From: a virus
Virus record (IMG/VR): IMGVR_UViG_3300025087_000080
Location: 1 to 56,733 of that record
Length of the DNA stretch: 56,733 bases
Strand: one strand, 5' to 3'
The notes under the pieces were generated by a model that was not told where the DNA came from, made no database searches, and worked only from the letters and a program-made list of their open reading frames with translations. The position numbers and the translations under genes are program-made. Positions within the stretch are counted from its first letter, which is position 1; every line of letters starts with the position of its first letter. Shown here in pieces: positions 1 through 56,733 of this stretch.

Positions 1-159
1 CAAAACAAACTTCCTTGCATGACAGGGTCTCATGGCTCTGTCATGCAGGATTTTTCAGGAGATAAAATTCATGGCAAGACTTTCTAGTTTAACCAATGAG
101 TCAGGAGTATCGCAACTCATTAGCGAGATCTCGGCAACTGCGGTATTCGACTTAGGTGA
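1..159. repeat. Terminal overlap, left copy
   Basis: These 159 bases recur at the right end (56575-56733). I see three differences: bases 15-16 (TT here, AC there) and base 33 (T here, C there). The remaining 126 bases are identical. The simplest reading is a circular or circularly permuted genome whose assembly ends overlap, with the mismatches reflecting population variation. A true direct terminal repeat cannot be excluded. Confidence 0.9.
17..55 (+). terminator. Hairpin with trailing T-run after the decoration-protein gene
   Basis: GCATGACAG (17-25) pairs with CTGTCATGC (38-46), giving nine base pairs plus two weaker inner pairs. A TTTTT run follows at 51-55. It lies between the gene ending at 56572 (across the join) and the gene starting at 71. 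It could attenuate transcription after the highly expressed coat genes. The T-run starts four bases after the stem, so it is a weak terminator at best. Confidence 0.45.
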
Positions 160-826
160 TTCCTACGAGGATGATCGCGGAAAATTCATCTATTCGTGGG
201 CTGGTGGGGCAATTACACAGTATCAGACGCTTACAATGGACACGGCAGTTGGGGTGGACACTGTGACTTCTGGGGCTGCTGTGGCAGCTTACCTTGGGAA
301 AAAGTACGGAACGCATTCAATCATAACAGATGATGCTTCGGGCTTTACTTCTGGTGCTCTCTACAAGGGGTATTGGGGAGTTGTAGATGACTCTTCAACC
401 GCGGGCGAAAAGGGTCAGGGATTCCGAGTCGCGGATAACGACGCAGACAATCTGTTTCTCGAAGCTCCACTGACAACTCTCTTGGCAGACGCGGATGTTG
501 ACATTACGCTTTTCAATCCACACAGGGTCAAGCCGGTTGTAACAAACGCATTAAACGCTCCTGTTGGGGTGGCTCCGGTAAGCGTCACGGATGAGTATTA
601 TTTCTGGCGTCAAGTCGCTGGGATTGCGACCGTACTTGTTGCTGGCACTACAAACACGGCTGGTTTGTCGGTAGGAGTAACTGCGGAAGCAAACGGTGCT
701 GGGATACTGGCTATTGCGCAGTCGAGTTATCTTGATTATACAGCCTTCAACAAGGTTGGTGAGATTCTGTTTGGTGCGGGTAAGGACGATGCAGAAGTAA
801 TGGTGAAACTTACCTTGGGGTGGTGA
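71..826 (+). CDS. Decoration or head-stabilising protein, paralogue 2
   Basis: 251 residues. The start is the ATG at 71, preceded by AGGAG at 57-61; an upstream in-frame ATG at 32 lies inside the hairpin and has no ribosome binding site. The protein shares its layout with the products at 55826-56572 and 828-1610. All three carry a C-terminal block like PVGVAPxxVTDEYYFWxQ followed by a beta-rich tail. The position directly after the major coat protein, and the small Gly/Ala/Thr-rich composition, suggest a capsid-surface or minor structural protein. No catalytic motif is visible. The role is inferred from context. Confidence 0.7.
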   Translation: MARLSSLTNESGVSQLISEISATAVFDLGDSYEDDRGKFIYSWAGGAITQYQTLTMDTAVGVDTVTSGAAVAAYLGKKYGTHSIITDDASGFTSGALYKGYWGVVDDSSTAGEKGQGFRVADNDADNLFLEAPLTTLLADADVDITLFNPHRVKPVVTNALNAPVGVAPVSVTDEYYFWRQVAGIATVLVAGTTNTAGLSVGVTAEANGAGILAIAQSSYLDYTAFNKVGEILFGAGKDDAEVMVKLTLGW

Positions 827-827
827 T

Positions 828-1610
828 ATGTCAAACCTAGTCAATGTATCTGCGAATAAACGATCAGCGGTGTATTTTCCAGATGTTTATGCTGCTACAA
901 GCGCAGAGCCAGACGACCCACACCCTAGCTACGCAACTTTTGTGCCATTAGATAGGTTCTATGATCTGGCAGGCAATGGGTATGTGCTCTCTGTAGCGGG
1001 TGCTGCGATAGAGGCTCATTCTGTTTTGACTCGTAGTATTGATACGGTAACCTTTGACGGTGTCACAAAAACCACTAGTATTGTGACTTACGGTGGTGTT
1101 GATTATGACCCAGAGCGGGTTATTGTAACAGCGGACACACTTGTGGCACAAGCATATCTATATCGTTTGGGTATGACATTTGGTGGGATTACTACTGGCG
1201 GGGGTCAACCATTCAAAGTTGTTGCAAACGACACATCGAGATTGTTCGTACAAGAGCCGTTTGAGGATCAGTCATTTGATTCTGTCACCGTGGTTTCACT
1301 CCGTCATGTAGTTGAGATCTCGGTTTCCACTCTTTCCCCTGTAGTAGGCGTATCTCCTATTGATGTTCCTGCGGATTATTATTTCTGGATGCAGGTTTCG
1401 GGGATTGCCCCTGTGCGCATTCACGGGAGTTCTTGCCAAAACGGGATGCCTGTTGTAAGTTTAGGCGGGAAGAAGGGATACGCTAGTGTTCGTTCGACAT
1501 TCAAGGGTGATAATTCTGCGTATGCTCCGGTGATTGGTTATATTCTTCTCTGCGATAGTAACAAAAAGGACGGTACAGCACTAGTCTCGCTCACAGGAGA
1601 GCTTTCGTGA
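828..1610 (+). CDS. Decoration or head-stabilising protein, paralogue 3
   Basis: 260 residues, starting one base after the previous stop. It is the most diverged of three consecutive paralogues. The shared signature is VVGVSPIDVPADYYFWMQ, followed by a beta-rich C-terminus ending in GYILLCDSNKKDGTALVSL, which parallels the GYILYGAGTANALVLVRL of the gene at 55826. It is probably a structural protein with the fold of its neighbours but a different surface. Its stop overlaps the start of the adaptor gene at 1607, so the two are probably translationally coupled. Confidence 0.65.
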   Translation: MSNLVNVSANKRSAVYFPDVYAATSAEPDDPHPSYATFVPLDRFYDLAGNGYVLSVAGAAIEAHSVLTRSIDTVTFDGVTKTTSIVTYGGVDYDPERVIVTADTLVAQAYLYRLGMTFGGITTGGGQPFKVVANDTSRLFVQEPFEDQSFDSVTVVSLRHVVEISVSTLSPVVGVSPIDVPADYYFWMQVSGIAPVRIHGSSCQNGMPVVSLGGKKGYASVRSTFKGDNSAYAPVIGYILLCDSNKKDGTALVSLTGELS

Positions 1611-2722
1611 TTCTGTCAACCGAAGTTCTATATGATTATGAAAACCGATTGATGGTGTATGGGTATGGTGCGCCTGTAAATGACCTGTTCCCTATTCAAC
1701 TGATGAACGATGCTGTTGAGAGGCTTGCACGTGAAACACTCTGCATTGAACGTCCTGACCAAGTTGTTGCATTAGATGAACGAGTCAAAGAGGGAACATA
1801 CACTGCGGATGCGGGAACAAACACCACTTCAATAGTCGATACAGAACTTGATTCAACAACTAACGATAACTATAATGGTTATCGTTTAACCAATATCACA
1901 CGAGGCAAACAAGCGTGGGTCACTGATTACGTTGGAAGTACTCAAACCCTTTCTCTTAGTCCCGCAATCGTGGGTCAAACTACAGCAGACGAGTACTATA
2001 TCGAGAATCTGACCAATAGGGCTCGGTTGCCTCGTGATTTTATTTCAGAGTTCTATATTCATTGGGGTGAAAACAACTCGCCGCTGATAAAGATAGATAG
2101 CAAGACTCTTCGTAACTTGGAGAACTCACAGCCACAGGCTGGGACTCCTCAATTCTATTACATTGAGAATAACTATCTTCGGCTATTCCCCTACCCTGGC
2201 TCTGCGAATGTTGTCCATTACGGCTATTATGCAATACCGCATCCTGTAGTGATAGGCGATACAAGTGCTGTTTCAACAGCGGGAACAGAGATCAAATTAA
2301 GCCTTGAACTGTCAAAACAGTATCCAGCCTATCGGTTGATAGGGGCGGAGATCCACATTCTTGAAGGAACGTATGAAGGTGAATCTTCTACAATTACAGC
2401 CTTCACAAGCTCCACCGCTGTGGCGAATGTTTACCCTGCATTTACGGGGAATATCGCAAGCGGAACAACTTACACCACATTGATAGACCTGCCCGACGAT
2501 TTTCAGCATGGGATTAAGCATTTTATGCTGTATAATACGCTTCAAATGCGCAAGGGATTTGAAGTGTTTGCAAAGAACGAGTACGGATTCTGGCTCGAAT
2601 TTCTCGAAGAAGCCAAGCGCACAATGTCTAATCGTAAATCCGCAACTAATCTTCGGTTGCGATCTACAAGCGGGATAGTATTTACCCCGACAATAACCTT
2701 TGATACGAGCAATGTCTTATGA
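1607..2722 (+). CDS. Head-to-tail adaptor-like protein
   Basis: 371 residues. Residues 1-45 are helical (NDLFPIQLMNDAVERLAR). A central part (about 140-225) has the pattern seen in podovirus adaptors: LPRDFISEFYIHW, then YYIENNYLRLFPYPG, then a beta strand. Beta-rich segments around 60-130 and 230-300 look like insertions into the adaptor core. In such phages adaptors bind the portal and form the ring receiving the tail nozzle. The overlaps with both neighbours (4 bases each) place it in a tight structural operon. Fold assignment is from pattern only. Confidence 0.6.
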   Translation: MILSTEVLYDYENRLMVYGYGAPVNDLFPIQLMNDAVERLARETLCIERPDQVVALDERVKEGTYTADAGTNTTSIVDTELDSTTNDNYNGYRLTNITRGKQAWVTDYVGSTQTLSLSPAIVGQTTADEYYIENLTNRARLPRDFISEFYIHWGENNSPLIKIDSKTLRNLENSQPQAGTPQFYYIENNYLRLFPYPGSANVVHYGYYAIPHPVVIGDTSAVSTAGTEIKLSLELSKQYPAYRLIGAEIHILEGTYEGESSTITAFTSSTAVANVYPAFTGNIASGTTYTTLIDLPDDFQHGIKHFMLYNTLQMRKGFEVFAKNEYGFWLEFLEEAKRTMSNRKSATNLRLRSTSGIVFTPTITFDTSNVL

Positions 2723-3762
2723 CATACGATGAGCTTGAATATAACCTTGGGTATCCGTTGCGGGAGAGTGACAGTTCTTCAACTAACTGGGCTCGTTATC
2801 CACAATCGCTAAGGCGTGATGCGATACGAGCCGCGGAATTGCGGATTGCACTAGACCTCCCCGTGGAAAAAGTCGCCAGTCTCCGCACCAAGGTATCGCT
2901 ATCGCTCGATGCGAACTATCAAGTAAATCTTAATAGTTCATCTGTGTTACCCCATCCGCTGTTGAAAATAATCGGGTTCATGGATGGTGACCGTGGAATC
3001 ACTATCATGCCACCAGACTATAAGAAAAGGGTGAATAGATTTGCACTGCGCAATCGTGATCCATTGGCATACCATATTGAGGGAAACCTGTATGAGTTCA
3101 AGTATGGCAACAGCGTAGCTTACGGAGACGCAGATCCGGTAATATATTATATCAGATACCCTAAGAGCTATGAACAATTCTTTCCAGGTTACCTTCTTGG
3201 TGGAACCGCAGCAACAACTGCTATGAGTTCGTGGGTAGCTGTCACGTCTGGATCGTTTTCAATATCCATTGATGGCTCAAGCTCTAACCGAACGGGGATA
3301 AATTTTAGTGCAGCTACTGCGATGGATGATGTTGCTTCGATTATTCAAACCTCTTTGCGGGCAGTGGCTACAGGCGGATTCACGCTTTCCACCTGCATTT
3401 GGGATGATGAGGCGGGACGCCTTGTTATCACATCGGGGACTACATCGGGAATAACCTCTGTAAGCGTAGCGGGCGGAGGTTTAGCGGGGACAGATGTTTC
3501 TGGAGTAGGAGCAACTGCGTTCATGGATTGTGATTCTGGAGGGACTGGAGTATCGGCTGTGACAGGACAAGCAGAATTTGAGTGGGGAACGCAAGAAATG
3601 GAATTGCTCGGGCACGAGCAGAGCATTCTCAATTACGCAACTTACTATTGTCTCTCGCAAACGCAGGAGCTTGAATCTGCAAAGCACTATCTTGAAATGT
3701 ATTATGAATATATTAGGTCTTATGATAGTGCTATAGTTCACGACAAAGCACGTGGGAGATAA
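2719..3762 (+). CDS. Second adaptor-like protein with an inserted DUF3383-like beta domain
   Basis: 347 residues. The N-terminal ~145 residues resemble an adaptor (WARYPQSLRRDAIRAAELRIALDL, then YHIEGNLYEFKYG, VIYYIRYPKSY). Residues ~170-275 form a Ser/Gly/Thr-rich beta domain with the pattern FSISIDGSSSNRTGINFS, IIQTSLRAV and GRLVITSGTTSG. That pattern is known from DUF3383-type phage tail proteins. A helical C-terminus (YYEYIRSYDSAIVHDKARGR) closes the protein and probably resumes the adaptor fold. It probably works beside the preceding gene at the portal-tail junction. Confidence 0.55.
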   Translation: MTYDELEYNLGYPLRESDSSSTNWARYPQSLRRDAIRAAELRIALDLPVEKVASLRTKVSLSLDANYQVNLNSSSVLPHPLLKIIGFMDGDRGITIMPPDYKKRVNRFALRNRDPLAYHIEGNLYEFKYGNSVAYGDADPVIYYIRYPKSYEQFFPGYLLGGTAATTAMSSWVAVTSGSFSISIDGSSSNRTGINFSAATAMDDVASIIQTSLRAVATGGFTLSTCIWDDEAGRLVITSGTTSGITSVSVAGGGLAGTDVSGVGATAFMDCDSGGTGVSAVTGQAEFEWGTQEMELLGHEQSILNYATYYCLSQTQELESAKHYLEMYYEYIRSYDSAIVHDKARGR

Positions 3763-3768
3763 TACCCT

Positions 3769-4281
3769 GTGCGTCCTAAATATAATAATATACCATTAAG
3801 CAGAAACAAAACATTATGGCAATTAGCAATAGAGAATCTTACGGGGAAACCAGCGGGGACAATTATCCCTCCGGCAAGGAGGCTATATTCTCTTCCTTAT
3901 CAAGGTGTTTTTATATCAACAAGGGTCATTGCATACAACGAGGCAGAAGCCTCTGTAGCGTTATTAAATCCCGATTCTGGGATTATGGTACGTGGCGTTT
4001 ATGTTGAGGTAGAGACGGCGTTTGATGGAACGCCAGCCCTGGATATTGGAGATGGCGACAATGCTCAGGGGTATTTGACATTAAACACAAGCGCACTTGC
4101 AAAGACGGGGTGGTATGGTCACGATAGGCAATATGTAGGTGAGCATTTGGTTAAAGACGGGGTAAGTAGAAATAAGATTTACTCCAGTGATGACATTTTC
4201 CCTATTGCCTCATTCACAGCGGGAAGTGCAACAGTAGGGAGTGCAACTGTGTATGTAGAATACATTAAGCTAAAGGGGTAA
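3769..4281 (+). CDS. Structural protein of unknown function
   Basis: 170 residues from a GTG start, preceded by GGGAG. Composition is beta-rich with short loops (VRGVYVEVETAFDGTPALDIGDGDNAQGYL; TAGSATVGSATVYVEYIKLKG). That looks like a small jelly-roll or immunoglobulin-like virion protein. It sits between the adaptor-like genes and the large nozzle-like protein, so a minor tail or collar component is likely. I do not recognise a named family. Confidence 0.6.
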   Translation: MRPKYNNIPLSRNKTLWQLAIENLTGKPAGTIIPPARRLYSLPYQGVFISTRVIAYNEAEASVALLNPDSGIMVRGVYVEVETAFDGTPALDIGDGDNAQGYLTLNTSALAKTGWYGHDRQYVGEHLVKDGVSRNKIYSSDDIFPIASFTAGSATVGSATVYVEYIKLKG

Positions 4282-4288
4282 TAATAAA

Positions 4289-4426
4289 ATGCCAAAAGGT
4301 TATGAGAAGATGTGTGATAAGTTCAAGAAGGAAGGGATGTCTGAGAAAAAAGCCAAAGAGAAGGCTGCTAAAATCTGGAATGAAAAACATCCAGACAATC
4401 CTGTTCACAAAGGGAAAAAGAAATAG
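4289..4426 (+). CDS. Small lysine-rich protein
   Basis: 45 residues beginning MPKGYEKMCDKFKKEGMSE. It is extremely Lys/Glu-rich and helical, ending HKGKKK. Small basic proteins of this type occur in the structural operons of many phages, but their role is not known to me. The TAG stop at 4424-4426 shares one base with the GTG of the following large tail gene, which supports real translation. There is no canonical AGGAG; the upstream GGGGTAATAATAAA gives a weak site. Confidence 0.6.
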   Translation: MPKGYEKMCDKFKKEGMSEKKAKEKAAKIWNEKHPDNPVHKGKKK

Positions 4427-7400
4427 TGAAGTTATTATCTCCTAAAGAGCAACTGCTAACTATACCTGGCGGGATTGGGATAAACCTCTCTATTGATCCA
4501 GAGATCCTTGATCCCACAAGGAAACTCGCTTATCTGAATAACCTGGATATGCGATACCCCGGGCTATGGACTAAACGTATTCCACGGATTCAGCAAACAT
4601 TCACGGGGTCGGCGTTAGCTAGTGCGCTCTACGGGTTCTTTTTCTTTGAGAAAAACGATGGTACTTATTATGATTTATTCATAGATACAAGTGCCAGCTA
4701 TAACAGATTGCTCACCCGTAAGTATACGGGTTCAACTCCTGGGGCAAATGTTATAGTAGATGCGGACATGTTTACCCAACTATTGTATGTAAACCATGTT
4801 CGGTTCCGAGATATTTTATTCATGTTTAACGGCACTGACGCATTCAAGTATTTCAGCGGTGATACTTCGGGAAGTTATACTGAGAATGTGGACTTCGGGA
4901 ACGCTGGAGTTTACGAACCGACATTGAAGCCATTTGGCTATGCTACAAATTACGGGAATATGTTTGCTTATTCTCAATACAATGAGGATGAGATCCCTTT
5001 CCTTGGCGGTTACGGGTGCGGAATGGTTCAGTACAAGTACCTGTACGAGTTTGACGACGGGGAATTGTATGGGAATGTCGGTCCTAGCGGCTATCATCCA
5101 CACCAGTATTATAGCACATTAACTTCAACTATTCCGTTCTGCGAATTTCAATGGATTGGCAGATACAAGTTTGATAACATCTACGGTTATTATGAAACTG
5201 CTGCTGCCGATAATGCTCTTGTAACAGCGAGAATCCTTTGTTCGAGACACAAGACCTTTGCAGATCAACCCTTCAGCGCGTATGAACGGTTGGATATTCG
5301 CAACACTAACGCATTGAATGTTTCCAATTACGGGGGAACAAATTACCCCGATTGGCTCGATGCTCAGGTTCGGTCTGGTGTAGCTGTAGATACGGATAAT
5401 GATTCACCTCCGAGATTTAAGTATGCAGTAACTGTTGGTGGTGATGAAGGGGTTATTGTTTGGGGAAACCAAGTGGTTTCTCGCACAATCCCCTACCCTG
5501 TGCCACGAAAGCAGTTGACAGAGGATTGGGGAACCCCTACTCGCAGGCGTAAAATCACGATCCAGAATAATTCAGGGCGAACCTTTACAAGACCTACGGT
5601 GCGAGTGGTTCTCGCAAGCACGGACTTCAATGTTGGTGCTACACGAGCAACAGGCTGGACAACAGATGGATATGGCGATCTGGTATTCACAGCACTTGAC
5701 GGACGAACAGTTTGGGACTGCGTGCTGGACTCTCATACCCTAACAACTGAAGGGTCGATTGCTTTTATTGTTACGCCCCCAGAACTTGTTGCGGGTGAAA
5801 CGCTTTCGGGATATGTGTACTATAGTGATCCCGCGGGATTGACAACTTACGCCTCGGGAACTCGTGTATATCACCCATATTATGTGAACAGCGATGAAGT
5901 GTTTAACTCGTGGTGTACAGACTATTATTGGCCTCCGAACACAACCGTAACGGCTAACAATGACTATATCCGCAATCGGGCAACGTGGCTCGGATCTGAA
6001 AGTAAAAGTGATGGGGTTTTCCAGGGGACGCTTGGTCATGTTCTATGGATTGGTGGGCAAGGAGCACGTTCCTATGGTTTAGTGACTAGCACTACTTTTG
6101 GAACCAGACCGATGGCTCAACTTCAAAACCCGGATTATATAAACATAATGAGAGACGATGATAATGACTATAATGATGCAATTGGTCACGTATTAGAGAA
6201 TATGACATTTGAATTATGGTTTAAGAAACCATCTGCTTTTACAATAGCGCCGGACGCTTACTATGTCATTTGGTCATATACAGAGTCTCCTGGTGGAGAT
6301 GATGCTTGGATTGTTGTTTATTTACACAATGCAGATTTGAAAATTCAAATAGGGGAAACTGGTGGCGGATTAACACAAACAATAATTGTTGCAGGGGTTG
6401 GAACCGCTGTTGATAATGATGACTGGTGCTATCTCGGGATTTCAATTGATAGCGGAAAGAATATCAACACTTGCTTTGTCGCCGTTGATGAGGATAATGC
6501 AATAACCGATTGGGGTGATTTTATCACAGACACGGACACTTTAACGTACTGGCCGTATGAGCTTTCTGGTGGTTTTTCACTAGGGTGCAATAATGTTTTA
6601 GATACTTATGAGGCGTTTCATAACACACTAGCTATGTATCTTAACGAGTGTGTTATTACAGAGCGGGCGAAAAGCATTGCAGAGATGAAGGAGCGGGCTC
6701 GTGATCGCACATTCCATGATAATACTACAGAAACGGATCAGCCGAGTTTAACTGTGACTCTTGATTCCGAAGAGACGCTCACTGGGACAACGGAATCTAA
6801 CTCTAATCTTATCGGTTGGACTAAACAGGGAATTGAAGTATTCCCTACGGTTTATCAGCACGCTTGCCCGAGCGAGGTAAACGGATTGCTCGAATGGCAG
6901 GACGACGCCATAGTGTTTGGTCAAAATTGGATTAGCCGATTGGTCACAAATGGCACGCCTGACCAGTGGCAAACACTTGAGAATATAGCACAAGAGGCAG
7001 GTGATATAGGGTGTGTGGCGGATAAATGCCTATTCAAAACAGACACCGCAATGATATTTATGTCAAGCAAGGGGCTCTATGCTTGGAACGGGAGTGGCTC
7101 CCCTAATTGCATATCGGATGACCTGAATGGTCGATGGCTTGACAGTGCCTATTTCGGGCAAGCAATGATGAGGAATGCTGTTGGGTTTTACTGGCCGAAG
7201 TGGGATCAAATCTTTGTCTCAATTCCCGATGTAGGGTCGAGCACTGCGACTAAGTGCTATGTCATGGATTGGAGTGAATATCGCAGAAGCGGGAAAACAG
7301 AGTGGACTGAGTATAGCTTTGGATTGCGTACACCATTGCTGAAAAATGGATCAATCGACGCAGACGATATGTGGTTTTCCTCAGTTGCTAATGCCAGGGT

Positions 7401-7797
7401 GTTTAAGCGAGCAACGGGCACTGCATCACAAACACCATCACAATTTTACAAGGATTGGGTGAATGGTGCTGTTGTTGTTATTGACTGGGATATTCACACA
7501 AGTGAAATACCTTTTGATGAGGTTGAGGTAACAGCGATTGATTTGAAAATGGATCAAAAGATAGAGGCTGGTACTGATGAAAGCAACAAGACGGTTAGTG
7601 TCAATTTATACAGAGAAGAAAGCTCGTTCAAGGACTTTGGATCAAGGACGTTATCAAAAACACAACCCTTGCGCGTACCTCCGAAAATTGCAGATAGCGC
7701 ACAAGTTCGGCTGTCTCCAGACGGAGCAACAGATACAGACCAAGACCCTATATGCGAGACCAGAATCAAGCGAATCGAAATTGCCTATAAAGGATAG
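4426..7797 (+). CDS. Large tail nozzle-like protein with lectin-like insert
   Basis: 1,123 residues, GTG start. The N-terminus (LLTIPGGIGINLSIDPEILD) and C-terminal third (DQWQTLENIAQEAGDIGCVA; AWNGSGSPNCISDDLNGRW) have the repeated short-strand texture of podovirus tail nozzle or stabilisation beta-propellers. Inserted modules are visible. Residues ~370-480 resemble DUF2341 (RRRKITIQNNSGRTF, then YVYYSDPAGLTTYASG). Residues ~570-770 resemble a LamG/concanavalin-like jelly roll (FELWFKKPSAF, DDDWCYLGISIDS). The inserts could contact surface glycans, so the protein may combine tail structure with host binding. Fold calls are by eye. Confidence 0.6.
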   Translation: MKLLSPKEQLLTIPGGIGINLSIDPEILDPTRKLAYLNNLDMRYPGLWTKRIPRIQQTFTGSALASALYGFFFFEKNDGTYYDLFIDTSASYNRLLTRKYTGSTPGANVIVDADMFTQLLYVNHVRFRDILFMFNGTDAFKYFSGDTSGSYTENVDFGNAGVYEPTLKPFGYATNYGNMFAYSQYNEDEIPFLGGYGCGMVQYKYLYEFDDGELYGNVGPSGYHPHQYYSTLTSTIPFCEFQWIGRYKFDNIYGYYETAAADNALVTARILCSRHKTFADQPFSAYERLDIRNTNALNVSNYGGTNYPDWLDAQVRSGVAVDTDNDSPPRFKYAVTVGGDEGVIVWGNQVVSRTIPYPVPRKQLTEDWGTPTRRRKITIQNNSGRTFTRPTVRVVLASTDFNVGATRATGWTTDGYGDLVFTALDGRTVWDCVLDSHTLTTEGSIAFIVTPPELVAGETLSGYVYYSDPAGLTTYASGTRVYHPYYVNSDEVFNSWCTDYYWPPNTTVTANNDYIRNRATWLGSESKSDGVFQGTLGHVLWIGGQGARSYGLVTSTTFGTRPMAQLQNPDYINIMRDDDNDYNDAIGHVLENMTFELWFKKPSAFTIAPDAYYVIWSYTESPGGDDAWIVVYLHNADLKIQIGETGGGLTQTIIVAGVGTAVDNDDWCYLGISIDSGKNINTCFVAVDEDNAITDWGDFITDTDTLTYWPYELSGGFSLGCNNVLDTYEAFHNTLAMYLNECVITERAKSIAEMKERARDRTFHDNTTETDQPSLTVTLDSEETLTGTTESNSNLIGWTKQGIEVFPTVYQHACPSEVNGLLEWQDDAIVFGQNWISRLVTNGTPDQWQTLENIAQEAGDIGCVADKCLFKTDTAMIFMSSKGLYAWNGSGSPNCISDDLNGRWLDSAYFGQAMMRNAVGFYWPKWDQIFVSIPDVGSSTATKCYVMDWSEYRRSGKTEWTEYSFGLRTPLLKNGSIDADDMWFSSVANARVFKRATGTASQTPSQFYKDWVNGAVVVIDWDIHTSEIPFDEVEVTAIDLKMDQKIEAGTDESNKTVSVNLYREESSFKDFGSRTLSKTQPLRVPPKIADSAQVRLSPDGATDTDQDPICETRIKRIEIAYKG

Positions 7798-7802
7798 GAT
7801 AG

Positions 7803-8129
7803 ATGGCAATACAGCGTCAAGGTGATCCACGATCAAGGGCACAGAATAGCAAGGTGGTTACGCCACCGAGAACGTCTAAGCTGAATAAAGAGCCTCACCC
7901 TTCTGAATTTGTGGAGGGTGAAATCAAGGTCGGGAAATTTCTGGATAACAGGCGGAATAAATCCCTTGAACATGATGCACTTCAGATTCGCGTAAATGGT
8001 GTCATAAAGTCAATCCCCTTCTTAGATATAGATTGGGACAATGATACGGAAGAATTAGCGTTACAGTTGACTGTGAATGACAAGGGAATTACGAGAACCT
8101 TTCGATTCATAGCCACGGAGGTTATTTAA
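7803..8129 (+). CDS. Hypothetical virion-operon protein
   Basis: 108 residues. The basic, disordered first ~45 residues (MAIQRQGDPRSRAQNSKVV) lead into a short beta domain (LQIRVNGVIKSIPFLDIDW, LALQLTVNDKGITRTFRFIA). It begins five bases after the tail gene and ends one base before the next start. It might be a small tail or neck accessory protein; no family is recognised. Confidence 0.55.
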   Translation: MAIQRQGDPRSRAQNSKVVTPPRTSKLNKEPHPSEFVEGEIKVGKFLDNRRNKSLEHDALQIRVNGVIKSIPFLDIDWDNDTEELALQLTVNDKGITRTFRFIATEVI

Positions 8130-8130
8130 C

Positions 8131-8721
8131 ATGCCCTTACCATTATTAGCAATTTTCGCTATATCAGCAGCGGCAAAACTCGGCACTGAACTATTGAGAC
8201 CAGATTCAAGCAAGTTATATGAAGACATGCCCGAGTTCAAAGACAACCCTTATCTCATGAATGCTTTGCGGGATGCAGAGGCTCGGTCAAAAGATCCTGG
8301 TGTGTTCGAGAAGAGCATTCAGGTTTCAAGCCGGCAACTTGCTCCGCTGATTCGCCAGCAATATCAGGCTGCGAAGGAGGCGTATGGGAAAAATCCTGCG
8401 CTGTACAGCAAGGCTTCAGAACAAATATCACAAAATTCTGGTACGCTTTTCAGCAGGATATTTGATCGTGCCTATCAAGAGAATGAAGCGGCAAAAGCTG
8501 CCGCACAACAGCAAGTAACTAGTCTTGCTTCGCTTCAATTCCAGTCAGAATCGCAGAAAGCGCAGATGCTTGCGCAGTTGAAGGCTGAGGATCAGCAGAG
8601 GCTCTATGACACGTTTGGCGACCTATTCGGTTCGGGTGCGTCAGTGTTTGCAAATTTATACGGGCAGCAAACAGGGATGGGCAGTTTACCCACGCAATCT
8701 TCGGGAAATATACCACAGTGA
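8131..8721 (+). CDS. Putative DNA-ejection or internal virion protein
   Basis: 196 residues. The N-terminus is an apolar Ala-rich helix (MPLPLLAIFAISAAAKLG). Residues 60-165 are a long Gln/Ala-rich helix (QYQAAKEAYGKNPALYSKAS; ENEAAKAAAQQQVTSLASL). The C-terminal ~25 residues are Gly/Ser/Gln-rich. This layout matches small internal virion or ejection proteins of podoviruses, which are helical, Ala/Gln-rich and located upstream of the giant ejection protein. The order of three such genes (8131, 8760, 9837) supports an ejectosome module. Function is inferred. Confidence 0.5.
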   Translation: MPLPLLAIFAISAAAKLGTELLRPDSSKLYEDMPEFKDNPYLMNALRDAEARSKDPGVFEKSIQVSSRQLAPLIRQQYQAAKEAYGKNPALYSKASEQISQNSGTLFSRIFDRAYQENEAAKAAAQQQVTSLASLQFQSESQKAQMLAQLKAEDQQRLYDTFGDLFGSGASVFANLYGQQTGMGSLPTQSSGNIPQ

Positions 8722-8759
8722 GTTGAGTAGCAGAACGCTACACAATAGGATAAATCATA

Positions 8760-9833
8760 ATGCCGACATTTCAGGAAATAGGGGCAAGCTTTCTTCAAGG
8801 GCTTCAGCGAGGTCAAGATAAACGAGAGGCTCGTGATATACGAGCGGAAGATATTACTCGTGAGAATCAACTCCGAGCTGATCAATTGAAATCTAAGATA
8901 GCTTCTTTTGTGATTGAATACGGTAAGGATTACACAGAAGATTCATTAAAGTTGTTTATCGGGGAAATATCTTCCAATCCTTCAGAGCAGGGGTTGTTGC
9001 AAGCATCACAATACCTAAAACGGAAAGACCCCTATTTAGAACAACAGGCACAGCAAACAGGTGCTATGGGGAGAATTTTCTCGCAACTTCCTGTGACTAC
9101 AGGACAACCAATTCCAACAGGACAACCGATAAGAAGTGCGCTTGATCCACTCCCGATGTCCACACAAGAACAAGCAGTTGCCTCTCAACCTCCTCTTACA
9201 GAAGGCGATTTTGTGCAGCAGTTATATAGCTTGTCACAAGATGAATTTGATCAGTTAAGGATAAGTAGTTTGAATGATCCTTTTGCTACAGAGATGCTTG
9301 ATAAGGTGGCGGAATTCAGGAAAGACGACGCTAAACCTCCAATTTATGTAAGGGCAATAGATCCGAGTGATGGTGCAGTATGGACATATAATAAGTACAA
9401 TCCAAACGAGAAGATATTAGTTTTATCTGGTACTGAGACTAACCGGAGAAAAAGGGAATACGATCTGCTACTGACTCAGGATAAATATCAAGATACGTTT
9501 GACAAGCTATCTGAAGTTGATAAGGAGAGAATAAGCCTAAATGGTACAAGAATAAAGAGTAAATATAGTGTTATTGAAGACTACAGGGGAAAAATTGCTG
9601 ATTTATCAGAGAAATTAAGCAATTCCTATCTCTTGGGTGATGAAGAAAAAAGATCACTGCAAACAGAGATTGGTACTCTCAAAGCTGCCTTGGAAGCAGA
9701 AGAATCAGAGATTCAGGAGCTAATGGATGAGCAGGATGAGATAGTGGGGGATAAATCTCCTGCCAAGAAGGAGAAAAGTAAAGAGGAAGTTAGTGACGAT
9801 GATCTTGAATCTTTAATTAACGAGTTGGAATAA
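8760..9833 (+). CDS. Putative ejection-module protein with coiled coil
   Basis: 357 residues. The first ~100 residues are helical and charged. Residues ~100-150 are Gln/Pro-rich and flexible with the tandem motif TGQPIPTGQPI. Residues ~225-330 are strongly coiled-coil (IADLSEKLSNSYLLGDEEKR; LKAALEAEESEIQELMDEQD). The C-terminus is acidic (SDDDLESLINELE). It lies between the Ala-rich gene at 8131 and the 1,527-residue protein, which suggests a middle component of the ejection apparatus. No enzymatic motif is seen. Confidence 0.5.
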   Translation: MPTFQEIGASFLQGLQRGQDKREARDIRAEDITRENQLRADQLKSKIASFVIEYGKDYTEDSLKLFIGEISSNPSEQGLLQASQYLKRKDPYLEQQAQQTGAMGRIFSQLPVTTGQPIPTGQPIRSALDPLPMSTQEQAVASQPPLTEGDFVQQLYSLSQDEFDQLRISSLNDPFATEMLDKVAEFRKDDAKPPIYVRAIDPSDGAVWTYNKYNPNEKILVLSGTETNRRKREYDLLLTQDKYQDTFDKLSEVDKERISLNGTRIKSKYSVIEDYRGKIADLSEKLSNSYLLGDEEKRSLQTEIGTLKAALEAEESEIQELMDEQDEIVGDKSPAKKEKSKEEVSDDDLESLINELE

Positions 9834-9836
9834 CAC

Positions 9837-12800
9837 ATGTCATTCACCAAAGACGAGATCCGATACTATTTAAGGTACAAACAAGACAAGGCGTCTTTAT
9901 CAACAGAGGAGAAGTCTGCCCTTGCATCTGCGCTTAAACGAGAAGGACGCACTCCGCGTAAAAAGTCAGGGGTTAAGCCTTCAGAAGACCTGTCTGTTCC
10001 CTTCGCCGAGCGTGTTACAGAGACTACTCTCTCGCTTCCACCGCTTTCTCGCGAGGCGCAAGAAAAGCAAAAAGAGATCGAAGCACAGCAGTTATTGACT
10101 CAAAATGTTCCTTTCCCGCCAGTCCCCGAAGAGACCACAATAACTCCTGTTCCGCTTGTAACTCCCCAAGTAATTATGGAAGAGAAACGGGTGCGAACGG
10201 AGGCAAGAATTGCCGGAACTATAGCAGGGGCTAAGGACTTTGCTGCTTTGGTCTCTCAGACTATCCTTCCGATAAATCCTCTTCAGATACCGGCAGCGAT
10301 TGTAGCGCGTCCTATGATTGAAGCGGACGTTGCCGCTGCTCCTTACCGTAAAACCAAAAATCTTGATGCGATTCTGCAAGCTCACCTCGAACGCGTGGGA
10401 AACCCAAAAATATATGATCAGGGGTATATTGATAAGCTCTCGGAAGAGCTTTCTATCACCGCCACGGATGCACAGCGATTAACCGACGCTGTACTCCGTG
10501 CAGCCCCTTCAGTTGTTGCAGCTATTGCAACAACTGGATTGTCTGTTGCATACGACGCTATGGCATCCGCGGTGCTTGAGGGAGTAATACCTCCTACTCG
10601 CGAGCAGATTGCAAAGGCAGCAAGCCTTCCTGAGCGTCCCTCTTGGATGCCACCTGAATTAGCTGCTCGTCTTACAAATGCTGGGATCTATGGAGCACTC
10701 GGAGTACTGTCTATCCGACCCTTTGCAGATAAACTACTCCGCGGGATGGCTGCAAAGAATCAAATCAATCAGAAAATAGCAGATCAATATATTCGCAGGC
10801 TTGATGATGAGAGAATGATTGAGACTGCTAAAGAGAAGGCTGTAGTAGACCGTCTGGAAAAGCACAAAGCAAAGCTCACGGAGGACTACGGATTCGATAT
10901 TAGTGAATCCGCAACTGAGGCAGTTCGTGTGGGAGACTTTAAGAGGTATGGACTTTCTGAGGAGATAGATTTCTTTGTCAAGAATAACTTTGGGGATGAA
11001 ACCATAAACAACAAAATTTTAATTGAAAGACTTGAAGATTCTAGAGTGCGATCAGAAGTGCGCGAAGCCTATATCAAGAGACTATTTAAGGACACAGATT
11101 CTCCAGAAGCGCATGAGGCAAGAGTAAATTGGATGAGGCAATTTGCTCTTCCGCAAATGTTGAGAGAAGAAAAACTTCGTATTGCCCGTCAAAGCGGGTT
11201 GAGAAATGCAGTTGAGTGGATAGAGCACCCCGATGGGCTTGAGGCAATTGCCCGTGAAAATGCTACTGCATTAGCTGTTCTCGATAAGGCTAAAAACACG
11301 GCTGTCAGGTTAGGCGATGATGTTACCCTAACCCGGCTTACTTCAATTGCTGATGAAGCAAAGAGGAGTCGTGAGATCAAAGATCTGAACGAAATGTTTG
11401 ATTCTACGCTCCTACACCCGGGGACAGGAGAATTGACAGAGGCGGGGGAAGTAATCAAGAAGCAGCTTGATGACAAATTGATTGTCGGGGACTCGGTTAC
11501 TAAGAGCGAGTTGGAGGATGCAGTAAAGATGCGGACAAAAGGGGTAAAGAGACCGCTGAAAGAACGCCTTAAAGAAACAGCAGAGTCTTTATACACAGAG
11601 ATGGTATCGAGGCTTACCCCGCTTGAGAAGTTAGGGAGGCTCAACAAAATGGTGAATGTCCGTGCCAGGCTGTATGCGGACTATCCACAGGTAGTAGATA
11701 ATATGGTTAATCACAGTATCGGGAAGGTTGTAGTTAAGAATGGGCAATGGTGGTATGAGAAAGTAACCGACGGATTATTGAAGATATTAGACCCTATTAA
11801 AGAGGATATTGACACATTTTTCCGTTATGGTTTAATGAAGCGAGCAATTGAATTGTCTGAACGTGAGACCCCTATTAGTTTAGGCATTGACGTTATGAAG
11901 GCTCGCAGCTTGACTGCCAGGCTTGATGCAACAGACCCGCGGCTTGCCAAGATTCACGGGGAGTATGTCAAGGCAATGCACTTTCTTGTGGATTCAAGCG
12001 TTGAATCGGGTGTGCTCTCGCGTGAGGCTGGGGAAGCGATGAAGAACAGTAACGCATTCTACGTCCCTGCCAGGCGCGTTATCGACGAAGCATTCTCAAA
12101 TAGCGGGATTGGGAAAAATGGCATCCCATTCAAAAAGATTGAAGGAAGCAAAAGACCAATAGATAATCCGCTTTATCATTCTATGATGAATATGGCGATG
12201 GTGGTGCGGAAGAATCAGCAGAATCTCCTTCTACAGGAAGTGGTAAAGGCAGCAGAATCCTTAGGGGAGGAGGGTCGATGGATTGCGAGACGGATTGCAA
12301 AGCAGGATGTGCTAGAGCCAAGTGACCTCAATAGGATACGCGATAAGGTTGTTGAATTAGGCGTTGACGGGTTCGACAAGAATACTGTTGATGCTCTTTC
12401 CGATGAAGCTATTCAGGCTATGGCTAACTGGGTAGAACCATTTAGCGCAGCGGGAGTCAACAGGGTAATCATTCGGCATGATGGGGTAGGGGAACTGTGG
12501 GAAATAGCACCTAAGCTCTATAATGCCTTGTATAACGGGAATCCTGATAGAGGGCTTATCTACAATATATTGGCTACCGCATCTGGGGCTAAAATTCTGA
12601 GGGGAACAGCGACTCAATATAATCCGGCATTCACCATGATGAATTATACCCGCGACCAGATAACTGCGGGGGTGTTAAGCGAGGAAAATTATATTCCCTT
12701 TTATGATGGGGCGAAGGGGATGTTCCGCATCTTGAAGAACAAATTAGGTATAAGAGATGGAATTTACGAAACTTATCGTGCACTAGGTGGCGGGCAAGAT

Positions 12801-14420
12801 GCTGTTTACCATGTCACGGGGAAAAATATCAGGAAGCAAATAGAGGCAATGTCTGATATTCAGAAGAGTAACTTCTGGAGGGTTGCGAATCCCAAGAGAG
12901 TCGCTTCTGTGGTGCTTGATTATATGAGTAAGGCGAATGACGTATTTGAACAGGCAACGCGTATTCAGGAATTTACCAAAGGTGCTAAAAAAGCCACAAC
13001 GTATGATGATATTCTGATTGCCAGGCTGAACAGCAAGGATGTTACTGTTGATTTTAGTAGGGGTGGTGATGTCGGGAAAGCGACTAATGATTTTGTCCCG
13101 TTTTTTAACGCAGGGATTCAGGGTACAGACGTGCTTATTCGGAAAATGATAGCACACCCTGTAAGAACAACATCTAAAATGATAGCACTTACAACATTCC
13201 CCGCAATTATGATCCAATTACGCATCCTTACTGATGAGGATTATACCAGAGATTATTTTGAGAATCACCATTCATACGAACGGGATATAAAGTGGCTAAT
13301 CCCGTTAGGGAAACAAGTGAACCCTGTGACAGGTGAGATAGAGGTCGATTGGTTATCATTACCCAAGCCTCCCGGCCCGCTTGCAGGGGAATCGGTATTG
13401 ACGGAACGGTTTGTGCAATGGCTAGCTTACTGTGCGAATAAAAACATCCTCGGAATTTCAGAAAATGAGATTCATCGTGATTTAATTTGGGATGATATTG
13501 CTCGCACACTGATAACACAAACAGCTACATTTGGGATAGGTGGACTATCTGACCTGTTCCCGACAACGGTCGGAACTGCGGTAGGTCTAATGCATGATAC
13601 CGACCCCTTCAGGGGAATCCCGATTGAGGGGTACAAAAGAGAAAAATACGCAAAGCCGGATATTGTTAAGGGCAGTACTAGTGAGATAGCGATTGCGCTG
13701 GGTCAGAGTTTTCCCATTCGGGATAAGGTTGATATTTCTCCTGCGGAGATTGATTTCATTCTTGAACACCAATTCTCCTCGTGGGGAAAAACGGCAATGG
13801 GGATATCTAATTTTCTTGCCGTCCATTACGGAGATCGTGCAGCTCCTCCCCGTGAAAGTGTTGTGCGTAGTGTGCCTATTATCAATCGGTTCGTGGCTCA
13901 ACGGTCAAAGGGGTTGGGGATTCCGTTGATAACAGGATTTATTGAGGATTGGAAAGATTTTAGTAGGTCTTACAATTCTCTGATGGAAAATGCGGGGGTT
14001 GAATGGGATCGCAAGGAAAAGGGATTAACCTATAAAACAAAGCCAAACACAAAGCGGATAGAACAGATTCTGCGCAATGACGGCGTGGTTTTGTTCGGAA
14101 CCAATGTGAAGTTAGATAAGCTGGAAAATGGCACCTATGACAGCAGGCAGGTTGAGGGATTGTTAATGCTTGCACATGAACAGTATATGTTCAGGAGTGA
14201 TGTTGAGAAGATGGTCTCCGAGGCATACGATTTAAGCAAGGATATTTTGGAGGATTTAGATGTTGAGGGGAACCCAGCAAAGTACACCAAGGAGCAGAAG
14301 CGAGAAATGATTGACCAGATTGTAAGCAGGGCATCGAGAGAGGTTGCCGGCTACAAGTTGAAGAAAGAAGAATTGATTAAAAACTACAAAAAGATATTTG
14401 AAGAAAAGGGGTTAAAATGA
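9837..14420 (+). CDS. Giant internal virion or ejection protein (large polyvalent type)
   Basis: 1,527 residues, the largest product. After a disordered, Pro-rich N-terminus there is an apolar stretch (~residues 120-250; AGTIAGAKDFAALVSQTILP) and then mostly long helices. Around residue 928 is NPAFTMMNYTRDQ and around 1084 NDFVPFFNAGIQG. These resemble the NPxF..N..RD and PFFNA..QG signatures of large polyvalent proteins and T7 gp16-like ejection proteins. No lytic transglycosylase motif was found. Its likely role is release from the capsid with the DNA to form a channel across the cell envelope. The gene overlaps its 3' neighbour by four bases (ATGA). Confidence 0.65.
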   Translation: MSFTKDEIRYYLRYKQDKASLSTEEKSALASALKREGRTPRKKSGVKPSEDLSVPFAERVTETTLSLPPLSREAQEKQKEIEAQQLLTQNVPFPPVPEETTITPVPLVTPQVIMEEKRVRTEARIAGTIAGAKDFAALVSQTILPINPLQIPAAIVARPMIEADVAAAPYRKTKNLDAILQAHLERVGNPKIYDQGYIDKLSEELSITATDAQRLTDAVLRAAPSVVAAIATTGLSVAYDAMASAVLEGVIPPTREQIAKAASLPERPSWMPPELAARLTNAGIYGALGVLSIRPFADKLLRGMAAKNQINQKIADQYIRRLDDERMIETAKEKAVVDRLEKHKAKLTEDYGFDISESATEAVRVGDFKRYGLSEEIDFFVKNNFGDETINNKILIERLEDSRVRSEVREAYIKRLFKDTDSPEAHEARVNWMRQFALPQMLREEKLRIARQSGLRNAVEWIEHPDGLEAIARENATALAVLDKAKNTAVRLGDDVTLTRLTSIADEAKRSREIKDLNEMFDSTLLHPGTGELTEAGEVIKKQLDDKLIVGDSVTKSELEDAVKMRTKGVKRPLKERLKETAESLYTEMVSRLTPLEKLGRLNKMVNVRARLYADYPQVVDNMVNHSIGKVVVKNGQWWYEKVTDGLLKILDPIKEDIDTFFRYGLMKRAIELSERETPISLGIDVMKARSLTARLDATDPRLAKIHGEYVKAMHFLVDSSVESGVLSREAGEAMKNSNAFYVPARRVIDEAFSNSGIGKNGIPFKKIEGSKRPIDNPLYHSMMNMAMVVRKNQQNLLLQEVVKAAESLGEEGRWIARRIAKQDVLEPSDLNRIRDKVVELGVDGFDKNTVDALSDEAIQAMANWVEPFSAAGVNRVIIRHDGVGELWEIAPKLYNALYNGNPDRGLIYNILATASGAKILRGTATQYNPAFTMMNYTRDQITAGVLSEENYIPFYDGAKGMFRILKNKLGIRDGIYETYRALGGGQDAVYHVTGKNIRKQIEAMSDIQKSNFWRVANPKRVASVVLDYMSKANDVFEQATRIQEFTKGAKKATTYDDILIARLNSKDVTVDFSRGGDVGKATNDFVPFFNAGIQGTDVLIRKMIAHPVRTTSKMIALTTFPAIMIQLRILTDEDYTRDYFENHHSYERDIKWLIPLGKQVNPVTGEIEVDWLSLPKPPGPLAGESVLTERFVQWLAYCANKNILGISENEIHRDLIWDDIARTLITQTATFGIGGLSDLFPTTVGTAVGLMHDTDPFRGIPIEGYKREKYAKPDIVKGSTSEIAIALGQSFPIRDKVDISPAEIDFILEHQFSSWGKTAMGISNFLAVHYGDRAAPPRESVVRSVPIINRFVAQRSKGLGIPLITGFIEDWKDFSRSYNSLMENAGVEWDRKEKGLTYKTKPNTKRIEQILRNDGVVLFGTNVKLDKLENGTYDSRQVEGLLMLAHEQYMFRSDVEKMVSEAYDLSKDILEDLDVEGNPAKYTKEQKREMIDQIVSRASREVAGYKLKKEELIKNYKKIFEEKGLK

Positions 14421-15010
14421 GTGGGAAAAAGAAAGTTGTGGGGTTGTTTGTCGTGTTGTTGTCGCTGTCACTGCTTGCCTTTGGTGGACAGGATAGCTGG
14501 TATCAGGTCTACAATTTTTTGATCGGGCAAACAACTGCTGTCTCTGTGTCTCCCGACACAACGGTTATGACTCTTTCAAATTCCACAGACTCAAATTTTG
14601 TGGATAGCACAAATTACAATATGTATGTGTCTCCTGTGTTCTTTGGAAAAAATGTGTACTGGAATGGGGAGATTATGCCTTACGTGCATGTGAGCGACAC
14701 AATGTATCTTGATGTCTGGGCTTTCCCGTGTGTTATGTCTAGTTCGAGAAACGATCATTCCGTCACGCTGGCTAAGGCATTGATGAAATCTGAGAGTGGA
14801 ACTGCTGATAGTATTTTGATATTCAGTGATTCTCTAAAGGCAATAAACACGTGGACTCAATTATCTTGGTCACGAGCCTCTGGCGACCTGAATTGGGGGC
14901 CATGTGCCGGATTTAATGTTGTTGTGAAGCGTTCAATAATCCCCACAAATCTTGATACTGCAAGTGCGGGATTCACAGCATCGTTCCAGTTTTTAGGTGC
15001 GAGGCAGTAA
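14417..15010 (+). CDS. Secreted or virion-surface protein with signal-like N-terminus
   Basis: 197 residues. The N-terminus MSGKKKVVGLFVVLLSLSLL has a basic n-region and a hydrophobic core, so it looks like a Sec signal or membrane anchor with possible cleavage near AFGG. The rest is beta-rich and Ser/Thr/Asp-rich (VSPDTTVMTLSNSTDSNFVD) and resembles a small jelly roll. The start overlaps the previous stop (ATGA). A signal-bearing protein between ejection and fibre genes might act at the envelope, for example as an exclusion or adhesion factor. No family recognised. Confidence 0.55.
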   Translation: MSGKKKVVGLFVVLLSLSLLAFGGQDSWYQVYNFLIGQTTAVSVSPDTTVMTLSNSTDSNFVDSTNYNMYVSPVFFGKNVYWNGEIMPYVHVSDTMYLDVWAFPCVMSSSRNDHSVTLAKALMKSESGTADSILIFSDSLKAINTWTQLSWSRASGDLNWGPCAGFNVVVKRSIIPTNLDTASAGFTASFQFLGARQ

Positions 15011-15023
15011 AGGAGATAACAAA

Positions 15024-16154
15024 ATGAGTGCTTGGGGCAATGCTGGTATTCCTGCACGTATTACGGGGAATAAGACCTTTCTCGGGAATGTGACAGTCAA
15101 CGGGGATTTTACTGTTGACGGGAGTTTTAATTTCGGGGATGTGGCGACAGATACGCTGACGGCTAACGGGAAGGTGATTATTGACCTGACCGACACAGAG
15201 GCGTTGCTTATTCGTAAAAATGCGGATGATGGAGATATATTGACGGTTAATACAACTACTCCACTGGTTACAATTAACTCCGGGGTAACAGTATCAACGG
15301 GTCAACTGATTCTCCCTGTTGGTGCGGTTGGTACGCCATCCGCAACATTTGCGGGTGCGTTAAACTCCGGATTGTACTTGGGTGGGGCGGGGGATGTCAG
15401 AATTTCGTGTGCAGGATCTCTGAGCCTACAGGTGATCGCGACCAGAATTTCCCCGACGGGGACGGTAGGCAAACCCGCGATGATGAACGAGTTTGCGACG
15501 ATAACGAATCCGGGATTTGCCTTTGTTGGTGATGAGGACTCTGGCATGGGGTATAACGGTGCTGGTAATCCGGCAATTATCGGCAACGGCAGAACAATTT
15601 GCCTATTCAATGCCGTTGCCAGCAGCGCAAATTATCTTCAAATCGCACCTTCAGTTTCAACCGAGGTCAACATCTCCTCGGAAGGGCAGAGTACTGATAT
15701 CCCCATTGAGATTGAGCCGAAAGGCACCGGAGCGATTATACTCAACTCGGCAACTGTCCAGACACTGGGCGGATCGTCTGGCGGGTTGAACGTCATCACG
15801 AAAGAGGCAACAGCGAGTATTACTGTGGATGCAGCGATAACTATTCTCGTAGCTGTCCCCGCAGGTGCTCAACTCATAGGAGCTCAACTGCGGGTTGATA
15901 CTGCTCTAACTGCGGGTGAGTTGTGGGACGCTGCCTGGAACGATGGAAGCGATATTCAAACTATCGTAACCGGTGCCGCAGTTGCAAAAAATACAAAAGC
16001 GGATGTGTTTTTCAACGCAACGGCAGTTACTAACATCACCGATGCTGAAACCAATGTTGTAATCACTAAAAATGGCGGCGGCGCATTCACCGCGCTCGGT
16101 GCAATCACTGCGATTGTGTACTATCGGACGTTTGCCGCAATGGCGGATGTATGA
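15024..16154 (+). CDS. Tail fibre or baseplate spike-like protein
   Basis: 376 residues from ATG 15024, with AGGAG at 15011-15015 just upstream; I prefer this to an in-frame GTG-type start upstream. The N-terminus carries short beta repeats typical of phage fibres (FLGNVTVNGDFTVDGSFNFG). A middle part has two related blocks (FAGALNSGLYLGGAGDVRIS and GFAFVGDEDSGMGYNGAGN), a pattern common in fibre shafts. A C-terminal ~100-residue beta domain could be the receptor-binding tip. Host recognition is the likely role. Confidence 0.6.
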   Translation: MSAWGNAGIPARITGNKTFLGNVTVNGDFTVDGSFNFGDVATDTLTANGKVIIDLTDTEALLIRKNADDGDILTVNTTTPLVTINSGVTVSTGQLILPVGAVGTPSATFAGALNSGLYLGGAGDVRISCAGSLSLQVIATRISPTGTVGKPAMMNEFATITNPGFAFVGDEDSGMGYNGAGNPAIIGNGRTICLFNAVASSANYLQIAPSVSTEVNISSEGQSTDIPIEIEPKGTGAIILNSATVQTLGGSSGGLNVITKEATASITVDAAITILVAVPAGAQLIGAQLRVDTALTAGELWDAAWNDGSDIQTIVTGAAVAKNTKADVFFNATAVTNITDAETNVVITKNGGGAFTALGAITAIVYYRTFAAMADV

Positions 16155-16333
16155 CAAGGATAACTGGTGGGATAAAACTCGTTCGTTCCGAGGTAACGCA
16201 CAAAATCGAGCCTCCCGAGTGGTTAATCGAGGCAGTGCAGGAAAAGGGTTTAACTGTGCCTTTCGAGGCGACGAATTTGGTTAGCGAGAAAAATATGGAT
16301 ATCCCATTAACCCTCAAAGTGGAGGAAAAGTGA
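16151..16333 (+). CDS. Small hypothetical protein
   Basis: 60 residues, starting at an ATGA overlap with the fibre stop. It is a mixed alpha/beta miniprotein (KLVRSEVTHKIEPPEWLIEA, then FEATNLVSEKN). The coupling to the fibre gene suggests a fibre-associated or lysis-cassette role. Nothing more specific can be said. Confidence 0.5.
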   Translation: MTRITGGIKLVRSEVTHKIEPPEWLIEAVQEKGLTVPFEATNLVSEKNMDIPLTLKVEEK

Positions 16334-16334
16334 G

Positions 16335-16571
16335 ATGCCGTATGATTGTGAAGCGAAGGTTGAGAAAATCTTCAAAATCCTTGAGGGCAATGGGTCAGAG
16401 GGAGTTGTGGCTAAAGTCGTCCGATTGGATGAGAAATACAAAAGCATAAGTAGAGACCTTGAGGACATAAAGCAGGAACAGCGGGAGTCTTCTCGTTGGA
16501 CAAAAGCAACCTTTGCCTCAATCATCATCGGGGTAGGGTTTATTATCGTCAAATCATTTCTAAACATCTAA
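16335..16571 (+). CDS. XhlA-like membrane protein (lysis accessory or holin)
   Basis: 78 residues. Residues 1-52 form an amphipathic, charged helix suited to a coiled coil (VVRLDEKYKSISRDLEDIKQ). Residues ~56-74 form one transmembrane helix (ATFASIIIGVGFIIVKSFL). This arrangement of coiled coil then C-terminal TM, at about 80 residues, is typical of haemolysin XhlA-type proteins that act beside phage holins and endolysins. The position just before the M15 peptidase supports a lysis role. Confidence 0.6.
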   Translation: MPYDCEAKVEKIFKILEGNGSEGVVAKVVRLDEKYKSISRDLEDIKQEQRESSRWTKATFASIIIGVGFIIVKSFLNI

Positions 16572-16584
16572 GGGAGTTTTTATT

Positions 16585-16956
16585 ATGGGTGACAAGAATC
16601 CGTACCTCGACACGATTATCAAGTCTATGAATCAGTTAGGAAAGGATTGGGACGCAGTGTTATCGGGGAAGTTCAACATAAAGGAAGTGTTCAGCCTGAT
16701 AACTACGCTGGTGAGACTCGCCGAGACGATTATCATCGCACCGGAGTCGGGAGCTGATAAACACCAGCTCGTGCGTGATGCGTTCGACTACTTGGACAGG
16801 CAGTATCTCATCACCAAGCGAATCGACGATCTGGTACCCCTGCCGATTTTCCTCGAGCCGTTTGACGGAGCTGTGATTAGGAAGGTCATAGACTTCCTGA
16901 TCGGGCAGGCAGTCTCGGTATTTAATGCCACAATCTGGAAAGAAAAGACGGTATGA
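16585..16956 (+). CDS. Lysis-cassette protein of unknown family
   Basis: 123 residues with strong GGGAG upstream. It is helical throughout, with a hydrophobic stretch around 32-50 (FSLITTLVRLAETIIIAPES) and an amphipathic C-terminus (VIRKVIDFLIGQAVSVFNAT). It overlaps the endolysin start by four bases. It could be a peripheral-membrane lysis regulator or holin-like protein, but I see no clear transmembrane helix of full length. Confidence 0.5.
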   Translation: MGDKNPYLDTIIKSMNQLGKDWDAVLSGKFNIKEVFSLITTLVRLAETIIIAPESGADKHQLVRDAFDYLDRQYLITKRIDDLVPLPIFLEPFDGAVIRKVIDFLIGQAVSVFNATIWKEKTV

Positions 16957-17381
16957 ATTTTTCACGACCAACAGCGAAAGAAGCATTGACACACCAATCG
17001 AACATGCTTACTCTTGCTTACGAGGCTACCTATCCTGAATGCAAGGAACGTGACGAGGCTGAATCCAAGAAACTCAGCGTGAAGCAGCAACGGTTCACTT
17101 TCATGTTGGGACTGCTGATAGTGAAGGCGTACAGTCTTGGCTACACCCTAACGCTGGGCGAGGGCTATACGCAAGCTGACCAGGATACTGACCATATGAA
17201 AAACAGCTTGCACTACGTCAAACTTGCTCAAGACCTGTCTCTGTTCCATGACGGTGTTTATCTCACTAGTTCCAATGCGTATGAGGAGCTGGGCAAGTAT
17301 TGGGAAAGTCTCGGTGGTGCTTGGGGAGGAAGATTCGGCGATGGGAATCATTTCTCACTCGAGCACGAGGGGAAGAAATAA
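16953..17381 (+). CDS. Endolysin, peptidase M15 family (zinc D,L-carboxypeptidase or endopeptidase)
   Basis: 142 residues. The M15/VanY metal-site pattern is visible: SLHYxxLAxDLSLF places H87 and D94, and DGNHFSL places H133 as the third zinc ligand. The upstream WESLGGAWGGRFGDG loop is typical of phage M15 enzymes such as T5-type endolysins. The reaction is hydrolysis of a peptide bond in peptidoglycan cross-links. There is no signal peptide, so export needs a holin; candidates are the genes at 16335 and 17699. Length is normal for a single-domain phage M15 enzyme. Confidence 0.8.
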   Translation: MNFSRPTAKEALTHQSNMLTLAYEATYPECKERDEAESKKLSVKQQRFTFMLGLLIVKAYSLGYTLTLGEGYTQADQDTDHMKNSLHYVKLAQDLSLFHDGVYLTSSNAYEELGKYWESLGGAWGGRFGDGNHFSLEHEGKK

Positions 17382-17390
17382 AACCATAAA

Positions 17391-17467
17391 AACCCTCCCT
17401 GATCCTCAACTTAACAAATGGAACTGCGAAGCCATTCAGCAGGTTTGGACGGGGAGGGTTGTTGTTT
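17391..17467 (+). terminator. Terminator-like structure after the endolysin
   Basis: AACCCTCCC (17391-17399) pairs perfectly with GGGAGGGTT (17452-17460), followed by the T-rich GTTGTTTG. The ~50-base interior can form AATGG/CCATT. It resembles the other CCCTCC-type structures at 20149, 34974 and 41715. It lies between the endolysin and the small zinc-motif gene. Confidence 0.5.
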
Positions 17468-17508
17468 GATAGGAAAATATCCTTATATTAAGAGGGGTAT
17501 TGCGCATT

Positions 17509-17709
17509 ATGGGAAAAGACAATTTTGTACGCGGTGTGTGCCCTGCCTGCAAGGGCAGAAAGCAATTTGTGATGAAGGATCTCAGTGGACGAGTGATGCG
17601 CGAAATCACATGTACTATATGCAACGGCGAGGGATTTGTTGATATGCTTCAAAGCAAGCCATATCCGGATAAAAAATATCGAGAAGGAGAAAAGCAGGAT
17701 GGGAAGTGA
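17509..17709 (+). CDS. Small zinc-binding protein with DnaJ-type CxxCxG motifs
   Basis: 66 residues. Two cysteine knuckles, CPACKG and CTICNG, about 24 residues apart, form one zinc site of the DnaJ central-domain type. ATG 17509 is chosen because AGAGGGG lies about ten bases upstream; a TTG nine bases earlier is possible. The C-terminus is charged and disordered. It overlaps the next gene by 11 bases. Its role is unknown; zinc knuckles like this occur in many small phage proteins. Confidence 0.6.
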   Translation: MGKDNFVRGVCPACKGRKQFVMKDLSGRVMREITCTICNGEGFVDMLQSKPYPDKKYREGEKQDGK

Positions 17710-17908
17710 TCTTCTTAGCACTATATCGAGAAGTCGCAAGGCTTCCCTAAACGCACTGGGGATACTTGCCTCACTACTTGTCTGTATTGCGTCAATTCTT
17801 GGACTGTGCGAAAGTGTAGCTCTGGCTACAATCGGGACAATCGGTTTGCTGTGTGCTGGAAACACCACGCTTCAAGGGATAATTGATAAAACATCCGCCA
17901 AGAAGTAA
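17699..17908 (+). CDS. Two-TM holin candidate
   Basis: 69 residues from ATG 17699, with AAGGAG at 17684-17689. The N-terminus is basic and hydrophilic (RSRKASLNALG). It is followed by two apolar segments (ILASLLVCIASILGL and VALATIGTIGLLCAG) separated by a short turn, then a basic tail ending in KK. This is the class II holin layout. Its position after the M15 endolysin supports the call, though the intervening terminator-like structure and zinc-motif gene are unusual for a lysis cassette. Confidence 0.55.
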   Translation: MGSDLLSTISRSRKASLNALGILASLLVCIASILGLCESVALATIGTIGLLCAGNTTLQGIIDKTSAKK

Positions 17909-17940
17909 AACCCACCCCAAGTACAAAGGGATAAAGTGAA

Positions 17941-18786
17941 ATGGAAGCACTCCACTATAAAATAAACTACGAGAAAATAGGGGATGCTTACGATTTCTAC
18001 CCTATTGGGGATATTCACCTTGGTGCATATTCCTGTGATGAAGATTTACTTGTAAGGGATCTAAAACGGATTCGCGAGAACCCATTCGCTCGTGTATTAC
18101 TCATGGGAGATCTTGGAGATTTTATAGGTAGGAACGATCCCCGCTTTGATTCAAATGCACTTGCAGACTGGATCCCCGTCCGCAAGGTGTCAACGCTGTT
18201 GGAAACCCAAGTCGGAAGAATTGTTGACCACTTCAAACCCATTGCGGATCAAGGAAAGATCATAGGGGCTCTCATGGGAAACCATGAAGAGAAGGTTGCC
18301 AAGCACTACGGATTCGATATTCACGGTGCCATTTGCAGGCAACTAATGGTTTCAGACCTTGGTTACAGTGCGCTTATTCGCCTTAAATTCAAGCGTTCAA
18401 CTGTAGGGCATACTTTAGTTATTTATGCACACCACGGTCATGGTGGTGGACGGAAGTCTGGGTCAAAGATAAATAGAATCCACGATGCCGGGGCGGACTT
18501 TGAGGCGGATATTTATCTTATGGGACACACGCACGAGCGAGGTTGGGCTCCTATGAAACCAATGCTCGTTGTTGATAGTAGAGAGGAAAAAATTGTGTCG
18601 AGGGAACGTGTTTATGGGATGACAGGATCATATTTGAAAACATTTGAACGTGGTATGGCAGGTTATGGGGAGATAAAAGGATTTCCTCCGGTATCACTTG
18701 GGGGGATTCATTTCACCTACAAACCTGAGTACAGTGAGTTAGAAACATTTGATGGTGTTATCAATATGCGCAGAAGCGTAGGATAA
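17941..18786 (+). CDS. Calcineurin-like metallophosphoesterase
   Basis: 281 residues. The metallophosphoesterase motifs appear in order: GDIHLG (D24, H26), MGDLGDF (~57-63), GNHEE (~113-117), AHHGHGGG (~160) and GHTHERG (~196). These build the two-metal site. Such phage enzymes hydrolyse phosphodiesters or nucleotides; the substrate here is not determinable. It follows the holin candidate in the last rightward operon segment. Length is normal for a stand-alone family member. Confidence 0.8.
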   Translation: MEALHYKINYEKIGDAYDFYPIGDIHLGAYSCDEDLLVRDLKRIRENPFARVLLMGDLGDFIGRNDPRFDSNALADWIPVRKVSTLLETQVGRIVDHFKPIADQGKIIGALMGNHEEKVAKHYGFDIHGAICRQLMVSDLGYSALIRLKFKRSTVGHTLVIYAHHGHGGGRKSGSKINRIHDAGADFEADIYLMGHTHERGWAPMKPMLVVDSREEKIVSRERVYGMTGSYLKTFERGMAGYGEIKGFPPVSLGGIHFTYKPEYSELETFDGVINMRRSVG

Positions 18787-18812
18787 TAATAAACACAAGG
18801 AGTGCCAGAAAG

Positions 18813-19016
18813 GTGTCGTTTGATAATGAGTATCCAAATCGCAAGGATCACCGTGAGGAATATCGTGGGGCAAAACGGGTGGACTCAACCTGTAGAAACC
18901 ATGGGTCATGCGAATGGTGTCGGGAGAACAGACTTCACGGTAACAAGAAGCGTGAATTAGTCTGTGACGAAGAAGAAAAAGAGATCCTTAATTATTATGG
19001 GATAAAAAACAAATAG
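18813..19016 (+). CDS. Small Cys/His-containing protein
   Basis: 67 residues from GTG 18813, with AGGAG about eight bases upstream. It is highly charged and contains CRNHGSCEWCRENRLHG, a possible zinc site (Cys, Cys, Cys, His). It is the last gene of the rightward block, ending just before the bidirectional terminator. Function unknown. Confidence 0.55.
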   Translation: MSFDNEYPNRKDHREEYRGAKRVDSTCRNHGSCEWCRENRLHGNKKRELVCDEEEKEILNYYGIKNK

Positions 19017-19039
19017 CCCCTCTCTCCTAAAGACAAAGA

Positions 19040-19067
19040 AAGCCCCGGCTGATCACCGGGGCTTTTT
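19040..19067. terminator. Bidirectional intrinsic terminator between convergent blocks
   Basis: AAGCCCCGG (19040-19048) and CCGGGGCTT (19056-19064) form a perfect 9-bp stem with a 7-base loop. TTT follows on the plus strand, and AA before it gives a shorter T-run on the minus strand. It sits exactly where the rightward late genes meet the leftward early genes. Confidence 0.85.
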
Positions 19068-19080
19068 GTTTGCCTTCAGT

Positions 19081-19121
19081 TGTCAAGCATTACTTGACAG
19101 CTCATCCTGCATGGTGTTTAC
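19081..19121. repeat. 41-bp direct repeat, copy A
   Basis: Identical to 19777-19817. The two copies bracket the DUF6948-like gene and the hexamer-repeat gene. The repeat contains the small dyad GTCAAG-CATTA-CTTGAC. On the minus strand it encodes the end of a gene (VNTMQDELSSNA, stop), in frame in both copies. Confidence 0.9.
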
Positions 19122-19148
19122 CAACCTTTGCAGGCACTGTTGTTTGAA
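19083..19148 (-). pseudogene. Relic of a paralogue of the 19779-20048 gene
   Basis: Directly after the TGA of the repeat-protein gene and in the same frame, 21 codons read FKQQCLQRLVNTMQDELSSNA and then stop. This matches the C-terminus of the intact gene at 19779 (MQCLRDLVNTMQDELSSNA). The 66 bases are therefore the 3' end of a duplicated gene whose remainder has been replaced by the hexamer array. Reading through the TGA would append this tail to the repeat protein. Confidence 0.7.
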
Positions 19149-19448
19149 TCAACCGTAACCGTAACCGTCACCGTAACCGTCACCGTCACCGTCACCGTAA
19201 CCGTAACCGTCACCGTAACCGTCACCGTCACCGTCACCGTCACCGTAACCGGAACCGTAACCGTAACCGGAACCGTAACCGTAACCGTCACCGTCACCGT
19301 CACCGTCACCGTAACCGTCACCGTCACCGTAACCGGAACCGGAACCGTAACCGTCACCGTAACCGTCACCGGAACCGTAACCGTAACCGTCACCGGAACC
19401 GTCACCGTAACCGTCACCGTCACCGTCACCGTCAGAGAGTCTTATCAT
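19149..19448 (-). CDS. (D/Y/S)-G dipeptide-repeat protein
   Basis: 99 residues: MIRLS followed by 47 uninterrupted X-Gly dipeptides, where X is Asp (23), Tyr (18) or Ser (6), then a TGA stop. The start ATG overlaps the TGA of the upstream DUF6948-like gene as ATGA (19445-19448), a coupling arrangement used elsewhere in this genome. This is the main reason to treat the array as a gene. The product would be a flexible, acidic, tyrosine-rich low-complexity chain that could phase-separate, bind metal or adhere. No family known to me. It could alternatively be an untranslated repeat expansion. Confidence 0.5.
   Translation of the reverse strand: MIRLSDGDGDGDGYGDGSGDGYGYGSGDGYGDGYGSGSGYGDGDGYGDGDGDGDGYGYGSGYGYGSGYGDGDGDGDGYGDGYGYGDGDGDGYGDGYGYG
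19152..19433. repeat. 47-unit hexanucleotide array
   Basis: On the minus strand the units are GACGGT (23), TACGGT (18) and TCCGGT (6), counted by reading. There is no indel or other variant across 282 bp. The GGT half is invariant; only the first two bases of the other codon change. There are no spacers, so it is not CRISPR. Confidence 0.95.
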
Positions 19449-19756
19449 TTTGCACTCCGCCACTCCGGAATCGCGTCGAGATTTTTTACTGCCTCCTCCG
19501 TCATCGGGATAACCTCGATAATCTCTGTTAACAAAACTTGTTTGACCGCGCAGGGGATGCGAGTCTCGCCTCTGATGTTTGTTACTCCCCTCACTGACAG
19601 CTCCGAGAGCGAAGCGGCCCCATTCCAGTGATGAATCCGTTTGGCGTTTGATACCACACCTCCCTTTCCTTCAAGACTCTCGAGTATGCCGTACCATACA
19701 CCCGCGCCGTACGTCCTGACGACGCACATTTTACCAATAAAATCATTTCTGTTCAT
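19445..19756 (-). CDS. DUF6948-like small protein
   Basis: 103 residues from ATG 19756; an in-frame ATG further upstream lies inside the direct repeat and lacks a ribosome binding site. The sequence (MNRNDFIGKMCVVRTYGAGV, then WNGAASLSELSVRGV and LLTEIIEVIPMTEEAVKNL) follows a widespread small phage/plasmid family recalled as DUF6948. It looks like a small beta-barrel plus C-terminal helix. The role is unknown. Its stop overlaps the repeat-protein start. Confidence 0.65.
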   Translation of the reverse strand: MNRNDFIGKMCVVRTYGAGVWYGILESLEGKGGVVSNAKRIHHWNGAASLSELSVRGVTNIRGETRIPCAVKQVLLTEIIEVIPMTEEAVKNLDAIPEWRSAK

Positions 19757-19776
19757 CTTGTTCTGCCTTTCTGTTG

Positions 19777-19817
19777 TGTCAAGCATTACTTGACAGCTCA
19801 TCCTGCATGGTGTTTAC
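19777..19817. repeat. 41-bp direct repeat, copy B
   Basis: Identical to 19081-19121, 696 bp away. It encodes the C-terminus of the intact gene at 19779-20048. Confidence 0.9.
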
Positions 19818-20048
19818 TAAATCTCGCAGGCATTGCATCGCCTGAGCTTCCGCTTCTGGTGTTCCTGGGATAAATTTCTCGGGATTAAATAATCCGATCA
19901 TGCCATTGGCATATGATACATATCCATCAGTATCGTAGTGAAGTCTCCAATCGTGCATGTCTGCAAAATATCCTGGAATAGCCCCTGTGTCAAACGGCTG
20001 GCATCTCCACGAGGATTTTCCGTGATCCCGAAACTCTTTCCAATTCAT
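19779..20048 (-). CDS. Hypothetical early protein, source of the downstream relic
   Basis: 89 residues. It is Trp/Phe/Tyr-rich with YDTDGYVSYANGMIGLFNPE followed by PGTPEAEAQAMQCLRDL. The latter block is paralogous to PGTAEAKETALRYLRNF in the 24173-24541 gene, so the two share a domain. ATG 20048 overlaps the stop of a 16-codon leader ORF (ATGA) and has AGAGGAGAAGAG just upstream. Function unknown. Confidence 0.65.
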   Translation of the reverse strand: MNWKEFRDHGKSSWRCQPFDTGAIPGYFADMHDWRLHYDTDGYVSYANGMIGLFNPEKFIPGTPEAEAQAMQCLRDLVNTMQDELSSNA

Positions 20049-20095
20049 GCTCTTCTCCTCTGTTTTATCTCTTGACTTTTACGTTGATTTATCAT
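20045..20095 (-). CDS. 16-residue leader peptide candidate
   Basis: MINQRKSQEIKQRRRA then TGA, overlapping the next ATG as ATGA. The ribosome binding site GAGGAGAAG is well placed. The peptide is very basic. It may serve only to bring ribosomes to the next gene. Evidence is the site and overlap alone. Confidence 0.35.
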   Translation of the reverse strand: MINQRKSQEIKQRRRA

Positions 20096-20148
20096 ATCTT
20101 CTCCTCAGTCTCCTTTCTCTTCCTCCTTGCGGGCTGGTTACCCGATCA

Positions 20149-20180
20149 CCCTCCCTGCCTAAACGGTGGGGAGGGTTTTT
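20149..20180 (+). terminator. Rightward terminator facing into the early block
   Basis: CCCTCCC (20149-20155) pairs with GGGAGGG (20169-20175), followed by TTTTT (20176-20180). The T-run is on the plus strand although all nearby genes read leftward. It may be a backup that stops rightward read-through past the terminator at 19040. Confidence 0.65.
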
Positions 20181-20183
20181 AGT

Positions 20184-20828
20184 CTAAAACATTTCCTCTT
20201 GCCTGAGCCGGTCTTCGGCGATTTTAACGTAGTCGGGATTCAGCTCGATCCCGAGGTACTTTCTTCCAAGTTGTTTCGCAGCTACGAGTGTAGTACCTGA
20301 TCCGGCGAAGGGATCAAGAATCAGATCGCCAGGGCGTGAGTATGTGTGAACAATCCATTTCATCAATTCAAGTGGTTTCTGTGTTGGATGATAGCGAGTT
20401 ATTTCTTTTCCTAACAATCCATTGTATTGACAAACTTTAATTTTAACTGAACTCCGCCTTATGTTTGTCCAAACCAATTCGGCATCACTGAATGTTGGCA
20501 TTGTTTGCTGTTTGTCCCACACAATCCAATGGGTACTTTGTGGCAACAAGTCGGCAAAATAATTACCCCCGAAAATTAAAATGGTTTTCCCTATTCGTAA
20601 TATCTCGTCAAAATATATTTTATCTGGACGTTGATTATCCCAATTGTCATCATAGTAGCGGAGTTCTATTTTTTTCTCTTTTTTATGGTTAAATGTTCGT
20701 GCTCCCGTAAGCCCATGACTTCTCTTAATGCCATACGGAGGATCGGTAATAATAGCATCAACGCACCCGTCGGGCAGTTGCTTCATCAGCTCAAGGCAAT
20801 CCCCGCAGAGGATTACGTTCTCAGTCAT
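20184..20828 (-). CDS. DNA adenine methyltransferase (N6, DPPY type)
   Basis: 214 residues. Motif IV TDPPYGI (~32-38) precedes motif I DPFAGSGTTL (~175-184), the beta-class order. KPLELMKWIVHTYSRPGD and YLGIELNPDYVKIAEDRL are standard for phage/plasmid solitary methylases. The enzyme would methylate adenine (less likely N4-cytosine) in a specific short sequence with AdoMet; the recognition site cannot be read from sequence. No cognate restriction gene is nearby, so anti-restriction or regulatory use is likely. It overlaps the upstream zinc-ribbon gene by 8 bases. Confidence 0.85.
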   Translation of the reverse strand: MTENVILCGDCLELMKQLPDGCVDAIITDPPYGIKRSHGLTGARTFNHKKEKKIELRYYDDNWDNQRPDKIYFDEILRIGKTILIFGGNYFADLLPQSTHWIVWDKQQTMPTFSDAELVWTNIRRSSVKIKVCQYNGLLGKEITRYHPTQKPLELMKWIVHTYSRPGDLILDPFAGSGTTLVAAKQLGRKYLGIELNPDYVKIAEDRLRQEEMF

Positions 20829-21024
20829 GCAGGAATCCTTTAGGGGGGTGTTCGAGTGCTTCCTCGATCATCAAACTAAATGCTGAGAGTTTAATGGGAA
20901 ACCGAACTTCCCAATATCTTCCACATTCCCCGCAATGTATCTGCATTACTGCTCCGGATAGGCTATCTACTCCGCGGGCGTACAGCCTCCCCTTACATAC
21001 TGGGCACTCGGTGTTCAACTTCAT
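20821..21024 (-). CDS. Zinc-ribbon protein
   Basis: 67 residues. CPVCKG (residues ~8-13) and CGECGR (~31-36) form a zinc ribbon. A helical C-terminus (LSAFSLMIEEALEHPPKGF) follows. It overlaps both neighbours by a few bases, within the methyltransferase operon. Zinc ribbons of this size commonly bind nucleic acid or act as small adaptors; the partner is unknown. Confidence 0.6.
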   Translation of the reverse strand: MKLNTECPVCKGRLYARGVDSLSGAVMQIHCGECGRYWEVRFPIKLSAFSLMIEEALEHPPKGFLHD

Positions 21025-21440
21025 TTGAACCTCCCGTTCTTATCCCGTTTCTGCCTTTCCGTTTGTTCGGAACGTAATTGTTTTTCATGGGATGAGATTT
21101 CCTGAAAGAAAAAAGGAATTACTGTCCAAGAAGGATAGACGTTTGCAATGACATCCTCATCGGCTACTAATTTCTCTTTATTCAGCCAGCCGTACCGAAC
21201 AAGATAAAAAAGCCTCTTCTTGCCGGTTGTTTCAAAATTATAGCGGTCGTCAAAATAAACTTTTTGTCCTTCGGGAATATACTTCATTCCCACGATTGCG
21301 CATGGAGCATCAGGAGCCTCCGTTTTACGGAAGACTCTGTTTTGCTTTCGCCAGCCTTCGGAAGAATTTTCGTAAGCGGAGACGGTGATACTAGCAGCCT
21401 TAATCACCTTTCCGATAAAATACAGGTGGTGTGCTTTCAT
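21021..21440 (-). CDS. Hypothetical early protein
   Basis: 139 residues from ATG 21440, chosen for the GAGGAG ten bases upstream. It is mixed alpha/beta with a conserved-looking core (GMKYIPEGQKVYFDDRYNFE) and a Lys/Arg/Glu-rich tail (KQLRSEQTERQKRDKNGRFK) that could bind nucleic acid. It lies between the DUF1064-like nuclease and the zinc ribbon. No family recognised. Confidence 0.55.
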   Translation of the reverse strand: MKAHHLYFIGKVIKAASITVSAYENSSEGWRKQNRVFRKTEAPDAPCAIVGMKYIPEGQKVYFDDRYNFETTGKKRLFYLVRYGWLNKEKLVADEDVIANVYPSWTVIPFFFQEISSHEKQLRSEQTERQKRDKNGRFK

Positions 21441-21441
21441 T

Positions 21442-21810
21442 TTACTTCTCCTCTTGGTTATGCGGTGGCAGTGTTTTGATCTGCCAGGTTTTGTTCTTCC
21501 ACTGTACCAGCCGGAACACATACTGTGGGAACTGGTCAGCAGCCACCTTGATCTTGACGTTGGCATCCTCCTGCATGAAACCCTTTGTTTCGTGAAACTC
21601 GATAGTTCCGTCCGGTAGCATCACCTCGAAGTCGGGTTTGTAGTACGTCCTGTCCGCCAGTTTCAGGTTATGCCGTTCATAGGCGAAGCTGTGGATCTTA
21701 CCAGCAAGCTGGAGGGTACGCAGATGATCGTAATAGCGTCGTTCAAGGTTGTTCATACCGTCGGTTCTGGCGGTGCGACCGCGGGCACGCTTAAATATTA
21801 CTCGTGGCAT
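21442..21810 (-). CDS. DUF1064-like putative endonuclease
   Basis: 122 residues. The middle reads ERHNLKLADRTYYKPDFEVM then FHETKGFMQEDANVKIKVAA. That is the KPDF...E-x-K pattern of DUF1064, a small phage PD-(D/E)xK-fold family. D in KPDF and E-T-K in FHETKG are the candidate metal-binding residues. Such proteins may nick or resolve phage DNA; a direct assay is not known to me for this subfamily. Start supported by GAGGA upstream. Confidence 0.65.
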   Translation of the reverse strand: MPRVIFKRARGRTARTDGMNNLERRYYDHLRTLQLAGKIHSFAYERHNLKLADRTYYKPDFEVMLPDGTIEFHETKGFMQEDANVKIKVAADQFPQYVFRLVQWKNKTWQIKTLPPHNQEEK

Positions 21811-21813
21811 TTT

Positions 21814-22092
21814 TCAGAGATCCTCTCCGGTGATGTCGAGTTGTTTGCACCACGCCACCACCTGCTTCCGCAAGAGCCTTTCGGCGACAACTTTTGCCTC
21901 AGAGGCGGAGCCAAACGTAACGGTCTGTTGAAATTCGAGCTCGAAGGAGAATGATTCTATTCCCCAAGATCCGTCGTCATCATTTTGCAGGAGATAAACT
22001 CCCACGTCCTGACAGAGCATTGCTCCGTAAAGAGTAAATTTGAGCCGGGTCGGCTTCTCAATTTCCCATTCCATTTCAACCTCTTTCTTCAT
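21814..22092 (-). CDS. Hypothetical early protein
   Basis: 92 residues. A beta-rich first half (RLKFTLYGAMLCQDVGVYLL; WGIESFSFELEFQQTVTFGS) is followed by a C-terminal helix (ASEAKVVAERLLRKQVVAWC). It overlaps the upstream 45-codon gene by 17 bases. Function unknown. Confidence 0.5.
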   Translation of the reverse strand: MKKEVEMEWEIEKPTRLKFTLYGAMLCQDVGVYLLQNDDDGSWGIESFSFELEFQQTVTFGSASEAKVVAERLLRKQVVAWCKQLDITGEDL

Positions 22093-22213
22093 CGATTTTA
22101 GGGTGTCCTACTAACACCCATTCTTTGCGGGTTGAGTCCCAGACTATCTCCTGACGAAGTTTCACCGTCAGGTTCGTGTTCTCGATAAACACCGTGTAAC
22201 CGATGGTGTTCAT
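22076..22213 (-). CDS. 45-residue hypothetical protein
   Basis: MNTIGYTVFIENTNLTVKLR continues to WVLVGHPKIDEERG. Its ATG overlaps the TGA of the 22210-22704 gene (ATGA), and AGGAGAAGAG lies immediately upstream, so translation is likely. It looks like a short beta hairpin. Role unknown. Confidence 0.6.
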   Translation of the reverse strand: MNTIGYTVFIENTNLTVKLRQEIVWDSTRKEWVLVGHPKIDEERG

Positions 22214-22704
22214 CTCTTCTCCTGAAAGAAACCCGACAGGTCACCCTTCTCATACATCTCCCTTACCTCATCGGCACAAAGAACGTGTTTGATGTTAGAA
22301 TCATAGTATGAAGGAGTATTGTCTTTTACGAAATTTTTGTTGTTATCCCAGTCAAACAAACTGGAGATAAGAGCCCTTGCTTCAGGTACGTAAGGTAGAT
22401 ACAGCCAACAGGATATATTGCCTATAACATACCGAATATCCTGATCTGTAGGATTGGAGAAGACTATTGGCTCCCCGAACTCCCTTAAAGTTTGAAGAAG
22501 CTCCTCGTGAACAGTTGCGATAGGAGTTATCCCTTCCCTTATCCAATACATAGCATAAATGTTGGTATAGTCTTTGAGGAAAGACACATTTATGCTGCCA
22601 AAATACTCAGACAGAAAGTCAAGCTTGTCAAAGAATGACTTGAGACTATCCAATTTCGATAGTTCAGTTTCAATCTCTGCTTTTTTCTTCTCGTAGATAC
22701 TCAT
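22210..22704 (-). CDS. Hypothetical early protein
   Basis: 164 residues. A charged N-terminal helix (YEKKKAEIETELSKLDSL) leads into a globular domain rich in aromatic residues (WIREGITPIATVHEELLQTL; NISCWLYLPYVPEARALISS). No motif recognised. It is followed by a coupled 45-codon gene. Probably a host-takeover-type early gene, by context only. Confidence 0.5.
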   Translation of the reverse strand: MSIYEKKKAEIETELSKLDSLKSFFDKLDFLSEYFGSINVSFLKDYTNIYAMYWIREGITPIATVHEELLQTLREFGEPIVFSNPTDQDIRYVIGNISCWLYLPYVPEARALISSLFDWDNNKNFVKDNTPSYYDSNIKHVLCADEVREMYEKGDLSGFFQEKR

Positions 22705-22714
22705 TGTTTCTCCC

Positions 22715-22828
22715 TTAGTTAATTACCTTGAGCAGGAGCAACATTGCTCCTATGACGACTACGCCAGTGAGTATGTCTCCGATCAAACTAAAGAGTAGGA
22801 TACAAAATAGTAGTTTTATCCCCATCAT
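22715..22828 (-). CDS. Small single-TM protein A
   Basis: 37 residues: MMGIKLLFCILLFSLIGDIL then TGVVVIGAMLLLLKVIN. It is hydrophobic throughout apart from a central Gly-Asp, so it is either one long helix or a helical hairpin. AGGAG lies upstream. It resembles the 34-codon gene at 23043 (VIDLLIICAVVVGAALLLL), with a zinc-ribbon gene between. Possible membrane-targeting early peptide. Confidence 0.5.
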   Translation of the reverse strand: MMGIKLLFCILLFSLIGDILTGVVVIGAMLLLLKVIN

Positions 22829-22851
22829 TCTTCATCTCCTATGCCTTTCTG

Positions 22852-23031
22852 TTAATACGACCAAGTGCTTAACTCCTTTTCATTAACCCTTAGTATGAAG
22901 TTACATTCACATACTGGGCAATAGTAGATATTGCCTGTATGTTCCCCCTCTCTAAACCTTGGAGAGTTATAGTTACAGTACGTTGTATCTACAACTTCCA
23001 TATCTTCGATACTACAATTAGGGCAGTTCAT
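22852..23031 (-). CDS. Small zinc-ribbon protein
   Basis: 59 residues with CPNC (residues 3-6) and CPVCEC (38-43), a clean zinc ribbon. AGGG lies just upstream of ATG 23031. It is flanked by two tiny membrane proteins. Function unknown. Confidence 0.6.
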   Translation of the reverse strand: MNCPNCSIEDMEVVDTTYCNYNSPRFREGEHTGNIYYCPVCECNFILRVNEKELSTWSY

Positions 23032-23042
23032 TCTACCCTCCG

Positions 23043-23147
23043 TTATCGTATCAGTTCGAGCAGTAACAACGCCGCTCCGACAACGACTGCGCAGATGATC
23101 AACAAGTCGATCACCGTTCCACCCGCTGCGTATAGGTTAATCTTCAT
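23043..23147 (-). CDS. Small single-TM protein B
   Basis: 34 residues with one transmembrane helix (VIDLLIICAVVVGAALLLLE). AGGAGG lies seven bases upstream. ATG 23147 overlaps the TGA of the preceding gene (ATGA), which supports translation. Confidence 0.55.
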   Translation of the reverse strand: MKINLYAAGGTVIDLLIICAVVVGAALLLLELIR

Positions 23148-23857
23148 TCTTTGCCTCCTATAACTTGTTTAATAATGGCGAGTACGTCTAAGTCTTTTTT
23201 CTGATCCATTGAAAATTCCACGGCACTTGCAGCAATCTCCTTCACCGCCTTCAATGCCCACATCATTTCACGGGCACTCGCATACAGATGCCAATCGTTA
23301 GCAATTCCAATGACAGTCATATCCACCTCCGCCGCTCTCGCTGCCCCTCTGGCAATACACCACATCGCAGACCAATCGTGCTCCACAGCCTCCGCCGCTT
23401 TCATCGCAGACTTTTTAGAACGATCTTTACCGTTGAGCCAATCCTCCGCCCACTCTGTCCAGGCGAGTTCTGTATAAACAAGCATAACGGTACGGATTGC
23501 GATTTCGACCCGCTGTTCTATATTGATCTCAGGCAGCGGGATCTCTTCGATCAGGGTTAGGGACGAGCATCCGAGTTTTATCTGTCCATCACGGATACCG
23601 ACCTTTCCCTCTGCTCGGTATAGACGAGGGTGGAAGTAGTGGATGTGGGTAGGGCTGAAAAAACTCGCTAAAAGAGGATCTTCGTACGCGTGAAGCCAAC
23701 CGGATGAACAGATTCTTCCTACTCCTGGAGCAGTAGCCTTAATCCCAAGAACGTACTGGAAACCGCCATAAGCACGAAGGTTCTCATCGGTCAACTTGTA
23801 TACTTTCACGGTTCTCTCCGGTGTTGCACCTGTGTTGCACCTGTGGTTAATCTTCAT
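23144..23857 (-). CDS. DUF7666-like phage protein
   Basis: 237 residues from ATG 23857, which overlaps the preceding stop (ATGA). The first ~95 residues follow a common phage/prophage pattern, YKLTDENLRAYGGFQYVLG then CSSGWLHAYEDPLLASFF, which I recall as DUF7666. The rest is Ala-rich and helical (KKSAMKAAEAVEHDWSAMWC; AARAAEVDM). An 11-bp tandem duplication (TGTTGCACCTG twice) lies near the start. Role unknown. Confidence 0.6.
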   Translation of the reverse strand: MKINHRCNTGATPERTVKVYKLTDENLRAYGGFQYVLGIKATAPGVGRICSSGWLHAYEDPLLASFFSPTHIHYFHPRLYRAEGKVGIRDGQIKLGCSSLTLIEEIPLPEINIEQRVEIAIRTVMLVYTELAWTEWAEDWLNGKDRSKKSAMKAAEAVEHDWSAMWCIARGAARAAEVDMTVIGIANDWHLYASAREMMWALKAVKEIAASAVEFSMDQKKDLDVLAIIKQVIGGKE

Positions 23858-24159
23858 TTTCCCACCCATGTGCCGATAATTGCATTAAATCCATCAGATT
23901 CGGGGGACGAAGGAATTACGCCATTCTTGATCAAGATTTTATATCGCCTTGCTTCTTCTTTTATATTAAATTTCATGCTTATATTAACTATCTGATTCCC
24001 GGTATAAATTACCGATTTTCCCGGGAAAATGATCTGTGATCTCGATGAAGAGTCACATGGAGTTATGATTCTATAGAATCCCGATCTCGTCTCGGTAACG
24101 ATATTGTTTGAGGACTCAGAGCTGATACTTGGATTATGATTCTTCGTCTTTTTAGCCAT
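23854..24159 (-). CDS. Hypothetical early protein with shared C-terminal motif
   Basis: 101 residues. A basic, Asn/Ser-rich N-terminus precedes a beta domain. The C-terminus SDGFNAIIGTWVGK closely matches SDGFNTIIGAWPGD in the 24579 gene, so the two genes share a duplicated tail. Function unknown. Confidence 0.5.
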   Translation of the reverse strand: MAKKTKNHNPSISSESSNNIVTETRSGFYRIITPCDSSSRSQIIFPGKSVIYTGNQIVNISMKFNIKEEARRYKILIKNGVIPSSPESDGFNAIIGTWVGK

Positions 24160-24172
24160 AATACTTTCCTCG

Positions 24173-24541
24173 TTATTGTCCTTCAGTTTTAAGATTCAAA
24201 GGATTATTGCATTCTGGACATGGAACAAGCGCAGAACCCATAGCACCAGGATAAGCATATCCCCATGTCACGAATTTTTTTCCCTTACAACGAGGGCAAA
24301 CTATACGCTCAGTTATAGCTGCTGTGAAATTTCTCAGATAGCGGAGAGCTGTTTCTTTCGCTTCTGCTGTCCCAGGTTTTACTCTTTTTATATCAAATGA
24401 ACCAATGCAAATAGCCCCAAACCAAACTGTTCCGGTGCTGGTATATTTCAATATCTTATCTGACTCTGCTAAAAAGCAAACATCGTCCAAGATATTCAAT
24501 TCCCAAACTGTTACCGCAGGTGTCGTAAATGATCTCCACAT
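24173..24541 (-). CDS. Hypothetical protein with C-terminal zinc ribbon
   Basis: 122 residues from ATG 24541, with GAAGGAAG upstream. Residues ~1-85 contain the PGTAEAKETALRYLRNF block shared with the 19779 gene. Residues ~85-110 are a zinc ribbon (CPRCKG and CPECNN). The ribbon is absent from the 19779 product, so domain shuffling among these small genes is likely. Function unknown. Confidence 0.55.
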   Translation of the reverse strand: MWRSFTTPAVTVWELNILDDVCFLAESDKILKYTSTGTVWFGAICIGSFDIKRVKPGTAEAKETALRYLRNFTAAITERIVCPRCKGKKFVTWGYAYPGAMGSALVPCPECNNPLNLKTEGQ

Positions 24542-24578
24542 TTCAACTTCCTTCTCGTTTCTGTTGTGGTCGCAAAAG

Positions 24579-24797
24579 TTATTCAACTTCATCAAGCGCA
24601 CGTAATACCTCTTCATCGGATTCATCCCCGGGCCATGCGCCGATAATCGTATTAAATCCATCACTTTTGCTTGGTATTGGATTTGGATTGTTGGATAAAT
24701 AATCCCATACAATATATTTTGAGGTTGATGAATAGTGCTCAAAACACAAGTACGTTCCTGAATTACCCATAGTTGTTGCACAATTTGAACAGCGCAT
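24579..24797 (-). CDS. Small zinc-motif protein
   Basis: 72 residues. CSNCATT at the N-terminus and an LCFEH motif further on could form a zinc site. The C-terminal half contains SDGFNTIIGAWPGDESDEEV, homologous to the end of the 23854 gene, plus an acidic tail. Function unknown. Confidence 0.5.
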   Translation of the reverse strand: MRCSNCATTMGNSGTYLCFEHYSSTSKYIVWDYLSNNPNPIPSKSDGFNTIIGAWPGDESDEEVLRALDEVE

Positions 24798-24817
24798 ATT
24801 GATCTCCTTTATTCTTT

Positions 24818-25642
24818 TTATTGTAGTAATCGAGCTAATCTTGTAAGCCCGATCCCGCCTCCAAACCGAGGTACCATAGGCAGGGCGAGGTACTGCTCTA
24901 GTTCTCGCTCTACTCTTGCCTCCCCAAACTTCTCAAACAGTAGGTTAGCGTACTCTCCGTCCGATACCGTGTAGAAGTTCTGTCTCATTTGTTCTGGATC
25001 GGTAGAGCGTTCAGCAGATCCTATGGTTTCCATTCCGTTCAGAATCACGTCGCATTTTGCGTAATTTCCGTCTTCATATCTTTTTATGTTCCAAAAGGGG
25101 TGAGACCTTTGCGGGGAGCCTACTAAAAATACAGTACCTCCATAATCTTTCAGGGTCATAGCTTCATGCTCTGCTTCAATAATTGAAGTGTTATATCGAG
25201 TGCATAATTCATTGTAGTATTTTATATGGCGGACAAAACTGTAGGGAAGTTCTAAATCCCATCCTAAAAAGTCAAGAAGATCTGCTTCTAAATGCAACAA
25301 ATCGGATATTGTCCCAAACGATTCAAATTCAAACATAGGGAAGATTAGATCGTGTCTTCCCGCGATAGGGTTTTCTTCGTTCCTGTAACTCGTTGTGATA
25401 CAGAACACTCCTGCTTCATTTTTAGCATTTGTTAGGAGCTCTTGTTCGAGCCACATTTGTCCGGTCTGCGGAAGCGGATAGAGCTGATTTCTGAAATTGA
25501 AAGTAGAGATAGTCTTCGGGTCTTCACAGGTAGCCAAGATGGAAAGGCGAGACTGTGCAGGAACTTCTATGAAGTTGAGTCTGGTGGAGAAAAAAGCTCT
25601 CAGGCTTTTAACTATTTTGTTGTAGGTGAAGATGTCATTCAT
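24818..25642 (-). CDS. Class II aminoacyl-tRNA-synthetase-fold protein (AsnA / AsnRS-like)
   Basis: 274 residues from ATG 25642 (AGAGGA eight bases upstream). It is a bare catalytic domain. Motif 2-like segment: TTSYRNEENPIAGRHDLIF then MFEFES. Motif 3: RFGGGIGLTRLARLL. VFLVGSPQRSHPFWNIKRY resembles the AsnA core. There is no anticodon-binding domain. Known relatives include asparagine synthetase A and archaeal AsnRS-like asparagine synthetases, which activate aspartate as an adenylate and amidate it. A tRNA-independent amino-acid ligase is therefore more likely than a tRNA synthetase. The substrate here is open. Confidence 0.65.
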   Translation of the reverse strand: MNDIFTYNKIVKSLRAFFSTRLNFIEVPAQSRLSILATCEDPKTISTFNFRNQLYPLPQTGQMWLEQELLTNAKNEAGVFCITTSYRNEENPIAGRHDLIFPMFEFESFGTISDLLHLEADLLDFLGWDLELPYSFVRHIKYYNELCTRYNTSIIEAEHEAMTLKDYGGTVFLVGSPQRSHPFWNIKRYEDGNYAKCDVILNGMETIGSAERSTDPEQMRQNFYTVSDGEYANLLFEKFGEARVERELEQYLALPMVPRFGGGIGLTRLARLLQ

Positions 25643-25786
25643 CTTAATCCTCTTTATCAAGTGTGGTGGAACGATTGTTCGCCTAAAACTTCGCTACGCT
25701 TTAAGCGAGGCACATAGAAGCGTAGATTGTGTTTAACCTGTCACCTTTTTTTACCCCGCTAAAAAGTATCGCTACAGGGCTTAATT
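25643..25786. other. Gap without recognised gene
   Basis: I see no credible coding region here. The minus strand contains GCTTAAAGCGTAGCGAAG, suggesting small dyads, but nothing I would name. Confidence 0.4.
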
Positions 25787-26013
25787 TTAAGTTTCCCTGT
25801 TTAACCCAAGCTCTTCCATTGCCAGATGACGACCCTTCGCTGTCAGTATCGCTATTCCCCGTTCTTGCAAGTCGTTAATCCCGATGCCGCGAGGTGAATA
25901 TAATCAGCGTCTAAATTCGACTGAATGAAAAATCCAGGGATATCAGGCGTAGATAGTTCTTTTGCTACCATCTGCCTCAAAATTGCCCGTTGCGCACATG
26001 ATAGATTAAACAT
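25787..26013 (-). pseudogene. Frameshifted small helix-turn-helix-like gene
   Basis: From ATG 26013 (AGAAGGAGAG upstream) the frame runs 53 codons to TAG at 25852. In the overlapping next frame the sequence continues sensibly as IGINDLQERGIAILTAKGRH then LAMEELGLNRET to TAA at 25787. Together they read as one ~75-residue winged-helix-like protein with the switch near CTCGCGGCATCGG. The cause is a one-base deletion in this genome, an assembly error or programmed frameshifting. The conserved look of the second part favours a recent lesion. Confidence 0.55.
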
Positions 26014-26030
26014 AGTGCTCTCTCCTTCTC

Positions 26031-27449
26031 TTAGAATGGAATGACGTACTCTTCTTTTTGATAGCCTGCATGATTTTCCTGAGCAGGGGAGTTATTATCT
26101 AAGTCTTTTTCAAGAGACATAAACCTACCTGTGTTCTTATTAAAAAGCAGGTTCACGTGACCGGTTGGCCCCTCGCGATGCTTTGCGATGTTTATTTCTA
26201 CTGGCTGGTTTTCCGGCTCTTCGTACCCGGGAGAATTTCGCTTGTAATATGCTTCTCGGTACATTAGCATCACAATATCAGCGTCTTGTTCGATGCTCCC
26301 TGAGTCACGAAGGTCAGACATCACAGGTCTTTTATCACCGCCTCTTGTTTCCAATGATCTACTAAGTTGAGAAACAAGTATTACAGGCACATCAAGGTCT
26401 TTTGCAATTCCCTTTATGCGCCGTGTTATCATTGAGATTGCGGAATTATCGCTTTGTGAATAGCGATCTCTGTCAATTAGCTGAAGATAGTCTATGATCA
26501 AAACATCAAGTTTATTCTGGAGCTTGAGAAGCCTGGCTGTTGTGTGGATTGTTGTCACATGTTGCGTGAAGGTATCGCTAATGTGGATCGGTAGTTCTGC
26601 TATTTGGGATGTTGTGGATGTAAATTGAGACCATTGTTCCTTGTTAATCCACCCGCGGTTCAGACTATAGGCTGGTATCCCCGAGGCAAGAGAAACTAAT
26701 CTCTGACCTAACGCCCTTGATTGCATCTCAAGGGATAAAATAACTACGTGACTGCCTGCTTTCGCTGCATTGTACGCAAAATTCAGGGTTAGGGCCGTCT
26801 TCCCTACACTTGGGCGGGCGGCTATTATTATCAAGTCACCACCGCTAAACCCAAGCAAAAGGCTATCTATTGCGTTATATCCACACGGGATCCCCTTAAT
26901 TCCGCTATTTCTTGATAGCTGTTCGGTATGTGTCTGCACGTCGAACATAACCTCTTTTATATTATGAACTTGAGTATGATTGGATTGCTGCGTAATTGAT
27001 ACCAGTTCTCCAATTACCCTATCAACAAGTTCACTTGGTTCTGTTTCTGGTTCAATCGCCTCATCAAGCAATCTTGTCAGGAGATATATAGACCTCAATT
27101 CAAACTTCTTTGCGACTATCTGAGCGTAATAGCTGGCATTGCGAGGAGTAGCGTTTCCCTCAGACAGTTCCACCAGGTACAAATCACCGCCAACTTCATT
27201 CAATAAATCCTTGCCCTTTAGGTACGAAGATACGGTAACAATGTCAATAGGCTTTCCGTTCTCGAAGAGACGACACATTGCCTCGAAGATAAACTGGTGT
27301 TTGCTCCAGTAGAACATCTTTGAATCGGTTATTATTTGAGAGACTGTTCCATAGGCAAGTCCTGACAATAAGCACGCCCCTAAAACCGCCTTTTCGGAAT
27401 CAAGGTCAGAAGGCAATGGGTTATTTTTATTTTGTTTGGTCGGTTTCAT
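26031..27449 (-). CDS. dnaB: Replicative DNA helicase, DnaB family
   Basis: 472 residues. An N-terminal DnaB domain (SDLDSEKAVLGACLLSG, residues ~14-30) is followed by a RecA-like C-terminal domain. Walker A is ARPSVGKTAL (~211), Walker B is LDVLIIDYLQLI, and the Q/R elements are VSQLSRSLE and SDLRDSGSIEQDAD. It is full length for a bacterial-type hexameric 5'-3' helicase. It is encoded directly after the initiator gene and overlaps it by 23 bases, the arrangement seen for lambda O/P-type modules where the phage brings its own helicase. Confidence 0.93.
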   Translation of the reverse strand: MKPTKQNKNNPLPSDLDSEKAVLGACLLSGLAYGTVSQIITDSKMFYWSKHQFIFEAMCRLFENGKPIDIVTVSSYLKGKDLLNEVGGDLYLVELSEGNATPRNASYYAQIVAKKFELRSIYLLTRLLDEAIEPETEPSELVDRVIGELVSITQQSNHTQVHNIKEVMFDVQTHTEQLSRNSGIKGIPCGYNAIDSLLLGFSGGDLIIIAARPSVGKTALTLNFAYNAAKAGSHVVILSLEMQSRALGQRLVSLASGIPAYSLNRGWINKEQWSQFTSTTSQIAELPIHISDTFTQHVTTIHTTARLLKLQNKLDVLIIDYLQLIDRDRYSQSDNSAISMITRRIKGIAKDLDVPVILVSQLSRSLETRGGDKRPVMSDLRDSGSIEQDADIVMLMYREAYYKRNSPGYEEPENQPVEINIAKHREGPTGHVNLLFNKNTGRFMSLEKDLDNNSPAQENHAGYQKEEYVIPF

Positions 27450-28326
27450 CGTCTTTAAGCCGATATTGTGACATGATATATTCTGGCGTTTTGTAGTCCA
27501 TAGCAGGACGCCCGTTTACAGCAGGTGGGGTAAAGCTAATTCCTATCTCTTCGGCATAGTCTTCAATTTCTAAAAACCATTTCCTACCCTTAGTTTTCCA
27601 GTTTTCATTGAGTTTCGTCAGTGTGCGCACGGTATCCTTAAAGCTGAACCCTTGTCGGTCATCCCCGACTATTACCTTGCACACAGTTACAACCCTGGCA
27701 TAAGAGTATTTCTTAATCAATTTTTCAGCCTCTTGAATTTGTTTATCGCGGTTAATGTTTGAACCCCTGAAGGTTTCCATAACGTGTTCGGTAAATCTTC
27801 TTCCAATCCCATACGCCTCCGCCGAAGGGGGAGGAAGAGAGGGTTTGACTTTTATCTTTTTCTCTTCTCCTTCTACTCCTTCTTTTCCTTCTACTCCTTC
27901 TACTCCTTCTAGGATAGTGTGTTTCTGCGACGTTTCTGCGACGTTTCTGCGTCGTTTCTGCGTCGTTTTCTGCGTCAGGTTCTGCGGTGTCTCCATCTGG
28001 TATTTCTTCCAATTCACTATTGTAATTACTAAACTTACGTTCGTATTCTGCGTCGTTATTTGCGACGTTTTTTCTAGCTGGTTCAGAAATCGTTTTACTT
28101 TCGTGTTTGACCACATCCACCGATCAGCTAGATTGTGCATCGACCAGCCTACCTGACCGGGAAATAGATTGATATAAATACCACGAACTAGTATCTGACC
28201 AGGGTGATGGTTTGCCAACATTAGCAAATCAACCCACGCTTGCCCGCGGGTAAATTTTTCGGATAGCCACAATTTATTTGTAGCTAATTTTCGATAGAGT
28301 TTCAGCCAGGAAGTATCTTCATTCAT
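27427..28326 (-). CDS. Replication initiator (replisome-organiser type)
   Basis: 299 residues from ATG 28326, which has GGGGAG upstream. The first ~100 residues form a winged-helix-like domain (WLKLYRKLATNKLWLSEKF; VDLLMLANHHPGQILVRG; NLADRWMWSNTKVKRFLNQL), typical of phage DnaD/O-like initiators. A low-complexity linker (~135-160; EGVEGVEGKEGVEGEE) separates it from a helical C-terminal domain that probably contacts the helicase. The gene contains iteron-like repeats over the linker-proximal codons, so the origin may lie inside it. Confidence 0.7.
   Translation of the reverse strand: MNEDTSWLKLYRKLATNKLWLSEKFTRGQAWVDLLMLANHHPGQILVRGIYINLFPGQVGWSMHNLADRWMWSNTKVKRFLNQLEKTSQITTQNTNVSLVITIVNWKKYQMETPQNLTQKTTQKRRRNVAETSQKHTILEGVEGVEGKEGVEGEEKKIKVKPSLPPPSAEAYGIGRRFTEHVMETFRGSNINRDKQIQEAEKLIKKYSYARVVTVCKVIVGDDRQGFSFKDTVRTLTKLNENWKTKGRKWFLEIEDYAEEIGISFTPPAVNGRPAMDYKTPEYIMSQYRLKDDETDQTK
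27921..28066. repeat. Iteron-like tandem repeats inside the initiator gene (candidate origin)
   Basis: Five head-to-tail units with consensus GTTTCTGCG(A/T)C occupy 27921-27976 (four of 11 bp and one of 12 bp). Two looser copies follow at 28043-28066 (GTATTCTGCGTC, GTTATTTGCGAC). An AT-rich stretch (about 28000-28040) lies between the groups. Lambda and related phages carry origin iterons and an AT-rich element inside the O gene in the same way. Confidence 0.6.
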
Positions 28327-28366
28327 AGGGGGACTCCCCAAATACACAATGCCGCACATAAACTGT

Positions 28367-28467
28367 TGCAACCCTACCAACACCATTAAGGAGTTCGGAA
28401 GGACAGCCTATGCGCGACATTGAGGGTTTGGGTCATAATCAGAGACCTTAATGGTTTTAGGGTTGCA
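28367..28467. promoter_or_regulatory. Long inverted repeat upstream of the initiator
   Basis: The left arm is 28367-28391 (TGCAACCCTA, short insertion, ACCATTAAGG). The right arm is 28446-28467, whose complement reads TGCAACCCTAAAACCATTAAGG. The arms pair over about 20 positions around a 54-base loop. The element occupies most of the gap between the 28511 gene and the initiator start at 28326, so it could fold in the mRNA leader or bind a dimeric regulator. Confidence 0.55.
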
Positions 28468-28510
28468 TTGGGAATATAATTCATTCAGAGGGGCAAAGCA
28501 ACTACTTAAA

Positions 28511-28723
28511 TTAAGCTCCTCCCTTTATCGCTTCGCGCCGCTCGATTATTCCACTCTTCTCGCATGTCCAGCATCGGTTGGTTAATGATCGCCACGTAGC
28601 TGATTCCCCACAACAGACACAAATCCCACTGTTTAAGGCAACGCTGCCGCCTTTGGATAAAATCTTATCCCGAGTTTGTTTGTGTACGGGATTTCTCTTC
28701 AAATGAGTGCTCGCTGTAGGCAT
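28511..28723 (-). CDS. Small zinc-binding protein
   Basis: 70 residues. CVCCG (residues ~36-40) and CWTC (~52-55) form a zinc knuckle; the N-terminus is basic. It starts on the last base of the RNA ligase stop. Function unknown, presumably nucleic-acid related. Confidence 0.6.
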   Translation of the reverse strand: MPTASTHLKRNPVHKQTRDKILSKGGSVALNSGICVCCGESATWRSLTNRCWTCEKSGIIERREAIKGGA

Positions 28724-29748
28724 TATTTTTCCTTTAGTAAGAAATCGTTATTGAGAACCTTGAAGGATAATCTACCTCTTAAAGTTTGAGAATAGATCTC
28801 AATTTGGGGACGAACCACAATTCCCTCTTGATGATTACTGGAGCTTGGGTATCTTCCCTTCGCTAATTCAAGAAGATCTTCAAGACTATAGCAAAAGGAT
28901 TCGCCACGTTCTATAAGTGGCACAGCATTAAGCGGTAGTGTAGAAGACGAGCTAACATTAGCCGCGTTTATGAAACTATGAAGCTCTTGATAATTGAAGT
29001 ACCTCTGTTCATCTATGCCAAATATATTAAAGATAAACAATTCTGCTGTTTTTAGTTCCAACCTGTTGTTTTGAATCTTCGGCCCACAAATCTCGCCCTG
29101 AATTGCAATGTTTTTATTAAACCTTTTCAACAATTCAATAATCCCGTATCTCCGAGCAATATCAACATACATGTTGTCATCGAACTTCCTTTCAGTAGTA
29201 CGAGAACATACCCCACAATGATCATTCTTTTTATAGAAAGTAGAGGAAGTGCCATCGACCTTCATCGTGATATAATAGGGTAATCCCTTCATCTCGTTAA
29301 GCACTTTAAAACAGGATTGAATTCGGGTTTCGTCCGTCTTGGGAATAAATTCAGGGAATTTTCCAGCAGTATCTCCAAGAGCACACGAGGTTTCTGGTGG
29401 TGCATATTTTGTGATTTGCATAAGAGCTGTAACATCATCTCCGAGCACAAATTGGTTGGGGTAACATACAGAATCCAAAATAGATAGGGGGAAAATAATT
29501 CCCTGAGAAAGAACCCCACGTATTTTTTTTGTCTTGATACGATAGTTGTCTTTTTCTAAAAAAGAATACTGTGGAAGTGCAGGAAGCACACTATCTATCT
29601 CACAAAATACGCAAGAATCTCCAATCTGAAATTCTCCCCTCTTTGCCACTAACCGCCATCCCATAACGGTAACCTGTTCAATGAAATCTGAACCCAATAT
29701 CGGTTGTATATCCGAGATCTGTTGAATTGTTGCCAATTTGCGTTCCAT
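28723..29748 (-). CDS. RNA ligase (Rnl5 / DraRnl-like, with N-terminal OB domain)
   Basis: 341 residues. An N-terminal OB-like domain (residues ~1-120; VTVMGWRLVAKRGEFQIGDS) precedes the nucleotidyltransferase core. Motif I KVDGTSS (~166), motif III region IAIQGEICGPKIQNN, motif IIIa AELFIFNIFGI, motif IV EGIVVRP and motif V RLSFKVLNNDF are all visible. The lysine of KVDG is the predicted AMP acceptor. Deinococcus RNA ligase seals nicked RNA opposite a DNA template. A repair role against host RNA-cleaving defences, or nick sealing, is plausible. All key residues appear present. Confidence 0.85.
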   Translation of the reverse strand: MERKLATIQQISDIQPILGSDFIEQVTVMGWRLVAKRGEFQIGDSCVFCEIDSVLPALPQYSFLEKDNYRIKTKKIRGVLSQGIIFPLSILDSVCYPNQFVLGDDVTALMQITKYAPPETSCALGDTAGKFPEFIPKTDETRIQSCFKVLNEMKGLPYYITMKVDGTSSTFYKKNDHCGVCSRTTERKFDDNMYVDIARRYGIIELLKRFNKNIAIQGEICGPKIQNNRLELKTAELFIFNIFGIDEQRYFNYQELHSFINAANVSSSSTLPLNAVPLIERGESFCYSLEDLLELAKGRYPSSSNHQEGIVVRPQIEIYSQTLRGRLSFKVLNNDFLLKEK

Positions 29749-29780
29749 CTCATTCCCTTTCCTTGTGGCGTTTTAGGTGG

Positions 29781-29840
29781 AAAAAAGCAGGGGAGCCAGG
29801 TGGCAGGGTACTGCGCATGTGTTCGCACCCGACTCCCTGC
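29781..29840 (-). terminator. Leftward intrinsic terminator after the annealing-protein gene
   Basis: On the minus strand GCAGGGAG (29840-29833) pairs with CTCCCCTGC (29795-29787) with one bulge, then TTTTTT (29786-29781). An inner GGGTGCG/CGCAGTACCC helix fits in the loop. It follows the stop at 29856, so the RNA ligase gene downstream needs its own promoter or read-through. Confidence 0.65.
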
Positions 29841-29855
29841 GGAGTAGTAGGTTAA

Positions 29856-31250
29856 TTAGGCGATTGAAACCTTCTTGTTCGCGTCTACCCAGAGCGTCTT
29901 TGCATCAATCATCTCTCGCACTGTGGACTTAATATCGTCTTGCGAATAGTCCACGGCAAAAAATGCCAGGAGGGAGTCCTTACTTACCGGTTGGTTCATT
30001 CCGATGTAATTCAAAATGTCTTGACGAATATCCACCGGTTTTGAGTATTCACCAGATGAATCTTTGGGGAAATTTGAAGTGTCGTCCTGAGCAGGAATCT
30101 GATCTGGATGAGTGTATAACCCATTCACAACAGGGATTTGCCACTCCTCCAGGTTCTTCACAAGGTGGGTAACTTGGATATTCTCTTTGATAAGAGCCTC
30201 CAAGAGTGTTTGTTGGCTCATGGCGTCTTCCGCCAGAATATCCAACACCCTCCCCTTGGTCATACGCATGACTGGCTCTTGTTTTAAGGGACTCGGAGAA
30301 GCTGGAGTAGTAGCATCAACCTTCATCTTTTCTTTGAGCCCTGCTGTTCCGTGTTTAGGTGGAGATGAATCTTCAGGAGCCAAGTCTCCAAGATTAAAGG
30401 CGTTCTCCGGGCTGATTTCATGTTCCTTGATAGCGGAATAAATATCCCGCAGTGTGACAACCTCATCGTTTGTGAGGTTGTCTAAATTGTGACCGAGGTA
30501 ATTTTCGAGAACCCCAGCCTTTATCCCATACCCCAGGAATCCCGAAATAATACGGTTTTTCTGGGACTGGATATTCTCTTTTGAGAGTTCAATAATTGTC
30601 TCTTCAACTCCCAACTTCACAAATGGAGGGATTCCAGACAGTAGCGCATTACGGCGCGCTTTTGAGGCTGCTCGATCAACCTCAATGGCAAATTCATCCT
30701 CATCCATCTCCTTGACCTCGTAGGTCTTCTTGTTGTTCACGAGGATAGCCTTTCCCTCGCGGTCTTTCTTGATAACCCTCTTGAATCGCGAGACCACCTT
30801 GGGGACGCTGATCATCATATTGGTATCAATGTCAACGTAGATCCCCTTTACAGTAGTGTACTTTCCGGAATCTTCAATACTCGCCGTCCACACGCAATTC
30901 CCCCAGTGTCGGGCAATGAGTTCAGCGGTTCTGACTGTCAATCCCGATCCGCGATTCGGGATTTCGTAGCGCATGGGGCTTCCTCCCTCGCCCTTTTTCT
31001 TGGGGTCAGGGACGCAGAGTTCGGGAATGTTTTGCAATTCCTTGACCATCCCATTGTATGCCTTGAGTTCGTCCCGCTTCTTCATCTTCTGAAGTGCGGA
31101 AAGCATCGCACCTTCAACGCGCATAATCCCGCCCGAAGGGATAGACGACTCCATCGCATCGAAACTTTCCTCAGCATTGCGGTCTTCGGACATCTTTTGA
31201 ATCCGCGCGCTGATACTTTTGTAAACCTCTAACTTCTTTTCTGGAGGCAT
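29856..31250 (-). CDS. Candidate single-strand annealing protein, partner of the YqaJ exonuclease
   Basis: 464 residues from ATG 31250 (AGAAAGGA upstream). The core (residues ~85-260) reads YEIPNRGSGLTVRTAELIAR, HWGNCVWTASIEDSGKYTTV and ASKARRNALLSGIPPFVKLG. That resembles a phage family with the pattern GxSVRxAExxAxxWGN. Such proteins often sit next to YqaJ-type exonucleases and I believe act as annealing proteins. The C-terminal ~180 residues contain two helical modules with Pro-rich linkers. The direct linkage to the exonuclease gene (2 bases apart) supports a two-component recombinase. Confidence 0.6.
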   Translation of the reverse strand: MPPEKKLEVYKSISARIQKMSEDRNAEESFDAMESSIPSGGIMRVEGAMLSALQKMKKRDELKAYNGMVKELQNIPELCVPDPKKKGEGGSPMRYEIPNRGSGLTVRTAELIARHWGNCVWTASIEDSGKYTTVKGIYVDIDTNMMISVPKVVSRFKRVIKKDREGKAILVNNKKTYEVKEMDEDEFAIEVDRAASKARRNALLSGIPPFVKLGVEETIIELSKENIQSQKNRIISGFLGYGIKAGVLENYLGHNLDNLTNDEVVTLRDIYSAIKEHEISPENAFNLGDLAPEDSSPPKHGTAGLKEKMKVDATTPASPSPLKQEPVMRMTKGRVLDILAEDAMSQQTLLEALIKENIQVTHLVKNLEEWQIPVVNGLYTHPDQIPAQDDTSNFPKDSSGEYSKPVDIRQDILNYIGMNQPVSKDSLLAFFAVDYSQDDIKSTVREMIDAKTLWVDANKKVSIA

Positions 31251-31251
31251 T

Positions 31252-32124
31252 TTACAATCCTTTCTCCGTGTAGCGTAATGCACGGAATGAGACTTCCTTG
31301 ACAGCATAAGCCTTTCGCTTCTGTTCATAATACGTAATTGCGGCTTGCGATCCGAGCATAATTCCAGCCTCGGCATCTCCCAGGGCAAGCAAGACCTTTT
31401 TCTTGGCGGAATCCTCCTCCTTTTCTGCCTTTTTTAACAACTCCACTGTTTCCCGCCATTGGGAAACAACATGGGGTGAGAGTTCCACAACTTTTTCCGC
31501 TCGCCTGCGCACTCTCTTGAGGGATTCCATTGATGGCAACACATCGGGAGGTGGAGTGTCTGCTTGCACATTGTTGAGCCAAAAGCTCTCAATCTTTCTC
31601 AGCAAATCTTCCTCCAACTCTGGGTCTGCCAGTACACTGTACATTGCATATCCCCGTCCGCCTAGAAGTGCTGGGACATGGCAAATCCCTGTGTTGGTAC
31701 AGTGTAGTTGTATGTGAGCTTGGACAAGATAGAGCATAGGGATTTCATCCGTCCCTGGCTCGCCCCACTCCGCTGTTCGGAAGGATAACAGACCAGCGGT
31801 TTTAGCTTCTACAGGCTCTCTTGTTCCCCGCACCTGACCGTCAAGTGTTGAGACTAAATAACGCAACTCTCTCGATTGCACCTCCACATTACGATCTAAC
31901 ACCCCCAACTCTCGCTCAGCGTAATCGAGTAGAACTGGCTCGAGGTCATTGCCGAGAGTAACTGCCTCGTTGTGGCGTTCTTCTCCCTTGTCCTCTAACC
32001 GATCTGTTTTTTCGAGCCAGATGTCATAAGCGGATTGCCAGGGGTTTACCCCGACAATAGCTGATACATCGGAAGCTCCGATTCTGTTTTTTCGAGCTGC
32101 CTTTTGTTCTTTAGTTAGGCTCAT
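31252..32124 (-). CDS. YqaJ-family viral recombinase exonuclease
   Basis: 290 residues from ATG 32124. The N-terminus shows the YqaJ signature KNRIGASDVSAIVGVNPWQS, with VTLGNDLEPVLLDYAERELG and STLDGQVRGTREPVEAKTAG giving the D...ExK catalytic residues. A conserved QAHIQLHCTN follows. This lambda-exonuclease-fold enzyme would degrade one strand of duplex DNA and hand the other to the adjacent annealing protein. The upstream ribosome binding site is weak, and coupling from the 32111 gene is likely (14-base overlap). Confidence 0.85.
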   Translation of the reverse strand: MSLTKEQKAARKNRIGASDVSAIVGVNPWQSAYDIWLEKTDRLEDKGEERHNEAVTLGNDLEPVLLDYAERELGVLDRNVEVQSRELRYLVSTLDGQVRGTREPVEAKTAGLLSFRTAEWGEPGTDEIPMLYLVQAHIQLHCTNTGICHVPALLGGRGYAMYSVLADPELEEDLLRKIESFWLNNVQADTPPPDVLPSMESLKRVRRRAEKVVELSPHVVSQWRETVELLKKAEKEEDSAKKKVLLALGDAEAGIMLGSQAAITYYEQKRKAYAVKEVSFRALRYTEKGL

Positions 32125-32338
32125 GGTTCGCCTTATCTGTGGCAATTAACTTTTTTTCAGTGGCCATTAACTTTTCAACCTCCTCATGGTGCCGGACAAT
32201 CGCCCGTGCGAAGTCCGTGTCGGTACGCCGGTACTCCTCGATGTGCCTGGCAAGGTCTGCTTCGGAACAGTTGTCTGCCAGGTGGTCGTATACGTTGTAC
32301 ACCTCCCTCTGTCGGGCGATGATAATAGGGTCAATCAT
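32111..32338 (-). CDS. Small helical protein, paralogue of 35008-35289
   Basis: 75 residues from ATG 32338 (GAGGAG upstream). It shares CSEADLxRHIEEYRxxDTxFARxIVxHHxxVEK with the product at 35008, clearly a gene duplication within this genome. The His pair in HHEEVEK could bind metal, but no fold is recognised. It overlaps the YqaJ gene. Confidence 0.6.
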   Translation of the reverse strand: MIDPIIIARQREVYNVYDHLADNCSEADLARHIEEYRRTDTDFARAIVRHHEEVEKLMATEKKLIATDKANHEPN

Positions 32339-32388
32339 TGATTCTCCTCTTTTAAAAGTTTGTTGAAGCTGTTCCACCATCTTTTTTA

Positions 32389-32559
32389 CTAGACAGGAAG
32401 GTTTTCAAGCTCTTCTTGGAGTTCGGAAATTGTCCCCAGGATTGCTATTAACATTCTAACCCGTTTACCTGCTGGATGCGGTGACTTCCGTTTGAGGATT
32501 TCAAGCTCCTCCGCTGCCTCTTTTATGAGTCTTAAGGCTTCCTTCAACTCTTCTTCCAT
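32389..32559 (-). CDS. Small coiled-coil protein
   Basis: 56 residues. It has two Glu/Leu-rich helices (EEELKEALRLIKEAAEELEI and SELQEELENLPV) around a basic turn (KRKSPHPAGKRVR). AAGGGG lies upstream of ATG 32559. It is the gene immediately after the sliding clamp, so it could be a small clamp-module accessory; no direct evidence. Confidence 0.55.
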   Translation of the reverse strand: MEEELKEALRLIKEAAEELEILKRKSPHPAGKRVRMLIAILGTISELQEELENLPV

Positions 32560-32571
32560 CGTTAACCCCTT

Positions 32572-33684
32572 TCATTGTAGACGCACCGGCATAATCAGCA
32601 TCAGGAAATCTTCCCCGTCTGCCTGTTCCAACGGTTTAACAACTGCCGCCTGAGTCACACCGCCCACTTCCATCACCATTTCTTCCGTATCAATCTGTTT
32701 CAGTATTTCCAGCATGTAAGCCGCGTTGTAACCGATCTCTTTTTCCGTGCCGTTGTAAGTCGCCGGGATACTTTCCTTGCCCTGACCGCCCAGCTCGATA
32801 TCCTCCGCTGTGATTTCCAGTTTATCCGCAAAGAGATGGAAGACAATTTGCTTGCTGACGGGATTGGAGAAGATCTGCGCACGCTTCACAGCACGAACCA
32901 GGTCGCCTGTCTTCACGATCAGGTGCTCTTCGATGTTCTGCGGAATGACGCTCTCGTAATGCGGGTACTTTCCCTCAATCAGACGTGAATACAAAGTAGC
33001 GTCCTGCAATTTCAACACGACCTGGTTTGCACCTATTGTCATCTGCACACTGCCTTCCTTCGGCAGGTTACGTCGCACCATATCCAGCGCTTTCACCGGG
33101 AAGATCAGCTCATGTGCCTCTCCCTCGTACTTGAAGGTCTGGTCAAAAATCCGCACCAGACGATGACCATCGGTTGCCACCGCACGTATCTCCTGGGGAC
33201 GGAACTGGAAAAATACTCCCGTCAATGCGGGACGCAGTTCATCACGTGACGCCGCAAAGGTCAGCCGTCGAATCATGCCGTCCAGTTTTTCCGCAGATAA
33301 AGAAACCTGTGTGGCTTCCACCACCTCCGGCAGACTGGGGAATTCCAAACCCGGGATGCCCGGCACCTGGTAGGCACCCGCTCCAGCCTGCATCTGCAAA
33401 TGGTTACTTTCATCCATCCAGCATTCAATGTCCAGTCCTTCCAGTTCACGAGTGATATCCCCGATTTTTTTCGCCGGCACAGATAAACTTCCATCTGTTT
33501 CGCCCTGTACCTCAATATCTGTAAGGATAGTCACTTCCAGATCCGTGGCGACCATGCGCAGACGGTTCCCTTCCAGTTGCAGCAGTATGTTGGAAATGAT
33601 GGGCAGTGTCGCTCTACTCGGCACCGCGGCGGCGATACGGTTGAACGCCTCGATAAAATTGGTCTGGGATGTTGAAAATCGCAT
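32572..33684 (-). CDS. dnaN: DNA polymerase III sliding clamp (beta)
   Basis: 370 residues, full length for the bacterial clamp. The three-domain pattern is visible: MRFSTSQTNFIEAFNRIAAA, RLTFAASRDELRPALTGVFF with VATDGHRL, and the C-terminal LMLIMPVRLQ. As a ring on DNA it would tether polymerase and other partners. The phage seems to lack its own DNA polymerase, so this clamp should work with the host polymerase or redirect it. The gene looks GC-richer than most neighbours, consistent with capture from a bacterium, though I have not computed this. Confidence 0.93.
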   Translation of the reverse strand: MRFSTSQTNFIEAFNRIAAAVPSRATLPIISNILLQLEGNRLRMVATDLEVTILTDIEVQGETDGSLSVPAKKIGDITRELEGLDIECWMDESNHLQMQAGAGAYQVPGIPGLEFPSLPEVVEATQVSLSAEKLDGMIRRLTFAASRDELRPALTGVFFQFRPQEIRAVATDGHRLVRIFDQTFKYEGEAHELIFPVKALDMVRRNLPKEGSVQMTIGANQVVLKLQDATLYSRLIEGKYPHYESVIPQNIEEHLIVKTGDLVRAVKRAQIFSNPVSKQIVFHLFADKLEITAEDIELGGQGKESIPATYNGTEKEIGYNAAYMLEILKQIDTEEMVMEVGGVTQAAVVKPLEQADGEDFLMLIMPVRLQ

Positions 33685-33687
33685 TAT

Positions 33688-33918
33688 CTACTCCCTCCCA
33701 TCAATAAATTTTTTGAAACTGTCATACCAGGGGCTCTTTATTCCCACCCCGTAGGTTTTGCCTCCTGTGGTCGGGGAAGCGTGCCCTCGTTCCCACTCGT
33801 AGAGGGTGTGCTTTGCTGGTGGCTGTGTTCCACGGATCACCGCCAGCCGCAAACCCAACAATTTCCTACTCCCGCACAGTAAGCGGGCGTTTTTTACCTG
33901 TTCCGCTTCAATCCTCAT
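33688..33918 (-). CDS. Small helix-turn-helix-like protein
   Basis: 76 residues. The pattern NARLLCGSRKLLGLRLAVIR then TLYEWERGHASPT resembles an Xre-type HTH (compare ...WE.G...P), somewhat degenerate. It is coupled to the integrase (4-base overlap), so it may regulate integrase or act as an excisionase-like factor. Confidence 0.5.
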   Translation of the reverse strand: MRIEAEQVKNARLLCGSRKLLGLRLAVIRGTQPPAKHTLYEWERGHASPTTGGKTYGVGIKSPWYDSFKKFIDGRE

Positions 33919-34847
33919 ATCAATCCTCCTAACGTGTTGCGCAAGCCTTTAGTCTGCGCGTTATTACTGTCACGGTATTTCATCGTTGTATCGATGTGCT
34001 TGTGCCCTGCATGAATCTGCACCTCTGCGAGCGACAAGCCGCGCTCTGCTGCTATCCTGTCAACCTCTGTGATGGAGGTGTGTCGGATGCCGTGAGGTCT
34101 CAGGTTAATTCCAATCTCTGAGCCATACTGGGACACCATTCTCCAGACAGATGCTCCCGTCATCCGCTGCCCGTATGAATTTGGAGACAGGGAGACGAAC
34201 ACCGCCTCCGCCGTGTCAGGGCTGAGTTTCTTCCACGCCTGGAGAGCTGTGGCTGCGGATTGCGACAGAGGGGTGGTGCTTTTTTCCCTGTGTTTTTTCC
34301 GAGTCACAGCAATTTCTGAGGGATGGATGTTGATCCAGTTGAGGGAGCAAACTTCCTCCCGCCGCAGCCCGAGGTCGAACAGGAGCCTCAGGATTGCATA
34401 ATCCCGAACCCCGCGGACAGTTGCCTGATCCGGCAGGGCAAAGACGTCTCGTAGCTCTCCAATCTCCGGGCCGCGGTTGTCTTTCCGCGGTTCGCTCTGG
34501 ACACCTTTAACAGATAGCCTCCAGGTCGAAACTCCTACCTGGTTAGCGAGATCCATGAGTGAGCGAATCGCCGCCAGCCGCCGGTTGATAACCGAGCTGG
34601 ATGTCCCCGAGTCGATCATGCTGTTGCGGTAGCGCAGAACCAAACCGTTCCCCTCCGCGGATGTGAGACCCAGTAGGGTATCCGCAATTTGCGCGGGGTG
34701 AACCTTGCACCACTCTGCGAACTGTCTGATGTCGCCCTGGTACGCCCGTACGGTTAGAGGGCTCTTGCCTCTGATCCACTCATCCATGAGTGAGGCTTGA
34801 GCCAAGCCCGCCGCTTGCGCTGTTGTAGAGATTAACCCTTTTTCCAT
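33915..34847 (-). CDS. Tyrosine recombinase / integrase
   Basis: 310 residues from ATG 34847, spaced six bases from GAGGAG; an ATG six bases earlier is also possible. The N-terminal SAM-like DNA-binding domain (SPLTVRAYQGDIRQFAEWCK) is followed by the catalytic domain. R is in LGLRREEVCSL, HxxR in HGIRHTSIT, and H plus nucleophile Y in HAGHKHIDTTMKYRD. All catalytic residues seem present. It resembles XerC/D-type recombinases, so it may integrate the phage or resolve genome multimers. A 10-bp inverted repeat lies ~80 bp upstream. Confidence 0.88.
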   Translation of the reverse strand: MEKGLISTTAQAAGLAQASLMDEWIRGKSPLTVRAYQGDIRQFAEWCKVHPAQIADTLLGLTSAEGNGLVLRYRNSMIDSGTSSSVINRRLAAIRSLMDLANQVGVSTWRLSVKGVQSEPRKDNRGPEIGELRDVFALPDQATVRGVRDYAILRLLFDLGLRREEVCSLNWINIHPSEIAVTRKKHREKSTTPLSQSAATALQAWKKLSPDTAEAVFVSLSPNSYGQRMTGASVWRMVSQYGSEIGINLRPHGIRHTSITEVDRIAAERGLSLAEVQIHAGHKHIDTTMKYRDSNNAQTKGLRNTLGGLI

Positions 34848-34929
34848 CTCCATCTCCTCGGTTTGTTCTGTCAATATATTCCCTCCAGGCTGGACTTTCA
34901 AGCCCCGCTGTCCGTCCTCTGGAGCTATA

Positions 34930-34961
34930 AGACCATTTTCCCGGCGTCAGCAAAATGGTCT
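34930..34961. promoter_or_regulatory. Perfect inverted repeat upstream of the integrase
   Basis: AGACCATTTT (34930-34939) and AAAATGGTCT (34952-34961) are separated by 12 bases. It lies between the terminator at 34974 and the integrase start. The layout of ~10-bp arms and a short core resembles a tyrosine-recombinase crossover site or a regulator operator. No att core can be confirmed without the bacterial site. Confidence 0.4.
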
Positions 34962-34973
34962 GAATACAAAAGG

Positions 34974-35004
34974 AACCCTCCGATATGCCATCTCGGAGGG
35001 TTTT
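34974..35004. terminator. Terminator upstream of the integrase
   Basis: AACCCTCCGA (34974-34983) pairs with TCGGAGGGTT (34993-35002) over 10 bp with a 9-base loop. TTTT follows on the plus strand; on the minus strand the trailing sequence is TTCCTTTT. It probably ends leftward transcripts from the 35008 gene and may also stop rightward ones. Confidence 0.65.
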
Positions 35005-35007
35005 AGT

Positions 35008-35289
35008 TTACTGATGGTGAGCTTCGAGCCGGCGCCATCCAGGACAGTATCCCCTGGTGGCGGGTGATTTCAGGCAGCGGCGATCCCGAGCCAGCATCTT
35101 CTCGACTGCTGCGTGGTGCGCCACGATTCCCCTGGCGAACGATGTATCTATGTGCCTGTACTCCTCGATGTGGCGTTTCAGATCAGCCTCGGAGCAGTGT
35201 TCACAAAGATATTCGTATGCTAAATAAACCGACGACTGCGGGCGCGCTATGCTGCCCAGCAGACGGTTAGCAAATTGTACTTCAGTCAT
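35008..35289 (-). CDS. Small helical protein, paralogue of 32111-32338
   Basis: 93 residues. CSEADLKRHIEEYRHIDTSF then ARGIVAHHAAVEK matches its paralogue. The ends differ; here the C-terminus is basic with Cys and Trp residues. AGTAGGAG lies upstream. Function unknown, probably the same activity as the paralogue. Confidence 0.6.
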   Translation of the reverse strand: MTEVQFANRLLGSIARPQSSVYLAYEYLCEHCSEADLKRHIEEYRHIDTSFARGIVAHHAAVEKMLARDRRCLKSPATRGYCPGWRRLEAHHQ

Positions 35290-35319
35290 CTCCTACTCCT
35301 TGGTTTGATTGCCCACGGC

Positions 35320-35499
35320 TTATGTATAGCGGTTGCCCGCCGATATCAAACGATCCTGGGTGGCTAGCCCCCTAAGGCTATAATGATCCGCCAACTCCAT
35401 CGCGGATTTTATAGATCCTGTAATATCTTGTATCCACGTCCCATGCACATAGTTTAGTGCAGGGGTTTCGTTGTAAACAAAGATTATAGAATACTTCAT
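35320..35499 (-). CDS. 59-residue hypothetical protein
   Basis: MKYSIIFVYNETPALNYVHG begins a small alpha/beta protein with a helical second half (GSIKSAMELADHYSLRGLAT). GGAGTAGGA precedes ATG 35499. Small early gene without recognised family. Confidence 0.55.
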   Translation of the reverse strand: MKYSIIFVYNETPALNYVHGTWIQDITGSIKSAMELADHYSLRGLATQDRLISAGNRYT

Positions 35500-35502
35500 T
35501 TC

Positions 35503-35943
35503 CTACTCCTCTTCGTAAGGGCGTCCTGTAGGACAGACTGTCCATGGACGCAGGTGGTAATCCGCAACAACCACCTCCCGTTCCTCGCGCCAGAGGGTGA
35601 CGCAGCCAACTGTGAATGCTATGTCGGCAACGTTAACATCCTGCTTGATAACAATTTCACCCCACTTGCGAGCGAACTCGTAAGAAAGAGTCCAACTTGT
35701 CAGGTGCTGAATGGAGACACGGTCAACGGCGACAGGGTGGCCCGCATCAATTTCGCCTCTGTTCACACCGCGCCAGAGGGTGACGCAGCCAACTTTTGTC
35801 GACAACGGGAATAGCCGTTTAAAACCGGCGATCCCCTCCTCAGCGTACAGCTCTAATGCGGGTCTGAGGTTACCGGTCGCCCACGCATAGATGTATCTCA
35901 CGTGTGGCGTGACCTGGATAGGCCATGATTCCCTCGATCTCAT
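35503..35943 (-). CDS. Putative mono-ADP-ribosyltransferase with internal duplication
   Basis: 146 residues from ATG 35943 (GGAGCAGGA upstream). The R-S-E layout of ADP-ribosyltransferases is visible: R58 in VTLWRGV, S in LTSWTLSYEFARKWG (82-96), and E121-x-E123 in EEREVVV. Such phage enzymes transfer ADP-ribose from NAD to host proteins such as RNA polymerase. The segment VGCVTLWR occurs twice (51-58 and 112-119), encoded by an exact 25-bp direct repeat (35586-35610 and 35769-35793). The second copy abuts the ExE motif. The call rests on motif spacing only. Confidence 0.5.
   Translation of the reverse strand: MRSRESWPIQVTPHVRYIYAWATGNLRPALELYAEEGIAGFKRLFPLSTKVGCVTLWRGVNRGEIDAGHPVAVDRVSIQHLTSWTLSYEFARKWGEIVIKQDVNVADIAFTVGCVTLWREEREVVVADYHLRPWTVCPTGRPYEEE
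35586..35793. repeat. 25-bp direct repeat inside the putative ART gene
   Basis: 35586-35610 and 35769-35793 are identical. Both are read in the same frame and encode VGCVTLWR. Exact identity at the DNA level implies recent duplication or gene conversion. Confidence 0.9.
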
Positions 35944-35969
35944 TTTCCTGCTCCTTTGGTTGTGTTTCA

Positions 35970-35985
35970 GCCGGCACCCGCCGGC
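35970..35985 (-). promoter_or_regulatory. Leader hairpin 1 (GCCGGC family)
   Basis: On the minus strand GCCGGC-GGGT-GCCGGC, ending 27 bases before ATG 35943 and just upstream of the ribosome binding site. Part of a set of four; see 36424, 36752 and 37114. Confidence 0.7.
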
Positions 35986-36029
35986 TCCTGTGACTCCCCT
36001 CGCGGGGAGATCCACTCATCTACAGTTTT

Positions 36030-36398
36030 CTATACCACCGTGTACGTGTAAAACATCACTGTAGTTGTGAACTTTATAGGGGCTATGTCAGCCTCATATC
36101 GTTCACATATTTTATTATTAAGCGTAAGTACTAACGCTGTTTCGAGGAGTCTTTTTACCTCCTCTGGATTGTACCCAGTTATACTTAAAGTATTGTCTTC
36201 ATACACGAAGACTTTCGTATCCGTGGAAGACGACCAAGTATCCAACTGTAACGTCATTGGATACTGCTGTTCCGTTGTCTTTATCCAACTAAAAAACTTT
36301 TTTAGCTGGATAACTTCTAACCATTCTTGGTTAACAGGCATACTTGCCTTGACAAGGAATACAACACCCTTCTTGTTTTCATCAAAGTAAAACTTCAT
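36030..36398 (-). CDS. Hypothetical early protein
   Basis: 122 residues from ATG 36398 (AAGGAG upstream). It is mixed alpha/beta; an N-terminal segment FYFDENKKGVVFLVKASMPV and a helix PEEVKRLLETALVLTL are apparent. It belongs to the run of small leader-hairpin genes. No family recognised. Confidence 0.5.
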   Translation of the reverse strand: MKFYFDENKKGVVFLVKASMPVNQEWLEVIQLKKFFSWIKTTEQQYPMTLQLDTWSSSTDTKVFVYEDNTLSITGYNPEEVKRLLETALVLTLNNKICERYEADIAPIKFTTTVMFYTYTVV

Positions 36399-36423
36399 TT
36401 TTCCACTCCTTTTTCGGTTCCCC

Positions 36424-36439
36424 GCCGGCACCCGCCGGC
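36424..36439 (-). promoter_or_regulatory. Leader hairpin 2 (GCCGGC family)
   Basis: GCCGGC-GGGT-GCCGGC on the minus strand, 26 bases before ATG 36398. It follows the tRNA-like minihelix at 36447. Confidence 0.7.
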
Positions 36440-36446
36440 TCTTCGC

Positions 36447-36487
36447 TCCCCGCCGAGGAGTTGAACCTCGGATACACCAAGCGGGGA
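36447..36487 (-). ncRNA. tRNA-like minihelix (acceptor plus T-arm)
   Basis: On the minus strand TCCCCGC and GCGGGGA form a perfect 7-bp acceptor-like stem. Between them CGAGG-TTCAACT-CCTCG forms a 5-bp T-stem with a canonical 7-base T-loop. Only 10 bases (TTGGTGTATC) remain where the D and anticodon arms should be. This could be a tRNA remnant left by an integration or deletion event, or a structured leader of the 36398 gene. It cannot decode. Confidence 0.5.
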
Positions 36488-36497
36488 GATCCGCTCT

Positions 36498-36728
36498 CTA
36501 GAGCTCGTCAGACAGGAAAAACTGCCCGTCAGCAAAGACATAGACTCTATCCTCTGAGTCTTTGATCGATATAAATCTTGAAAAGATCCCGCCGCAAGAA
36601 CAATCAGACATTCCGCATAACTTGTTGTCTGCGCGTTTTATACTCCGAGCCGACATTGTCATCGACTCTGTTGATACCACAACACTCGCGGAAGTGTTGT
36701 GGAAAGTATTTTCAATGGTCAACTTCAT
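36498..36728 (-). CDS. Hypothetical early protein
   Basis: 76 residues. ATG 36728 is preferred because GAGGAG is six bases upstream; an in-frame ATG at 36734 is possible. The product is beta-rich with a central CGMSDCSCGGIFSRFISI that could bind zinc. Preceded by leader hairpin 3. Function unknown. Confidence 0.5.
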   Translation of the reverse strand: MKLTIENTFHNTSASVVVSTESMTMSARSIKRADNKLCGMSDCSCGGIFSRFISIKDSEDRVYVFADGQFFLSDEL

Positions 36729-36751
36729 TTTCATCTCCTCGTTGTTTTTCC

Positions 36752-36767
36752 GCCGGCACCCGCCGGC
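36752..36767 (-). promoter_or_regulatory. Leader hairpin 3 (GCCGGC family)
   Basis: GCCGGC-GGGT-GCCGGC on the minus strand, 24 bases before ATG 36728. Confidence 0.7.
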
Positions 36768-36778
36768 TTTAGTTCCCC

Positions 36779-37084
36779 TTAAATGATGTATATTTCCAGG
36801 TCGAAGGCATCCCTTTGAATTATCCACGCAAATTCTTCATTAGAATTTGCTACTTGCTTTGCAAATTCTAATGCTCGGAAGTAGAGCAGCGTCCTAATCG
36901 CGGATAAAGCATTTTCACTCTGGAGAAGATCATAATTCAGGCGTCTCTGTTCCAGTAACCATTTCCAGATGACGTCTTGCATAGCCAATTCCCAAATCCT
37001 TGATTCAAACTGAACTACCTGTGACTCTTTGGCGGAATCTATTCCTACCAAGTTGATGAATACATCTATTTGCCCGCACCACAT
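36779..37084 (-). CDS. Hypothetical early protein
   Basis: 101 residues from ATG 37084 (AAGGAG upstream). It is predominantly helical (SRIWELAMQDVIWKWLLEQR; LLYFRALEFAKQVANSNEEF). It is driven by the promoter at 37140-37168 with leader hairpin 4 immediately at the mRNA 5' end. Unknown function, probably early host modulation by context. Confidence 0.55.
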   Translation of the reverse strand: MWCGQIDVFINLVGIDSAKESQVVQFESRIWELAMQDVIWKWLLEQRRLNYDLLQSENALSAIRTLLYFRALEFAKQVANSNEEFAWIIQRDAFDLEIYII

Positions 37085-37113
37085 TTTCCAATCTCCTTTT
37101 TTTCGTTTTCCTC

Positions 37114-37129
37114 GCCGGCATCCGCCGGC
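37114..37129 (-). promoter_or_regulatory. Leader hairpin 4 (GCCGGC family)
   Basis: GCCGGC-GGAT-GCCGGC on the minus strand. It begins about ten bases after the -10 box of the promoter at 37140, so it would lie at the extreme 5' end of the transcript, where such hairpins can stabilise mRNA. Confidence 0.7.
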
Positions 37130-37139
37130 TTGTTGATCC

Positions 37140-37168
37140 AAGATACTCATTAGCATATTGCCTGTCAA
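37140..37168 (-). promoter_or_regulatory. Early promoter A
   Basis: TTGACA (37168-37163), 17-bp spacer, TATCTT (37145-37140), reading leftward. The -35 box is consensus for sigma70. It shares the upstream CTCTCGAGGAGA-like block and the sequence after -10 (TATCTTGGATCAA) with promoters at 38894 and 39343. Confidence 0.8.
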
Positions 37169-37172
37169 TAGC

Positions 37173-37454
37173 CTATCTCTCCTCGAGACTCTCCTCGGCC
37201 TGCGCACCGCCGTCCGCTCCCCGCAGCCTGGTATACCCAGCGATTAGCTGCTGAATAATCGGATCCGCCGCCGCAGGCTCGGAGAAGAGACTCTCCTGGT
37301 GAGCGTTATCCACAGGCAAGAGCCGATAGTACGGATTAAACGCCTCCGCGAGAGCCGCCGCCGTCCGCCTGCTGGGAGACAACTCGTACTCCCGCCGGGC
37401 GAGCCTGAAAGCCTCAATAATAGCCTCCTCAGAGGTTAGGTTCTTAAAGTTCAT
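37173..37454 (-). CDS. Hypothetical helical early protein
   Basis: 93 residues, Ala/Glu/Arg-rich and helical (EEAIIEAFRLARREYELSPS; RTAAALAEAFNPYYRLLPV). It overlaps the 37454 gene by one base. Its 3' end contains the upstream block of promoter A. No family recognised. Confidence 0.5.
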   Translation of the reverse strand: MNFKNLTSEEAIIEAFRLARREYELSPSRRTAAALAEAFNPYYRLLPVDNAHQESLFSEPAAADPIIQQLIAGYTRLRGADGGAQAEESLEER

Positions 37455-38032
37455 CAGAAAGGTACCTCGTTGAGGGGAACCTTGCTCTTCTGCTTCACCT
37501 TATAGCAACGTCCAGTCTCGTAAGTCTCCGTCTCTATACTGTTAGAGACTGGTATTTTCGTTCCGAGGGACTCGAGAGCGTCCAGGAGATCACTTTCGAA
37601 CGGGTTGCGTATCAACCCCGCCTCAAAAGCGGCTTGCGCTACAAGGTCAAAAGCTACAGCGTTAGAGTTAGTCCTGGAGGTACGAAACCGCGGCGGGATT
37701 CGTTTATACTCATCAGCAATTCCCCCCCCGCTACGGATCAGTATAGGAGCAACTTTGCCACCATACTCTCGCCTTAACCAGGACTCGAGCTCGCTAACAG
37801 TATCGGAGCGAGAAACGGTGTTCTCGCGCACTAAAAAAGCAGGGAGAGAAGAGTTCCTGTCTTCCTGCTTTAACCAATAAGCCCTATATTTAGGGCTATA
37901 GACAAAGCCGCTATCTATAGCAACTTGCTTATCAAAGCCACCTCGTAACCACAGGAGATTGCCGACTCTGTGAACTATATACCTACAGTTCACCCGCCGC
38001 GCTGTAGACCTACTCCAAGGCTTGTCTTTCAT
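37454..38032 (-). CDS. Hypothetical early protein downstream of the hammerhead
   Basis: 192 residues. The basic N-terminus (KPWSRSTARRVNCRYIVHRV) and a following FDKQVAIDSGFVYSPKYRAY suggest a small nucleic-acid-associated domain. The C-terminal part is mixed. Its mRNA leader would begin at the hammerhead cleavage point, ~27 bases before the start. No family recognised. Confidence 0.5.
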   Translation of the reverse strand: MKDKPWSRSTARRVNCRYIVHRVGNLLWLRGGFDKQVAIDSGFVYSPKYRAYWLKQEDRNSSLPAFLVRENTVSRSDTVSELESWLRREYGGKVAPILIRSGGGIADEYKRIPPRFRTSRTNSNAVAFDLVAQAAFEAGLIRNPFESDLLDALESLGTKIPVSNSIETETYETGRCYKVKQKSKVPLNEVPF

Positions 38033-38047
38033 CTCTCTATTCCTATT

Positions 38048-38123
38048 TTAGTTTCCTGTAAGCATCCCTTGTGAGAGGGATGCTTTCGGCCCGGTACCGC
38101 CGAGCACTCATCAGACAGGCTAA
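38048..38123 (-). ncRNA. Type I hammerhead ribozyme, intercistronic
   Basis: Read leftward, all core parts are present. Stem I is TTAG+CCTGT (38123-38115) pairing with ACAGG...CTAA (38059-38055, 38051-38048) around an AAA bulge. Core CTGATGA is 38114-38108. Stem II is G-C plus GCTCGG/CCGGGC with one bulged T (38107-38088). Core GAAA is 38087-38084. Stem III is GCATCCC/GGGATGC (38083-38077, 38068-38062) closed by A15.1-U16.1. The predicted cleavage is after 38060 (triplet CUU). It fits precisely between the stop of the 38120 gene and the ribosome binding site of the 38032 gene, so cleavage would separate the two messages. Confidence 0.8.
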
Positions 38124-38311
38124 CGCTTATCCTTAGGGATTGGGACAAATACGTTTATCCCAAGCGAGGCCTCGCTCCCAGGGATAGGGATAATCCCCTC
38201 GCTGGAGGCTACAATAACGCTCTTACCTGTACTACTTGCGCCGTACTTCTTACTCAAGTCAATCGTTATGACTAACGTTGAGCCGTTGACTTCGAGGGTT
38301 ACGTTCTTCAT
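38120..38311 (-). CDS. Small conserved phage protein
   Basis: 63 residues. KNVTLEVNGSTLVITIDLSK then GKSVIVASSEGIIPIPG follow a small beta-rich family seen in many phages and bacteria, of unknown role. Its TAG stop forms part of hammerhead stem I. The gene sits five bases after the 38317 gene. Confidence 0.65.
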   Translation of the reverse strand: MKNVTLEVNGSTLVITIDLSKKYGASSTGKSVIVASSEGIIPIPGSEASLGINVFVPIPKDKR

Positions 38312-38316
38312 CTCCT

Positions 38317-38553
38317 TTAGTTCCAGGACTGAGTCTCTGGAGTGTAACTACTAAAGCTGTTGTCAAAACTGTTCTCAAACACAGCGGGTTTATCCACGTC
38401 AATCGGGGTAACAGTATACTCAGAGATCCTTAGGATCCCCGAATATCCCAATTTTCTCTCGGAGATCCTGCAATTCTCGAGCGGAATAGGATATGAGTAT
38501 CTCACTCCACTCCACTCAGAATAAAAACCAGTGACTATAATGCTGTTCTTCAT
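38317..38553 (-). CDS. Hypothetical early protein
   Basis: 78 residues, beta-rich (SIIVTGFYSEWSGVRYSYPI; GILRISEYTVTPIDV). A weaker relative of the early promoter family (TATCTT at 38594-38589, no good -35) lies upstream. No family recognised. Confidence 0.5.
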   Translation of the reverse strand: MKNSIIVTGFYSEWSGVRYSYPIPLENCRISERKLGYSGILRISEYTVTPIDVDKPAVFENSFDNSFSSYTPETQSWN

Positions 38554-38600
38554 CTCATTCTCCTTTAGGTTAGCAGGCTTCTTGAACCAAGATACTCATT

Positions 38601-38852
38601 CTATATGCTATTCGTTTTGACTAACCACTCCAGCCACCTTGCCTCGGCGGCCTCAATAGACGAAAATATCCAGCCAAATCTGAAGTTGTGATCAGTCTCA
38701 ACCTTGTTGAGTATCAACCCCTGCCATCTGATTTCAGGCACCTGTCCTGCCTTTACTACTATCCCACTCACTATATCCCCGCTCGTCCTGCTCGTGCGCC
38801 AGACAGTGTAGACAACTTGTCCATGTACCAGATCCTTCATTGTTGCTTCCAT
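38601..38852 (-). CDS. Hypothetical early protein
   Basis: 83 residues from ATG 38852 (AGGAGTAGGAA upstream). A small beta domain (GQVVYTVWRTSRTSGDIVSG) is followed by a Trp-rich helix (IFSSIEAAEARWLEWLV), resembling short phage domains that bind ligands or nucleic acid. Driven by promoter C at 38894-38922. Confidence 0.5.
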   Translation of the reverse strand: MEATMKDLVHGQVVYTVWRTSRTSGDIVSGIVVKAGQVPEIRWQGLILNKVETDHNFRFGWIFSSIEAAEARWLEWLVKTNSI

Positions 38853-38893
38853 TTCCTACTCCTCTTAGGTTGTTGTTGAACTACTGTTGAACC

Positions 38894-38922
38894 AAGATAC
38901 TCTCTGCTATATTGCGAGTCAA
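38894..38922 (-). promoter_or_regulatory. Early promoter C
   Basis: TTGACT (38922-38917), 17-bp spacer, TATCTT (38899-38894), leftward. The spacer begins CGCAATATAG, nearly as in promoters A and D. The upstream block CTCTCGAGGAGAC lies 17-30 bases before the -35. Confidence 0.8.
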
Positions 38923-38952
38923 TACCTACTCTGTCTCCTCGAGAGACCAGGA

Positions 38953-39297
38953 TTAGAGCTTGCGAGCAAGAAAGTCGTCTATGTCTTCAACTAATCCTGA
39001 TCTCACCATCTCCAAGAGTTCCTCTCGGAGATATTCGTGCGCAAACAAAAAATCCTCGAGGTCAATCACAGGGATCCAGTACTTGCAAGCGATCCCTAAT
39101 TTATCCATTAGACAATTAGCTGCGAGACGGTGGGTCCCATTAATTGCTACCCCCCCATCGTTGATAATCGGCGGGATTGACTCTCCGCGCAGTGCTGCGC
39201 GCACAAGGTGTCGCACGTATTGCCATGAGGCTATCTCATGCAATGCCTCTACCTCTGACCCATACTCAATCCCCATCACTGGTGTGTAATACTTCAT
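38953..39297 (-). CDS. ParB/Srx-like domain protein
   Basis: 114 residues. PPIINDGGVAINGTHRLAAN carries the GxHRLAA signature of the ParB N-terminal / sulfiredoxin-like fold, preceded by a helix with YVRHLVRAALRGE. Phage proteins with this fold include CTP- or ATP-using DNA-associated and nuclease-like enzymes. It lies next to the repeat-rich control region at 39.43-40.60 kb, which could contain its site. Activity unknown. Confidence 0.55.
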   Translation of the reverse strand: MKYYTPVMGIEYGSEVEALHEIASWQYVRHLVRAALRGESIPPIINDGGVAINGTHRLAANCLMDKLGIACKYWIPVIDLEDFLFAHEYLREELLEMVRSGLVEDIDDFLARKL

Positions 39298-39342
39298 TTT
39301 CCATCTCCTCGGTTGTTGGGTTAGCCTCTCTAACCCTGATGT

Positions 39343-39371
39343 AAGGTACTGCTCTGTGTATTGCGAGTCAA
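39343..39371 (-). promoter_or_regulatory. Early promoter D
   Basis: TTGACT (39371-39366), 17-bp spacer, TACCTT (39348-39343), leftward towards the ParB-like gene. It is preceded by tandem GAGAGTCTCGAT repeats (about 39380-39418) related to the upstream block of promoters A and C. Confidence 0.75.
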
Positions 39372-39516
39372 TACCCTGTCTCTCATCGAGACTCTCATCG
39401 AGACTCTCCTCGAGAGACCAGCCCCACCAGCGTTACTAATTTAGACTCTGTCTTACCTTAGACTCTGTCTAAACTAAATCTATACTATTTAGTAAGGATT
39501 TATCAGCACGCCCCCT

Positions 39517-39550
39517 ATATCTTGATATGTAGATGAAGATATCAAGATAT
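39517..39550. repeat. 12-bp perfect inverted repeat
   Basis: ATATCTTGATAT (39517-39528) and ATATCAAGATAT (39539-39550), 10-base spacer. AT-rich dyad in the control region. Confidence 0.85.
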
Positions 39551-39573
39551 CGGGCTATGGTCGCTGCGGCAAG

Positions 39574-39611
39574 GTGTGGCGATTTTGATACAGTGTGGCA
39601 ATTTTGATACA
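39574..39611. repeat. Two 19-bp tandem repeats
   Basis: Consensus GTGTGGCRATTTTGATACA, copies at 39574-39592 and 39593-39611, one mismatch. Iteron-like. Confidence 0.85.
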
Positions 39612-39650
39612 GTGTAGTGAAACGCTACTCTGACGCCACTTCCAGGGATT

Positions 39651-39680
39651 GTGTAAAGTAATTCCCGAATTGTTTTACAC
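39651..39680. promoter_or_regulatory. 30-bp dyad, operator-like
   Basis: GTGTAAA...AATT-CCCG-AATT...TTTACAC. The outer 7-bp and inner 4-bp arms are symmetric about CCCG. Suits a dimeric DNA-binding protein. Confidence 0.55.
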
Positions 39681-39834
39681 TCTCTTTATATGAGGTACGC
39701 GTGCGCGTGCGTGCGATTCATCATTGTTTTGTAGGAGCGATAACGTTCATTATATCTCGTTAGATCGCTATCCGTATCCAGCTAAATTATTGTAAATTAT
39801 ACACTTGCGCGGTCGTGCAGCAGGTACCACGCAC

Positions 39835-39915
39835 CGAGTAGCATAATGCTACAATGTAGCAGAACGATACTCGTTTTGAGTAGCATAACACTACAATGTA
39901 GCGGAACGCTACTCG
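39835..39915. repeat. Two 39-bp direct repeats with internal palindromes
   Basis: 39835-39873 and 39877-39915, six differences by eye, separated by three bases. Each contains alternating GTAGC/GCTAC arms (GAGTAGCATA...CTACAATGTAGC...TACTCG) and can fold on itself. A degenerate third copy lies near 39609-39631. Confidence 0.8.
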
Positions 39916-40161
39916 ACCGGGGGTATGCCGGCGACCACCGCCGGTCACCTACGTGAGGTATATCAACCTTGATCTCTCCGGACATTCCTCATGTGGGGTT
40001 GTATTATATGGGTGGATGTTGTGGGGATTGGGTTTTTATTAGTAAGTCAGGGTTATGTGTGTGGGGCATTTTCAGTAAGTGGTTTTATTTTGAAAGTGAA
40101 CGGTGTTATTTTAGGATTATGTTTATTTTTCAACAGTTTAGGATAGTGCTCTTAATATAGG

Positions 40162-40309
40162 ATTCACAACGATCACTTTGATCACTTTGGGTATGTATTA
40201 TACTGATAGTGAATGATGAGAGTTGAAAGTGAATGGTTATCTTACGGGAGGGAGTGTAGCTACGACAAGGGTTTGTTGGTTGATAGTGAACGAAGTGATC
40301 GTTGTGAAT
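40162..40309. repeat. 17-bp perfect inverted repeat
   Basis: ATTCACAACGATCACTT (40162-40178) is the exact complement of 40293-40309; the arms are 114 bp apart. The interval holds several AGTGAAYG motifs. Confidence 0.85.
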
Positions 40310-40471
40310 GGTATTAAGGAAAGTGTGAATTAACCGTTCACTTTGGCATTCACTTTGGATTTTCATTTTAGTTGACGCGCGGAGGCCGAGACCTGTAGGG
40401 CGCATGTAGTGTTCCGCGCCTGGAAGGTCTTGGCAAGAGAGTTGTTGACTTTTCTTTAGGGAGGGGGGGTA

Positions 40472-40500
40472 TTGACACAATGGGCATATTTGGGTATGGT
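40472..40500 (+). promoter_or_regulatory. Orphan rightward promoter
   Basis: TTGACA (40472-40477), 17-bp spacer, TATGGT (40495-40500). It points into leftward genes, so any transcript would be antisense to 40604-41294 or a non-coding RNA. The -35 is consensus, the -10 moderate. Confidence 0.55.
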
Positions 40501-40603
40501 AATGGGTGTGGGAAAATAAGATTGGGTGTTTATGTGGTGGGGGACGGAACTATCCGGAATTGCCGGTTAGTTGGATTGACGTAGTGATATTATTTTCCCC
40601 ATC

Positions 40604-40711
40604 TCACGCCTCGCCGGATTTTGTTATAGGCTCGGGTGAACAGAGGATCCCGGTAGCAATCACAAACCCCAGTACCAGCGCGCCTATAATTTCTTGTATG
40701 GTGATCATCAT
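40604..40711 (-). CDS. Small membrane protein
   Basis: 35 residues with one hydrophobic helix (IIGALVLGFVIATGILCS) and a hydrophilic tail. CGGAGAACG lies just upstream of ATG 40711. Short membrane peptides occur repeatedly in this early block. Confidence 0.45.
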   Translation of the reverse strand: MMITIQEIIGALVLGFVIATGILCSPEPITKSGEA

Positions 40712-40748
40712 AGCGTTCTCCGTTTTAGGCGATACAAATTGTCGTCAC

Positions 40749-41294
40749 TTATTCGGAAGTGATGGTTGTTTGTGCCTTTATTTCAAACACGCGTGTTCGA
40801 TCTATTTCCAAGTCGTGCATTAGTTTCAATGCGTTTTGGCGGGCTTGTTGAATCGTGATTGGTTTTCGTGTTCCATTTATTGCAGGGTCGGGGTTGTTAT
40901 TTTTAAGCCAGGTCATTATTTTTTTAATGCTTAGTGGCGGGCAGTTTTCTTCTCGGAATACGTAGATTCCTGTGGAGCGATCAACTAGCAATACTGCGAG
41001 GGCTGGTTCGGTTGGAGAGAATTCGATTTCAACCTCTCGTGTGTCAGTTCCGAGTTCAAATTGTGCTCCGCCTTTATTGGTGGGGAAGACTTCAAGGTAT
41101 TTAAGGCGGGTGTAGAGCTTATATGGGATAGCGTTAAGGATTCTCAGCAATAGTTTATCACAGTGGCAGATTGTTTCTTTCGTCACACCTTTTGTTTGCT
41201 CTCCGTTCCATCCATCCTTCAGCTCTGCGAATTTACTCAATTCAGCACTGAGCGCATTGTAGTCGTCGAGGTTTTGCATTATCATATGGCTCAC
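40749..41294 (-). CDS. Conserved hypothetical protein (KDGWNGE family)
   Basis: 181 residues. FAELKDGWNGEQTKGVTKET, then PTNKGGAQFELGTDTREVEI and EFSPTEPALAVLLV, follow a widespread bacterial/phage family in which a ...L.dGWdGe... helix precedes a beta sheet. It is often found near toxin-antitoxin or early phage genes, but function is unknown. A perfect dyad at 41340-41374 lies upstream. Confidence 0.6.
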   Translation of the reverse strand: MSHMIMQNLDDYNALSAELSKFAELKDGWNGEQTKGVTKETICHCDKLLLRILNAIPYKLYTRLKYLEVFPTNKGGAQFELGTDTREVEIEFSPTEPALAVLLVDRSTGIYVFREENCPPLSIKKIMTWLKNNNPDPAINGTRKPITIQQARQNALKLMHDLEIDRTRVFEIKAQTTITSE

Positions 41295-41339
41295 AACTCC
41301 TTCACAAGATTGTGGTTTATTTATTAGCTACAAGGCTAT

Positions 41340-41374
41340 TTGTGGATCACAGAAGGTGCTTTTATGATCCACAA
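41340..41374. promoter_or_regulatory. 10-bp dyad upstream of the 40749-41294 gene
   Basis: TTGTGGATCA (41340-41349) and TGATCCACAA (41365-41374), perfect, 15-base spacer. There is no T-run, so an operator is more likely than a terminator. It overlaps the end of the 41362 gene. Confidence 0.5.
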
Positions 41375-41640
41375 GAATTAAGAGAAAGACGCTTCCGCAT
41401 CTCTACATCTTTCCTGTTTATGTGTTTAAGGTAGAGATAGCAGTACGAACTATTCCCTGCTTCTAATATGGCGTCCCTTAATGGTTTTAGCGAGCGTTTA
41501 TCCTTCTTTGACAGGGACTTATACCACATTTCTATCTGTTCCCAGCACCAATTAAATTGGATTTGGTTAGCGAACTCCGGGAGTGATAACTCTTCCAGAG
41601 CTTCTTTTAGCCATATTATACTTGCGACAAAAGGTCTCAT
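41362..41640 (-). CDS. Hypothetical early protein
   Basis: 92 residues, helical and aromatic-rich (NWCWEQIEMWYKSLSKKDKR; YCYLYLKHINRKDVEMRKRL). No family recognised. Preceded by the hairpin structure at 41715-41784. Confidence 0.5.
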   Translation of the reverse strand: MRPFVASIIWLKEALEELSLPEFANQIQFNWCWEQIEMWYKSLSKKDKRSLKPLRDAILEAGNSSYCYLYLKHINRKDVEMRKRLSLNSCGS

Positions 41641-41703
41641 TTTTTCTTACCGCTCATGATTGCGTGCAGGATTGCAAATCAAATGCAGAATTGCAATAGC
41701 ATA

Positions 41704-41784
41704 GAAAAGACAAACCCTCCCTAGTGGCTGACACGGTATCTCAAGGCTTTATGCCGAGTTCGTCGTTTCAGTGGTTCGGGAGGG
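41704..41784 (-). terminator. Structured leftward terminator
   Basis: On the minus strand CCCTCCC (41784-41778) pairs with GGGAGGG (41721-41715). Inner helices CTGAaACG/CGTgTCAG and CTCGGC/GCC-GAG also fit, and TTTGTCTTTT follows. It ends the message of the 41792 gene. The extra inner stems are more than a terminator needs. Confidence 0.5.
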
Positions 41785-41791
41785 CAAGAGT

Positions 41792-42025
41792 CTAATTGAC
41801 AGGGAAGAATGTTCCGTCAGTGTCTTTGATAATCCAAGTTCCCTTGTTCGCACAAACAACTGTTCCGTCTTTTGTCTGAACCTGGACATATTCTCCCGTT
41901 GGGTTATTGGGCGTCGGTTCGAGAACGGGGGATTGAATTATTTTACCACCTGACCATCGTCTTAATTCCCATCCGTTTGACCCTGTGTATTGGATAGCCT
42001 CAACAATCGGCATTATATTTTCCAT
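41792..42025 (-). CDS. Conserved small phage protein
   Basis: 77 residues. MPIVEAIQYTGSNGWELRRW, then YVQVQTKDGTVVCANKGTWI and IKDTDGTFFPVN, follow a common short phage family with the pattern ...A..GdwIikg..GefyP. It is a small beta protein of unknown role. Confidence 0.65.
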   Translation of the reverse strand: MENIMPIVEAIQYTGSNGWELRRWSGGKIIQSPVLEPTPNNPTGEYVQVQTKDGTVVCANKGTWIIKDTDGTFFPVN

Positions 42026-42036
42026 TTCTTGATCTA

Positions 42037-42079
42037 AAAATCCTCCGCTGGTTTCCAGATCTGCTCAACCCAGCGGAGG
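42037..42079 (-). terminator. Leftward intrinsic terminator
   Basis: Minus strand CCTCCGCTGG (42079-42070) pairs with CCAGCGGAGG (42051-42042), a perfect 10-bp stem, followed by ATTTTT. It ends whatever is transcribed from 42080-42385. Confidence 0.8.
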
Positions 42080-42385
42080 TTCATGCTATTAACGGGCACA
42101 TCAAATAAACCGCTGATTTGCCAGGCTGGCTCAACGACAAGCCTCTGTGGATTCGTGGGAGATAATTAAGCAGAGTTGGTGTCATTGTAGTAGACACGCT
42201 CGCCTCAGGACTTTTGTCTTACCTGCTCATTGCACGCAAAGTACGTAATATAGTTGCGTACTACAATGAGGTACTAACTCATGCCGTTAAGGCGGATGTT
42301 GGTGCCTATGGCTTATAGGCTCACCCTCCGGGTTGACTTCGGTATTTCTATTGGTCATGTCCCTGACCTCCTCTATGTTGCCTGA
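42080..42385 (-). ncRNA. Candidate structured RNA between two terminators
   Basis: 306 bases with no long gene. On the minus strand a long helix combines TACCTCATTG with CAATGAgcAGGTA around ACGCAA/TTGCGT (about 42216-42276). A second hairpin GTGTC/GACAC (about 42181-42199) exposes a loop complementary to CATTGTAGTA of the first, so alternative pairing is possible. It is bounded by terminators at 42391 and 42042. A 23-codon ORF (42287-42358) lies at its 5' end. Could be a small RNA or attenuator. Confidence 0.4.
42287..42358 (-). CDS. 23-residue leader peptide candidate
   Basis: MTNRNTEVNPEGEPISHRHQ then HPP and stop. It has an excellent ribosome binding site (AGAGGAGG) but no similarity I recognise. 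It may be a leader peptide whose translation controls the structured RNA downstream. Confidence 0.35.
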   Translation of the reverse strand: MTNRNTEVNPEGEPISHRHQHPP

Positions 42386-42406
42386 AAAATCCCCGGGAAG
42401 CCGGGG
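42385..42406 (-). terminator. Leftward intrinsic terminator
   Basis: Minus strand CCCCGG-CTTC-CCGGGG (42406-42391) followed by ATTTTT. It ends the 42420-42809 gene. Confidence 0.8.
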
Positions 42407-42419
42407 CAAGAAGAAAAGC

Positions 42420-42809
42420 TTATAGATAATGTATGGAACCAGCAGGTTCTTTGTCAAGGGTGGAAGTCTCCATTAGAGTCGTACCTTCGCGATTCTTGAA
42501 ATAGGGAACCTGAAAAGGGCGATCATCAGAGAATCCCTGTTTGTTTTCCAGCATTGCGATAGCTGCTGCTATTGCACCCCAATCTTCCAATATAACAAAG
42601 ACACAATCTTCAATATCAGGCGACCACCTCTCTAAAGGGGATGCCTCATTGAATACTATACTGAGGACTTCGTGTTCCTTCATTCCCGACCCATCTCCGA
42701 GGTTGTAATCAAGAAGGGCTCTGTATACGTAGTGAATCATAGTGGGATTAACTATTATTGGCTCAATAGTTGCTATCCCATTGTTAAAGATAATCCCTGA
42801 TAAAATCAC
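42420..42809 (-). CDS. Hypothetical early protein
   Basis: 129 residues of alpha/beta character (GIATIEPIIVNPTMIHYVYR; CVFVILEDWGAIAAAIAMLE). No motif recognised. Last gene before the terminator at 42391. Confidence 0.5.
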   Translation of the reverse strand: MILSGIIFNNGIATIEPIIVNPTMIHYVYRALLDYNLGDGSGMKEHEVLSIVFNEASPLERWSPDIEDCVFVILEDWGAIAAAIAMLENKQGFSDDRPFQVPYFKNREGTTLMETSTLDKEPAGSIHYL

Positions 42810-42813
42810 GTTG

Positions 42814-43128
42814 TTACTCCTCCATATAGGACAGATCTGGCAGGGCTTGCGCTTTAAGCTCTTTCAGTTTTAGTTTCAACACTTCACGTGCCTCTTTTTC
42901 GTATCTCCTGTTGTGTCCGTGGAAAACGAATGTTGTGTGTTTATTGTTGGGAAGATCGTCCGCAAAGACGGTGATCTCAACAAACAGGCTTCTTATCGGT
43001 AGAAGGAATGAAGCATAGAGTTCTGGCTCGTATGGCGAAACAGGATCATGGCACTCGTCGTTAAATACCCCATCATAGGCAGCGACCAGAAAATCAACTG
43101 CTTTCTTGTGTGTCACCAATATCCGCAT
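42814..43128 (-). CDS. Hypothetical early protein
   Basis: 104 residues from ATG 43128, with AGGAGAAG seven bases upstream. It has a beta-rich middle (SFLLPIRSLFVEITVFADDL; HTTFVFHGHNRRYEKEAREV) and a Lys/Leu-rich C-terminal helix. It overlaps the 43094 gene by 35 bases. No family recognised. Confidence 0.5.
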   Translation of the reverse strand: MRILVTHKKAVDFLVAAYDGVFNDECHDPVSPYEPELYASFLLPIRSLFVEITVFADDLPNNKHTTFVFHGHNRRYEKEAREVLKLKLKELKAQALPDLSYMEE

Positions 43129-43657
43129 TTTGCTTCTCCTGTTGTGCCGCCTTCTGACTTCTGTATTCTTCAATAAACGTATCAAGGGAAGAGCCGTGCC
43201 CTTTTATCCAGATGAGAATACGTAACAATAGGTTATACATCTCTGCTGTAAACCCGTGTGAAAGAGATGTCTGAATAATATAATTGTGAAACTTTGCTGT
43301 TCCCTGATCGCTAAGGTCAGGAATATAATTGCCACCAACCATGAAATACTTGAGTTCAACTACTTCTTCTTTATAGACGTCGAAAAAACACATTGCACTA
43401 CTAAGCATGATCTGAAGTACCTTCTCGTAGGTTCCGCCAATATCGCTTAGAATTACATCTGGCGGAAATGCTATGTCCGAAAATACAAGATCAATGTCAG
43501 AAAGGGAGCTGATAAATATGCCATCTATTTCAGGAGAACTATTCCTGAGTTCGGGAGTTATTTCCTGGAGACCCCACCACCAAGCCGCTATCCTGTCTTC
43601 CTTCCAGTTTTCAATTCCAGCAATGCGCAACACCTCAGTTATTTTTTCAATGTTCAT
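43094..43657 (-). CDS. Hypothetical early protein
   Basis: 187 residues. Helical N-terminus (IEKITEVLRIAGIENWKEDR), then a domain with FPPDVILSDIGGTYEKVLQI and a long C-terminal helix with Lys/Gln. No motif recognised. Confidence 0.5.
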   Translation of the reverse strand: MNIEKITEVLRIAGIENWKEDRIAAWWWGLQEITPELRNSSPEIDGIFISSLSDIDLVFSDIAFPPDVILSDIGGTYEKVLQIMLSSAMCFFDVYKEEVVELKYFMVGGNYIPDLSDQGTAKFHNYIIQTSLSHGFTAEMYNLLLRILIWIKGHGSSLDTFIEEYRSQKAAQQEKQNADIGDTQESS

Positions 43658-43715
43658 CTTTCACCTTTCTCTTCTATAGGAATGAATCCCCATGCAACGG
43701 CTTCCATTTATGCTC

Positions 43716-43946
43716 CTAGTTGACGGTATGTTGCAGGATTAGGGTTTTGATCTTGCTATTGGGAATAAAGGTGTTTTTCCACTCACTCTCGTCCTCCCCG
43801 GCAGTGACATACTGCTCCTCTTCGGTTGTCTCATCATCGGGGAAATACCAGGTATGGGGTGGGTTTTTGTTTGATAGTCCTAGCATAATCGCGGAATGTG
43901 AGGCAAATCTGCTTCGCTGATCATTTTTAATATGAGGAGTTTTCAC
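43716..43946 (-). CDS. Small acidic hypothetical protein
   Basis: 76 residues. The centre is strongly acidic (DDETTEEEQYVTAGEDESEW). It overlaps the end of the 43927 gene by 20 bases. Function unknown; DNA mimicry is conceivable but unsupported. Confidence 0.45.
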   Translation of the reverse strand: MKTPHIKNDQRSRFASHSAIMLGLSNKNPPHTWYFPDDETTEEEQYVTAGEDESEWKNTFIPNSKIKTLILQHTVN

Positions 43947-44433
43947 CTTTTATCCTGTCTTTCTTCATAAGGGTAATACATGCAATGGCTATGTCCCTGA
44001 CAAAATCAGGATCGGGGCTTGGTAATTGTTGAAGATAATTATATCTCGCCCGTTCGACTCCATTGGCATACCCTTTATATGCTGGAGTCATGGCATATTT
44101 TTCGTAAGTATCAGGAATATCTGCAAGAAAGGATCGAAACGATTCCATCAAGACAATATACGCCTGTTCTACATTGACACATTGTTTTTTTTTAACAATC
44201 TCTTCACAAGATGGGTCATCATATTTTTCGTAAGAACCAGTATATTCATCATCGGAATGATTGCACTTGGGGCAAATACCATCCACGAAGGTCTTGCGTA
44301 ATCCGTGCAATCCAACGAGGTAATGGTATCGCTTCCCTGTTGCGTAGTTGGACGGCAGCTCTTCCCATGCCCTATCACATTTTGAGCAATAGAACGGTCT
44401 CCGTCGATCAGGCTCTTTTCTATTTCTACTCAA
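43927..44433 (-). CDS. Zinc-binding early protein
   Basis: 168 residues. The N-terminal half carries CSKC (residues ~16-19) and CPKC (~54-57), a split zinc ribbon. The C-terminal half is helical (EQAYIVLMESFRSFLADIPD). It overlaps the next gene by 8 bases. No family recognised. Confidence 0.55.
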   Translation of the reverse strand: MSRNRKEPDRRRPFYCSKCDRAWEELPSNYATGKRYHYLVGLHGLRKTFVDGICPKCNHSDDEYTGSYEKYDDPSCEEIVKKKQCVNVEQAYIVLMESFRSFLADIPDTYEKYAMTPAYKGYANGVERARYNYLQQLPSPDPDFVRDIAIACITLMKKDRIKGENSSY

Positions 44434-44821
44434 GTGCTACCCTTAAGGCATTCCAGAACTTATCAATCAGTTGCTCCTGTTTTTGTTTCCCAACAAACCA
44501 ATGCCATGTAGCGCAATCCTTTAACTCCTGGCAAAGAACATATTCTGTAGATTTGATAGATGGAGATTGCTCGTCTATTGTCTCAACCCTAAGATATTTA
44601 TCTCTCCTGCTATCTTGCATTGGGGTAGTTATGACTATTTGTCTGGCATCAATTCCGCACGTGAACTCGACCGTATCAATGTCATTTAATAGCATGTCTG
44701 TATATTCAGATACAGATAGAATATCATTTAATAAACTATCCATCCATTCCGCCCTGGCGGATGTTCTCAACGCTATTTTACCTGAATACTCCAGAAACAC
44801 TTCGTGTTGTTCAGTTGTCAT
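44426..44821 (-). CDS. Hypothetical early protein
   Basis: 131 residues with helical and beta parts (SLLNDILSVSEYTDMLLNDI; CGIDARQIVITTPMQDSRRD). It is coupled to both neighbours by short overlaps. No motif recognised. Confidence 0.5.
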   Translation of the reverse strand: MTTEQHEVFLEYSGKIALRTSARAEWMDSLLNDILSVSEYTDMLLNDIDTVEFTCGIDARQIVITTPMQDSRRDKYLRVETIDEQSPSIKSTEYVLCQELKDCATWHWFVGKQKQEQLIDKFWNALRVALE

Positions 44822-45243
44822 GTTAATTCTCTCGGTTTAGGTGCTGCAATAAAATTACGTTGAGCTGCGCTCCAGAATAGAGGTTCTTTACCGATTGATA
44901 GGAGATGGTTATAGATTTTTCTATACCCAGAAGTAGAAATGGGAATGTGATTATTAAGAATTGACTCTGGGGGTACGTTTTCCATTACTTTATTCCTTAC
45001 TAAATAATCCTCTCTCCCTATTACATAATCGCATTCAAGCACATACCTGTTGTGCCCTGAGTTAATCATCCCAATTATACCAATATATTGACTATCGAAG
45101 CTATTACATATAGGTTCGATATAATAGAGAACCCCTAGTGGGATAGGTTTAGCCTTTCCGCTTGCCTCGCACTCAAGGGCATCTTCCATATTATCAAAGT
45201 CCCGGTGGCAAATGCCGCATCTATAATACGTGACTTGGTTCAT
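44818..45243 (-). CDS. Early protein with N-terminal zinc-finger-like motif
   Basis: 141 residues. YYRCGICHRDFDNMEDALEC gives C-x2-C and a later Cys/His in the style of a C2H2/C2HC finger. The rest is beta-rich (VLYYIEPICNSFDSQYIGII) with a basic C-terminus. A DNA- or RNA-contact role is plausible. Confidence 0.55.
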   Translation of the reverse strand: MNQVTYYRCGICHRDFDNMEDALECEASGKAKPIPLGVLYYIEPICNSFDSQYIGIIGMINSGHNRYVLECDYVIGREDYLVRNKVMENVPPESILNNHIPISTSGYRKIYNHLLSIGKEPLFWSAAQRNFIAAPKPRELT

Positions 45244-45267
45244 GCTACAATTCCTCCTTTTTCCAGG

Positions 45268-45489
45268 TTAACTCCAGAGAATAATGTAAGCCAGAAACCC
45301 GATGCACAGGCTTGTCAGGATGCAGTTGAAAATCAATGACTGCAACAATTCAGTTTTCCGTGCCTTGATCATGGCATCATTCAATTCCTTCATGCTTCTT
45401 TGATGTTCCATCTCCCCAGCACGCCACGATTCCAAATACGCTGTATACTTGGCGGTGACGTTCTCTGCATTGATTGGCTCTTCGTTCAT
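45268..45489 (-). CDS. Tail-anchored small membrane protein
   Basis: 73 residues. Residues 1-48 are hydrophilic and helical (EHQRSMKELNDAMIKARKTE). Residues ~50-71 form a transmembrane helix (LIFNCILTSLCIGFLAYIIL). It overlaps the ATPase gene by 4 bases. Possibly an exclusion or membrane-targeting protein. Confidence 0.55.
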   Translation of the reverse strand: MNEEPINAENVTAKYTAYLESWRAGEMEHQRSMKELNDAMIKARKTELLQSLIFNCILTSLCIGFLAYIILWS

Positions 45490-46421
45490 TTTTCCCCTCT
45501 TGTATAGCCACCATGTTTGACCTTGCGTATCAACCCTAACCGGGCAAGTTTCAGAACTATATGTCTCACTGAATTTGTGGGTAATTTAAGTTCAATAGCA
45601 ATATCAGCAGGACTGACTGGCTCCTCGTGCTCCCCAATATAATTCAGAATTCTCTTTTGTTCTGGCGACCGGCTACCTGCCTGAATCTGTGACTCTGTTT
45701 GCTTATTCAGGATACGCCATTGACACTCCTCGCTATTGTATGAAGCGGAATATGAATCACTTTCCAAATCCCTTCCCCTGACATGCAGGGTAGCTAAATT
45801 ATTGTCAGAATGTTGGAGCACGATCATTGTATCAACAATCCCAGTTAATCCAAATGTCCCTGAGATACCCGAGAAGGGATCATCACTTTCGCTCTTGCGG
45901 ATATGGTGAATCATGAGAACACAGAGATGATTCTGGATCGCTGTTTTCTGTAGAGGTGCAAGGAATTGTGAGTCCAGATCATACTGACTCGCCTTGTCTT
46001 TTTGTCTTCCCCGCAACCGTCCCATAGTGTCAAGCACAATCAAACGGAGGTTGCCGTGTTCATCAATGAATTTCTGGAGATCCTCTTCGCCACCATGCAA
46101 TAACGGTTTCCAGTTTGTTGTCAGAAACAGATTCTCTGTAATTGCCAGATCAGGGTTTGAGGCGGTGATCTGTCTGATTCGATTCTGTAGCCTTGATTCC
46201 CCGTCTTCCATCGCCACAAAGAGCACTTCTCCGGTTTCCGTTGGGAAATAGTTCAGGGCGATTTCCCCATTAGCGACAGAGATTGCTATTTCTAATGCTA
46301 AATAAGACTTCCCGCTCTTTGGTTTTCCCGCTAGTATAGCTAACCCCTCGGGCAAAAGTCCCTCAACAGCCCAGCGCATGGGAGGCAAACTTTTAAGCAT
46401 TAGCGACTTTGAGGTTATCAA
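45486..46421 (-). CDS. RecA-fold ATPase with C-terminal winged helix (RepA/AAA_25-like)
   Basis: 311 residues. Walker A GKPKSGKS (residues ~32-39), Walker B LRLIVLDTMGRL (~124) and CVLMIHHIRKS match hexameric RepA-like/AAA_25 ATPases found in plasmids and phages. The last ~65 residues (EQKRILNYIGEHEEPVSPAD then VRHIVLKLARLGLI) are a winged helix. It is the first leftward gene after the divergent promoter region. Likely roles are replication or recombination, perhaps loading or helicase activity. Confidence 0.75.
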   Translation of the reverse strand: MITSKSLMLKSLPPMRWAVEGLLPEGLAILAGKPKSGKSYLALEIAISVANGEIALNYFPTETGEVLFVAMEDGESRLQNRIRQITASNPDLAITENLFLTTNWKPLLHGGEEDLQKFIDEHGNLRLIVLDTMGRLRGRQKDKASQYDLDSQFLAPLQKTAIQNHLCVLMIHHIRKSESDDPFSGISGTFGLTGIVDTMIVLQHSDNNLATLHVRGRDLESDSYSASYNSEECQWRILNKQTESQIQAGSRSPEQKRILNYIGEHEEPVSPADIAIELKLPTNSVRHIVLKLARLGLIRKVKHGGYTRGEK

Positions 46422-46441
46422 TACGCAATCCGATTATTGAG

Positions 46442-46458
46442 TTTGCTCCACGAGCAAA
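46442..46458. promoter_or_regulatory. Operator-like palindrome in the divergent promoter region
   Basis: TTTGCTC-CAC-GAGCAAA, perfect 7-bp arms. The core TGCTCCACG recurs at 46521-46529 beside the SSB ribosome binding site. The position between divergent operons suits a repressor that controls both. Confidence 0.55.
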
Positions 46459-46466
46459 ATGTTTAG

Positions 46467-46496
46467 TTGAAGTTTTACCTGAAAATACCTTATCTT
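46467..46496 (+). promoter_or_regulatory. Rightward promoter for the SSB operon
   Basis: TTGAAG (46467-46472), 18-bp spacer, TATCTT (46491-46496). The same -10 is used by the early promoter family. It lies 46 bases before ATG 46542. Confidence 0.55.
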
Positions 46497-46541
46497 AGGG
46501 GAGTAAACAAGAACAAAAAGTGCTCCACGGGAGGTTAGACA

Positions 46542-46973
46542 ATGGTGAACAAGGTTATTCTAGTAGGTAATGTGGGAAGAGATCCTGAATTGACATACTC
46601 GCAGACTGGGACACCGTGCTGCAAGATGTCTCTTGCCACGTCTGAGAAATATAAGGACTCCGCTGGCAATCAGCAAGAACAAACGGAATGGCACTCATTA
46701 GTTATCTGGAAAAAACTTGCAGAAATCGCTAACGAGTACGTCCGCAAGGGCTCGCAACTCTATATTGAGGGGAAGATCACGTATCGGAAGTGGGAAACAA
46801 AGGACGGAGAGAAGCGAAACTCAACTGAAATTGTGGTTTTGCACATGAAAATACTTGGTGGTTTTAATAAGAAGGAAGAGAATGCAGTGGAAAAGAAAAC
46901 CGCGGCACCACGGTCTGTTGCTACACAACCCGAGCAAAACGAGGGTGGCAAAGAAGAGGATTTGCCATTCTGA
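46542..46973 (+). CDS. ssb: Single-stranded DNA-binding protein
   Basis: 143 residues. An OB fold with the bacterial SSB signature (MVNKVILVGNVGRDPELTYS; TEWHSLVIWKKLAEIANEYV; GSQLYIEGKITYRKWETKDG) is followed by a disordered linker and the acidic tip EEDLPF. The tip recruits partner proteins in bacterial SSBs. Full length for a short bacterial/phage SSB. First gene of the rightward block; it would protect single strands during phage replication and recombination. Confidence 0.93.
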   Translation: MVNKVILVGNVGRDPELTYSQTGTPCCKMSLATSEKYKDSAGNQQEQTEWHSLVIWKKLAEIANEYVRKGSQLYIEGKITYRKWETKDGEKRNSTEIVVLHMKILGGFNKKEENAVEKKTAAPRSVATQPEQNEGGKEEDLPF

Positions 46974-47680
46974 TGAAGACTATCTTTCCGACTAATCAAG
47001 TCCATTGCGCAGATTGCATGAAGATACTCCCCTTACTCTCTGCGGGGAGTGTTAATTCAATTATTACAGATCCACCGTATGGGATAGACTATCAATCGAA
47101 TCGAAGGGTAATAACCAAGAGATCAGATAAGATAGTAGGGGATGCTGCGGTATGTGATAACGGCTTTTTAAGTGAATGCTATCGTGTGTTATCTAACGAT
47201 AGCGCAATGCTATTGTTTACTCGTTGGGATGTTTGGTCACAATGGGAATCATTGGTCAAGGTGGCAGGCTTCAGAATTGCCAATATGATTGTGTGGGACA
47301 AAATGAATCACACTGCTGGTGATCTGAAGGGAAACCTTTCATTTCAACACGAGTTGATTATTCTCGCAATTAAGGGTAGGTTCAAGCTCCGCAGTGAGCG
47401 GCGAGACTGTAATTTATGGTCGGTGCCAAGCCAACAGTCCCCTCCTCTTCACCCTACTGAGAAGCCGGTACATCTATTAGAACGGGCTGTATACAATTTT
47501 ACCCACCTCGGCGATCTGGTACTTGATCCGTTTGCCGGAGTGGGTAGTACGTTGCTTGCAGCAAAGAATTATGGCAGGCAATACCTTGGGATTGAGATTG
47601 AGATGCGTTATGTCAAAATCTGTGAGGAACGACTTAAGCAAACAATACTGGCAACAACAATGTCTTGGGTAGGAGCGTGA
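46973..47680 (+). CDS. Second DNA adenine methyltransferase
   Basis: 235 residues. Motif IV TDPPYGIDY (~33) precedes motif I DPFAGVGSTLLAAK (~183), with YLGIEIEMRYVKICEERL after it. It is of the same beta-class as the 20184 product but clearly different in the target-recognition region. The start shares one base with the SSB stop. It would methylate adenine at its own target sequence; no restriction partner is seen. Confidence 0.85.
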   Translation: MKTIFPTNQVHCADCMKILPLLSAGSVNSIITDPPYGIDYQSNRRVITKRSDKIVGDAAVCDNGFLSECYRVLSNDSAMLLFTRWDVWSQWESLVKVAGFRIANMIVWDKMNHTAGDLKGNLSFQHELIILAIKGRFKLRSERRDCNLWSVPSQQSPPLHPTEKPVHLLERAVYNFTHLGDLVLDPFAGVGSTLLAAKNYGRQYLGIEIEMRYVKICEERLKQTILATTMSWVGA

Positions 47681-47690
47681 GATCCATAGA

Positions 47691-48125
47691 ATGAACGACA
47701 ATAGATTTAAGTGTAAGATCATCTGCGATGCCGTTGATTCCCTGATCCTGATAGAGGGAATCGCTACCAAATATGACCCATGGAATTTCAACGGGCACAA
47801 GGACTATCTGCGTGAGTTGTTCCGATGTATCGAAATCCATTGCCTCAAGAACGCAGATTACACGGGTGGCGGGGATGACGACGATCCGCTCGCAAATTTC
47901 AAAGATTCCGAAAAATACGGTGTCGAGAATGTGACAGGGATTTTCCTACGCATGGGTGACAAGATGCGCAGGCTTCAGACGTTTTCTCGCAACGGAAAAC
48001 TGTCTGTTCAGGGTGAAACCGTTAAGGATGCGCTAAGGGATATAGCTAATTACTCCTTGCTTGCTTTGGCGATGATTGATGAACAGGAGGAGGAAAGTAT
48101 TCAGGATGAAATCTCGAATGACTGA
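47691..48125 (+). CDS. Nmad1 (DUF1599)-like protein
   Basis: 144 residues. DYTGGGDDDDPLANFKDSEK, VTGIFLRMGDKMRRLQTF and VKDALRDIANYSLLALAMID follow the nucleotide-modification-associated domain 1 pattern. Family members often occur in phages with modified nucleotides or next to methyltransferases, as here. The biochemical activity is not established to my knowledge. It is helical, and the D/N-rich loops could bind metal. Confidence 0.65.
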   Translation: MNDNRFKCKIICDAVDSLILIEGIATKYDPWNFNGHKDYLRELFRCIEIHCLKNADYTGGGDDDDPLANFKDSEKYGVENVTGIFLRMGDKMRRLQTFSRNGKLSVQGETVKDALRDIANYSLLALAMIDEQEEESIQDEISND

Positions 48126-48210
48126 CCATTTTGCTGACGCCGGGAAAATGATCTATGCGTGCAGATGTAACAACGGCAAGATTCCTGAACAAGAAATCTT
48201 ATTCCTATAG
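48118..48210 (+). CDS. 30-residue hypothetical protein
   Basis: MTDHFADAGKMIYACRCNNG then KIPEQEILFL and stop. The ATG overlaps the Nmad1-like gene end by eight bases, and AGGA lies about ten bases upstream. Two cysteines (CRC) are present. Weak evidence. Confidence 0.35.
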   Translation: MTDHFADAGKMIYACRCNNGKIPEQEILFL

Positions 48211-48221
48211 AGGAGTCAAAA

Positions 48222-48476
48222 GTGCGGTTTATAGATAAAAACACAAAGACTTTCAAATTGCGGAAAGAGATATACGAGGTGCTGTGGGGTGTTGGGGATG
48301 GCGTCCAACTAAGTGACCTTGTTGAGGTTATGGACGATTATGAGTTTCCTGATATAACCAGTGCCAGCGATGCAATCAGTCGTGAACTCTACAAGTTGAA
48401 ACAGGAAAAGGAAGCTGTGCGCACGTTAGGTGGACTGTGGTATGCGTTAGGTTCGGCTAAAAAGTATTTATCTTAA
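48222..48476 (+). CDS. Small winged-helix-like protein
   Basis: 84 residues from GTG 48222 (AGAGGAG upstream). KLRKEIYEVLWGVGDGVQLS, then SDAISRELYKLKQEKEAVRT and GGLWYAL, has the pattern of a winged helix with a Trp-containing wing. It is the last gene before the late genes, so it may regulate them. Confidence 0.55.
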   Translation: MRFIDKNTKTFKLRKEIYEVLWGVGDGVQLSDLVEVMDDYEFPDITSASDAISRELYKLKQEKEAVRTLGGLWYALGSAKKYLS

Positions 48477-48498
48477 CTCCTCCCTCTATTGCTTGACA

Positions 48499-48546
48499 TG
48501 CCTCTTGAGTCTGAGATAGCTTGCACATATCTCAATTCAAGAGGCA
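48499..48546 (+). promoter_or_regulatory. Hairpin sequestering the ribosome binding site of the next gene
   Basis: TGCCTCTTGA (48499-48508) pairs with TCAAGAGGCA (48537-48546), and TGAGATA (48512-48518) with TATCTCA (48528-48534). That gives 17 pairs around a 9-base loop. The 3' arm contains AAGAGG, the ribosome binding site for ATG 48549, so the folded RNA would hide it. A consensus TTGACA (48493-48498) sits directly before the hairpin; a -10 is unclear (TAGCTT after 18 bp). Confidence 0.65.
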
Positions 48547-48548
48547 TT

Positions 48549-48743
48549 ATGTATCAAGACTATTCTATCCTGTTGATTCCTTCATTTATCCCAAGAATGA
48601 TTCCTCGCCCTATTTTTGGTGGGGATTATACCCGCTGTTATTTTGATTCTACGTATTATCCCTTCCCATTCAATTATGGATATATTATCCACGAGAATCC
48701 GTTCCTTGATGAAACAACTGGTGGAAATATAAATGGCTGGTAA
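48549..48743 (+). CDS. Small aromatic-rich protein preceding the terminase
   Basis: 64 residues from ATG 48549. It is rich in Pro, Tyr and Phe (SFIPRMIPRPIFGGDYTRCY; YYPFPFNYGYIIHENPF) with no recognised family. A longer frame from 48489 would run through the hairpin and lacks a good start. It overlaps the small terminase gene by 11 bases, so control of its translation may pass to the packaging genes. Confidence 0.5.
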   Translation: MYQDYSILLIPSFIPRMIPRPIFGGDYTRCYFDSTYYPFPFNYGYIIHENPFLDETTGGNINGW

Positions 48744-49314
48744 AAAAGAAAAACAACCGCTTATTGTTTCTGAACTAACCCCATGTCTGCGTCCAGACCC
48801 AGAAGTTGTTGACGAGTGCAAAAAGTTAAGCAGCGACGAGTGGGAATTGGCAAGGCGCGAAGCATTTTCCTCGCTTTCCGTTAAGCATAGAGCAATCTTG
48901 ATAGATCTTCTGATGATGCTTAATGATCCGTCAAGCGGGATAACCATTCAAAGCATTGGTCGAGACGTTGGGATGACCCAGCAGGGGATCTATGTTCTCT
49001 TGCGCAATGGCGGGAAGTTCAAGCGCGCTTATACCTTAAGTCTGATGGGTTCGGATTTTACAGAGGAAGAGATCCGTGTCACCTTGCGTAAGATTATCGG
49101 GAAGGCGATGAACGATGAGACTCTGAATCTGAATGCGGCGGTGAATGGCACTAAACTGATGATGATGGCTAAGGGAATGTTCGATGGTCAGGGGAATCAG
49201 CGCAGTATCGCCTTGACTGTCATTGATAATAGCACAAAGAATATCATTATGGAGAATATGCGGAAACCAAAATTCATAGAGGCAGAGGTTGCAAAACAAA
49301 CCGAAGAAGACTAG
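48733..49314 (+). CDS. Small terminase subunit (putative)
   Basis: 193 residues. An HTH-like segment (GITIQSIGRDVGMTQQGIYV, residues ~75-94) and the position immediately before the large subunit, overlapping it by 26 bases, support the call. Small terminases bind pac/cos DNA and assemble into rings that present DNA to the motor. The C-terminal helix (NLNAAVNGTKLMMMAKGMF) could be oligomerising. Named by context and HTH, not by a clear family match. Confidence 0.65.
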   Translation: MAGKKEKQPLIVSELTPCLRPDPEVVDECKKLSSDEWELARREAFSSLSVKHRAILIDLLMMLNDPSSGITIQSIGRDVGMTQQGIYVLLRNGGKFKRAYTLSLMGSDFTEEEIRVTLRKIIGKAMNDETLNLNAAVNGTKLMMMAKGMFDGQGNQRSIALTVIDNSTKNIIMENMRKPKFIEAEVAKQTEED

Positions 49315-51025
49315 ATCAAAGCCTGTATGGATTAAGGGTGGAGCACCAAGGAAGGTTGCTCCCTCCCCTCCAATCCTTCCCGAGAGAATAATAGTAGATC
49401 CCGAGACGCAAGCTGAGGTTGGTCACGCAGAGTATGAGCCACAGGAGCCAAGCTCTTCTATGGGGAGACCCCCCAAGGGGACGCCACCCAAGAAGAAAAA
49501 GGCATTGAATATAGGGGACTATGGTGAAATCTATGCACTGAAGGATACTCAAAAGAACTTTGTTTATGACTTCTCGCACCCCTTTGTAGCTATGGGCGGT
49601 GGATGGGCAAACGGTAAAACCTATGCGCTTTGCAGGAAAGTCATACTGCTTGCAGACCTGATTCCAGGAATCAAGATTATGATGCTCCAGGTTACGGAGC
49701 GACAGATAAAAATATCATTGCTTCCCGAATTTGTTCATGCGTTGATGGGAAACTTCGCAACTTCCGATGATCTCAATAGTGATCCAAGAGTTAAACGATG
49801 GTCAAAGGGTGATTTGATTCTTGAATTTGTGAACGGGTCAAGGGTTGATTTTATGGCTTTTGGTGAAGCCTCTCATGGGGTGGCACAAGCGAATAAAATG
49901 TTATCTGCGACTTATGGTGCTATTGCTGCGGATCAAGCCGATCAAATGAATGAAGAAACATTTTTCAGCCTTCGAGGGCGGAATCGCCAGAAGTTGGTGG
50001 ATGCTAAAGGGAATCCGCTTTGGAACTTTTTTATGATCACCTATAATCCGGAGGCATACTCACACTGGATCTATCAGACATACGTAAAAAAAAGCCCTGA
50101 GAAGATTGGGACGATAGGGCATTTGTATAAAACATACGAATACTCGTCTCGCGTTGGTGATTTAATGGACGAGCATAAGTTGCAGGAATGGGAAAGCATG
50201 GACGAGCATATTCGCAAACGCTACGTAGATGGCGTTTGGGGTGCATTCGGGGACATGCTGTATAAGGAATTTGACCCAGATATTCATGTGATCCCTGGAT
50301 TCAGGGTGCCTAACAATTGGGATTTTCACCTTGTGTTTGACTACGGGTTTACCCACGAGAGTTGTTTCCATCTCTACGCTGTGAGTCGGAGGTGTGATGA
50401 AACTCCTACAATCCCGGAAGGGTTTGCTTTCCTGATATGGGAACATTATCAATCACAGTGGACTACAAGAGAGCATTTGAATATGGTACGTCCACAGCTT
50501 ATTGGTCGCAGAATGGGTGACAATTGGTGCGATCCTGCAATTTGGAATGTGCGCAGTGACGGAAAGAGTATCGGGGACGATTATCTTGAGGGAGGAATTC
50601 ATTTCCATCCCGCAGATAACTCGCAATTACGAGGAGTTGTTGCTACATTAGAGATGTTGCAGGCTCGTCCTGACAGATACAACGAGGCAACCGGATTATT
50701 AGTGCAAATGTATGGGGACGGGCAATTTATTCCTGATAAGATAAAAGAGTTGCAAAGGGCTCCAAAACTTTTTATCTTTGCTAATATCGCTCCACATGCA
50801 GTTGAAGAGATTCCTAGCGTTCGAGTGAGTGAGCAGAGATATATGGGCGGTGGGGGAACCTACTTAGCAAATATCAAGAAGGATCACGCAGCGGATTGCG
50901 TGAGGTACTTCTGCAATCAATTAACTGTTGAGCAGAATCCGGAAATAAGTGAGGCGATGCAGTCTCCGCATTGGAAGATAATCTTAGCTCGAAAGCGTAA
51001 AAACGTAGGGTGGCGTGTAGCTTAA
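49289..51025 (+). CDS. Large terminase subunit
   Basis: 578 residues. After a basic, Pro/Lys-rich N-terminus (~1-75), the ATPase domain has a Walker A-like GGWANGKTYALCRKV (~105-119) and a Walker B-like YGAIAADQADQM (~208). A C-terminal nuclease-like domain follows, with candidate acidic residues in LVFDYGFTHESC (~350), WCDPAIW and DHAADCVRYF (~535). It drives ATP-dependent packaging into the portal and cuts DNA. Length is typical. Confidence 0.85.
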   Translation: MQNKPKKTRSKPVWIKGGAPRKVAPSPPILPERIIVDPETQAEVGHAEYEPQEPSSSMGRPPKGTPPKKKKALNIGDYGEIYALKDTQKNFVYDFSHPFVAMGGGWANGKTYALCRKVILLADLIPGIKIMMLQVTERQIKISLLPEFVHALMGNFATSDDLNSDPRVKRWSKGDLILEFVNGSRVDFMAFGEASHGVAQANKMLSATYGAIAADQADQMNEETFFSLRGRNRQKLVDAKGNPLWNFFMITYNPEAYSHWIYQTYVKKSPEKIGTIGHLYKTYEYSSRVGDLMDEHKLQEWESMDEHIRKRYVDGVWGAFGDMLYKEFDPDIHVIPGFRVPNNWDFHLVFDYGFTHESCFHLYAVSRRCDETPTIPEGFAFLIWEHYQSQWTTREHLNMVRPQLIGRRMGDNWCDPAIWNVRSDGKSIGDDYLEGGIHFHPADNSQLRGVVATLEMLQARPDRYNEATGLLVQMYGDGQFIPDKIKELQRAPKLFIFANIAPHAVEEIPSVRVSEQRYMGGGGTYLANIKKDHAADCVRYFCNQLTVEQNPEISEAMQSPHWKIILARKRKNVGWRVA

Positions 51026-51043
51026 CTGGGAACAAATTGTATT

Positions 51044-51625
51044 ATGACTAAGTGCAGAGAAAAGATCGAATATCTTGACATGGCTCCTGTTGGTGCGTTA
51101 ATAAACAGGGAGTCGCTCATACTCTGGGCGCGGAAATACTATGAAGAAGCACTTGCTCACCCTCCTGACAATGCACCTGGTGGAGACAAAATATCAAATA
51201 ATGATCTGTACAATATAGCAATCCGCGGGTTGAAAGAGAATATGATGCCTACCGCTGATTTGCTTATCAGCATGACGTCGCGTAGTGGTATGTGGAAATC
51301 AGAGCATTCAACCTATATCTTTTGGATGTCTCTGATGCAGTACGATCTGTCGGTATCCTACAAAAACGTAGTCGCAATTCGGGACGAAATCCTTGAGCAC
51401 AGGATGGTTCCTGTTTTAGTTGATACTGGTTGGTTTGACGATAACGGGAATTTGGTGCGGGACAGATTGAAGGACGTTGACTACAACGTAATTCGTGGAC
51501 TCCTGGCACATTTGAATATCCCGTTTGATAAAGGGAACAAGGAAGAGTTGATAGACCTTCTGGAAGAGATCACAAATGGCAAGGCGAAGAACCCGGCTGA
51601 AGTTAAATCCTTCCGGCTACGTTAA
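51044..51625 (+). CDS. Hypothetical packaging-region protein
   Basis: 193 residues, helical. The last ~45 residues (VIRGLLAHLNIPFDKGNKEE then LIDLLEEI) resemble a SAP/HeH-type small helical domain. It lies between large terminase and portal and overlaps the portal gene by 50 bases. It might be a head-assembly or DNA-associated factor; no named family. Confidence 0.5.
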   Translation: MTKCREKIEYLDMAPVGALINRESLILWARKYYEEALAHPPDNAPGGDKISNNDLYNIAIRGLKENMMPTADLLISMTSRSGMWKSEHSTYIFWMSLMQYDLSVSYKNVVAIRDEILEHRMVPVLVDTGWFDDNGNLVRDRLKDVDYNVIRGLLAHLNIPFDKGNKEELIDLLEEITNGKAKNPAEVKSFRLR

Positions 51626-53666
51626 TGGGGTTTTTGTTGAGAACCTTATTGACTGGTGCAATGCGAGGATAAAAGAGAGTCGGGAGTATAAAAATAGTCT
51701 GGTGCCAAATTTGCCAGGTAGTGGCAGGGCGAGTAGCTATGCCAATTTTCTTTCAGAACTAGAAGAGTGGGAAACGGGTGACAGAAGGCTCCCCGATAAC
51801 ATCGCTATTACAGGCGGGACGAACGAGGCAACAAACGAGAATATCATCTGGAAAACCAATGATACTATCCGGGCGATGATTGATGAAAAGGATTATGACA
51901 TTAACCATGTACCAGAAGGCCCGGAAGATAGCGATTCTTTAGCCTCAACAATAGCCGCGGTGCGCTCTTATGAATGGCGCATGGATAAGTGCAGTGATGT
52001 GATACGAAGCATGATGAAAGAGGCAAGCCGATATGGGACGGCTTTTGCTGCGGTTCATGCCTCCAAGTTTATATCTCCTTCTTCTCTAACAGGCACAAGA
52101 ATAATCAGACCAAATATACTCTCTATCCATTGGAATAAAGACGCAGGTAGTTTAGATAATGCAAGATGGTTAAATTACAGTGACCTGCTTTTGGCTGGTG
52201 AAATTGAAGGGGAATTTGGGGTACGAGTTCCTGAAGAGGAATTAGAGAAGAGCATGTCTCACGAAGATGAATATAATCTTATTGCCTTCAAATCCAAGAA
52301 ACCAAACATTTCAGAACGACAAAAGAATGCCGCTGCTAATAAGGACAAAGGTGAACCATTAGGCAGGGTTCAATACTTCTGGATCTATGACGTCACTGTT
52401 TCGGAGAAGCGCGATCCTATCCTGGAGCGCAGGAAAGAAAAAATCAGAGAAGAAGTTGTACTCCCGGCGATGGACGCGGAGGGCAATATGATGAACCCTG
52501 CGGATCTTGGATTGCCTGAAGACTCAGAACTTATTGAGGAACCGGAGCAAAAATACTATAAGGGGATGGTCGATACTGGGATTGAGGAAGAGGCATATTT
52601 CCCAAGGATTGACCCCGATACAGGTCTTGGTGCGGTGAATGTGGAATATATTCGCGAATATCCGCGAGGTCGTCTAATTGTCTATTGTGGAGACGCTCTC
52701 TTGTACGATGGGGTTAATCCCTATAAAATGGAATTTTTGCGTAAGCGCGCGGATCAGAGGTATTTCCCAATACCAGTGTTCTGGATTCATGCAAACGAAT
52801 TGCCAAATCGAGCACTAGCATTATCACACACAGAAATAATACTTGATGATCAAATAGCAATAAATATAAACGTAAATCAAATCCGATTAAGCAATCAAAA
52901 GACTGGTAATAGCCCTACAATACTAGAACAAGGGAATCTTGTTCACCCTGTAGATCCAAGTGATTTGGATTTTAATAACAATTCTGTAATTATAGTGAAA
53001 AAAATAGACGGACTAAAGAATATGACCCAGCCTGGGCTTCCTCAACAGGCGTATGCAGAGAAGAACGCAAAGATTTCAATTGCTGAGGACAAAATCGGGT
53101 TGAATCCTGTGCTTGTCCGAGGGATGACAAATGCCTCTGACCCTGCACAAAAAACAGAGTTCTTAACCAATATGGCGATGAGACGGTCTGCTCCATTTCT
53201 GCGTTCAACTCATAATGCTGTGGTTAAATGGGAAGAGATACGGCTGTCATTGGATCGGCAGTTTATCAGTACTCAATTTAATGTCCCTGTGTCGAAAGGT
53301 AAAAACAAGCAAAACGTGGATTTTAACGGGGAGATGTTGAACAATTACCACGCTCAAATATCCATGCAGGTAATAGATTCAACAGATACAAGGCGCGCCA
53401 AGAAACTTGCAAGTCTATCCCGATTCGGGGAACAGGCAAATGTTCTTATCTCGGCAATCCCTGGTGGGGCGCAGGCTTTTGTTGAGACCATTCTTGAATT
53501 GTCAGATGTTCCCGAGTTTAAGGATAAGTTAGATCAGTATAAAAACCAAGCGATGAACGCTGCCCCCGCTCCCGGAGCAATACCTCCTCAAGGCGGGGCT
53601 GGCACTGTAGATAATATGCAACCGGTACCCCAGATTACGAGCCCGTTAGTGGGATCGCAACAGTAG
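51576..53666 (+). CDS. Portal protein
   Basis: 696 residues, in the size range of P22-type portals. The helical N-terminal part (FVENLIDWCNARIKESREYK), the central CGDALLYDGVNPYKMEFLRK then FPIPVFWIHANELPNRALAL, the long stem helix near DDQIAININVNQIRLSNQ and the C-terminal helical barrel (RRAKKLASLSRFGEQANV) match podovirus portals. It forms the dodecameric DNA gate at one capsid vertex, binding terminase and later the adaptors. Confidence 0.8.
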   Translation: MARRRTRLKLNPSGYVNGVFVENLIDWCNARIKESREYKNSLVPNLPGSGRASSYANFLSELEEWETGDRRLPDNIAITGGTNEATNENIIWKTNDTIRAMIDEKDYDINHVPEGPEDSDSLASTIAAVRSYEWRMDKCSDVIRSMMKEASRYGTAFAAVHASKFISPSSLTGTRIIRPNILSIHWNKDAGSLDNARWLNYSDLLLAGEIEGEFGVRVPEEELEKSMSHEDEYNLIAFKSKKPNISERQKNAAANKDKGEPLGRVQYFWIYDVTVSEKRDPILERRKEKIREEVVLPAMDAEGNMMNPADLGLPEDSELIEEPEQKYYKGMVDTGIEEEAYFPRIDPDTGLGAVNVEYIREYPRGRLIVYCGDALLYDGVNPYKMEFLRKRADQRYFPIPVFWIHANELPNRALALSHTEIILDDQIAININVNQIRLSNQKTGNSPTILEQGNLVHPVDPSDLDFNNNSVIIVKKIDGLKNMTQPGLPQQAYAEKNAKISIAEDKIGLNPVLVRGMTNASDPAQKTEFLTNMAMRRSAPFLRSTHNAVVKWEEIRLSLDRQFISTQFNVPVSKGKNKQNVDFNGEMLNNYHAQISMQVIDSTDTRRAKKLASLSRFGEQANVLISAIPGGAQAFVETILELSDVPEFKDKLDQYKNQAMNAAPAPGAIPPQGGAGTVDNMQPVPQITSPLVGSQQ

Positions 53667-53741
53667 GTGTCCCGATGGATCACCTCAAGGTGACTTTGGC
53701 TTATTACGCAGACCATCACCACACAGGCTTCACAGGAGACA

Positions 53742-54740
53742 ATGTTGGAAAACGATCAAGCAGTTGCTAAACCCCAGTCGGATCAAGGCGATAAGAACAA
53801 TGCCTCTCCGGAAGGTGGAAAGAAAAAGGAAGATGCTTTTGATCTCAAGAAATTAACGAAGGAACAGCTTGATGTCTTGATTAACCCAGAGAAGTCGAAA
53901 GAAAATCCTTCTCCTGTGAATAAGCAAGATGGCAAGATTTCTCCGGAAGTTGAAGAGATGCGGAAGCAATTCCAGGCTCAAACGGATGAAAGAATTAGAG
54001 GAATGCAATCGGTTTATGACAAGCGGATTGCATCTGTTGAAGCCGATTTTGAGAAGAAGCTACAGCTTACGCAAGAGCAGTTAATGTCTAAACTCCCTGT
54101 CAGCAAGGACAGAGGCGAATCAACAGAGGAAAGCGATATTGCCTCGAAGATTGAAACGCTCAAGTCTGAACGTAAAACTGCTGCGGACGAGCGCGACCAT
54201 GACAAGGCTTATAGCATCACGGACGAGATCAATCTCCTCAACAGGAAATTGGAGAAAGTTCGCGATGCAAATAGCGTGATGGTGAAGACAAACACAGAGA
54301 AAGAATTGGAAACACGCATTCAAAAGAAGATAATAAGCCACGAAACAGAGGCACTTCTTTCAATCGCACCAAAGGACGCGGTACTTATTGAAGACGGGCA
54401 TAAGGTTTTTACAAAAGGGTATGTTGCTGAATTGGACGCCCTTGCAAAAGAGGAAAACCTCCCGACTTGGTCAGCGGCAGCGGTTGCACATGCGAAGAAC
54501 AAGGAAATTTCTGCGTTGAAAGCGGAAGTTGTAACCCTCCGAGAGCTGAAGGCTCGGGTCGAGAAGGCTGCGGCAGAAGGACACAAACTTGACGAAGGTG
54601 AAGTTTATGTTCCGCCTAATTCAACAAAGTCTGGGGACACGGACAAAACGAAAAAGAAAACTATTAAACATGAGTTCCGTGACCCTCAATCAATCAAGAG
54701 GCAATTAAAAGATCTTAAGTTAGTTGCTCTCGAAGAATAG
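53742..54740 (+). CDS. Scaffolding protein (putative)
   Basis: 332 residues with AGGAG upstream. It is highly charged, almost entirely helical and coiled-coil-like (QFQAQTDERIRGMQSVYDKR; EINLLNRKLEKVRDANSVMV). The basic C-terminus (KKKTIKHEFRDPQSIKRQLK) suits binding to coat subunits. Its place between portal and coat genes is the usual scaffold position. Assignment by composition and order. Confidence 0.75.
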   Translation: MLENDQAVAKPQSDQGDKNNASPEGGKKKEDAFDLKKLTKEQLDVLINPEKSKENPSPVNKQDGKISPEVEEMRKQFQAQTDERIRGMQSVYDKRIASVEADFEKKLQLTQEQLMSKLPVSKDRGESTEESDIASKIETLKSERKTAADERDHDKAYSITDEINLLNRKLEKVRDANSVMVKTNTEKELETRIQKKIISHETEALLSIAPKDAVLIEDGHKVFTKGYVAELDALAKEENLPTWSAAAVAHAKNKEISALKAEVVTLRELKARVEKAAAEGHKLDEGEVYVPPNSTKSGDTDKTKKKTIKHEFRDPQSIKRQLKDLKLVALEE

Positions 54741-54793
54741 TAGGTAGGATCACGTGAGTCTCTTGTTTATACACCCTGAAAGGGAAAAACAAG

Positions 54794-55807
54794 ATGGCTA
54801 GTGGAACTGCTTTATTCACCAATCTTGGTGTGATATACAACTCCAAGATGCGTGACACTCTGATTGATCAAGTCGCACTTTCCTCACCGCTTATGTATCG
54901 CCTGATGCAGAACAAGCGGTTGGAGGGTGGTGGTGGGGTTAAGATTCCCCTCAACTACGTGCGCAATACCAATATCGGAACAATCACCCCGTTTGCAGAC
55001 CCCAACTATGTTGTCCCGAATACGATGGCATACGCTGAGGAGATGTACGTAACTCTCTCCCAGAATGTGGCGTATTCCGATCTGTTGCGGCGCATGAACG
55101 AGGGTACTGACGAGATGCTTAAGGCAACTCAGTACCTTGCCGATGAAGTAGATCGTGCCCGTAACACGATGGAATACTACATTTCCATGATGATTTTCGG
55201 CGATGGTTCTGATATTGCGGTTCCGGATAGTGGCGGACGCTCTATCAGTGGCTTCACAGGTCTCCGCAAAATTATCTCAACTTCCAATACCGTTCACGGC
55301 ATTTCGCAGAGTACCTATTCTTGGTGGCAGGCTGGTGCTACGACGGCACTCAACAGCGGTACGGCACTTTCATTTGCAAACTTCATCCTGTCCACACACG
55401 CGGGTTATGTTTTCAAGGTACTCCGCAATCTTGTCGGTGCGGCTTCTGTGAACAACAACAAGCCTGACCTGATTGTTACAACTCAGATCATCTCTGATGC
55501 GTACGACACAGCACTTGGCGAGAACAAGCGCATGGTGAATGTAACCCTTGGGGATCATTCTTTTGAGACCCTTGAGTTCCGTGGAATCCCAATCGTTGTT
55601 GACGATCTCTGCCCCGCCGGTTACGGATTTGCATTGAACACCAATCACCTTGCTATTGCAATCAATCCCCCGGGAGAGTTTGTAATGAGTGAATGGGAAA
55701 AACGAGGCGACGCACATATTGCAAGCATTGATCTCGATTTCGCGTTGACCTGCGACATGCCTCGCTATCAGGCACTCTTCTCTGACGGGCCGATCAGTTA
55801 CACCTAA
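54794..55807 (+). CDS. Major capsid protein (HK97 fold, putative)
   Basis: 337 residues. Features expected for an HK97-fold coat protein: an N-terminal helical arm (KMRDTLIDQVALSSPLMYRL), an E-loop-like glycine stretch (KRLEGGGGVKIPLNYVRNTN), a spine helix (DEVDRARNTMEYYISMMIFG), and a P-domain/A-domain end (FETLEFRGIPIVVDDLCPAG). The size and the position after scaffold agree. It forms the icosahedral shell and probably binds the paralogous decoration proteins encoded next. Confidence 0.85.
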   Translation: MASGTALFTNLGVIYNSKMRDTLIDQVALSSPLMYRLMQNKRLEGGGGVKIPLNYVRNTNIGTITPFADPNYVVPNTMAYAEEMYVTLSQNVAYSDLLRRMNEGTDEMLKATQYLADEVDRARNTMEYYISMMIFGDGSDIAVPDSGGRSISGFTGLRKIISTSNTVHGISQSTYSWWQAGATTALNSGTALSFANFILSTHAGYVFKVLRNLVGAASVNNNKPDLIVTTQIISDAYDTALGENKRMVNVTLGDHSFETLEFRGIPIVVDDLCPAGYGFALNTNHLAIAINPPGEFVMSEWEKRGDAHIASIDLDFALTCDMPRYQALFSDGPISYT

Positions 55808-55825
55808 GAAAGAAAGGATTTATAC

Positions 55826-56572
55826 ATGGCTATTTTATCAGCCGTTTCTGGACTTAACACGGCGACAGCAGACAAAACAGCACAACTCGGGGACATCTTC
55901 TATGATGGAACCGACAAGTACGTTTACGTACAAGCCAAGACCGCTGTTGCTACTGCGAATTTGTTGCTGATGAACAGTGCTGGTGTCAGTTTGGATGTTG
56001 TACTTACAGGATATGCGGGTACCGCAACCGCGACTGGTAAGCACGAAGGTGTTACTTATGCTGCTGGGGCGATCCTGTATTATGCAACTGGCGGGTTGAC
56101 TGCCAATCAGTACAGTGGGTTCAAGATGCTTGTGGATGACTCCACAGACACCACAGAAGAGGGACAGTACGCCACGGTAGTGGGAAATTCAGCAGATCAT
56201 TTGTTCCTTGATCGTGCGTTGACAACCACACTGAATGCAGCAGATGCTGATATAACATTGTTTAATCAGTATCATGTTGCTCCTGCGACGGCAAGCACTG
56301 AAGTGATTCCTGTGGGTGTTGCTCCGATCACTGTCACGGATGAGTATTATTTCTGGATGCAGACTGAAGGTGTATGCTGGTTACCTGAAGGCGGTGGAAC
56401 TCAAACCGCCAATCTCAACATCGTTTCTGGTGACGATTTGTCTGGTGGTGGCGGGACGATTCTTGGCACAACTGCTGAAGGCCCGTATGACGCTCGTAAT
56501 GTGGGCTATATTCTCTATGGGGCCGGGACGGCAAATGCGCTTGTGCTTGTCAGACTTGCACTTCCGAAGTAA
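55826..56572 (+). CDS. Decoration or head-stabilising protein, paralogue 1
   Basis: 248 residues, starting 18 bases after the coat gene with AAAGGA upstream. First of three paralogues (with 71-826 and 828-1610 across the join). Shared signature IPVGVAPITVTDEYYFWMQ. Gly/Ala/Thr-rich and beta-structured. It is probably the most abundant of the three, given its place next to the coat gene, and may cement the shell. Assignment by context. Confidence 0.7.
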   Translation: MAILSAVSGLNTATADKTAQLGDIFYDGTDKYVYVQAKTAVATANLLLMNSAGVSLDVVLTGYAGTATATGKHEGVTYAAGAILYYATGGLTANQYSGFKMLVDDSTDTTEEGQYATVVGNSADHLFLDRALTTTLNAADADITLFNQYHVAPATASTEVIPVGVAPITVTDEYYFWMQTEGVCWLPEGGGTQTANLNIVSGDDLSGGGGTILGTTAEGPYDARNVGYILYGAGTANALVLVRLALPK

Positions 56573-56574
56573 CA

Positions 56575-56733
56575 CAAAACAAACTTCCACGCATGACAGG
56601 GTCTCACGGCTCTGTCATGCAGGATTTTTCAGGAGATAAAATTCATGGCAAGACTTTCTAGTTTAACCAATGAGTCAGGAGTATCGCAACTCATTAGCGA
56701 GATCTCGGCAACTGCGGTATTCGACTTAGGTGA
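56575..56733. repeat. Terminal overlap, right copy
   Basis: Matches 1-159 with mismatches at 56589-56590 (AC) and 56607 (C). Contains the same hairpin at 56591-56620. Confidence 0.9.
56645..56733 (+). CDS. Start of decoration protein paralogue 2 (partial, repeats 71-159)
   Basis: The first 29 codons (MARLSSLTNESGVSQLISEI...) repeat the beginning of the gene at 71-826 because the contig ends overlap. It is cut by the window edge and is not a separate gene if the genome is circular. Confidence 0.85.
   Translation, partial: MARLSSLTNESGVSQLISEISATAVFDLG

Follow-up and report, generated by a model that had tools for sequence, protein, structure and literature searches.

An intercistronic phage hammerhead of type I and its very probable cutting of an mRNA between two genes

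The stretch of DNA analyzed here (the window; all 56,733 nt of the IMG/VR viral record IMGVR_UViG_3300025087_000080) contains a complete type I hammerhead on its minus strand (38119-38046), and this phage ribozyme very probably cuts its own mRNA between two genes. Judged by its sequence, the element is a member of a phage type I subfamily in which stem II carries a bulged U and loop II forms a pseudoknot with the 3' tail.

Structure of the hammerhead element

On the minus strand from 38122 to 38046, the locus reads UAG CCUGU CUGAUGA G U GCUCG GCGGUAC CGGGC C GAA A GCAUCCC ... GGGAUGC U U ACAGG AAACUAAAA (Table 1). Three stems surround the core, stems II and III are closed by loops and stem I is left open, which is the type I arrangement. 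The CUGANGA core, the GAA, the A15.1-U16.1 pair, and an NUH site (triplet CUU) are all present. A preliminary description of this DNA had proposed, in a presumed early operon, an intercistronic type I hammerhead with CTGATGA and GAAA cores (found at 38114-38108 and 38087-38084, respectively), a 7-bp stem III with an A-U closure, one bulged T in stem II (U38106), and stem I as the open end; core, stems, family models, and placement all agree with it. In an energy-only fold of the locus, the three-way junction was the minimum free energy structure (-29.6 kcal/mol, z -2.2).

A strict-core scan of both strands of the window returned this locus as its single match. In simulations with the dinucleotide make-up of the window, a relaxed hammerhead motif arises in random sequence at a rate of about 0.001 per window length, and the expectation for this particular element is lower; motifs with at least 5, 6, and 7 bp in stems I, II, and III were absent from 1.46 Gb of simulated sequence.

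Table 1. Features of the hammerhead locus and its surroundings (positions in the window)
Feature	Position	Strand	Remarks
Sigma70-like promoter TTGACT-17-TATCTT	38894..38922	-	Upstream, same operon
Upstream ORF, 63 aa	38120..38311	-	No family match; TAG stop abuts stem I
Type I hammerhead ribozyme	38046..38122	-	Family-model extent, from stop codon of upstream ORF to pseudoknot tail
Stem I 5' strand CCUGU	38115..38119	-	Pairs with 38055-38059
Catalytic core CUGAUGA (CTGATGA)	38108..38114	-	From sequence
Stem-loop II	38088..38107	-	Bulged U38106 after first pair; 7-nt loop GCGGUAC 38100-38094
Loop II CGGU	38096..38099	-	Predicted pseudoknot partner of 38049-38052, from family covariation
Catalytic GAA	38085..38087	-	GAAA at 38087-38084; A15.1 = 38084
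Stem-loop III, A15.1 to U16.1	38061..38084	-	A38084 + GCAUCCC / GGGAUGC + U38061; 8 pairs plus closing U-A
H17 = U, predicted cut immediately 3'	38060	-	
Stem I 3' strand ACAGG, predicted 5'-OH end of downstream message	38055..38059	-	
Tail ACUA, predicted pseudoknot partner of loop II	38049..38052	-	From family covariation
AGGA, Shine-Dalgarno-like	38041..38044	-	From sequence; putative role
Downstream ORF, 192 aa	37454..38032	-	No family match; ATG at 38032
Sigma70-like promoter	37168-37140	-	

A family of phage relatives

To collect relatives, viral contigs were scanned with the pattern CTGATGAGTGC-N4..22-GCCGAAA, which fixes neither the gap length nor stems I and III. This pattern was present in 55 contigs (37 distinct sequences). 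The exact 13-nt gap of the window was found in 22 of the 37 distinct matches, every one of which forms a complete hammerhead; matches with other gap lengths were mostly not hammerheads. A pattern containing the window's own stem I gave no matches.

A covariance model built from 23 copies, with the window excluded (R1), was then run on the window by cmsearch and detected the element at 53.6 bits (E 1.1e-12). Because the first scan had used the stem II letters of the window, another model (R2) was built only from 19 copies that all lack these letters, and it detected the element at 50.7 bits (E 2.4e-12); the E-values of both models are rough, as calibration was short. The next-best place in the window scored 13.8 bits with R2 and 17.1 bits with R1. 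The R1 family came from a pattern based on the window element, a dependence that R2 lessens but does not abolish. The second R1 match (13223-13319, plus strand, 17.1 bits) was rejected as a chance hit: GAAC replaces GAAA in it, and it lies within an ORF of 1527 aa.

In the collected loci, R1 identified 86 copies, 67 of them distinct (window included). The core is CTGATGA in 55 distinct members and CTGACGA in 11, GAAA is present in all 67, and most members have a nucleotide at the bulge position of stem II (U in 41 of the 67). Family copies come in arrays; for example, 4.5 kb of one phage operon (L064, 6305-10800, minus strand) carry seven type I hammerheads, and a copy sits at the majority of gene junctions in this stretch. 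Phage contigs with type I copies also contain RAGATH-36 (L015, 496-640), RAGATH-16 (L015, 3230-3300), and two type II hammerheads (L017, 2526-3003). In addition, one family member (L067, 1296-1367; 58.3 bits) was found on a contig of a Blautia MAG; this may be prophage DNA from a gut Firmicute.

Hammerheads of all three types have been described in bacteria and phages, with a pseudoknot in all types (Perreault et al. 2011, PMC3088659). The same study reported multiple copies flanking single genes in prophages, proposed the processing of phage transcripts to mRNAs of single-gene length, and observed in vitro cleavage for 14 of 18 consensus-conforming hammerheads and, within transcripts, for three native arrays (PMC3088659). 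Since phage hammerheads, their placement, and the processing proposal are already found there, the window element is a known kind of ribozyme. It shares with the prophage and phage type I hammerheads of that study the core, the three stems, the open stem I, the flanking of single genes, and, as a candidate contact only, the pseudoknot that joins loop II to the side of stem I. It differs in its CUU triplet, in falling below Rfam detection, and in belonging to a phage for which the searched collections yielded no close relatives. HHphage of haloviruses HF1/HF2, for which a 5' end has been mapped near the cut (PMC3088659), likewise lies shortly before a start codon of a polycistronic viral mRNA; unlike the window element, it has a core variant, belongs to an archaeal virus, and lies 13 nt before the start codon of the first gene of its transcript.

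Covariation and the loop II pseudoknot

In the alignment of the 67 distinct copies, pairing is kept in 97.6% of pair cells, and double changes occur at 16 of the 18 pairs. The covariation score of this alignment was reached by none of 500 shuffles, and about one third of positions paired when the pairing partners were slid. All five pairs of stem I covary, as do the proximal pairs of stem III.

The alignment was fitted to stems I-III and not to the pseudoknot, which was added afterwards. In the family, nucleotides 2-5 of loop II pair with nucleotides 3-6 after stem I (UGGU/ACCA, UAGU/ACUA, UGGC/GCCA, and UGAU/AUCA are among the combinations), and all four pairs covary. A mean of 3.75 of the four pairs is formed, compared with 3.19 for shuffled tails (maximum 3.38 in 2000). 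A helix extending stem I outward forms 3.11 bp versus 3.06 bp after shuffling, in the 61 copies with a 7-nt loop II. As the tail covaries with loop II and the outer helix hardly differs from its shuffled control, loop II is the family-wide partner of the tail.

These results divide the split stem I (5+4 bp) of the preliminary description: its inner part (CCUGU 38119-38115 with ACAGG 38059-38055) stands, with all five pairs covarying, and its outer 4 bp lack family support. Although the outer helix through the stop codon (TTAG/CTAA) is possible on paper, relatives do not conserve it, and it was rejected as a family feature; a part for the stop codon in stem I is likewise unsupported. In the window, the pseudoknot (CGGU/ACUA) would have three of four pairs, one of them G-U, and would compete with UUAG/CUAA.

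Placement between genes and proposed function

A stop codon near stem I together with a Shine-Dalgarno-led start at most 100 nt past the cut was found for 82% of the 67 copies, compared with 17% of random places in the same DNA. The start is usually 20-40 nt past the cut. In 59 copies, the upstream ORF is 40 codons long or longer; its stop falls within -5 to +9 nt of stem I in 42 of these, and in 16 it is the UGA of the core's CUGA. The window conforms to this placement, with a stop offset of 0 and a start 27 nt past the predicted cut. The coordinates agree with the earlier prediction of a cut after 38060 that leaves a 27-base leader before the 192-aa gene; the earlier statement that the element exactly fills the intergenic gap is correct apart from the final ~16 nt, where the Shine-Dalgarno sequence lies.

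Given the motif, family membership, covariation, and conserved placement, from which we infer cleavage, its timing, and its effect on expression, we consider it highly likely that co-transcriptional self-cleavage after U38060 splits a polycistronic phage message into two parts, each with its own ends. The ribozyme would be transcribed within the polycistronic mRNA, fold, and cleave itself after U38060. The upstream message would then terminate in stems II and III of the folded ribozyme, with a 2',3'-cyclic phosphate, and the message of the 192-aa protein would start with a 5'-OH and a 27-nt leader carrying the ribosome site. Because the cut would give each side its own ends, the stability and translation of the two messages could differ. 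From known biology, both new mRNA ends would plausibly be stabilizing; 5'-OH ends are poor triggers of 5'-monophosphate-dependent decay. The separation of two messages suggested in the preliminary description is the likely role, in line with the 2011 proposal (PMC3088659). The element thus offers a clear example of a phage ribozyme between cistrons that lends itself to testing, and the tight fit of stop codon, ribozyme, and start allows the role of phage hammerheads to be tested directly.

The same placement bears on a different role for an active ribozyme, namely that its main job is translation-gated switching rather than constitutive message splitting. A ribosome ending at the upstream stop would cover stem I and the core, so that cleavage would occur only when the upstream gene is untranslated, that is, after ribosomes have cleared or failed to arrive. 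The stop that abuts stem I in the window and the stop positions in relatives, including those on the UGA of the core, are what gating would lead one to expect, but compact phage genomes that squeeze a ribozyme into a gap would give the same positions, and we regard gating as a possible but unlikely main function. If it were true, mRNA cutting would be coupled to the termination of translation by a device that is widespread among phages and escapes the RNA library.

Deviations of this copy and sensitivity of Rfam

This copy deviates from its family at several points. Position 17 is C in 60 of the 67 members, A in six, and U in the window copy only, and its G15.2-C16.2 pair is rare in the family. 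It is a fair expectation that the window copy cuts more slowly than a typical copy. One could go further and suppose that U17, G15.2-C16.2, and the weak pseudoknot mark a genuine family member in decay or slowed down, which processes little RNA and is on its way out. The unique U17, with its CUU triplet, the three-pair pseudoknot with its G-U, an A14-U17 pair that could form and is drawn in the minimum free energy fold, and broken-looking half motifs in the same operon (36.0 and 36.49 kb) would fit such a history. However, no core base is lost and all three stems are complete, where neutral decay would be expected to strike the invariant core and stems too, and CUU falls within the NUH cleavage sites known from general hammerhead biochemistry, which include it. 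We therefore hold decay to be improbable and retain self-cleavage between the two genes as the preferred reading.

The preliminary description had proposed a search with the Rfam hammerhead I model as a check, and this gave no match, even at E 10. At gathering score, Rfam had no hammerhead match at the locus, and a search of 271 bases of the locus with E up to 10 returned no hammerhead and otherwise only matches that are not credible. The window element reached neither the cutoff of RF00163 (Hammerhead_1; 34 bits), which has the same fold and permutation, nor that of RF03152 (RAGATH-1-hammerhead; 56.3 bits), a type I variant like the window element, modelled with a short stem II and an additional hairpin at the 5' side, and it remained unmatched. 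A relative with a perfect core scored 22.3 bits with RF00163 and 24.2 bits with RF03152, below the respective cutoffs of 34 and 56.3 bits, and in 16 loci scanned with Rfam, no type I copy reached the cutoff. The miss is thus explained by the low sensitivity of the library to this subfamily and by the deviations of this copy, and not by absence of the motif. With 67 distinct copies, and up to seven in a 4.5-kb stretch, a sizeable phage subfamily is missed by the standard RNA library, and therefore the annotation of phage genomes understates self-cleaving RNAs. Neither the stop-codon overlap statistics nor the near-total blindness of Rfam to the subfamily was found in the literature searched, which most subscription papers lie outside, and no priority is claimed.

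That the locus is a chance assembly of hairpins resembling a hammerhead, which act as 3'-end stabilizers or as a translation-coupling structure, is extremely improbable in view of the simulation, the R1 and R2 searches, and the family placement, even though intercistronic GC hairpins are common in this operon and Rfam is negative.

The phage and other features of the window

Peptide patterns, which find close relatives only, revealed no relatives of the 192-aa protein, the terminase, or two large proteins in IMG/VR. The 192-aa protein also had no relatives in GTDB genomes or among phages, and a DNA-level search for phage relatives found none near the locus. A DnaB search yielded three loci at 27-34% identity; no ribozyme was present in the DNA searched of these loci or in the whole records L001 and L003.

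Several other features are located on the minus strand of the same region. A possible broken hammerhead at 36440-36519 (R2 13.8 bits, E 0.088) has CCTGTCTGACGAGCTC as its 5' half, with the stem I letters of the intact copy and without GAAA. Another at 35985-36030 consists of GGGGAGTC-ACAGG, corresponding to stem III, a GUC-like site, and the 3' half of stem I, again without GAAA. Four near-identical hairpins, AGCCGGCGGGTGCCGGC, are each located just 5' of a ribosome site (35964-35995, 36418-36449, 36746-36777, and 37108-37139). The hairpin repeat GCCGGC-GGGT-GCCGGC was considered as stem II of further hammerheads and rejected, as no complete core lies alongside. A tRNA-like minihelix with an acceptor-like stem and a T-arm (CCGAGG-TTCAACT-CCTCGG) was observed at 36447-36487; its Rfam match to mascRNA is below cutoff (18.8 bits, E 0.87). 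Moreover, a promoter-like stretch, TTGACnnGCAATA..TATCTTGG, is repeated before several small operon genes (37134-37197, 38573-38600, 38888-38951, and 39337-39400). An ORF at 35503-36015 has a weak match to DRAT (an ADP-ribosyltransferase family; 19.4 bits, below cutoff) and contains two identical 26-bp repeats.

Elsewhere in the window, a phage RNA ligase (PF09414; 28723-29748, minus strand) and a class II tRNA synthetase-like protein (24818-25660, minus strand) are encoded in the same gene block. A 31-nt inverted repeat (34930-34960 and 48124-48154; 97%) has near-palindromic arms, one of which adjoins a tyrosine recombinase gene (33915-34901), and possibly marks a 13.2-kb invertible segment or recombination sites.
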